Origin: Pseudomonadales bacterium
GTDB lineage: Bacteria > Pseudomonadota > Gammaproteobacteria > Pseudomonadales > JAHRWD01
Direction: 5' to 3'
Length of the DNA: 33,795 bases
Assembly (NCBI GenBank): GCA_016763075.1
Contig: JAESUM010000082.1
Location: 1 to 33,795 of the forward strand
Each line of letters starts with the position of its first letter. The stretch's first letter is position 1. Under the pieces are notes generated by a model that saw only the letters and a program-made list of their open reading frames with translations, did no database searches and was not told the origin of the DNA. Of the stretch, positions 1-33,795 are shown in pieces. A program made the position numbers and the translations under genes.

Positions 1-1882
1 CCAGTACATCTTGTCGACCAACGCTGTTAAACACCCAGGTTACTTCTGAGTCAACGTTACTAGAGGGGTTAAATTCACCACGGCGCACAAAGCCGTTGCG
101 CTCGGTGAGTAATACTTTTTCACCGGTATCAACATCTAGCTGATCACGCAGAGAGGTAGGTATATCAAGCAGATAAACTACAGCGCCTCCAACGGTGCGT
201 TGCTCCCAGGTGCTTGAACCTACTTTGATTGCATCGCCATTCTGGTTGAAATCAAGCTCATAGAAGTTGCTGGTGTTATCTGTAACCATTTCTACTCTGA
301 GATTGGGGTTGTAACCAATTTCAAGCGCGTTGAGCAGGCTTCCGTTGGATGCCACTGTATTTGAATCTACCGCGCTGTTAACTATCGCCGCGGCCATCGT
401 GATGGCAGTGGTATCGGTTCCGAAATCACCATCGCCGGTTTGGTGCCAAACAGAGTTACACGAACCGCCAAGTGAGGCAACGTTGCTGCAATCCGTGGAA
501 TGCCAAATATTGTAGCTATCCGTTGTAGAGGTAAACATCAGTTGATAGGCTTCTGCACCTGCACTGAACATGGCGCTTCCTACGATGGTGGTCGAATCAA
601 ACGGGCCATCATCCGCAATAATAAACGGCGCAATCGCCTGGCCAGATACATCCACTCGCGAGCCTTCAACATGCTCGCTAGAGTAAGTAACCCCACCGAG
701 CGATTGCAGTTCCCAATCTACGCTGCCATCACTGTTAAGCACGATAGCACTGATGATTTCGTCGTCATCAACCCAGCCAACACTTGTGCTTAATGCAAAG
801 TCTTGCACACCGGGGACCCGGAGGGTAAGGCTTCCGCCGGCCCCAACGTCATACTCCATATCCGTCGTAACCGTGGTACTTGTATCATAGGTTAGCGTGC
901 CGGTTTCTAGGCCTTCAAATACACCTGTATTGTAATCCAGTGCAACATAAAACCAGTTCAGGCCACCTGCTGAGGAGATTAACGCCCCTACATCACCAAT
1001 CACGGCGGTTTCTTCAAGCTCTTGCTGTGCTACTTGGTCATCTAGGTTAACGGTGTCTATTTCTACTTCATCTTCAACCACAGTAACCACTGCTGTGGGG
1101 TCAAAAGTCGTAGCGGTATCGGCATCTACTGCCTCACTGATCACGCCAAGGTCTTCACTGACTTCTGCAACTACCAGCTCAAACAGATCGCCGCTGGTTG
1201 AGGTTGAACCCTGTGCGGTGGCAGCGGTTTCAACCGCCGCTAAGTTGTCTGCAATAATAATGGTCGCGACTTGCGCAATTTCATGTAGACGCTGGAAGTC
1301 AGCTGCATCTGCGCCACCGGCTTCTTCTTTTGCAATGTAATCTTCTAGCAGGTCTGCGCTGGTGCCCAGCGCGGTTTGCACAGCAGCGGTTGCATCGGCT
1401 GCGGTATAACCTTGAATATTTTCGTTGGCTTCAATTTCCGCCTGTACCAATGTGGTCAGTGGGCTTACAAAAGTGGAGCCTGCTGGCGCGGTAAGTACAA
1501 AGCTTTTGGGTACAAAGGTACCGCCAGCGGCGTCTTCATCGCTGGTTACACCGGCTGTAGCCACCAATATTACGGGATTGTTGTCTATTTGTTCTTGGGT
1601 AGCATCTATCGAGAATGCACCACCGGCACGGGTGGTGTCGGAAGGTTCACCGGCATCGCAGGCTTTGTTGTCGTTAAGGTCTAAACATACCGTTGCATCC
1701 ACCAAGTAGCCGTCCGCCACTACGCCAACAAACGTTGAAGTTGCACCACCGCCTGAGCCTGAGCCGCCGCCAGAACCACCACCGGTTTCGCCGCCATCGC
1801 TACTTCCGCCGCCACCGCATGCGGTTAACATCGCAGCACACAATAGCGCCATAGAACCCTTATACATATTTCTCTCGTACAT
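1..1882 (-). CDS. large secreted lipoprotein, 3' end beyond window
   Basis: The frame stays open on the minus strand from the ATG at 1882 to the window edge, about 627 codons with no stop. The N-terminus has a short hydrophobic segment and a lipobox LTAC with Cys at about residue 22, so it should be lipid-modified and exported. A Gly/Ser-rich linker follows directly, then a block reading VADGYLVDATVCLDLNDNKA, an Asp/Asn-rich motif common in gammaproteobacterial surface lipoproteins and resembling a calcium-binding turn. The rest is acidic and beta-rich in look, with paired cysteines near residues 435-445, and is not assignable to an enzyme family. An in-frame ATG at 1867 has better spacing to a GAGAG sequence and could be the true start. 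Function unknown; surface adhesion or substrate binding is a guess. Confidence 0.8.
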   Translation of the reverse strand, partial: MYERNMYKGSMALLCAAMLTACGGGGSSDGGETGGGSGGGSGSGGGATSTFVGVVADGYLVDATVCLDLNDNKACDAGEPSDTTRAGGAFSIDATQEQIDNNPVILVATAGVTSDEDAAGGTFVPKSFVLTAPAGSTFVSPLTTLVQAEIEANENIQGYTAADATAAVQTALGTSADLLEDYIAKEEAGGADAADFQRLHEIAQVATIIIADNLAAVETAATAQGSTSTSGDLFELVVAEVSEDLGVISEAVDADTATTFDPTAVVTVVEDEVEIDTVNLDDQVAQQELEETAVIGDVGALISSAGGLNWFYVALDYNTGVFEGLETGTLTYDTSTTVTTDMEYDVGAGGSLTLRVPGVQDFALSTSVGWVDDDEIISAIVLNSDGSVDWELQSLGGVTYSSEHVEGSRVDVSGQAIAPFIIADDGPFDSTTIVGSAMFSAGAEAYQLMFTSTTDSYNIWHSTDCSNVASLGGSCNSVWHQTGDGDFGTDTTAITMAAAIVNSAVDSNTVASNGSLLNALEIGYNPNLRVEMVTDNTSNFYELDFNQNGDAIKVGSSTWEQRTVGGAVVYLLDIPTSLRDQLDVDTGEKVLLTERNGFVRRGEFNPSSNVDSEVTWVFNSVGRQDVL

Positions 1883-2102
1883 TTCCTGCAACCTCGAAGT
1901 GAGTTAGGCCTAGCTGCCAGCAATTGCGTTGCTATACTTCCCGCAGTATCACTGTATTCAAGAATGTAATACCTACAAATTCCTCGTCTGCGCAACGACC
2001 CGACATGCTAGAATACCTCAACCAAAACCGCATCACCCATTTGGGGTATGCTACGCATTAAATCCCATTCACAAACTGGTTAAACAGCGGTAGTTACCTC
2101 AC

Positions 2103-3830
2103 GTGAAGAAATCAGGCGTTGATGCGGCCATATTGGTCTCGCTCATTTACGAAAAGCTCCAAAACCCCTTTCAATACCAAGGCTTTACCCCGCAAGATAA
2201 CGAAAATCTCGCTGGGTTTGATATCACCGATGAAGAACTCAATACCTTTAGTGCCGGTATGTTGAGCCCCGTTGTGCTCAAAGAGATTACGCCGCACTTG
2301 GAGCAAGCCCTCTCTTTAGCAGAAAAATTAGAAAACGTTGCGTTGACCCAACCGGCTCAAGCGGCTATTTCGTTTTTTGATTTACCCATCCCAGTATTGC
2401 TTTTTTCCAGCCGACTGGTCTTACTGCAAGCCAACTCGCCAGCACAACACATGCTAGTTGAGCATATTCAGTTGCCGCAAAAAGCCGCAACAGCACTCAC
2501 CATGGATGCAGCACTCAGAAAAGATGTTCTGACAGCGGTCGCCTCTACTATTGATACCCATACCACCCGCAGCCTAAGTTTCACGGTGGAAGCCGGCGTA
2601 ATACGCACTGCTATTGTTATTCCTCAAGAAAATTCGCAACCCGGCACTTCAGCAAATGCAGCCGTACTTTTTTTGAATCATGAAAGCCGTGTTGAAGAGT
2701 TGGCCATGGCACTTATTAGCACCCATGGCTTAACCCAGTCAGAAGCCGAGGTTACCGCATATTTAGCACAAGGGCTTTCTCCAAAATCAATCGCGGAAAA
2801 GAAACAAACCTCCATTAATACGGTACGCACTCAGATCAAGCGAACCTTTGCTAAAACCAAAACTACTCACCAAGCGCAACTGGTGTCTCTGGTATTAAAC
2901 GGCCCCGCTGTGTGGATGAACATCCTAAAAAACAGCGCCTCATCTCATCAAACAGATCGCACAAAAACCACTGCACCACTATTTGAGCTGTGTGATGGCC
3001 GCAGTATAAGTTATGGCGACTTTGGCCCTAAAGAAGGCAAACCGGTGATTCTGTTTCACCATTTATTCGGATCAAGAGACGATAAACCTGAAGATGACGG
3101 AGTATTAGTGCGGCTCGGCATTCGGCTTATTATTCCCGAACGCCCTGGCGTCGGGCAAACATCTCGAAATCAAAATATGACCATGCTGAGCTGGGCCGAT
3201 GATGTTTTAGCACTGCTAGACCACCTTACAATTGAGCGCTGCCACGTGGCCGGGCTTTCTTCTGGCGCACCCTTTGCAGCTGCACTGACAACCCGGTTAG
3301 GCCCGCGGTCAATCAAGCTTGGGATCATTGCTGCACAAATGCCTGTGGACGAGCTACCCAAGGGCGTCACTGTAGGAACCTTACAGCGTTTTTTAACTAG
3401 TGCTGCTCGGCATATGCCAACAATAGCCGTTAAACAATTAAGATCGACGTACACTAGGCTGCTGGAGGACCCAGCAGAAATGCTTGAGCAGTACAAACGT
3501 AAAACAAGTACCGCCGATAAACTGTTACACCTTAACCCCGATATCGATAACCTGCGATTGCGTAATATTCAGGGTGCAGCAACCCGCTCGGTAAAAATTT
3601 ATGCTCATGAAATTGTTCGATCGGCTAAGCCCTGGGGTTTTTTGTTGGCCGACATTCAAACTCCCGTAATAATATGGCACGGCGCGCAAGACGAGATGTA
3701 CCCACTAGAACACGCCCGCGCGATAGCGCAGATTATTCCAAATTGTGAAACCGTTTTTAATGATGACTGGGGACACTTTTTCCCGCTGCAAGAATGGGAA
3801 TCCATTTATAAAACCTTGATTGCTCAATAG
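2103..3830 (+). CDS. LuxR-type HTH regulator fused to alpha/beta hydrolase (copy 1)
   Basis: 575 aa. Residues 1-200 form an N-terminal region with a possible PAS-like part (about 85-195). Residues 205-265 are a LuxR/GerE helix-turn-helix (LTQSEAEVTAYLAQG, then SINTVRTQIKRTFAKT). Residues 293-575 are an alpha/beta hydrolase with intact triad: Ser386 in GLSSG, Asp530 in HGAQD, His558 in DWGHFF, plus an oxyanion-region HHLFGS. The HTH lies in the middle, whereas most LuxR proteins carry it at the C-terminus. The start is GTG; an in-frame TAG 12 bases upstream rules out a longer protein, and no clear ribosome site is visible. It converges with the AlkC gene and has a homologue at 5231-6997. Likely a cytoplasmic one-component regulator that hydrolyses or senses a small ester, lactone or similar ligand; the ligand is unknown. 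Confidence 0.85.
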   Translation: MKKSGVDAAILVSLIYEKLQNPFQYQGFTPQDNENLAGFDITDEELNTFSAGMLSPVVLKEITPHLEQALSLAEKLENVALTQPAQAAISFFDLPIPVLLFSSRLVLLQANSPAQHMLVEHIQLPQKAATALTMDAALRKDVLTAVASTIDTHTTRSLSFTVEAGVIRTAIVIPQENSQPGTSANAAVLFLNHESRVEELAMALISTHGLTQSEAEVTAYLAQGLSPKSIAEKKQTSINTVRTQIKRTFAKTKTTHQAQLVSLVLNGPAVWMNILKNSASSHQTDRTKTTAPLFELCDGRSISYGDFGPKEGKPVILFHHLFGSRDDKPEDDGVLVRLGIRLIIPERPGVGQTSRNQNMTMLSWADDVLALLDHLTIERCHVAGLSSGAPFAAALTTRLGPRSIKLGIIAAQMPVDELPKGVTVGTLQRFLTSAARHMPTIAVKQLRSTYTRLLEDPAEMLEQYKRKTSTADKLLHLNPDIDNLRLRNIQGAATRSVKIYAHEIVRSAKPWGFLLADIQTPVIIWHGAQDEMYPLEHARAIAQIIPNCETVFNDDWGHFFPLQEWESIYKTLIAQ

Positions 3831-3858
3831 CATTTTTGCACCCAGCCATCACTAAGTA

Positions 3859-4968
3859 TTACGCCAGTGATAGCAACTCAAACTCCACTGATTTTTTCTC
3901 TACGCCATTTACAATAAGACTTAAGCGATGCATACCTGGGTAATGAACCCGCGTATTAAGCTGCTTAAAGTTATGTTTTTTGGTAGCGGTTTTTGTAGTG
4001 CTGTTTATTACGCCTTCATAAATTTTGAATACTTTTCTTGATTGCTTGCCATTGGCTTTAACAAAATCTATACCGTATTCAATTCTGGTTTTACCAAGCT
4101 CACCAGATGTTGCGTTCAAATTTGAATGGCCGTTAATACCCAGCATAAAGCTAAATTCAAAAGACTCTCCAATAGCGAGTTGATCGGTAGATAACTCAAG
4201 TTGTAGAACCTCTGAATGTTGATGGTCAAACCCAAATAATTTTAGCGCTTGTGGATCACCTTTTTTTAACAAGGTTCGGCTAGCGTGTTTTACCAACCAG
4301 TCGGTATCTGGGTGCTTACCGAGCCAACGTGCTGCGGTATCCAAGGTTACAGTAGGGTTATCTTTAGCTATATCATTTAGATTATTAGCAACACTACGCC
4401 TAACATACAGGCTTATATCTTGTTTTAAGTTTTCAAGGATAGCCAATATGGCTTCCGGCGATTTTTTAAATTCAGGTAGTGCCATAGCCCAAGGCAACCT
4501 AGGCCTACACCCTTCTGAGGCTAGCCTTCGTACATGTTCGTTTTCGTGCAATGACCATTCCAGCATTTGCTTCATCATTTTGTTTGAGTCTTGAATAATG
4601 AAAGGCCGCACAGAAAATTCGCTGCTAGAAAATTGCGTAAAATATTCCAGCGCTGGCAGCGATACTTCCCAGTTATCCATTCCATAGGTTTCTACGTAAT
4701 CTGGAAACACCATGGCTCCAAATCCGTCAAAATGAGGCGCTACTTTTTTTAGCACGCCAATCGCTTTTGGGTAATCAAGATTAATAAACTGATGCAAACA
4801 AGCTGTAATATGGTACATGCGCTGTTTTAGTTCGCGCATATTCCAGCTTGAATCAAACACTGCTTTACAAAAGCCAGTTTCATCAAATACCTCATGATGT
4901 TCTTTAACTTTTTTTGCAATTTGTTCAATGTACTGTTGCGAGTATCGATGCTTTAGTAACTCAGCCAT
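3859..4968 (-). CDS. alkC: AlkC-type DNA alkylation repair glycosylase
   Basis: 369 aa. Residues 1-250 are helical HEAT-like repeats with the family block HENEHVRRLASEGCRPRLPW (141-160) and VRRSVANNLNDIAKDNP (189-205), typical of the AlkC/AlkD superfamily. Residues about 253-369 are beta-rich and match the C-terminal Ig-like domain carried by the longer AlkC subfamily. Known members are DNA glycosylases that remove N3-alkylated bases such as 3-methylcytosine and 3-methyladenine without flipping the base. Start ATG 4968 is preceded by AGAGGA with 5-base spacing. The gene sits on the opposite strand between two LuxR-hydrolase paralogues, converging on the first (28-base gap) and diverging from the second (about 260 bases between starts). 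It is not in an obvious Ada or AlkB operon. Confidence 0.85.
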   Translation of the reverse strand: MAELLKHRYSQQYIEQIAKKVKEHHEVFDETGFCKAVFDSSWNMRELKQRMYHITACLHQFINLDYPKAIGVLKKVAPHFDGFGAMVFPDYVETYGMDNWEVSLPALEYFTQFSSSEFSVRPFIIQDSNKMMKQMLEWSLHENEHVRRLASEGCRPRLPWAMALPEFKKSPEAILAILENLKQDISLYVRRSVANNLNDIAKDNPTVTLDTAARWLGKHPDTDWLVKHASRTLLKKGDPQALKLFGFDHQHSEVLQLELSTDQLAIGESFEFSFMLGINGHSNLNATSGELGKTRIEYGIDFVKANGKQSRKVFKIYEGVINSTTKTATKKHNFKQLNTRVHYPGMHRLSLIVNGVEKKSVEFELLSLA

Positions 4969-5105
4969 TTTCGTCCTCTACATTGTATTTTTTGATTTGA
5001 TTTGTTGCGGCCAACTGGAACTTTTATATGCCCGTTATTAGATAATGAGCCGTCGGATTCTCGTTGCCCACATAAACCAGAGAAACCGTATGGCCTATCG
5101 GGTAT

Positions 5106-5160
5106 GCCAAATATTGGCCGCAGTGAAACTACCGCGCTCACACGCTGAATACTCTATAAT
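5106..5160 (+). promoter_or_regulatory. candidate regulated promoter of second LuxR-hydrolase gene
   Basis: A perfect TATAAT lies at 5155-5160, about 70 bases before the start at 5231, with no recognisable -35 hexamer at the right distance (CCGCGC at 5132-5137). About 43 bases upstream of the TATAAT is a dyad, GCCAA-ATA-TTGGC, at 5106-5118. A good -10, a missing -35 and a dyad near -55 fit an activator-dependent promoter. This is inference; the dyad is short enough to occur by chance. Confidence 0.35.
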
Positions 5161-5230
5161 AAAACTTAGAGCTTGGTACGATTGATCGGTTTTTTGGTCG
5201 TATCGATTCACCCCCCATTTCAAACGAAAT

Positions 5231-6997
5231 ATGGTCAGGCAGTCATCCATGGGTTCAAACCAACCGCCCGAGTCGCTGCGATCAAACAACGAACATGTTT
5301 CGGTACTGGTCTCTCTGATTTACGAAGCGGTACTCACACCCAACCTCTCCACCGGCTTAACCGAACGAACGTCCAATTCAAACTTTGCTGCGCTCCAAGG
5401 GTCACCGCTGGATCAAATATTAGATACTGCGCTAGTTAGCCAAACCTTACCTCATCTCGACCATGCCTTAACACTTGCAGCAAAACAGCAACCCGCGAGC
5501 AGCAGAGCTAACGCCGGCATATTATTCAGCGACTTACCGCTTCCGGTGTGCATTATATCCAAACGATTGGAGTTACTTAGCACCAATGACCGCGCCCAGA
5601 TCATGCTGCACACAAGTGTTGATCTACCGCTAAATGCAACACAGGCATTCAACTTTAAGGACTCGTTAAAAGACGAACTATTACACGCCGTTGGCGCGGC
5701 AATACACAGCCAGTGCACTCGCGTGCTTAATTGCACCGTAGATTCTGGGATGGCTCAAACCATTTTGGTAATACCCACCCCCAATAAAGATGGCGCTCAA
5801 ACCTCTATACGCAGCCCAGCGGCGGAAATTGTATTTCTGAATTTTGAAAGCGGCATTGAGGAACTCACAACCGCTCTGGTTGAGATTTATAAACTGACTA
5901 AATCTGAAGCGGGGGTAACCGCGTTACTTGCGCAGGGTTATTCGCTGGCAAAAATTGCAGAGATCAAAAACTGTTCTATCAATACTGTGCGTACCCAAAT
6001 TAAAACCACTTACCGCAAAACCGGAACCTGCCGGCAGGGGCAGTTGATATCTCTGGCACTTAACGGCCCCGCAGTCTGGCTCAATATCGTTAATAACAGC
6101 AACAAGAAGTGGCAAGAATCCAGCGCTTATATCAACCGTGCCGAGGACACCATTGAGCTTAATGATGGGCGCCAGCTTGGTTACGGTGATTACGGCCCCA
6201 AAGATGGCAAGCCCGTAATTCTTTCACACCACCTAATGGGTTCAAGAAAAGAAAAACCAGATAATGAGAGTTTATTACAACGCCTTGGTGTTCGGCTTAT
6301 CATCCCGGAACGACCGGGTATTGGGCTATCCAGCACTGCTGTGAATTACACCCTACTGCAATATGCTGCGGATATTCGTGAGCTTGCGGATCAGCTCAAT
6401 CTAGGCTCTGTATATATTGCAGGTGTATCGGCCGGTGGCCCTTTTGCCGCAGCCTGCGCCGCAATACTGGGTGAGCGCGTCATCAAACTAGGATTGATTG
6501 CCTCGCAAATGCCAATGGACGAACTACCCAATGGCGTGATAATCGGTTATACCCAGCGATTACTCACCACCATGTCACGGCATTGGCCTGGCCCAATCCA
6601 AAAGCTGTTAGAAGTCCGCTACAATCGTTTAATGGCCTGCCCCGAAAGCGCGATCAATGAATTCAATCAAAATGGCAGCTCAGCCGATCGAGCATTATTG
6701 CAAACCTCACCCGGGGCACAGCTGCGGCTACGAACATTAATAGACGCCGCGCAACTACCGGTTGAGCTGTTTTCGAGAGAGCTGATTACACTTTCACGGC
6801 CTTGGGGTTTTAAGCTCACAGACATTGCTGCGCCTATCGTATTTTGGCACGGCGAACAGGACGACTATTTTCCCGCCGAACAGACCCAGGTAATGGCCTC
6901 TGTTATTCCAAATAGCTGCGTCACTGTTCGTGAAGACTGGGGGCATTTCTTTCTTTGGAACGAATGGGAAAAAGTCCTTAGCGAGCTGATTAAATAA
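5231..6997 (+). CDS. LuxR-type HTH regulator fused to alpha/beta hydrolase (copy 2)
   Basis: 588 aa paralogue of the product of 2103-3830 with the same architecture: N-terminal sensor-like region (1-210), LuxR HTH (about 215-277, with KLTKSEAGVTALLAQG and INTVRTQIKTTYRKTG), and alpha/beta hydrolase (305-588). The triad is intact: Ser400 in GVSAG, Asp544 in HGEQD, His572 in DWGHFF. The two proteins align end to end, and the hydrolase and HTH halves are clearly more alike than the N-terminal 200 residues, so the two may read different signals. ATG 5231 is the longest start; ATG 5249, preceded by CAGG, is a reasonable alternative. The gene is divergent from the AlkC gene and may be autoregulated, but the sequence does not prove this. 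Confidence 0.85.
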   Translation: MVRQSSMGSNQPPESLRSNNEHVSVLVSLIYEAVLTPNLSTGLTERTSNSNFAALQGSPLDQILDTALVSQTLPHLDHALTLAAKQQPASSRANAGILFSDLPLPVCIISKRLELLSTNDRAQIMLHTSVDLPLNATQAFNFKDSLKDELLHAVGAAIHSQCTRVLNCTVDSGMAQTILVIPTPNKDGAQTSIRSPAAEIVFLNFESGIEELTTALVEIYKLTKSEAGVTALLAQGYSLAKIAEIKNCSINTVRTQIKTTYRKTGTCRQGQLISLALNGPAVWLNIVNNSNKKWQESSAYINRAEDTIELNDGRQLGYGDYGPKDGKPVILSHHLMGSRKEKPDNESLLQRLGVRLIIPERPGIGLSSTAVNYTLLQYAADIRELADQLNLGSVYIAGVSAGGPFAAACAAILGERVIKLGLIASQMPMDELPNGVIIGYTQRLLTTMSRHWPGPIQKLLEVRYNRLMACPESAINEFNQNGSSADRALLQTSPGAQLRLRTLIDAAQLPVELFSRELITLSRPWGFKLTDIAAPIVFWHGEQDDYFPAEQTQVMASVIPNSCVTVREDWGHFFLWNEWEKVLSELIK

Positions 6998-7058
6998 CAC
7001 AGCGAATCAGACTTGCTTTTGCGTACCAACCCACCACGTTAGCCACTATAATGCTGCG

Positions 7059-7880
7059 ATGAATATAACCGGCAGTATCAAAAAAATGATCGGCTCGCTA
7101 CAAAGCCCGATCGAGTATCTGTTGCCTATTGGTGACCAAACAATCCCTATGAACCCGTTGATTGGTACAACTATCAAGCTTACCAATGAAGGTCTCATCA
7201 ACTGTATTGCTTGCGGTAGAAAAACCAATAAGAGCTTCAGCCAAGGGCACTGTTTTCCTTGCATGCGCTCGTTGCCGCAATGCGACAGCTGCATCATCAA
7301 ACCTGAGCTGTGTCATTTTGACCAAGGCACCTGCCGCGACGAACAATGGGGCAAAGATAATTGCCTGCGAGATCACTTTGTTTATTTGGCGAACTCTTCA
7401 GGTGTGAAGGTGGGCATTACTCGTGGCACACAAGTACCCACACGCTGGATTGATCAGGGTGCTAGTCAGGCATTGCCTATTTTCAGAGTCTCTAACCGGT
7501 TACTTTCTGGCCGTATTGAAGTAGCACTTAAAGCACATGTCGCAGATAAAACCGACTGGCGTAAAATGCTAAAAGGCCAGCCAGAGCCGGTAGATTTGGT
7601 GGCTCGCGCCGAACAACTAATGGCAGATTGCAGCGAACAAATCACCGCAATTGAACAGGAGTTCGGAATTCAAAGCATCACTCGTTTAAAAGATGAGGCG
7701 ATGGTTCAACTGGATTACCCTGTAGAGCAATATCCGGAAAAGGTGAAGGCACTCAACCTAGAAAAAACACCTGAAATTGAAGGTACGTTGGTTGGGATTA
7801 AAGGGCAGTATTTGATTTTTGATATTGGCGTTTTGAATATTCGAAAATACACCGGCTATCAATTAACGCTTTCTGCATAG
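7059..7880 (+). CDS. DUF2797 family cysteine-rich protein
   Basis: 273 aa. The N-terminal 100 residues carry nine cysteines, mostly in CxxC pairs (49/52, 65/68, 75/78) plus 85, 92 and 102, suggesting bound zinc. They are followed by FVYLANSSGVKVGITR (107-122), resembling the start of a GIY-YIG nuclease fold, with Arg129 and a Glu in GRIEVALK further on. This matches the DUF2797 family, which to my knowledge has no established role; nucleic-acid binding or cutting is a reasonable guess. The start ATG has no strong ribosome site, and an ATG 8 bases upstream opens a frame that stops at once. It follows the second LuxR-hydrolase gene by about 60 bases on the same strand and ends before a strong two-way terminator, so cotranscription is possible. 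Confidence 0.8.
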   Translation: MNITGSIKKMIGSLQSPIEYLLPIGDQTIPMNPLIGTTIKLTNEGLINCIACGRKTNKSFSQGHCFPCMRSLPQCDSCIIKPELCHFDQGTCRDEQWGKDNCLRDHFVYLANSSGVKVGITRGTQVPTRWIDQGASQALPIFRVSNRLLSGRIEVALKAHVADKTDWRKMLKGQPEPVDLVARAEQLMADCSEQITAIEQEFGIQSITRLKDEAMVQLDYPVEQYPEKVKALNLEKTPEIEGTLVGIKGQYLIFDIGVLNIRKYTGYQLTLSA

Positions 7881-7905
7881 CGCTGCAGGGCATGACCTAA
7901 ACAAC

Positions 7906-7942
7906 ATTAAAACTACCGGTGGTTTAAGCCGGTAGTTTTAAT
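7906..7942. terminator. two-way intrinsic terminator
   Basis: A perfect 14-bp inverted repeat, ATTAAAACTACCGG at 7906-7919 and its complement at 7929-7942, with a 9-base loop. Each arm ends in an A/T tract that gives a U-rich tail in either direction. It lies between the convergent DUF2797 gene and the TPR gene and serves both. Confidence 0.85.
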
Positions 7943-7960
7943 CAGACCGTCATCACACAA

Positions 7961-8902
7961 CTACTTGAGTTCGTTGCTGGCAGCCACATATTCGGCAAAA
8001 TCTGTCACACCGGTTTCAACACTTTTCTTGAAAGCGACAATGGCTTGGTCACGGTTTCCGGCGGCCAAATGGCGCTGCCCAACATAGAACCAAAGCTCGC
8101 AATATTGCTGCACCTGAACCGACGCATTGGGGTGAAAGGCTGTGAAGATAAACGCTTCTTCATCCATTTCCCCCGATACAAACGCCAATACATTACTTGG
8201 CCAATCTTTGTATACGCGGTTCTTTTTGCCATCACCCTCTAAAATTTTTACCGGCTGAGCCGGCTCACTAGAGACTGCTTGATACTTTAACAAAGCAACC
8301 TTCTTCCATATTTTTGCGTAGGTATGGTTGGGGTTTTGCTGGAGTATATTGTCAAAATCTTCGGCGGCGGCTTTGTATTGGCGCAGCAAAAAATACGAGA
8401 TACCTCGGTTAAAATAACCAGGCTCCATATCCGGTTTTAAGAACAGTGCGTTGTTGTAACCACGGATAGCATTGAGATATTCGCCTTGGTCGTACCACGC
8501 GTTTCCGCGGTTGTAATACATCGGGGCAAATTCGGGGTTATAAACGACTTCTTTATCATGGGGCTGGTTGCCCGGCACGAAGTTTGGATCAACCACATAA
8601 GGGTCTGGGTATTCATCGAGCAACGCAATACTAGAACTGCTGGCTACACCCAGCATAGCGCCTAACAACAGGGCAACTGCGATGGGTGTGGTTCGTCGCG
8701 CTCGAATACTCAACATTGACAACTGTCCTATTGAGAACGGTTTTAGCTTTCTGAGCCAGCGCCGCAAAGCGTGCGCCGGGCTCTTTTGTTGCTGCGGTTG
8801 CTGTGACTTGAGTTCAGCAGCAGATTGAAAAGCAGGTTGGGTCGAAATGGTATCTAATAAAACACGTCCATTATATTTATCATTAAATCTGGCATGTCGC
8901 AT
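7961..8902 (-). CDS. NlpI-like TPR protein with N-terminal membrane anchor
   Basis: 313 aa. Residues 1-70 are polar and basic; 71-93 form one membrane segment with an RARR start; the rest is predicted periplasmic. TPR-type helices lie at about 127-205 (MYYNRGNAWYDQGEYLNAIR, GYFNRGISYFLLRQYKAAAE). The C-terminal motif YVGQRHLAAGNRDQAIVAFK (from about residue 272) resembles the last repeats of NlpI, the lipoprotein that scaffolds Prc protease and murein endopeptidases. Unlike NlpI it has no lipobox Cys. Start ATG 8902 is fixed by GGAGGG with 5-base spacing, so the N-terminal extension is probably real; Met63 would give a standard signal peptide. It begins 19 bases after the serA stop on the same strand, so they are probably cotranscribed. 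Confidence 0.75.
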   Translation of the reverse strand: MRHARFNDKYNGRVLLDTISTQPAFQSAAELKSQQPQQQKSPAHALRRWLRKLKPFSIGQLSMLSIRARRTTPIAVALLLGAMLGVASSSSIALLDEYPDPYVVDPNFVPGNQPHDKEVVYNPEFAPMYYNRGNAWYDQGEYLNAIRGYNNALFLKPDMEPGYFNRGISYFLLRQYKAAAEDFDNILQQNPNHTYAKIWKKVALLKYQAVSSEPAQPVKILEGDGKKNRVYKDWPSNVLAFVSGEMDEEAFIFTAFHPNASVQVQQYCELWFYVGQRHLAAGNRDQAIVAFKKSVETGVTDFAEYVAASNELK

Positions 8903-8921
8903 AGCGCCCTCCGAAGGGTTT

Positions 8922-10103
8922 TTAACTTTCGTTACAAATTAACCTCACATTTATTACGCCTTCTACTTCTGTAAGTGCTTCGGCCAAACCTTCTGGTGCC
9001 GCGCACTGAATATCAATCAAATTATAGGCCACATCGTCGCGGCTTTTATTCAACATATCAATCACGTTGATATCGCGGTCTGCCAATACCGACAATACGT
9101 TACCCAACACTTTAGGCACATTGCGATTGGAAAATGCAATGCGGCATGGGCCGTTGCGTTCTAGGTGCAGGGTTGGGAAGTTTACTGAGTTGCGAATATT
9201 GCCATTTTCGAGGAAATCGATCAGCTGAGTCGCTGCCATTACTGCGCAGTTTTCTTCTGCTTCGTTGGTGCTAGCACCGATATGCGGCATTAAAATAACG
9301 TTGTCGCGGCCCAATAAATCAGGATGAGGGAAGTCGGTAACGTATTGCCCTACTTTGCCACTTTCAAGCCCTGCAACCATGGCAGCAGTATTTACAATGG
9401 TTTCACGTGCGAAGTTAAGCAGTACCGCGCCTTCTTTCATTGCGGTTACAGCGTCTGCATTTATCATATCTTTGGTGGGTGCAATCGCGGGGACATGCAA
9501 TGAAATAAAGTCAGCACGCGCCAATAATGACGGCAGGTTTTCCATCTTTTCTACTTGGTTGGGTACGCGCCATGCCGCTTCGACAGAAAGCGCCGGGTCA
9601 AAACCTACAACCTTCATGCCCATCTGTAGCGCCATTTCGGTCACCATTGAGCCAATCGCGCCCAGTCCAACCACGCCAAGGGTTTTACCGGCTATTTCGC
9701 TACCACGGAAACGTTTCTTTTCTTGCTCGAGCAGCTTGCCCATCGCTGCCGCATCGTCAATATCGGTCAAGGTATTTACATAGTTAATGCCCGGTACAAT
9801 GCCGCGCGACGACAGTAACAAGCCGGTTAGCACCAGCTCTTTCACTGCGTTGGCGTTCGCGCCAGGGGTATTAAAAACCGGAACACCTTTGTCGGTGCAA
9901 GCCGCAACAGGTACGTTGTTGGTTCCGGCTCCGGCACGGGCAATGGCTTTCAGATCTGGCGTAATGTCGTCAGCGCTGAGTTTATGGCTACGCACCAAAA
10001 TTGCATCGGGGCGGCCAATTTCGCTGGCCAGTTCATATTGTTCCCGTGGAAATTGCTCCAGCCCTTTAATGGAAATCTGATTCAGGGTGCAAATTCGGTA
10101 CAT
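8922..10103 (-). CDS. serA: D-3-phosphoglycerate dehydrogenase, short ACT form
   Basis: 393 aa. Catalyses NAD-dependent oxidation of 3-phosphoglycerate to 3-phosphohydroxypyruvate, the first step of serine synthesis. The Rossmann motif GxGxxG is at 146-151 with NAD-selecting Asp169 in GFDP. Catalytic Arg233 (FARET) and His274 (MPHIGAST) are present. The C-terminal 75 residues are an ACT domain (CRIAFSNRNVPKVLGNVLSV), the usual site of serine feedback. The position of the usual catalytic Glu (DVFxxEP in E. coli SerA) reads TDFPHPDLLG, without Glu; the same pattern is familiar from short bacterial SerA homologues, so I do not treat it as a broken enzyme. Start ATG 10103 has GGAG 8 bases upstream. 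The TPR gene follows in the same direction. Confidence 0.9.
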   Translation of the reverse strand: MYRICTLNQISIKGLEQFPREQYELASEIGRPDAILVRSHKLSADDITPDLKAIARAGAGTNNVPVAACTDKGVPVFNTPGANANAVKELVLTGLLLSSRGIVPGINYVNTLTDIDDAAAMGKLLEQEKKRFRGSEIAGKTLGVVGLGAIGSMVTEMALQMGMKVVGFDPALSVEAAWRVPNQVEKMENLPSLLARADFISLHVPAIAPTKDMINADAVTAMKEGAVLLNFARETIVNTAAMVAGLESGKVGQYVTDFPHPDLLGRDNVILMPHIGASTNEAEENCAVMAATQLIDFLENGNIRNSVNFPTLHLERNGPCRIAFSNRNVPKVLGNVLSVLADRDINVIDMLNKSRDDVAYNLIDIQCAAPEGLAEALTEVEGVINVRLICNES

Positions 10104-10154
10104 CGAGGTACTCCGATAAAAATTACAGTGGTATGAGAATGTGCTAAAGGCGGG

Positions 10155-10179
10155 ATTCTAACCGGTTTGCCAGCAAACC
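10155..10179 (-). promoter_or_regulatory. possible serA promoter with operator-like dyad
   Basis: On the minus strand TAGAAT (plus-strand 10155-10160) could be a -10 box, 52 bases before the serA start. Directly upstream is a tight perfect dyad, GGTTTGC-CA-GCAAACC, at 10164-10179, where the -35/-10 spacer would lie. A repressor site there would make sense, but no -35 is convincing and the regulator is unknown. Confidence 0.3.
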
Positions 10180-10354
10180 CGAAACATTGAGGTTTAAAAA
10201 TAGAATCACGCTAGCTTATTTTATCGCGACCCGCGCAATGAGCGAGAGTTCGCTGAGTGTAAGCGACTGTGTTATGACCCTGCATTGTGAATACACACGC
10301 GTAGCTTAACGAGTGATTAAACAAGTGGGTTAACAAGCGCCTTAACAAAACGGT

Positions 10355-10963
10355 TTAATACAGGTCGTTTTCGGCGCCAACGCCCCATTCAACTTCGTTT
10401 TCGGCATCAATCCGTGCAATGGTTCTGGCAATCACAAACAGCAGGTCAGACAACCTGTTTAGGTATATTTGCAGGTCTGCTTCAGCGGCTACTGCGGTAC
10501 TTCCAGAGCTTGCTTCAACGGCAGCCTCCGCTCTTTCTTCATTTATTAGTGATACTAAGGTGCGTTCCGCGCGTCTGCACACTGCTCTTGCTAGGTGGCA
10601 ACATGCCGCAGGGCGTGAGCCGCCGGGCAAAATAAATTCTTTTAATGGTGGTAGTTCGTCGTTAATGGCTGCAACAGAAGCATCTAACATTTCAATGAAA
10701 TCTGGCATTTTGCCACGGCTCTTTGCTGTGGCCAGCTCTGCGCCAAACTCAAACAGCTGATGCTGAATTTCTTCTAATAACCGGTGCATTACATCCGTCT
10801 CAACCAGCTCTACTTTGATCATGCCGATACAGCTGTTGAGCTCGTCAACATCACCCAACGCATGAATACGCGTATGACTTTTTGATACGCGTTCCCCAGT
10901 TGCAAGAGAAGTCAGGCCTTTGTCGCCGCCTTTGGTGGTGATTTTGGTGAGACGGTGGCCCAT
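10355..10963 (-). CDS. pduO: PduO-type ATP:cob(I)alamin adenosyltransferase
   Basis: 202 aa, normal length. Transfers the adenosyl group of ATP to cob(I)alamin to make coenzyme B12. Family signatures: TKGGDKGLTSLATGERVSKS near the N-terminus (ATP loop), ALGDVDELNSCIG (35-47), FILPGGSRPAACCHLARAVC with the following RRAER, and a C-terminal YLNRLSDLLFVIARTIAR. These separate it from the CobA/BtuR and EutT types. It lies 132 bases downstream of a riboswitch-controlled btuB-like gene on the same strand, which fits uptake followed by activation of imported corrinoid. A 13-bp hairpin lies between the two genes. Confidence 0.9.
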   Translation of the reverse strand: MGHRLTKITTKGGDKGLTSLATGERVSKSHTRIHALGDVDELNSCIGMIKVELVETDVMHRLLEEIQHQLFEFGAELATAKSRGKMPDFIEMLDASVAAINDELPPLKEFILPGGSRPAACCHLARAVCRRAERTLVSLINEERAEAAVEASSGSTAVAAEADLQIYLNRLSDLLFVIARTIARIDAENEVEWGVGAENDLY

Positions 10964-11024
10964 GAGAAGTACCTTGCTTGGATGAATAAGAAGAATAGGG
11001 TGAACAACATAACGTGAATAACAA

Positions 11025-11060
11025 GTTCTCTGTGTTCAGTGTAATCCGAACACAGAGAAC
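11025..11060. repeat. 13-bp hairpin between btuB and pduO
   Basis: A perfect inverted repeat, GTTCTCTGTGTTC at 11025-11037 and its complement at 11048-11060, with a 10-base loop. In the minus-strand transcript it follows the btuB stop by about 35 bases and is trailed by TTGTTATT, a poor U tract. It could be a weak terminator, an mRNA stabiliser of the receptor message, or an operator; the sequence does not decide. Confidence 0.6.
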
Positions 11061-11095
11061 CGTGGTTAATTATTCCAACAGATTAAGCCAGATAA

Positions 11096-13090
11096 TTACT
11101 GTCGTTGATAACTAACGGTAACTAAGAAGTTACGTTCAGGGGCTGCATAGTAGCCAACATCATTGCTGAACGTCGCTGAATTGTATGCGACAGTAGCGAA
11201 GGATAGGTTTTTACGGTTCATCACGTTGTTAATACGTGCATCAATCGAAAACTGTCGAACGTTAATCTTCCACGTGGCGTTAAGCTGGTTTTGGGATTTC
11301 ATTCTAGTAAACTCGTTATTAAAATCTGAAGCTGCAAAACGTTTACCTGTTTCTAGCCACTGTAAATGTAGGCTACCCGCGTTGTGCGTCTGATAATTCA
11401 CAACTGCACTGATATTTTGCCTAGCAACAAATGGGATTTCTTTGTCACTATAAGGGCCAGAATCAAAGGTTGCATCAACCAAGCTCACTTGAAAGTTAAG
11501 ACTCACCGCTGGGTTAAGCTGAGTCAATATTGAAAGATCAGCTCCTACTCGTTTGGTAGTATCAAGATTGATATTGGAAAAAACTGTACCGTCATAAACA
11601 ATTTCGTCGTTTAGATCGATCTCATAAAAACTGAAATCAACTGTGGTTCGATACATCGTGATGTGCAAACCTGTTTCTAATGACACGCCGTATTGGTGTT
11701 TGAGTAGCACCGGAGCAAAGCTTGGGGTATAGGAATTGGTATGCTCATCAATTTTTGCTGAACGCGCATTTTCGGCTCTGCGGACAAATAATTTCACATC
11801 ATCAGAAAGTTTCCAATCAAGCCCAACACTGATCAGATGAAAGGTATCATCATCGGCTACACCAGTAGGAAAACTAAAGCTATCGGTGATGTCGCTGCTC
11901 ATCTTTACACTACGAACACCGGTTTGTAATTCCAATACATTGGTGACGGGAACTAACAACTGCAAATAGGCACTGTTTGTTTTTTGCTCTCCGCGTTGAA
12001 CACCAAACACTGAGCTCAAAAAGTAACCAGCATCGTCATAATCAACACCTGCGGTCACAATTAAGTCGCCATTAGGCTGACTAAAGCGCCCAATCAAACG
12101 TGGGTTCAGGCTGCTTTGATTACGGTTCTGTTTCGTTGGCGATGGGTTACTACCGACAATTTGACTACCTTTGATGTCGTCAAAGCGTTTGGTTAAATCC
12201 ACCTCTAGGTGCCATTGCTCGTCTAATTTGACGCTTGCTCCTGCTCGGTAAGTCCGATACGTCCCGTCTAAAAAGTCGGTGTTATTGCGCGATGCTTTTC
12301 GGTTCGCAGCGAATGCAGCAGAGAACAACCCACCAGCTAATTCTTGAGTCTCGTCTGAGCCGCTAAATTCAAACCATACTCGGCCATCGGTTAACGTGCG
12401 GCCTAACTCAAAATCGACGGTAGTGGTTTCGTTGGCACTGTGGTCGCGGTAGTTGTCGGCTTTGTTTTTTACAGCGGCTACCGTGTAATCCCAAATACCC
12501 ACTTGATTAGCAAAGGATGCGCGATACCGAGTGTTCTCGTAGTTGCCCAAGCTCAACTGTACGTTGCTTTCATTTGAAGGCTGGCGAGTGATGATATTGA
12601 TAACACCGCCAACGGCTCCTTCTCCAAACAATACGCCGGCGCTGCCAGAGATAATTTCGATCGCTTCGATTTGGTCAACGCTTAAGCCGCTCAAACGTGC
12701 CGAGCCGATATCCAAAAAGTTATTCAAGCGCCTTCCGTCAATCATAATAAGGGTATTCATAGACGCGTTGTCCCCGAAGCCCCTCATGCCAACCGACACG
12801 TTAGTACCGTTGCCAAATAAATCTTGCATCTGTACGCCGGCGACGCTCGACAGTACCTCTGCAACATTAGATGCACCGCTGATTTCAATTTGCTCGCGGT
12901 CTATGAGTATTTTTGACCCTGCTATCGATGCAGGCAAGCTGGTAGAACGCGTAGCAGAAACCATCAAATCAGGCAGTGTGTGGGTTGCTGTTTGATCGGC
13001 GTAGGCCGCGTTTGAAGTTATCGCAAGGCTTGATACAGCCATGGATGCAAAAAGGATTGGCGCTGAGGCCCTGTGTAAAAATTTCATCAT
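11096..13090 (-). CDS. btuB: TonB-dependent cobalamin receptor, BtuB-like
   Basis: 664 aa outer-membrane receptor. The signal peptide ends near AAYA-DQ (31/32); a TonB box reads DLMVSATR (41-48). The plug domain (about 50-165) includes IDREQIEISGASNVAEVLS, MRGFGDNASMNTLIMIDGRR and GSAGVLFGEGAVGGVINIIT. The remainder is an alternating beta-barrel ending NFLVTVSYQRQ. Vitamin B12 as substrate is inferred from the cobalamin riboswitch in its leader and the cobalamin adenosyltransferase downstream; the receptor sequence alone would not settle it. It is slightly longer than E. coli BtuB. Two tandem ATGs (13090, 13087) follow AGGGGGGA; the second has the better spacing. Expected to be repressed by adenosylcobalamin. 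Confidence 0.88.
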   Translation of the reverse strand: MMKFLHRASAPILFASMAVSSLAITSNAAYADQTATHTLPDLMVSATRSTSLPASIAGSKILIDREQIEISGASNVAEVLSSVAGVQMQDLFGNGTNVSVGMRGFGDNASMNTLIMIDGRRLNNFLDIGSARLSGLSVDQIEAIEIISGSAGVLFGEGAVGGVINIITRQPSNESNVQLSLGNYENTRYRASFANQVGIWDYTVAAVKNKADNYRDHSANETTTVDFELGRTLTDGRVWFEFSGSDETQELAGGLFSAAFAANRKASRNNTDFLDGTYRTYRAGASVKLDEQWHLEVDLTKRFDDIKGSQIVGSNPSPTKQNRNQSSLNPRLIGRFSQPNGDLIVTAGVDYDDAGYFLSSVFGVQRGEQKTNSAYLQLLVPVTNVLELQTGVRSVKMSSDITDSFSFPTGVADDDTFHLISVGLDWKLSDDVKLFVRRAENARSAKIDEHTNSYTPSFAPVLLKHQYGVSLETGLHITMYRTTVDFSFYEIDLNDEIVYDGTVFSNINLDTTKRVGADLSILTQLNPAVSLNFQVSLVDATFDSGPYSDKEIPFVARQNISAVVNYQTHNAGSLHLQWLETGKRFAASDFNNEFTRMKSQNQLNATWKINVRQFSIDARINNVMNRKNLSFATVAYNSATFSNDVGYYAAPERNFLVTVSYQRQ

Positions 13091-13091
13091 T

Positions 13092-13122
13092 CCCCCCTAG
13101 AGAATACGTATATATTTGGGGG
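13092..13122 (-). promoter_or_regulatory. btuB: Shine-Dalgarno / anti-Shine-Dalgarno pair before btuB
   Basis: In the minus-strand RNA the ribosome site is AGGGGGG (plus-strand 13092-13098). A CCCCC tract 20 bases upstream (plus-strand 13118-13122) can pair with it. Such a hairpin would hide the ribosome site and fits translational control by the upstream riboswitch. Seen directly: the two complementary tracts. Inferred: that they switch. Confidence 0.5.
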
Positions 13123-13140
13123 TATCAGGAGAGTGTTGCA

Positions 13141-13171
13141 GGGAACGGCGCACGGCAAGGCGCACCTTCCC
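13141..13171 (-). promoter_or_regulatory. GC-rich hairpin in btuB leader
   Basis: In minus-strand RNA, GGGAAGGTGCGC and GTGCGCCGTTCCC fold into a stem of about 12 pairs with one bulged G, two wobbles and a 6-base loop. It lies between the riboswitch aptamer and the ribosome site and has no U tract after it, so it is not a standard terminator. Likely part of the expression platform. Confidence 0.5.
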
Positions 13172-13247
13172 GGTTATCGCCCTCCGCAATACCTTCGGTA
13201 TAACTCACGAGAAAGACAACGCAAAAACCTTTGCCCATTCATCGCAA

Positions 13248-13488
13248 CGTTTAACGAGGCCGGTATCCGGGCTTACAACTTAAACGCTAACAGGCTTGTA
13301 CAGCCTAATTAGGGTTTTAATTTTCACGCCTTCCCATGTAATACACAGTGGCTTTTTATGAAAATTATGGTGAATTAAATCACCGAGTTGATCACCGTTG
13401 CGGGGGCAGCACTGGAATAGTTTTGAGCGTAAAAGCGCTCAAACGCACCAGTTTCCCGTTTCACCTGTTGCCAGGCACCTGCTAAACG
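13248..13488 (-). promoter_or_regulatory. cobalamin riboswitch
   Basis: Reading the minus strand, the element opens with CGTTTA (P1), then GGTGCCTGGCAACAGGTG, the conserved GGGAAACTGGTGC, a hairpin, GTGCTGCCCCCGCAACGGTG, a variable arm, and the B12 box AGCCCGGATACCGGCC at 13258-13273. It closes with TAAACG, which pairs with the opening P1. Order, spacing and conserved blocks all match the classical cobalamin riboswitch. It lies 157 bases upstream of a TonB receptor gene, its commonest target. Binding of adenosylcobalamin should lower receptor expression. Confidence 0.95.
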
Positions 13489-13497
13489 TGGCGCGAC

Positions 13498-13525
13498 TCT
13501 ATAGATACAAGGGGGCCTCGGTCAA
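13498..13525 (-). promoter_or_regulatory. sigma-70 promoter of riboswitch/btuB transcript
   Basis: On the minus strand TTGACC (plus-strand 13520-13525) and TATAGA (13498-13503) are 16 bases apart. Transcription would begin near 13491-13493, a few bases before the riboswitch P1 stem, which is where a riboswitch leader should start. Confidence 0.65.
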
Positions 13526-13712
13526 GCACAGATTGGGCGTATGTATATTAACCAAAGGTATATGCGGCGGCTGGCAACGATTGCATTTTGTTTTTCAAAT
13601 TAATTACCGATAGACTGAATCCGTTGTCGACACAACCAATGGATACCGTCGACGGTGCGCAAACTTTAATGGACAACGCGTCATCAACCTTTAGAAGGAG
13701 CTCTAAAGCATT

Positions 13713-15290
13713 ATGGACACTTTCGTTTCTGCAAATAATCTTAACGTTGAACAGGCCATGACCTGCGGCATGGTGCTGGCGATATGGGCCAATAATTTCC
13801 CCGATCGACCGGCTATTTATTCAGCCCAAGGCAACCGTACCTTTGGTGAACTTAATGCTCGCATGAACCAAGTGGCCCGCTCATTTGAGGCCGCTGGATT
13901 AAAGCCCGGCGATGGCGCTGCTCTAATATGTTCAAACCGTCCTGAATACGCCGAAACATTGTTTGCTGCGATGCGCTGCGGAATACGCATTACGCCGGTG
14001 AATTGGCACCTGACGCCCAAAGAGATGATCCATATCGTCAACGATTGCGAAGCCAAAGTACTGATTGGCGATGCACGTATGAAGGACAACCTTGAAGAGG
14101 TACTGGCCAATTCGCCCTGTGTAGAATTAGCATTAGCCGTGGGCGGCGAGATGGAAGGCTTTAGCTCCTACGATGATGTCGTCAACGAACAAGATGGCTC
14201 TGACTTAACCAACCCACTGCCCGGCTCGCCGATGCTGTACACCTCTGGCACCACTGGCCACCCTAAAGGTGTTTGGCGTGAACCTGGCTCAACGATGACC
14301 GGGTCTGTCGCAACGTTATTAACCTACGATGGCGCAACCGATACAGACCTTTGCACCGGCCCGCTGTACCATGCAGCACCCATGGCCTATTCATTAATGG
14401 CGCCACTGCATGCCGGCGTCGGTGTATATTTGATGGATAAATGGGATGCCGAAGAAACACTGCGCGTTATCCAAGAGTACAAAATAACCCATACCCACAT
14501 GGTTCCCACCATGTTCCACCGGATGCTTACGCTACCTGAAGAGGTGCGAAACAAGTACGACATCTCCTCGATGAAATATGTGATTCACGGTGCTGCGCCT
14601 TGCCCGGTGCACGTGAAAAAATCATTCATGGAGTGGTTTGGCAAAATTATGTACGAATATTATGGCGGAACCGAAGGCGGTGGCGCTTGCTACATTGGCC
14701 CAGAAGAGTGGTTCAAACGCCCCGGTTCAGTGGGTCAGCCCGTGCTTGGTGGAACCCTAATTTTAGGCGATGACGACAAGCCTTTACCTGCTGGCGAAAT
14801 CGGCCGTATTTTCATGAAGTCTCCCGAAGCAGGCCGCTTCAGGTACTTTAAAGACGACGGAAAAACTGAAAAAGCCTATCTCGACAAACAACAAGGCCAC
14901 TTCACTTTAGGTGATATGGGTTATTTAGATACCGACGACTTTCTTTATTTGTCGGATCGCCGCAACGATTTAATCCTAAGCGGCGGCGTGAATATTTACC
15001 CCGCAGAAATAGACGCTTGTTTATTGCTTCATCCAGCCGTTGGCGACGCTTGCACAGTAGGTATTGCCAACCCCAACTGGGGCCAAGAAGTGCTTTCGGT
15101 CATTGAACCCAAAGAAGGCGTTGAAGCTACCGACGAGCTAGCGGCAGAGTTAATTGCTCATTGCATCGCCAACATGGCTAAATTTAAATGCCCAAGGCAA
15201 ATTAAATTTATGGATGAGCTACCACGCAGCGAAGCCGGAAAAATTAAACGCCGCCTCATTCGTGATGTATACGACACCGGCAGTCAATAA
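13713..15290 (+). CDS. acyl-CoA synthetase, AMP-forming (copy 1)
   Basis: 525 aa member of the ANL adenylate-forming superfamily; activates a carboxylic acid with ATP and CoA. Motifs: nucleotide loop YTSGTTGHPKGV (176-187), YYGGTEGG (316-323), hinge region DRRNDLILSGGVNIYPAEID (415-434) and catalytic Lys510 in EAGKIKRR. The length fits medium/long-chain or aromatic/alicyclic acyl-CoA synthetases; the substrate cannot be read from sequence. Close paralogue of 16943-18517, roughly three-quarters identical by eye. AAGGAG lies 12 bases before the ATG, a long spacing. It is divergent from the B12 riboswitch operon. A decayed hydrolase follows, so this was probably part of an ester or alicyclic-acid catabolic locus. 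Confidence 0.9.
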   Translation: MDTFVSANNLNVEQAMTCGMVLAIWANNFPDRPAIYSAQGNRTFGELNARMNQVARSFEAAGLKPGDGAALICSNRPEYAETLFAAMRCGIRITPVNWHLTPKEMIHIVNDCEAKVLIGDARMKDNLEEVLANSPCVELALAVGGEMEGFSSYDDVVNEQDGSDLTNPLPGSPMLYTSGTTGHPKGVWREPGSTMTGSVATLLTYDGATDTDLCTGPLYHAAPMAYSLMAPLHAGVGVYLMDKWDAEETLRVIQEYKITHTHMVPTMFHRMLTLPEEVRNKYDISSMKYVIHGAAPCPVHVKKSFMEWFGKIMYEYYGGTEGGGACYIGPEEWFKRPGSVGQPVLGGTLILGDDDKPLPAGEIGRIFMKSPEAGRFRYFKDDGKTEKAYLDKQQGHFTLGDMGYLDTDDFLYLSDRRNDLILSGGVNIYPAEIDACLLLHPAVGDACTVGIANPNWGQEVLSVIEPKEGVEATDELAAELIAHCIANMAKFKCPRQIKFMDELPRSEAGKIKRRLIRDVYDTGSQ

Positions 15291-15616
15291 CCTTAACGAT
15301 GGCTTTACTGCATCAACTGGAATCTATGCATTGCGCTACTGTAAAAAGGCAGCGCAATGAATAGCCTTCAAAGAAGGCTGCAATTGCTCAATGGTTTGAT
15401 CGCTGAGTTAATCATCAACTCATTTGGCCGATGTCAGTAACTGCACACTCATTTAAATCCCGCGTTAGAAAGGTCGGTAATCCGTCACCACTTTCGGCAT
15501 TCAACACCGGCCTAACCTTTTCATACTCTCTAACCCTCTGAATAAACGAGCGTTCTAACATAAATTATTTGTACATTTAAAATCTGCCACTACCCTTTCA
15601 GTGCTTGCTCGCTTGA
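15291..15616. other. non-coding stretch with two hairpins
   Basis: No supported gene. After the first acyl-CoA synthetase come a 9-bp stem, CATTGCGCT at 15329-15337 with AGCGCAATG at 15351-15359, and a tight 7-bp hairpin, AGCCTTC-AAA-GAAGGCT, at 15363-15379. Neither has a U tract, so termination is possible but unproven. The remainder to 15616 shows nothing recognisable. Confidence 0.5.
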
Positions 15617-15652
15617 CTGGCTACTCTGAAACCCCTGCCTCAAAGTGGCAAA

Positions 15653-15679
15653 TGCGGTAACTGCGGTAACTGCGGTAAC
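15653..15679. repeat. three perfect copies of a 9-bp repeat
   Basis: TGCGGTAAC occurs three times head to tail. The unit is a multiple of three, so copy changes would not shift a frame. It lies just before an 8-bp repeat array and the remains of a hydrolase gene. Confidence 0.9.
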
Positions 15680-15683
15680 CGTA

Positions 15684-15731
15684 CAAACCAACAAACCAAC
15701 AAACCAACAAACCAACAAACCAACAAACCAA
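15684..15731. repeat. six perfect copies of an 8-bp repeat
   Basis: CAAACCAA is repeated six times without error over 48 bases, running straight into the first recognisable codons of a decayed alpha/beta hydrolase. Eight is not a multiple of three, so gain or loss of a unit would change the frame, as in phase-variable genes. Because the downstream gene already has stop codons, any such role is probably lost. Confidence 0.9.
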
Positions 15732-16423
15732 CTTTAGTTTTTGTTCATGCCACACACGCAACGGCCGCAGCTTGGTCACAGGTTGGCAACCGTATAAATA
15801 GAGAGGGCTATGCCACTTACGCGGCTAATTTACCTGACCGTACGGCGAGTGAAGACCCTAATCTAATAACCCTCGATAAATCTTCCCAGGCATTGTGCGA
15901 ATCGATCAAAGATATCCAAGCCGATATCGTGTTTATTGCCCACAGCCAAGGCGCCGCGGTGGCGAATAATTCGTTATCTATATGGCCGGAAACACCGATT
16001 AAAAGCATTGTATATTTAGCTGCTATTGCACCGCTAGACAACCAAACGCCCTATTCGTTGCTTAGCAAAGCCGATGAAGACAACTACCTAAAAGGCATTC
16101 AATACGAAGACAGCACGGGACGGATGAGCATCACTGACCGAGCCGCTTTTGCAACGGTATTTTCAAATTCAAGTTTTTAACAGGTCCTTAGCGAAATAGC
16201 CAAACTAGCGGTCAATAAGCCCACCGTAATTGGTGAAGGTGTCACTCACTTTGATACCGCCCGCTACTTAAAGCTGGATAAAACCTAGATTTTCACCGCC
16301 TTCGATAAAATCATTTCGTTTAGCTCCCCGCAAGCCATTGCAAAAACTATCAACCCGAACCGAGAGCTACAGCTGGGTACGGACCACATGCCGATGGTTT
16401 CGGCACCCCCAAAAACCATATGA
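15731..16423 (+). pseudogene. alpha/beta hydrolase, decayed
   Basis: One reading frame gives a near-complete hydrolase: TLVFVHATHATAAAWSQVGN, nucleophile Ser at 15944-15946 in AHSQGA, YLAAIAPLDNQTPYSLL, and a final TDHMPMVSAPPKT with the catalytic His. It is interrupted by in-frame TAA (16178-16180) and TAG (16286-16288), with homology continuing past both, and ends at TGA 16421-16423. No ATG, GTG or TTG starts this frame after the TGA at 15614; the 5' part has been replaced by short tandem repeats. It resembles the family that includes salicylate-esterase-like hydrolases, often exported. A fragment from Met at 15893 could be translated but would lack half the fold. Confidence 0.8.
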
Positions 16424-16942
16424 GGCTAAAACAAGCGTGCTGTAAATAAAGCGTTTCTCCGCCCTGCAAACATAGGGTTGAAGGTTAAAACCGCTTTTGT
16501 CTTGAATCTTATGAACCACCAGCATTTAAGCCTGCAATCGTCAGTCACCGCTACCCACCATGCGGTACGCAGTTGACTTATTCCTTTGGGCCAGAGCACT
16601 ACCGGTTCGTGGTTATAATAAAATTCCCATCCAACTTTTGTTTTTAAACCTAAAAATAGGTAGAATCGCGGCCTTGCCGGGACATCAAAAATAACACTAG
16701 AACCGGCGGTAGATACAAGACCAACCAAACAGTTTGAGACTTCGTATAAAGACCTATTTTCTTTATACAGCGTTTGGTATCTACAACTGCTGTTAACAGC
16801 ATTGCAGTCGATACCTTCGGCATACCCATAGTCGAGGGCTCTTCTCTAAAACCAATTTTCCACGCGCAAGCACGAGGATATTTCTCGTGCTTATTCGTAT
16901 TGCTAGCACAACATCAACCTCTAAACGGAGTATTAGTAGGCT
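16424..16942. other. 519-bp gene-poor stretch before second acyl-CoA synthetase
   Basis: No gene I can support. A minus-strand open frame (16426-16728) gives a Trp- and Arg-rich 100-residue product with no recognised family and no clear ribosome site. The notable content is a nested inverted repeat at 16724-16778, listed separately. The promoter of the second acyl-CoA synthetase should lie in the last 150 bases but none stands out. Confidence 0.5.
16724..16778. repeat. nested inverted repeats
   Basis: Outer arms ACCAAAC (16724-16730) and GTTTGGT (16772-16778) enclose a perfect inner pair, GTATAAAG (16744-16751) and CTTTATAC (16761-16768), with a 9-base loop. The set could be an operator, a transcript structure, or the remnant of a small inverted-repeat element. 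Confidence 0.65.
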
Positions 16943-18517
16943 ATGAGTTCACTCGTTTCTGCAAATAATTTAACCCTTGAGCAGGCTGCAACCTGCGGCA
17001 TGGTAGTCGCGGTTTATGCCAACGCATATCCGGATCGTCCAGCCATCTACTCGGATAAGGGCAACCGTACCTTTGCTGAGTTAAACGCTCGCGTTAACCA
17101 ATTGGCGCGCGTATTCAAAGAATCTGGCCTTAAGCCCGGTGATGGCGCAGCACTGATTTGTTCTAACCGCCCTGAATTCGCTGAATCTATTCTTGCTGCG
17201 CTGCGTTCAGGTGTACGGTTAACTCCGGTGAACTGGCATTTGACCGACAAAGAGATCACTCACATTGTTAACGATTGTGAAGCGAAGATTGTGATTGGCG
17301 ATGTACGCCTGAAGAACAATCTGGAATATATGATAAAAAACTGCCCTGGTGTCGAAGTCGCTTTGGCTGTAGGTGGCGAAATCAAAGGTTTTTCATCCTA
17401 TGATGCTGCTGCCGACAAACAAGATGGCTCGGATCTGAGCGACCCGGTTATCGGCTCTCAAATGCTTTATACATCCGGTACTACCGGACATCCAAAAGGT
17501 GTCTGGAAAGATCCGGCAACCGCCCGTCCGGCATCTATCGCAGAGAGACTAACCTATACAGGCGGCGAAGATACCGACCTCTGTACTGGCCCGCTTTACC
17601 ATGCGGCACCATTGGGCATATCCCTGCTGAAGCCGATCAACTCCGGCGTTGGCGTGTACTTTATGGATAAGTGGGACGCAGAAGAAACCTTGCGCATTAT
17701 TCAAGAATACAAAATCACCCATACCCACATGGTGCCAACCATGTTCCACCGTATGTTGGCGCTGCCTGAAGAGGTTCGCAATAAGTACGATGTCTCTTCA
17801 ATGAAATATGTCATTCACGGCGCTGCGCCCTGCCCGGTGCATGTGAAGAAAGAGTTTATGGAGTGGTTCGGCCGTAACATGTTCGAATACTATGGCGGTA
17901 CCGAGGGCGGTGGCGGTTGCTTTATCGAGCCAGAAGAGTGGTTCAAAAAACCCGGCTCGGTCGGCAAACCTTCTCTCGAAGGTACCATCATTCTTAGCGA
18001 TGATGACAAAATTTTACCGCCAGGCGAAATTGGTCGTGTTTATATGATCTCGCCTGATGGCGGTCACTTTAAGTATTTTAAAGCGCCAGAAAAAACCAAT
18101 GACGCATACTTCGGTGAAGGTGACAGCCACTTTACTTTGGGTGATTTGGGTTACTTGGATGAAGAGGGTTATTTGTACCTTTCAGATCGTCGTAGCGATA
18201 TGATTCTGAGTGGTGGCGTTAACGTTTACCCAGCAGAGGTTGATGCCTGTTTGTTGCTTCATCCTGCGGTCGGTGATGCTTGCACCATCGGTATAGCCAA
18301 CCCAAGCTGGGGCCAGGAAGTCATCTCAGTGATTGAACCTAAAGACGGTGTTGAAATCGGTGATGCATTAGCCGAAGAGCTGATCAAGCACTGTATCGAT
18401 AACATTGCTAAGTTCAAATGTCCTCGGCAGATCAAATTTATTGACGAGCTACCTCGCAGCGACGCGGGCAAAATTAAGCGTCGTTTGGTTCGCGATATCT
18501 ATGAGCCTAAAAAATAA
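16943..18517 (+). CDS. acyl-CoA synthetase, AMP-forming (copy 2)
   Basis: 524 aa, co-linear with the product of 13713-15290. All ANL motifs are present: YTSGTTGHPKGV (176-187), YYGGTEGGGG (about 316-325), DRRSDMILSGGVNVYPAEVD (about 415-434) and catalytic Lys510 in DAGKIKRR. Differences cluster at about 190-235 and 375-395, the first of which lies in the acyl-pocket region, so the two copies may prefer different acids. Ribosome site: CGGAG 12 bases before the ATG, with a weaker AGTAGG just upstream. Ends before a strong terminator. Substrate unknown. Confidence 0.9.
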   Translation: MSSLVSANNLTLEQAATCGMVVAVYANAYPDRPAIYSDKGNRTFAELNARVNQLARVFKESGLKPGDGAALICSNRPEFAESILAALRSGVRLTPVNWHLTDKEITHIVNDCEAKIVIGDVRLKNNLEYMIKNCPGVEVALAVGGEIKGFSSYDAAADKQDGSDLSDPVIGSQMLYTSGTTGHPKGVWKDPATARPASIAERLTYTGGEDTDLCTGPLYHAAPLGISLLKPINSGVGVYFMDKWDAEETLRIIQEYKITHTHMVPTMFHRMLALPEEVRNKYDVSSMKYVIHGAAPCPVHVKKEFMEWFGRNMFEYYGGTEGGGGCFIEPEEWFKKPGSVGKPSLEGTIILSDDDKILPPGEIGRVYMISPDGGHFKYFKAPEKTNDAYFGEGDSHFTLGDLGYLDEEGYLYLSDRRSDMILSGGVNVYPAEVDACLLLHPAVGDACTIGIANPSWGQEVISVIEPKDGVEIGDALAEELIKHCIDNIAKFKCPRQIKFIDELPRSDAGKIKRRLVRDIYEPKK

Positions 18518-18598
18518 CTATATATAGGTAATACCTTATTAAACTAAAAGTAGCCTGGCCGGAGATTGGGCCGGCTAGTGTCACTTTAATAAGCACAT

Positions 18599-18629
18599 AA
18601 AAAAGGGAGCCAATAGGCTCCCTTTTTTT
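18599..18629. terminator. strong two-way intrinsic terminator
   Basis: AAAAAAGGGAGCC (18599-18611), loop AATA, GGCTCCCTTTTTTT (18616-18629): a 13-bp stem with A and T runs on both sides. It closes the second acyl-CoA synthetase gene and the convergent hydrolase gene at 18671. Confidence 0.93.
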
Positions 18630-18670
18630 GTTACAAATTTGTGTCTCTCTAATTTGATCAGGGGAATTAT

Positions 18671-19555
18671 TTAGTATCCAAAAGATTTAAGCGCTAAACA
18701 TACTTGTTCGTAGGTCTCTTCTGGGATTTCCTGCATAAAGTTATGACCACCGGTCATTTGAACCGCTGTTATATTGGGGTTGGTCTGCGCTGCTTTTTTG
18801 CTGTTAGCAAGTATCGGCGAGCGTGCATCATCGCCATGAATAATGACGGTTGGCACGACCAATTTATCAAGGTTCTCCCATATCGTTTCTAGCGGGCTTG
18901 CTAATACTTCGGCTTCGGTTTGCGGTGCACATTTCAGGTGGTAGCTGCCGTCACTATGCAACACTAATGTGTGATCTATAAACGAAGTGAACGCGTCTTC
19001 GGTCCATTGTGCGAAGGCTGGCTTGGATCTAAAAAAACGGTGAACTTGCTCCAGGTTGTCCCATTTAGCTTTTCTTCGTAGGGTTCGCTGGGCCATTGGG
19101 CTTTCATTTATTGGCAGCTTCACCAGTAGTTCCGGCGGCATTATCATTGGGTCCAGTAATATCAAACCATCGAACAGTTCAGGGCGTTGAACGGCCATAA
19201 TAACGCTCAGCGATGCACCGTAACTGTGGCCCATGCCTATCAACGCAGAACCACTGTTTTTAACCTCAAAATTGTCCATTACGCCAAAGGCGTGTTCAAT
19301 GGCTTTTTCCCACCCGACGAATAGATCTCCTGCGTCACTTTCGCCATGGCCCTGCATGTCTTGCATAAAAAGGCCATTATTTTCTGTCAGTTGCTTCAAC
19401 AACGGCCAATATAATTTCCCACAAAACGCAACGCCGTGCATGAAGTGCAACATGGGCTTATCTTTGGCCGGGTGGCTATTGCCACGTAACGTTAGGCCGG
19501 ACTCAACTTCATATTCCCACGCGTCGGTGGATGCAAGAACTGGACAATCTTTCAT
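18671..19555 (-). CDS. alpha/beta hydrolase
   Basis: 294 aa cytoplasmic alpha/beta hydrolase. Nucleophile Ser111 in GHSYG, acid Asp242 or Asp243 in HGDDARSP, His271 in GGHNFMQE; the oxyanion region reads MHGVAFCGKLYW. A lid-like helical insert spans about 140-210. No signal peptide. Ribosome site AGGA about 10 bases before the ATG. It sits between two acyl-CoA synthetases and a broken MFS transporter, consistent with opening an ester or lactone whose acid product the synthetases would activate; this is inference from position. Exact substrate unknown. Confidence 0.82.
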   Translation of the reverse strand: MKDCPVLASTDAWEYEVESGLTLRGNSHPAKDKPMLHFMHGVAFCGKLYWPLLKQLTENNGLFMQDMQGHGESDAGDLFVGWEKAIEHAFGVMDNFEVKNSGSALIGMGHSYGASLSVIMAVQRPELFDGLILLDPMIMPPELLVKLPINESPMAQRTLRRKAKWDNLEQVHRFFRSKPAFAQWTEDAFTSFIDHTLVLHSDGSYHLKCAPQTEAEVLASPLETIWENLDKLVVPTVIIHGDDARSPILANSKKAAQTNPNITAVQMTGGHNFMQEIPEETYEQVCLALKSFGY

Positions 19556-19781
19556 ATTATTATTTTCCTGATTTTCCCTAGTTTTAGTGTGCCGCGCTTT
19601 ACCAACACACCTGCAGCTAAATTTTGTTGTTTAAAAGTTCGCCGCAAATCATATCAGCGTTTGAATTATTTGTGGCTTTGATTGTTATGTACCCAAAATC
19701 AGCCTCAAGCACCAGCGTATAAATCGTTCGGCGAAAGCACAACTGTTATAGTGGCTGGCTAATAAAAGAGGTAACTAAAAA

Positions 19782-20731
19782 ATGACTCCACTCGACAAAC
19801 CTCAAACCGAACAACCACCAAAGTTTTTTTATGGTTGGAACCCTTGTAGCTGTGGGAATTTCGGCGCTGGGCGGGCAAAGCTCATCGCGCTTGGTCACCA
19901 ATTGGTTTCATAAAAAATGAGGCATTGCTATTGGTGTTGCAGCCATGGGTATTTCTGCTTCTGGCGTGCTCATGCCGCCAGTTGCAACCTGGCTGATTGA
20001 AATGCTGGGCTGGCGCGGCGCATACATAACCTACGGCTGCATGGTGCTATTCATCGCCACACCGGTTATTTTTATGATGGTTAAAACCCGCCCAGAAGAC
20101 GTAGGTTTACTGCCCGATGGCGAACAAGCAGACCCAAACACAGCCGTAGCAGAGCCAATACCAGAACCCGACTGGACCACCAAAACCCTAATGCGCAATC
20201 CGGCGTTTTGGAGCATTGCGTTTACCTGTGTGTATTTCCGGCAATTTTAACGCACTTAATTCCGCAAATGAAAGATTTAGGATTTTCCGCAACGAACGCG
20301 GCTTTTATTCTTTCGATGGCCACTGGAGCAGGGGTATTGGGCAAACTGGTATTTGGCTGGCTGGTTGATACCGTCAACCCAAAACTTGCTGTGCTTGCTT
20401 GTAGCCTATTACCGATAGTTGGCGCGGCATTGCTAATGAACTTAGAGAGCTACAGCGTGTTGATTGTCGCTGCGCTTATTTACGGCCTAGGCATGGGCGG
20501 CGTAGTGCCATTGCAAGGAACCATTGTCGCAAAAGTGTTCGGGCGGCTTTCTTTTGGCCGGGTACTTGGTTTGCTTCGACCAGCGATGCTGCCGGTTCAA
20601 ATTATTGGAGTGCCATTAGCCGGCTGGGTTTTGACACCACCGGAAATTACGACCTTTCTTATATGATATTTATTGGCCTGTTATGCCTTGGTATATTCTC
20701 AATTTTATTTACTAAAATAGAAAATAATTAA
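19782..20731 (+). pseudogene. MFS transporter (monocarboxylate/OFA-like), decayed
   Basis: The parts are recognisable but spread over frames. ATG 19782 opens with a typical KFFYGW start, then about 90-100 residues (TM1 to TM3) are missing. Homology resumes in another frame at GISALGGQSSSRLVTNWF, meets an in-frame TGA at 19918-19920 in place of the Arg of K(K/R)RG, and continues through GIAIGVAAMGISASGVLMPP. A one-base loss near 20237 (TTCCGG, expected TTCCCGG) shifts frame into FPAILTHLIPQMKDLGFSAT; another near 20633 (four T where five are expected) shifts into DTTGNYDLSYMIFIGLL, ending at TAA 20729-20731. The internal deletion makes it non-functional whatever the status of the single-base breaks. 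It may once have imported a carboxylate used by the nearby synthetases. Confidence 0.85.
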
Positions 20732-20776
20732 ACCGTGAACTGGGTTCTGGACACGGCTCTTAATTATGTAGTTTAA

Positions 20777-20807
20777 TCCAACGCGCCAACGGCTTTGCCG
20801 CGTTGGA
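20777..20807. repeat. 9-bp inverted repeat upstream of DUF3015 gene
   Basis: TCCAACGCG (20777-20785) and CGCGTTGGA (20799-20807) with a 13-base loop, 44 bases before the DUF3015 start and 46 bases after the MFS remnant. Followed by CTTATTA, so it could terminate transcription from upstream or act as a regulatory site. Confidence 0.55.
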
Positions 20808-20850
20808 CTTATTACCCAGCAACACCATTTAATTTAATAGGACTCAAGTT

Positions 20851-21333
20851 ATGAAAAAAATTATCGCTACCATCGCGTTGGCTTCAGTATCCACGCTGAC
20901 TTTTGCTGCAGGACACCCACCTTCAGGTTGTGGTCTAGGCTCATCTATCGTAATGAAAGATGCTGACGAATGGCACGAGCACGTTATGGCTGCTACTACT
21001 AATGGAACATCTGGCAACCAAACGCTAGGTATGACCTTTGGTACTTTGGGTTGTGAAGATGCCGGTGGCCCACTTAAAGCCGACATCCAGCAGTACATTG
21101 ATGGCAACTTAGATCAACTAGCTGCTGACACTGCAAAAGGCCAAGGCCAGTCACTTACAGCACTTGCTGACCTAATGAAAATTGAAGGTGCTGATCGTGC
21201 ACTTTTCAACCAAAGCCTTCAAGCTAACTTTGACAAGTTGTTTCAATCAGAAACCACTACTTCTGGCGATACCGCAGAAGCATTGTCCGCTATCATGAGC
21301 GCTGACAACACATTGGCAAAATACGTAGGATAA
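20851..21333 (+). CDS. DUF3015 family periplasmic protein
   Basis: 160 aa. Signal peptide 1-19 or 1-20 (MKKIIATIALASVSTLTFA). The mature part carries the family pattern: Cys27 in GCGLGSSI, then VMAATTNGTSGNQTLGMTFG and Cys68 in LGCED, likely a disulfide pair. DUF3015 has no known activity. A good AGGA lies 8 bases before the ATG, and its own terminator follows at 21353-21390. In Pseudomonas-type genomes this family is commonly next to a DUF4105 protein and an alpha/beta hydrolase, exactly as here, suggesting a shared envelope role. Confidence 0.88.
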   Translation: MKKIIATIALASVSTLTFAAGHPPSGCGLGSSIVMKDADEWHEHVMAATTNGTSGNQTLGMTFGTLGCEDAGGPLKADIQQYIDGNLDQLAADTAKGQGQSLTALADLMKIEGADRALFNQSLQANFDKLFQSETTTSGDTAEALSAIMSADNTLAKYVG

Positions 21334-21352
21334 ACCCTTCGTAATACAGCCT

Positions 21353-21390
21353 AAAAAGGCGTTATCGGAATTTCCGGTAGCGCCTTTTTT
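21353..21390 (+). terminator. intrinsic terminator after DUF3015 gene
   Basis: AAAAAGGCG (21353-21361) pairs with CGCCTTTTTT (21381-21390); inner bases CGGAA/TTCCG extend the stem. A run of six T follows the stem, 20 bases after the stop codon. Confidence 0.88.
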
Positions 21391-21458
21391 GTACCTGTTT
21401 TTTTATACTTAGCGGTTAACGCCTACATTTAATCTATCCAACTTAATCAAACAATACA

Positions 21459-23399
21459 TTGAATAACTACCGCACGTTTTTATCCCGCACTAAACCAGCA
21501 TTATTTTTTACGCTCTGCATACTGGCGTTTTCGCCCTATAGCGCTGCACAACCACCTCTTAATGAATTGTTGCGGCCATTAGCATCAGACCCTACTTGGT
21601 TGGCGTTACTTCACTTTAGGCCAGGCACTATAAGCAACTCTCTAAAAAGCGAAGTAGATGACCCCGAGTTTTTCTTAGCTAAAAATGGCTCCAACGATGC
21701 CGAGCAAGAATTACATGCAACTGTTCGTGCATTCTTAAACGCAACCAAACTAGCAACTACTAACAAAGATCCAGCAAAGAAAACTAGCCGCGCAATTAAA
21801 GCCCAAGACGCCGCCTGCCGTTTTCCGGCTCGCTATCATTGGATACAAAAACAACTCGCCGGAAAATTAACATTACCAAACTTTATATGTGACGAATTTG
21901 ACCAATGGCTAGCAGAGTTTAACGCTCAATCGTTGACCCTAATTTACCCGGCATCGTATTTAAACTCGCCATCGTCAATGTATGGACATACGCTAATACG
22001 GGTTAACCAAGTTGCAGATAAACACTCCAACAATCTATTGGCGTATTCCATTAATTACGCAGCCACTGCAGACCCAACAGACAATGAATTAGTCTTCAGC
22101 TGGAAAGGATTAACCGGCGGTTATCCTGGCCAGTTTAGCGTATTGCGCTACTACACCAAGGTGAACGAATATAATGCAATAGAAAACCGCGACCTGTGGG
22201 AATACGATTTAAACCTAAGCTATAAAGAAGTCATTCAATTTTTACGCCATAGCTGGGAAATAAAAGAAGTTCGTTTTGACTATTATTTTTTCGATGAAAA
22301 TTGCGCATACCGCATATTAACCATGTTAGATGCCGCAACGCCGCGTTACAAAATGGAAAATAACTTCCGCTTAGCAGCTGCCCCAGTGGATACCATACGT
22401 TCTTTAACGCAGCAGAATATGGTTACATCTACCAATTATTTACCTTCTATGGCAAAAATATTAAAGCATCAAATTAAGCAAAGCTCTGAGTTGCTAAAAC
22501 AGTTAGCCATTGAAATAGTTGATAAACCCAGCGTATTAACATCCCCGCGATATAAACAACTTTCCGCTATACAGCAAGCTCAAGTTCTTGAACTGGCTTA
22601 CGGGTTTATACGCTTTACTGATAAACGAGAAAAAATCCCGTTAAAAGATCGGACTAAAAAATCGTTATCGATATTATCTAAACGTGCAAAATTAGGCATT
22701 ACTTCTCCATTTGAAAGCATGCAAGCGCCTACCTTACGTGATGACCAAGGCCATCGGTCAAGCCGATTCACTGCTGGCGTTGGCCAACGTCACAATAAAA
22801 GCTACGTAGTCCTGTCTAGCCGTGCAAGCTACCATGACCTGCTCGACCCAAACGCCGGTTACCCGCCAGGCTCGGAGATTGAAACAGCAAACTTGGAGCT
22901 ACGTATTGATGAAAAAGGTCATATAAAGATAAACCATTTCGCTTTGGTGAATATCACATCGCTTACCCCGAGAACTGATTTTTTCTCGCCTGTTTCTTGG
23001 CGGGTTACCGGTGGTATTAAGCGCTACCAAACCGATTATATTGACCAAGCCGTTGCATTTATCGAGGGCGGATCTGGCGTAAGTTACCCTGTTGCAAAAG
23101 GTTTAATATTTGCTTTAGCTGAAGCCGAATTCAACGCCCAGCGCAAACTTGAAAAAGGTTACGCTATTGGCGGTGGCGTGCAATTTGGGTACCTGTTTCA
23201 AGGTCAAAGCATTCAAACACGTGTTAGCTTTAAACACCGCAATTATATACTTGGTGCTCGCCACACCATTAACCAGCTCAGTACGGCGGTTTCGTATAAC
23301 ACCGGTAGAAACTCGCAGCTTCGGTTTACCTTTGGCCGCACCAACGTTGACCATAAAAGCGGCACGGATATAAACTTTGAGTATGCACATTACTATTAG
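21459..23399 (+). CDS. DUF4105 (Lnb-like) protein with C-terminal beta-barrel-like region
   Basis: 646 aa. Signal peptide about 1-30 (cleavage near SAAQ). The DUF4105 domain, about 35-420, shows the hallmark YPASYLNSPSSMYGHTLIRV with His177 and FFDENCAYRILTML with Cys282, a papain/NlpC-like Cys-His pair. The domain is now also named after Lnb, a lipoprotein N-acyltransferase of Bacteroidota; whether this proteobacterial protein does the same is unknown. From about 430 the sequence alternates as beta strands and ends FEYAHYY, with a terminal aromatic typical of outer-membrane barrels. The only start is TTG at 21459: a TAA lies 15 bases upstream in frame and no clear ribosome site is seen. Its end overlaps the next gene by 17 bases. 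Confidence 0.85.
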   Translation: MNNYRTFLSRTKPALFFTLCILAFSPYSAAQPPLNELLRPLASDPTWLALLHFRPGTISNSLKSEVDDPEFFLAKNGSNDAEQELHATVRAFLNATKLATTNKDPAKKTSRAIKAQDAACRFPARYHWIQKQLAGKLTLPNFICDEFDQWLAEFNAQSLTLIYPASYLNSPSSMYGHTLIRVNQVADKHSNNLLAYSINYAATADPTDNELVFSWKGLTGGYPGQFSVLRYYTKVNEYNAIENRDLWEYDLNLSYKEVIQFLRHSWEIKEVRFDYYFFDENCAYRILTMLDAATPRYKMENNFRLAAAPVDTIRSLTQQNMVTSTNYLPSMAKILKHQIKQSSELLKQLAIEIVDKPSVLTSPRYKQLSAIQQAQVLELAYGFIRFTDKREKIPLKDRTKKSLSILSKRAKLGITSPFESMQAPTLRDDQGHRSSRFTAGVGQRHNKSYVVLSSRASYHDLLDPNAGYPPGSEIETANLELRIDEKGHIKINHFALVNITSLTPRTDFFSPVSWRVTGGIKRYQTDYIDQAVAFIEGGSGVSYPVAKGLIFALAEAEFNAQRKLEKGYAIGGGVQFGYLFQGQSIQTRVSFKHRNYILGARHTINQLSTAVSYNTGRNSQLRFTFGRTNVDHKSGTDINFEYAHYY

Positions 23400-24219
23400 A
23401 GGCGTTTTTAGCAGTCTATTTAGACCTTGGCACATCTCCCTAAGGGTCATTTTATGGTGCTTTTTCAGCGTTTTGTTGACTGGCTGTTCCACCACTCAAT
23501 TTTTGTTTTTCCCTGCTACCGGTTACCTTCGCACGCCAACGGAAATCGGCATAAAATATCTACCGGTAAGTCATCAAGCCGCAGATGGCACTTCACTTAA
23601 AAGCTGGTACCTTCCAGCAACCGGTAACACTCAAGGAATTGTATATTTTCTTCACGGAAATGCACAAAACATCAGCACGCATATTGCCAGTGTCTATTGG
23701 TTACCCGCGGCTGGATACGATGTATTCTTACTCGACTACCGTGGGTTCGGGCGCTCTGCAGGGGTTGCAAAAATTCCCGCAGTATTCGAGGATATTGAAT
23801 CTGGATTTCGTTGGATTCAAGACCATAATCCAGAGCAACTTTCGGTTTTTATACTGGCCCAAAGTTTAGGCGCAAGTCTGGCAGTCCCATTTGCCGCAAG
23901 AGCTGATATACGCCCGTACATAAACGGCCTAGTTATTGATGCTGCATTCGCCAGCTATCGGGATATCACGCGTAATACCTTCGCTCAACACTGGCTCACG
24001 TGGTTATTTCAGTATCCCGCCGCATGGTTAATCAGTAATCCCTATGACCCTATCGACTATATAAATAAAATAGCGCCGACTCCTTTACTCATTTTCCACA
24101 GCCCAGCAGACCGCGTTATTCCCTATTCAAATGCTGATAAGCTGTTACAACAAGCGAATGAACCAAAATATTTTTTTGAAGCCAAGGGGCAACATATAAT
24201 CACACCGATGCACGTTTGA
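23383..24219 (+). CDS. lipoprotein alpha/beta hydrolase, tail frameshifted
   Basis: 278 aa from ATG 23383 (TTG 23377 is the longer option). Lipobox LLTGC with Cys35 marks it as a lipoprotein. Alpha/beta hydrolase of the YfhR/ABHD type: FLHGNAQN, DYRGFGRS, nucleophile Ser161 in AQSLGA (Ala where Gly is usual), Asp243 in PADRVIP and His271 in GQH. After that His the frame runs only ITPMHV and stops. With one base added after 24195, the DNA reads YNHTDARLTLLQFMQTHSG and continues to TAG 24270-24272, a normal C-terminus. So the gene has either lost one base or has a sequencing error. The overlap with the DUF4105 gene suggests translational coupling. Confidence 0.8.
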   Translation: MHITIRGVFSSLFRPWHISLRVILWCFFSVLLTGCSTTQFLFFPATGYLRTPTEIGIKYLPVSHQAADGTSLKSWYLPATGNTQGIVYFLHGNAQNISTHIASVYWLPAAGYDVFLLDYRGFGRSAGVAKIPAVFEDIESGFRWIQDHNPEQLSVFILAQSLGASLAVPFAARADIRPYINGLVIDAAFASYRDITRNTFAQHWLTWLFQYPAAWLISNPYDPIDYINKIAPTPLLIFHSPADRVIPYSNADKLLQQANEPKYFFEAKGQHIITPMHV

Positions 24220-24358
24220 CATTATTACAATTTATGCAAACACACTCAGGCATAGTAGAATTACCCCATTAGCAGAGCGTTCATACTCACCGCACCACTT
24301 ATACTAGGCTTACGCCACACCACACTTACGCTACAGTACACAACGAAAAATAAAGCCC

Positions 24359-25012
24359 ATGCAAACCCTACCTATTCTTTATTCGTTTCGTCGCTGCCCA
24401 TACGCCATGAGAGCACGCTTAGCCATCCATTTTTCCGGCATTAAAGTAGAGCTGCGAGAAGTAATCCTACGCGATAAACCACCCTCTATGCTGAGCTACT
24501 CGGCTAAAGGCACCGTACCCTTGTTGGTTCTCGATAGCGGCCAGGTTATCGATGAAAGTATTGATATTTTATACTGGGCGCTTAACCAACAAGACCCGAA
24601 GCATCTTCTAAATGAACAGGATGACCGATCTCCAGTTGATGCTCTTATTAAAAAAAATGACCATGAATTTAAACATTGGTTAGATCGATATAAATATTCC
24701 GACCGGCACCCAGAATTCTCAACGCAATACTACCGTGACAATGCACTGCCATTTATAGAAAAGCTCGACCAACTTCTCTCGGTTAAACCTTATTTATTCA
24801 GTCATGAAATATCCGCAGCGGATATATCCATTGCACCATTTATTAGACAATTTGCTAATGTCGACAAAGTTTGGTTTGAGCAAACACCCTACCCCAAACT
24901 TCAAGATTGGTTAACTCGCATTGTTGACTCGCAACCATTTAAAGATATTTTTAAAAAATATCCGCAATGGCACTGTGATGACAATCCAACCTACTTTCCA
25001 ATAGATGCTTAG
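24359..25012 (+). CDS. glutathione S-transferase family protein
   Basis: 217 aa, usual GST length. The N-terminal thioredoxin-like domain (1-80) has RRCPYAMRARLA with a CPYA motif at 13-16, cis-Pro in KGTVPLLV and the glutathione-binding DESIDILYW; a helical C-terminal domain follows (90-210). The Cys-based active site points to a glutaredoxin-like or omega-type GST doing thiol exchange. No export signal. It is 29 bases before the HIT gene on the same strand, probably cotranscribed. Substrate unknown. Confidence 0.88.
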   Translation: MQTLPILYSFRRCPYAMRARLAIHFSGIKVELREVILRDKPPSMLSYSAKGTVPLLVLDSGQVIDESIDILYWALNQQDPKHLLNEQDDRSPVDALIKKNDHEFKHWLDRYKYSDRHPEFSTQYYRDNALPFIEKLDQLLSVKPYLFSHEISAADISIAPFIRQFANVDKVWFEQTPYPKLQDWLTRIVDSQPFKDIFKKYPQWHCDDNPTYFPIDA

Positions 25013-25041
25013 GCAGTAACACTTACAATAGGAAACATTTG

Positions 25042-25500
25042 ATGAGCGATTTTACTCTTGACTCGAAACTAGCAAACGATTGCTTTGTACTAGGCTCATT
25101 AACATCAAGCCAACTATTACTGATGAATAACTCATTGGTGCCATGGTTTATATTGGTTCCACAGGTCAATGTTACGGAATTATATCAATTAGACCATGCC
25201 ATTCAGGCTGACCTACAGGAAGAAATAAACCAACTTTCAGAATTTATTAGCCAAGAATTCCAAAGCGATAAACTCAATGTTGCAGCACTTGGAAATATAG
25301 TAAGCCAACTGCACGTACATGTGGTTGGAAGAAAGAAAAGTGATTTTTGCTGGCCTAATGTTGTGTGGGGTGCAGAACAACAAGAAGAGTATTCGAAGAG
25401 ACAAGTACAAAGTATTGTTCTTAAACTAAAAGATGCACTGAGTATGTTTAAGCCGGCTACGTTAGAAGATTATTCCGTAGAAACAAATCATTCGAAATAA
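25042..25500 (+). CDS. HIT-family nucleotide-binding protein
   Basis: 152 aa. The HIT motif reads QLHVHVVGR with His91 and His93; the first His of the classical HxHxH triad is Gln89, as in a familiar subgroup. The start is ATG 25042, chosen because GGAA lies 7 bases upstream; TTG 25039 adds one residue. HIT proteins hydrolyse or transfer nucleoside phosphates, acting here in the cytoplasm. The gene converges with the carbonic anhydrase, with only one base between the stop codons. Confidence 0.85.
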   Translation: MSDFTLDSKLANDCFVLGSLTSSQLLLMNNSLVPWFILVPQVNVTELYQLDHAIQADLQEEINQLSEFISQEFQSDKLNVAALGNIVSQLHVHVVGRKKSDFCWPNVVWGAEQQEEYSKRQVQSIVLKLKDALSMFKPATLEDYSVETNHSK

Positions 25501-25501
25501 A

Positions 25502-26130
25502 TTAGCGGGCTTTTTGAAGCTCGCTCAATTCATCCAGTGAAGACACGCTGGTTCCAAGGTCGCGGATTAGTCCATCTGAAATACCGTAAACCCAGCTGTG
25601 AATCGATACTTCCTGGCCGCGCATCCAAGCGTCTCTTAAAATGGTGGTGCGCCCAACATTAATGACCTGCTCGATGATATTGAGTTCACACAACCGGTCC
25701 ATTTTATCTGCTTGATCTGTAAATTTGGAAAGCTCTTCAGTTTTTCTATATTGCAGATCACGCACGTGGTTTAACCAGTTATCAATCAAGCCGTGGGAGC
25801 TATTCTCAATAGCCGCTTTAATACCACCGCAGCCATAATGCCCACACACTATTACATGCTTCACCTTTAGAATATCAACAGCGTATTGCAGTACAGATAA
25901 ACAGTTCATATCCGTATGCACCACCAAGTTTGCCACATTACGGTGAACAAAAAGTTCTCCTGGCATTAGCCCAACAATTTCGTTCGCGGGTACTCGGCTA
26001 TCGGAACAACCTATCCATAAAAATTCCGGCGCTTGTTGCTGTGCGAGCTGATCAAAAAACCAGGTTTTTGTTCTGCAGTTTGTTCTGCCCATTTTTTATT
26101 ATTTTCGAATAGTGATTTATATTTTGGCAT
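25502..26130 (-). CDS. can: beta-carbonic anhydrase with apparent frameshift
   Basis: Interconverts CO2 and bicarbonate. Zinc ligands and active-site residues are intact: CSDSR and GHYGCGG, with [20 protein letters not shown] and a C-terminal [10 protein letters not shown]. The longest single frame starts at ATG 26092 (196 aa) with an atypical N-terminus. From ATG 26130 a second frame gives [20 protein letters not shown] then QKPGFF, the expected Can N-terminus. The two join only if one T is added to the T6 run at 26054-26059 (minus-strand sense). So either a base was lost in a homopolymer, leaving a protein without its first helices, or the read is wrong. The span given assumes the repaired gene. 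Confidence 0.85.
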
Positions 26131-26175
26131 GGCTTATTTTTATTATTCTGCTGTATGCATTAATTAAATGATGCG

Positions 26176-26844
26176 CTACTGGTAGCGAGTTGGATCATCA
26201 ACTCCGGCATCTGTAAAGCCTTTTGCTCGCAAACGACAGCTGTCGCATGTACCGCAGGCTCGGCCTGAAGTATCTGCAGCGTAACAAGATACTGTCTTGC
26301 TGTAATCTAATTTCAACAACAAACCCAGCTCTATAATTTGACCCTTGGTGAGGTCAATTAATGGCGTACGAATTTTAATATTTCGTCCATCAGATCCGGC
26401 CTTGGTCGCCAAATTAGCCATCGCTTCAAATGCTTGAATAAATTCGGGTCTGCAATCAGGGTAACCGGAATAATCCACCGCGTTAACACCAATGAATATA
26501 TCATCGGCTTCAAGCACTTCTGCCCTGCCTAAAGCCAAAGAAAGAAAGACCGTATTGCGAGCCGGTACGTATGTGACCGGGATGCCCTCTTCTAGTTGGT
26601 CAGGCATATCGATGGATTCATCAGTCAACGCCGAGCCGCCGATGCCATCCAAACCAATACGCATTATTTTATGCTCGACTTTATAATGTTGCGCAAGTCT
26701 CTCGGCTGCTTCTAGTTCTGTTTTGCTTCTTTGTCCGTAGTCGAAACTTAGCGCGTAACAACTAAAGCCTTCGGCCTGGGCCAACACTAAAGTAGTTGCA
26801 GAATCTAACCCGCCGGACAAAAGCACTACTGCTTTTTTGGTCAT
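26176..26844 (-). CDS. queC: 7-cyano-7-deazaguanine (preQ0) synthase
   Basis: 222 aa. ATP-dependent conversion of 7-carboxy-7-deazaguanine and ammonia to preQ0 in queuosine synthesis. The PP-loop SGGLDS is at 10-15; zinc cysteines are Cys187, Cys197, Cys200 and Cys203 in a C-x9-C-x2-C-x2-C pattern. [18 protein letters not shown] and [15 protein letters not shown] are family-typical. It follows queE on the same strand by 67 bases, at the end of the Tol-Pal/Que gene run. Confidence 0.96.
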
Positions 26845-26911
26845 TTTTCAGTGTTCTCTTTTCTTGTATCTTTGTGGCGCTAAATTATGATCTGAGGTCA
26901 AGTAACAGGAG

Positions 26912-27604
26912 CTACCTACCCGGCTCGTCGTTCCAGATTAGCTTATGTAGTTGCATCTGGAAACGCACTGGCAGCCGGTCTTCTAATATCCAGTCAGCCA
27001 AATCACGAAAGCCAAGCTCCCCAACCGACGCTGAAAACAGCACCGTATTAACCTGTTGTGATAGGTTTCGATCAGCAACCTGCGTACGCGCCCAGATATA
27101 GTCTGTACGGTCACAAATGACAAATTTGATCTGATCTTTATCCGAAAGCAGGGGGATATTGCTGTACAAATTGCGCGACACTTCACCAGAACCTGGTGTT
27201 TTTAAATCCATCACGATGGATATGCGGTCATCTAAACGCCCGACATCGATTGCCCCGCTTGTTTCGATAGAAACAAAATACCCTTTATCACACAATAGTT
27301 TAATTAGGCCGTGTACATTTTGTTGCGCCAACGGCTCGCCGCCGGTAATGCAAACATAGTTAGACCCGTAGTCTTCAACTTGTTGCAGCAATTGACTAAA
27401 TGTATGAACAGTACCGCCGCGAAACGCATACTCAGTATCACAGTAGCCACAACGTAATGGGCAACCGGTTAGGCGAATAAACGTAGTCGGTAGACCGGCA
27501 GTTAACGCTTCACCTTGAAGCGAGTAAAACACTTCTGTGATTTTTAACTGCTGGCTTGAGTCAACCTGAGTTGAGGGGATGATCGAATCGTTCAATTTGT
27601 TCAC
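26912..27604 (-). CDS. queE: 7-carboxy-7-deazaguanine synthase, radical SAM
   Basis: 230 aa. Converts 6-carboxytetrahydropterin to 7-carboxy-7-deazaguanine. The 4Fe-4S motif CxxxCxxC is Cys48, Cys52 and Cys55 in TGCPLRCGYCDTEYAF, with SAM-binding ITGGEPLAQQN. The first 20 residues are a polar extension before KITEVFYSLQGE, where most family members start. The start is GTG at 27604; no strong ribosome site, and TTG 27595 is an alternative. It lies 45 bases after cpoB. Confidence 0.95.
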   Translation of the reverse strand: MNKLNDSIIPSTQVDSSQQLKITEVFYSLQGEALTAGLPTTFIRLTGCPLRCGYCDTEYAFRGGTVHTFSQLLQQVEDYGSNYVCITGGEPLAQQNVHGLIKLLCDKGYFVSIETSGAIDVGRLDDRISIVMDLKTPGSGEVSRNLYSNIPLLSDKDQIKFVICDRTDYIWARTQVADRNLSQQVNTVLFSASVGELGFRDLADWILEDRLPVRFQMQLHKLIWNDEPGR

Positions 27605-27649
27605 TGACGGGAATTAAACGCCGAAGAAATTCCGACGCTGAGGAGCTAT

Positions 27650-28450
27650 TTATTGGGGGAAGTTCGCCCGCAGATACCTGCTAGCGAAACGTGCTGCAGT
27701 GGAGTCGGGAAATTGTACAACCACTCGATCCAAGTGGAGTTTCGATTTATCCAAGATGCCCAATCTGAAGTAAATCTCACCGAGCTTGTATAACGCATCG
27801 GCGCTTTTCCAATGCTTAGGGTATGACGAAACCACGGTTGAAAACGCCGTGGCGGCGTTCTTTAAATCTGAATCTACCATGAATAATTCACCCATCCAAT
27901 AATGTGCATTGGGGGAGAATTTGCCGTTTGGGTAATCAACCAATAATTGTTCAAACGCTTTACTGGCCTGAGCAAACTTTTTCTTTTTAACCAACCCATA
28001 GGCTTTATTATACGCCTGTGTTTCAGCTGGGACTTGTTGTTGAGCAGGTTTTTGAACCGCGGGAAGCACTGATACTATTGGCGCGATCGGAGTGGTCGGC
28101 TTTGTGTTCATGAGCGCTTTAACAGGCATATTAGTCGGCATAATCCTAGGCCGAACAGTTGCCGGAGCTGTAGCTTGACTGGCTGCCAGCTTTCCCTGCA
28201 AACCGCTGATACGGCGGTCAAGATCTAAGTAGTGATCACGCTGGGTCTCTTTGATTTGCTTCAATTGATATGCTTGTTCTTCATTTAGGCCGCGCAGTTC
28301 AAGAAGCTCTTGCTTGAGCATTTGCAGCTGAGATAACAACTGAGATGCTATTGACCCCTGTTGGCCATCAGAACCTTGGTTATCTTGAGCAAAAACGGGC
28401 TGGAGAATCCAGCCCGCAATCGCAACACACAATACAATTTTCTTAATCAA
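27650..28450 (-). CDS. cpoB: Tol-Pal associated TPR protein CpoB
   Basis: 266 aa periplasmic protein (also YbgF) that links peptidoglycan synthesis to Tol-driven outer-membrane constriction. Signal peptide 1-21 (cleavage VFA-QD); trimerising coiled coil about 30-92 (LLSQLQMLKQELLELRG); a Pro/Ala linker; TPR region 145-266 (AYGLVKKKKFAQASKAFEQL, HYWMGELFMVDSDLKNAATA). The start is TTG at 28450, forced because an in-frame stop lies just upstream and the signal peptide needs the MIKK end. 21 bases after pal. Confidence 0.93.
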   Translation of the reverse strand: MIKKIVLCVAIAGWILQPVFAQDNQGSDGQQGSIASQLLSQLQMLKQELLELRGLNEEQAYQLKQIKETQRDHYLDLDRRISGLQGKLAASQATAPATVRPRIMPTNMPVKALMNTKPTTPIAPIVSVLPAVQKPAQQQVPAETQAYNKAYGLVKKKKFAQASKAFEQLLVDYPNGKFSPNAHYWMGELFMVDSDLKNAATAFSTVVSSYPKHWKSADALYKLGEIYFRLGILDKSKLHLDRVVVQFPDSTAARFASRYLRANFPQ

Positions 28451-28471
28451 GAGACAGTTACTCGAAAGTCG

Positions 28472-29035
28472 CTATAGTTTTGCTTCAACGCGACGGTTTT
28501 TAGCCATTGATGCATTACCTTGGCCGGCCATAGCTGGCTTTTCTTCGCCATAACTCACTGCTTCAAGCTGCGAGCGATATGCGCCTTGAAGCAACAAGTA
28601 GTTTTCTACTGATTTGGCACGGCGTTCACCCAAAGCCATATTGTATTCACGCGTGCCACGTTCATCGGCATGACCACCTAATACAACTGAGTGTGCGCGA
28701 TCTTTCTTAAGGTATGTTGCCAACTGGTCAAGATCAGCGATTGATCCTGCTTGAATTGAAGATGAATCGAAATCGAAGTAATAAACGGTGTTCAAATCTG
28801 CAGCCGAAACAGGCATCATTTTGCTATCAGATACTTTGCTTGAACCAGACTCAGTTCCACTGACTTGGCTCCCTGCATTATAGGTAGAAGTCGTTGCACT
28901 AGAATTTGCGCTGTTTGTATTAGCGCCTTCTGTAGTCGTCATCTCATCCTTAGTACCACCACCTGAACCACAAGCCGTTAATAAAACGACAAGTGCAGAA
29001 ACGGTACCGACTCGAACTAACTTATTGGATTGCAT
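28472..29035 (-). CDS. pal: peptidoglycan-associated lipoprotein Pal
   Basis: 187 aa. Lipobox LLTAC places Pal in the outer membrane; a Ser/Thr/Gly-rich linker follows (about 25-75). The OmpA-like domain (85-187) includes VYYFDFDSSSI, LGGHADERGTREYNMALGER and NRRVEAKL, the peptidoglycan-binding signature. Partner of TolB and TolA. AGGGG lies 12 bases before the ATG. A 240-base gap separates it from tolB, larger than the other gaps here. Confidence 0.96.
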   Translation of the reverse strand: MQSNKLVRVGTVSALVVLLTACGSGGGTKDEMTTTEGANTNSANSSATTSTYNAGSQVSGTESGSSKVSDSKMMPVSAADLNTVYYFDFDSSSIQAGSIADLDQLATYLKKDRAHSVVLGGHADERGTREYNMALGERRAKSVENYLLLQGAYRSQLEAVSYGEEKPAMAGQGNASMAKNRRVEAKL

Positions 29036-29119
29036 GTTGGTTGTTATCCCCTAAAAAATTGCATAAAAAACTTGTATTGTTTGCCTGCGAACAACGCATG
29101 GCATCGACTTTTCTCGTCG

Positions 29120-29150
29120 TTAGTATCACTGGATCCATTGTGAACGCAAT
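29120..29150 (-). promoter_or_regulatory. possible internal promoter for pal
   Basis: In the 240-base tolB-pal gap the minus strand reads TTGCGT, then 16 bases, then GATACT (about 4 of 6 matches in each box), some 90 bases before the pal start. An extra promoter would fit the need for more Pal than TolB. Weak match; unproven. Confidence 0.3.
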
Positions 29151-29275
29151 TGCCTCAGTTGAAAACCGTTTTTAGCTATATTCCACTGAAACTACCGGTG
29201 TAATGCATTTATCGCACTAACTACCGTCGTTTTACCTGCGAACTACCTGGTAACTGCCTACGAACTAGAAGCAAA

Positions 29276-30598
29276 CTAGGGGCGAATCACCGGAGACCAA
29301 GCCGGCTCGCGCACATCACCTCTTGATGAAGGCAGCTGCATTTTAACCGAGCCATCCACCGATACCGCCGCAAGAATACCCCTGCCTGCAACTTTCGTCG
29401 CGTATACCACCATCGTGCCATTTGGCGATATGCTCGGCGATTCATCTAAATCGGTTTCAGTTAATGTCCGCACGATACCGCGCTTTAAATCCTGAACCGC
29501 AATATGAAACACCCCATTGTTACGGTGAACCATCACCAAATAGCGGCCATTGGGTGTCACTTGGCCCCGTGCGTTGTAGTCGCCTTCAAAGGTTAAGCGC
29601 TCTACAAAACCGGTCGCTAGAATCACTTTGTAAATTTGCGGTTTACCGCCACGGTTTGAGGTAAAAATTAACGACTGACCATCAGGCATCCAGCGGGGCT
29701 CGGTATCAATTCCAAAATGGTTGGTGACTCTGGCGAGTTTTTTTGTAGCGATATCGATAGTGTAAATTTCCGGGTTACCATCTTTGGATAGCACCAATGC
29801 AATTTGTGTCCCATCAGGCGACCAGTCTGGCGCGCCATTTAGCCCAGTATATGAGGTTAATAACGTGCGTTTTCCGGTTTTTAATTCCTGCGTGTATATT
29901 GCTGGACGCTCAGACTCAAACGAAACATAAGCTATTCGCTGGCCATCTTCAGACCAATCAGGCGATAGAATAGGCTCTGACGACTTCAATAAATTTTGTA
30001 CTCTGTAGCCGTCGGCGTCCGCCACTTCAAGCCGGTACTCTTTGAAGGAGCTACCATTAACTTCGATCAGGTGCTCGGTCACATACAGTATTCTTGTGGA
30101 GAAATTACCGGTGATTCCGGTTATTTTTTCATACACTCTATCGCTTATCGCATGGCCAATATCACGTAGGTTCAGCGCGTTAGATGAAAACATTCCTGCT
30201 ACTACCTGTCGCCCCGAAGGCACGTTGTACAATACATAATGCGCGCTATAAAGCTTCTCAAGCTCGTCATAATCAACATGACCTATGAGCAAGTATTCAG
30301 CGCCTAATAGCCGCCAATCGCGAAAGTGAACTTCTTTTTTATAATGCGGAAAGCTCAGCATATTACTGCGCGACATCGGCTCAAACTGGCCGCTGCGAAA
30401 CAGATCTTCCGATGCAATTGCAGATAAATCTTCTGGCATTGTGCCATGCCCGGTCCACTCAAAGGGCACAATAGCTATCGAAACAGGGTTGTCTTGGCCT
30501 TGGGTAATTTCGATCGTTAAATCAGCAAAGGCATTCATCCCCACGAATGTGGTTAATAGGCAACCACAGGCCATCACTTTGCGTAACAAAGAGGTCAT
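29276..30598 (-). CDS. tolB: Tol-Pal translocation protein TolB
   Basis: 440 aa periplasmic protein. Signal peptide 1-25 (cleavage AFA-DL). The N-terminal domain has the family start [17 protein letters not shown]-terminal beta-propeller shows five repeats of the [15 protein letters not shown] type (also [55 protein letters not shown]). Binds Pal and TolA. Its start overlaps the tolA stop as ATGA (4 bases), so translation is coupled. Confidence 0.97.
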
Positions 30599-31374
30599 CG
30601 AGTTAAGCCCTCGGCCTTGAATGGCAACGTCATTTTACGGAAATTTTGGTCGAACAATTCATACTCCTGTGGCACGCTAAATAGTTGTACTTTTCGAACG
30701 GCATTCACCGCCGAGGTATCAAATGCATCGTTGCCGCTGCGCTTTAATACCATCACATCGATCAGCTCGCCGCTGGGCACTAGCTGTATCATCAGTATCA
30801 CTTCCATGCCGTTTCGTGCGCTTGGTGGACGCGACCATTTACTTTCAATATCTGAACGAATCTGCGCCGAATACGACCGCACTTGCTCTTGTTGACGCGC
30901 AAGCTTTCGCTCGTTTTCTTCCTTCGCTGCAGCAATAGCTAATGCCCGTGCTTGCTCAAGCTCTAACTGCTTTTGTCGCTGTGCTTTTAGTTGTTCTTGC
31001 GTCACCTTGGGTTTGGCTGGCTTTTCATCTACTTTTTGTACGGGTTCTTTTGGTGGTGTTTTTATGACGCGTACCGGCTTTGACGGTATTTTTTCAGGTT
31101 TTACTTTCTTTTGATCTGCTTTCTTAATGGACTTGTTAACCGGCGGTTTTTTAACGGGCGCCTTTCTAGGTTTTACTAATTTTTTCTCTGGCTTCTTTTT
31201 TGTTTCTAATTTTGGTTTTAGCTTAGGTTTTAGTTCAACCACTTTAGCTTGAATATGTTGCGGAATAATAACGGGCTTAAATTCAACCGACGATTCCCAC
31301 TGCATTAACAACACAGCAATCACAACTGCGTGTAATACACATGCGATTAACACCGGAGCCAACCAGCCGCGCAT
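30595..31374 (-). CDS. tolA: TolA, inner-membrane to periplasm linker
   Basis: 259 aa from ATG 31374 (the TTG three bases upstream would add one residue). One N-terminal membrane helix ([20 protein letters not shown]), a Lys/Pro-rich stretch (about 40-130), a charged helix ([20 protein letters not shown]) and a C-terminal TolA/TonB-like domain ([20 protein letters not shown]). Shorter than E. coli TolA (421 aa) because of a short middle helix. Transmits TolQR proton-motive energy to TolB-Pal. Confidence 0.95.
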
Positions 31375-31433
31375 CAAAAATACCCGGCTTCAGTTGCGCT
31401 ACTCGCAGTCCAATATTTGTTATTTAGCATGGG

Positions 31434-31856
31434 TTACTTTTCTGGCTCGGTGATTAAACCAACGCTGGCAACACCGGATTTTTGCAACAGCGCCATTAGC
31501 TCAACCACCTTGCCATACGGAACCATTTTGTCGCCACGTACCAATACTTGGGTGGCGGGTTTGGCGCGAATTATTTTAGACACCTGCGTACCTATTTTTG
31601 CAAGCTGCACTGGTTTTTCAGCGCTTCCACCAAGGTTAACGTAGTAACTGCCATCGGCTTTGATGGACACCACCAAAGCTTCGGTTTCATCTACTTTTAC
31701 AGGCTTTGCGGTTAACTGCGGCAGCTCAACACTGACCCCTTCAGTCAGCAGTGGCGCGGTGATCATAAACACCACCATCAATACCAGCATCACGTCGATA
31801 TACGGAACGACGTTAATTTCTGCCATTGGTTTACGTTTTTTGCGTTCCCTCGACAT
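31434..31856 (-). CDS. tolR: TolR
   Basis: 140 aa ExbD/TolR family inner-membrane protein. Basic N-terminus, one membrane helix with Asp21 in INVVPYIDVMLVLMVVFMI (the proton-path aspartate) and a periplasmic domain (VLVRGDKMVPYGKVVELMAL). Forms the TolQ-TolR motor. It starts 6 bases after the tolQ stop; 59 bases separate it from tolA. Confidence 0.97.
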   Translation of the reverse strand: MSRERKKRKPMAEINVVPYIDVMLVLMVVFMITAPLLTEGVSVELPQLTAKPVKVDETEALVVSIKADGSYYVNLGGSAEKPVQLAKIGTQVSKIIRAKPATQVLVRGDKMVPYGKVVELMALLQKSGVASVGLITEPEK

Positions 31857-31862
31857 CTCAGA

Positions 31863-32567
31863 TTACCCGCGCTGGTCCGTCTCGGTTTTACGAGCATTTA
31901 AATAAGCTTGCCTGTGTAAAATGCTGGCAAACTCTTCGGCAAAGGTATCGTAGCCCGTAACCAACGACTCTACTTTGGCCGCAAAATGGTTATAGGCAAT
32001 CACTGCTGGAATAGCTGCAAACAGGCCCATTGCGGTGGCGATTAACGCTTCGGCGATACCCGGCGCCACCACAGACAAGGTTGCTTGATGAACATTCGCT
32101 AGGCCACGAAAAGAGTTCATAATACCCCAAACCGTTCCGAACAAACCCACATAGGGGCTTGCCGATGCTACCGTTGCCAAAAAAGGTAAATTGGTTTCTA
32201 GCATCTCTTCTTCTTTTGTAGCGGCGACACGCATTGCCCGTTGTGCGCCGGTCATAATGGCTTCGGCGTCTGCGCCAACTTGCAAACTTAGCCTGCTAAA
32301 TTCTTTGAAACCCGCCCGAAAAATTCCTTCAAGGCCATAGATTTCTACACCATCAACTGTGCGCGCATTGCCTTCTTTATAAAGAGTATTTAGATCTACC
32401 CCAGACCAAAACTGCTCTTCAAATATGGTTGCTTCAGATTTGGCGCGGGACAAAATTTGCGCCCGGCGAATGATAAACACCCACGAAACCACGGAAGCCA
32501 ACAACAACAAAGCCATTACAATTTGAACCAATATACTGGCACTGCTTATCAGGCTATATATAGACAT
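31863..32567 (-). CDS. tolQ: TolQ
   Basis: 234 aa MotA/TolQ/ExbB proton-channel protein with three membrane helices (about 8-32, 130-155, 165-195). Signature SASPYVGLFGTVWGIMNSF and VAPGIAEALIATAMGLFAAI. Ribosome site AAAGGAA 5 to 7 bases before ATG 32567. First of the tolQRAB genes; lies 55 bases after ybgC. Confidence 0.97.
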   Translation of the reverse strand: MSIYSLISSASILVQIVMALLLLASVVSWVFIIRRAQILSRAKSEATIFEEQFWSGVDLNTLYKEGNARTVDGVEIYGLEGIFRAGFKEFSRLSLQVGADAEAIMTGAQRAMRVAATKEEEMLETNLPFLATVASASPYVGLFGTVWGIMNSFRGLANVHQATLSVVAPGIAEALIATAMGLFAAIPAVIAYNHFAAKVESLVTGYDTFAEEFASILHRQAYLNARKTETDQRG

Positions 32568-32622
32568 ATACTTTCCTTTCGTAGAACTACTATTAGATGC
32601 ATGGCTGGTACGGCAAACAACA

Positions 32623-33042
32623 TTAGCTGTACGCTTTCATTGCGCTGGCGATATGTTTGGGAACCGCAATTACCTGTCGGCTTGCAACCGATACAGACGC
32701 CACTTCAACACTGGCTTCGCACAATAATGGGCCTTCGTTATTTGGCTCGGCTTCTAAATATATGCGCTGCGAAAACACCATGGTTGCAAAGGTTTGTTTG
32801 CTGATCGAAGTTTTTATAATAATTTTGTCATCAAGTTTGGCCGGGGCTCGGTAACGGATTTCAACCGCTCTAATCACAAACAACAGATCTTCATCTATTA
32901 ATGTTTGCTGCTCAAACCCGGCACTGCGTAGCAGCTCAGTGCGAGCGCGCTCCATCCAACATAAATAATTGGCGTGATATACCACACCGCCAAAATCCGT
33001 ATCCTCGATGTAGACCCGTGCTTGGGTAATAAATTCATTCAT
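32623..33042 (-). CDS. ybgC: YbgC acyl-CoA thioesterase
   Basis: 139 aa hot-dog thioesterase of the 4-hydroxybenzoyl-CoA type. Active-site block IEDTDFGGVVYHANYLCWME with Asp16 and His23. Usual first gene of the tol-pal operon; acts on acyl-CoA or acyl-ACP and is linked to phospholipid enzymes in E. coli. Starts 53 bases after the ruvB stop. Confidence 0.94.
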   Translation of the reverse strand: MNEFITQARVYIEDTDFGGVVYHANYLCWMERARTELLRSAGFEQQTLIDEDLLFVIRAVEIRYRAPAKLDDKIIIKTSISKQTFATMVFSQRIYLEAEPNNEGPLLCEASVEVASVSVASRQVIAVPKHIASAMKAYS

Positions 33043-33095
33043 CGGTATAGGTCAGCGAACATCGGCATACATCAGCATCGGTGCTGCGCCGTGCT

Positions 33096-33795
33096 TCAGT
33101 CATTTTGCGCATGCTGGGAGGGTATATCCAAACCAAAGTGCAGGTAGGCTTTTTGAGTGACGACTCGCCCTCTTGGCGTTCTCATAATGTAGCCCTGCTG
33201 AAGAAGATACGGTTCAATCACATCTTCAATGGTGTCTTTTTCTTCACTGATGGCCGCCGCCATAGTGTCAATTCCAACCGGGCCACCATTAAAATTATTG
33301 ATCATTGTGGTGAGCAAATGGCGGTCGAGCTGATCAAAACCAACTGGGTCAATACTCAGCATATTGAGCGCAGCATCTGCAGTATCAGCTGTAATTGAAC
33401 CGTCTGACTTTACCTCGGCGTAATCACGTACCCGCCGCAACAAACGGTTGGCGATACGTGGTGTACCCCTTGAGCGTTTGGCAATTTCGGTAGCGCCAGC
33501 CGGTGCGATATTCAAACCCAAAATATTGGCTGAGCGGGTGACAATGTGTGTTAAATCTTCAAGATTATAAAACTCTAACCGCTGGACGATTCCAAAACGA
33601 TCTCGCAGTGGCGAGGTCAATAAACCAGCACGAGTGGTTGCGCCAACCAACGTAAAGGGTGGTAAATCAAGCTTAATAGAGCGCGCCGATGGGCCTTCGC
33701 CAATCATGATATCAAGCTGATAATCCTCCATCGCAGGATAGAGAATCTCTTCAACTACAGGGCTGAGCCGGTGAATTTCATCAATAAACAGTACA
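33096..33795 (-). CDS. ruvB: Holliday junction helicase RuvB, 5' part beyond window
   Basis: The frame is open to the window edge and covers the C-terminal about 233 residues. Visible: Walker [13 protein letters not shown], the [20 protein letters not shown] block, sensor 1 [17 protein letters not shown] with the arginine finger, and the winged-helix end ([19 protein letters not shown]). Drives branch migration with RuvA. The Met at 33731 is internal. ruvB next to ybgC-tol is a common gammaproteobacterial order. Confidence 0.97.

Follow-up and report, generated by a model that had tools for sequence, protein, structure and literature searches.

Two neighbouring LuxR-type regulators with a predicted PAS-like domain and an intact α/β-hydrolase, a possible one-chain counterpart of RsbQ/RsbP

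What does an apparently complete hydrolase do at the end of a LuxR-type regulator? The question is raised by two genes in the window (the whole stretch of Pseudomonadales DNA analysed here, 33,795 nucleotides), which an initial annotation had described as a pair of regulators with full Ser-Asp-His triads. Both open reading frames were found (Table 1), each with the order PAS-like region, HTH and hydrolase, and the numbering of the triads (S386/D530/H558 in gene 1 and S400/D544/H572 in gene 2) is exact. GerE scores above the Pfam cut-off in both proteins, and the HTH lies mid-protein rather than at the C-terminus (residues 210–263 of 575 and 222–275 of 588). Abhydrolase_1 also exceeds its curated Pfam cut-off (residues 313–562 with E = 2.4e-15 in gene 1; residues 328–577 with E = 1.2e-15 in gene 2); the nucleophile elbow reads GLSSG around S386 and GVSAG around S400, and the fold, elbow, acid and histidine of the α/β-hydrolase superfamily are present in the window proteins. 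The two proteins are 45% identical overall. By segment, identity is lowest over the first 89 residues (27%), followed by the PAS region (39%), the hydrolase (46%) and the HTH (64%); the N-termini are therefore the most divergent part, as had been proposed.

Table 1. Positions of the two regulators, their domains and triad residues, and the adjacent features of the window
Feature	Position	Strand	Basis or remark
Gene 1, PAS-LuxR-α/β-hydrolase regulator	2103..3830	+	ORF, 575 aa, GTG start
Gene 1 predicted PAS-like domain	2370..2678	+	Residues ~90–192, structure model
Gene 1 LuxR-type HTH (GerE)	2730..2891	+	Residues 210–263, Pfam
Gene 1 α/β-hydrolase domain	2976..3821	+	Residues ~292–573, Pfam and model
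Gene 1 nucleophile S386	3258..3260	+	Triad reading
Gene 1 acid D530	3690..3692	+	Triad reading
Gene 1 base H558	3774..3776	+	Triad reading
Gene 2, regulator with the architecture of gene 1	5231..6997	+	ORF, 588 aa, ATG start
Gene 2 PAS-like region	5522..5842	+	Residues ~98–204, by alignment to gene 1
Gene 2 LuxR-type HTH (GerE)	5894..6055	+	Residues 222–275, Pfam
Gene 2 hydrolase, Abhydrolase_1 match	6212..6961	+	Residues 328–577, Pfam
Gene 2 nucleophile S400	6428..6430	+	Triad reading
Gene 2 acid D544	6860..6862	+	Triad reading
Gene 2 base H572	6944..6946	+	Triad reading
HEAT-like gene between the pair	3859..4968	-	Convergent with gene 1, divergent from gene 2
Lipoprotein-like gene, divergent, candidate target of gene 1	2..1891	-	Runs off the window
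Upstream region common to gene 1 and the lipoprotein-like gene	1892..2102	.	Short block also upstream of the gene 1 orthologue

The structure prediction that had been suggested as a check gave, for gene 1, a PAS-like fold in the N-terminal part and an α/β-hydrolase fold in the C-terminal part. The full-length model has a moderate mean pLDDT of 74.4 and the N-terminal model one of 77.5 (pTM 0.52), with a long helix (residues 56–82) ahead of the PAS-like domain. The first ten Foldseek rows for the N-terminal model are the PAS-LuxR factors VqmA (6ide, 7dwm, 6kju and 6ugl) and EL222 (3p7n and 8a5r), at low whole-chain TM-scores of 0.28–0.38. VIA-align superposed the same model on 3fc7, a PAS domain, with 96 of 98 residues aligned (Z 12.3, r.m.s.d. 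2.7) and on VqmA 6ugl over 167 residues (Z 10.5, r.m.s.d. 8.7). Pfam found no PAS match in either window protein, and of five relatives that were scanned four gave PAS matches below threshold only; the PAS-like assignment is a prediction from the gene 1 model. The best listed Foldseek matches share with gene 1, where it is predicted, a PAS fold followed by a LuxR HTH, but in the window proteins the HTH is followed by a further ~300 residues of hydrolase.

An AHL-type LuxR receptor is not favoured, since the single-domain fold match is to PAS and the autoinducer-binding domain is not among the matches listed in a Pfam scan of the N-terminal halves (E up to 10, with filters that drop most weak matches). 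Against setting such a receptor aside, the two-domain matches of the N-terminal model to TraR (Z 9.7, 131 residues, r.m.s.d. 10.9) and LasR (Z 9.6, 127 residues, r.m.s.d. 9.4) come close to that of VqmA.

For the hydrolase part, the best fold match among those listed is 9wlv (Z 27.9, 281 residues, r.m.s.d. 2.8), followed by esterases and haloperoxidases, which include the AHL-degrading esterase 5egn (Z 21.7) and macrolide esterases. Assignment to a named enzyme family was set aside and no substrate is claimed, because the listed NCBIfam matches fall far below their cut-offs. Neither RsbQ nor D14/KAI2 appears among the matches listed in the fold and sequence searches. The initial annotation had invoked the plant proteins D14 and KAI2, which are α/β-hydrolases with a triad, are discussed as receptors, are not known to have a DNA-binding domain and act with other partners. 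The likeness to them, an α/β-hydrolase with a triad, is an analogy that fits as mechanism only. The closer precedent is bacterial, namely RsbQ paired with the RsbP PAS domain (PMC3183031).

The architecture is not confined to this genus. A first scan of genome contigs confirmed no relative. In G001, the other species of the genus, the two genes again flank the same HEAT-like gene, so that neither a chance match nor an assembly accident explains the pair; contig G001:C5 and JARGPR010000009.1 have identical ORFs. The survey of genomes that had been recommended confirmed the full architecture in 22 of 390 sampled genomes of the order, 12 of 369 of the class and 32 of 398 of the phylum, scoring at most the top three candidates per genome (E ≤ 1e-40) with a profile built from eight proteins, four intact and four dead. 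The three surveys combined give 64 distinct genomes, to which six further named contigs can be added. The set of 95 distinct fusion proteins that was analysed excludes near-identical copies and ORFs with an incomplete hydrolase (L111:5443-7056 and L103:3-941). Further actual or possible fusion rows left out are G738:C8 (one internal stop), G954:C308 and G924:C90 (both partial), G982:C59 and G543:C8 (a hydrolase match in a 487-residue frame).

Triad states, taken from alignment columns, differ between fused and separate hydrolases. Ser-Asp-His is kept in 17 of the 95 fusions and Cys-Asp-His in four more, leaving 74 with neither; the dead relatives include a pair from Cohaesibacter. The triad is kept in 21 of 23 separately encoded hydrolases (250–400 aa), a non-random sample from the loci collected; at least nine further standalone survey rows were left out. 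Standalone proteins such as 9wlv, EstT/EstX and aryl esterases share the hydrolase fold with the window proteins, and the triad too, but are separate enzymes. After thinning to below 50% identity the triad is present in 12 of 63 fusions and 15 of 17 standalone proteins (Fisher p = 2.4e-7, uncorrected for kinship); a test on independent pairs of fusion and triad state had three pairs only, with a median p of 0.5, so that the contrast may partly reflect kinship. Within the fusions the triad state changed at least eight times on the tree. By the 17/95 to 21/23 contrast the fused fold is mostly a pseudoenzyme in the sampled family, and with 17 triads in 95 fusions its general function cannot be hydrolysis. 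That homologues might usually be catalytically dead had been named as the finding that would count against the initial reading, and this is largely what was seen. Of the two roles which that reading offered, receptor and destroyer of a signal, the former fits better and the latter suffers from the rarity of the triad.

The window's own clade is an intact exception: all five rows keep the triad at 35–60% identity, and both window copies still look able to cut. Elsewhere, three of five dead clades have a uniform replacement at the serine position (Cys in 11/11, Val in 4/4 and Gly in 6/6 rows, with mean column conservation of 0.74, 0.73 and 0.58), the clades having been chosen with their letters already visible, which biases towards uniform ones. 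In the other two the position varies (six rows) or holds Glu in seven rows and Asp in one (eight rows). Such clade-specific uniformity is as expected if the pocket had been repurposed. It also speaks against the view that the hydrolase fold is mainly a dimerization or stability module that binds no ligand, with the intact triads as leftovers. Repeated change of the triad state would suit such a module; uniform catalytic-site replacements in several clades (picked after inspection) and a triad that survives at 35–60% identity in the window's clade do not, and we regard it as rather improbable.

In Bacillus subtilis, RsbQ and RsbP-PAS form a bipartite sensing module of a hydrolase and a PAS domain, for which the authors give nine residues of RsbP-PAS; the triad of RsbQ is required for signalling, and the choice between two models of that signalling is left open (PMC3183031). 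Modules of this type are described there as adjacent genes, with a phosphatase (PPM), a histidine kinase or a diguanylate cyclase as output, and neither LuxR nor helix-turn-helix occurs in its main text (PMC3183031). The window proteins resemble this module in pairing an α/β-hydrolase with a PAS domain (here a predicted fold) that controls an output domain, and in their intact Ser-Asp-His. They differ from it in being one polypeptide with a C-terminal hydrolase and a LuxR HTH as output, instead of separate genes, and in that most of their sampled fused relatives are without the triad. Under the first RsbQP model the hydrolase would make the signal, passing its product to PAS as the true sensor that drives the HTH. 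The predicted PAS-like fold, the triads intact in 5/5 rows of the window's clade and the need for the RsbQ triad in signalling (PMC3183031) would all agree with this; as a general mechanism it is contradicted by the 74 fusions that have neither Ser-Asp-His nor Cys-Asp-His, and we consider it unlikely.

We prefer to read the pair as one-component regulators that use their hydrolase fold as the ligand pocket, in effect RsbQ/RsbP-PAS on a single chain, and give the full circuit an even chance of being correct. Domain order, triads, predicted folds, triad loss, tandem copies and exported-looking divergent neighbours come from the sequence or the models. In the proposed circuit each protein would dimerize and bind DNA through its LuxR HTH, while a small hydrophobic molecule, perhaps ester- or lactone-like, would be sensed in the C-terminal pocket. 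Occupancy of the pocket would be relayed to PAS and HTH within the dimer, much as has been proposed for RsbQ signalling to RsbP-PAS under the model that makes the hydrolase the sensor. Most sampled members would use a pocket without catalysis, for binding only; in the window's clade, where the triad is kept, slow cleavage would probably reset the switch. Gene 1 would probably act locally on the divergent lipoprotein gene, and gene 2 may have diverged as a copy to answer another cue or to form heterodimers with the product of gene 1. The intact triads of the window could also signify true catalysis, not sensing. The one-protein circuit of the initial annotation remains the natural reading of a predicted PAS-like fold joined to triads kept throughout the window's clade.

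To look for partners, the genes lying up to 5 kb from each of the 95 fusions were clustered. Tandem copies recur around the fusions, and the most recurrent neighbour family is a further copy of the regulator itself (13 members, seven loci); every other listed neighbour cluster touches at most five fusions. A conserved operon partner was rejected, as only the regulator family recurs widely. The HEAT-like gene holds the same position in the other species of the genus, and its cluster contains loci of this genus only. These neighbourhoods bear on the proposal that the hydrolase destroys a signal sensed by the PAS-LuxR half and so serves as an off switch or quencher within the same protein. Intact window triads and fold matches to AHL-degrading and macrolide esterases would suit such a quencher. 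The esterase matches, however, extend across the whole superfamily and fall far short of the curated NCBIfam cut-offs, most sampled relatives have no triad, and no partner synthase was seen within 5 kb, since no other gene family recurred widely there; we think a quencher quite unlikely.

Exported-looking products are encoded by 22 of 39 divergent neighbours (22/36, against 111/546 other neighbours, in a first version of the count), by an in-house rule that asks for a positively charged n-region, a stretch of hydrophobic residues and a lipobox or A-x-A, with related loci counted separately. The fractions are lower, though not negligible, immediately upstream in non-divergent orientation (13/39) and immediately downstream (24/94). 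As a mark specific to the hydrolase an exported divergent neighbour was rejected: PAS-LuxR relatives without a hydrolase have one in 5/13 cases, so it is uninformative about the hydrolase. The lipoprotein-like genes of the two species of the genus match over 23 residues only. An operator was sought by scanning four upstream regions for palindromes, and none reached the threshold. The short block conserved ahead of gene 1 is a lead only.

The initial annotation had called the system the best candidate for an undescribed one in the window, and no functional characterization of a member of the PAS-LuxR-hydrolase architecture was found in the open-access literature. Such a protein is not described in the available parts of PMC3183031, PMC3466318, PMC2447327, PMC4338825 and PMC5413776. 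We put forward only tentatively the wider view that these are widespread, uncharacterized factors of Pseudomonadota in which a hydrolase was captured behind a PAS-LuxR protein and repeatedly turned from enzyme to receptor, clade-specific residues taking the place of the catalytic ones, with the window pair keeping the enzyme and the family controlling surface proteins. In the plant strigolactone and karrikin receptors, whether binding or cutting is the mode of signalling is debated. If the circuit proposed here is correct, a bacterial family would unite receptor fold, PAS and DNA output in a single polypeptide, its active sites occurring naturally in live and dead forms, and would make the question of binding versus cutting directly testable in simple reporter assays. 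If the hydrolase was indeed captured in this way, one family would display both states of the transition from hydrolase to receptor.

The Ser-Asp-His triads that the initial annotation placed in both regulators (S386/D530/H558 in the product of gene 1 and S400/D544/H572 in that of gene 2) are exact in position. The two proteins are 45% identical overall; they differ most in the N-terminal parts (27% and 39% identity) and least in the HTH (64%), with 46% in the hydrolase. A search of their own genome with gene 2 returned just these two genes at E ≤ 0.001. In G001, the other species of the genus, counterparts of gene 1, the HEAT-like gene and gene 2 occur in identical order.

Coordinates of the gene pair and of other features in the window
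Feature	Position	Strand	Remarks
Upstream region	1892-2102		5' of gene 1; contains a block common to the other species' orthologue, with -10-like TAGAnT and partial dyad around CCAT..TGG; weak
Gene 1	2103-3830	+	575 aa; GerE HTH then Abhydrolase_1, above Pfam cut-offs
HEAT-like gene	3859-4968	opposite	Between genes 1 and 2; sub-threshold DNA_alkylation match
Gene 2	5231-6997	+	588 aa; GerE HTH then Abhydrolase_1, above Pfam cut-offs
Acyl-CoA synthetase-like gene	13713-15290		AMP-binding
Acyl-CoA synthetase-like gene	16943-18517		AMP-binding; similar to the preceding gene, same orientation, ~1.65 kb apart
Further hydrolase gene	18671-19555	opposite to the synthetase-like genes	

When gene 1 was modelled at full length (12 rows, mean pLDDT 74.4), the hydrolase came out near PDB entry 9wlv (Z 27.9, r.m.s.d. 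of 2.8 over 281 residues), and esterases and haloperoxidases are also close. The N-terminal half was modelled separately (16 rows, mean pLDDT 77.5, pTM 0.52); its best ten Foldseek matches are all VqmA or EL222, which are PAS-LuxR factors, with low whole-chain TM-scores. According to VIA-align, this model matches the PAS domain 3fc7 with a Z of 12.3 and VqmA 6ugl with a Z of 10.5 (167 residues), followed by TraR (9.7) and LasR (9.6). The r.m.s.d. of 8.7 Å to 6ugl probably reflects differing domain placement. The fold matches point to a predicted order of long helix, PAS-like domain, LuxR HTH, linker helix and hydrolase.

A profile built from eight full-length proteins matched 39 of 390 genomes of the order, 38 of 369 of the class and 37 of 398 of the phylum, standalone hydrolases included. 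After the loci had been fetched and both domains checked, 22, 12 and 32 genomes, respectively, were left with a confirmed fusion, which makes 64 distinct genomes because G000 is present in all three surveys. Named contigs contribute further fusions, two copies each in Cohaesibacter and Henriciella MAGs and others in Antarcticimicrobium sediminis, a Gammaproteobacteria MAG and two alphaproteobacterial MAGs.

The most recurrent neighbour of a fusion is another family copy, directly adjoining in three relatives' loci (L036, L069 and L101) and nearby, with an opposite-strand gene intervening, in the window, L080 and L109; L137 has a second hydrolase ORF without an HTH. In the near-tandem pair of L080 (5515-7209 and 8400-10067) one copy is Cys-Asp-His and the other Ser-Asp-His, and the intervening gene looks exported. 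Divergent neighbours, defined as genes no shorter than 120 aa and no more than 500 bp away, were counted by one method across all protein classes. Of 94 fusions, 39 have one; 22 of these neighbours look exported, among them 11 that look like lipoproteins. The corresponding counts are 5/13 for PAS-LuxR proteins without a hydrolase (30 examined) and 0/2 for standalone hydrolases (eight examined). Controls from the first version of the count gave 13/39 for immediate upstream non-divergent genes, 24/94 for immediate downstream genes and 111/546 for other neighbours. The 5/13 are lipoprotein-like genes divergent from PAS-LuxR-like proteins of ~370-400 aa that have no hydrolase (L177 to L211). Two divergent neighbours of fusions (L100:4899-5771 and L169:5838-6620) encode products that end in a PEP-CTERM-like C-terminal tail. 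The window's lipoprotein-like product resembles products of genes upstream of fusions, with 36% over 210 residues in L088, where the gene is divergent, and 39% over 98 in L133, where it is on the same strand; it has just 23 residues in common with the genus partner's product.

Triad states were taken from alignment columns for 95 distinct fusions whose hydrolase is complete. Ser-Asp-His is found in 17 and Cys-Asp-His in four; the nucleophile is neither Ser nor Cys in 53, and the His is absent in 62. The triad is intact in 21 of 23 separately encoded hydrolases. Thinned to <50% identity, the intact counts are 12/63 for fusions versus 15/17 for standalone proteins (Fisher p of 2.4e-7, not corrected for kinship). 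On a tree built without the three catalytic columns, the triad state changes at least ten times (at least eight among fusions only) and the fusion state at least four times, counts that are blind to gain versus loss; an independent-pairs test of fusion against triad state, with three pairs only, was not significant. Within five dead clades, picked after their letters at the Ser position had been seen, the replacement is uniform in three, nearly so in one and variable in one.

L100, from an alphaproteobacterial MAG, groups with the window pair and the pair's two counterparts in a clade of five (SH-aLRT 99) whose triads are all intact; when 293 genomes of the order were searched with L100, hits at E ≤ 1e-60 were confined to the two species of this genus. 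For this clade, two readings less probable than the sensor model discussed below are that the hydrolase hands its product to the PAS domain, or that it acts as a quencher of the signal.

Taken separately, PAS-LuxR regulators, hydrolase-PAS modules and hydrolase receptors are already known; in the open-access papers searched we found no description of a PAS-LuxR regulator, hydrolase and DNA output in one chain, or of frequent active-site loss in such fusions. As the domain is retained while its catalytic residues differ repeatedly, the hydrolase of the fusions most probably binds rather than cuts. Binding agrees with model 2 for RsbQ/RsbP-PAS of Bacillus subtilis, in which the hydrolase is the sensor contacting PAS and catalysis a possible timing mechanism (PMC3183031). 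The window pair may still carry such a catalytic timer.
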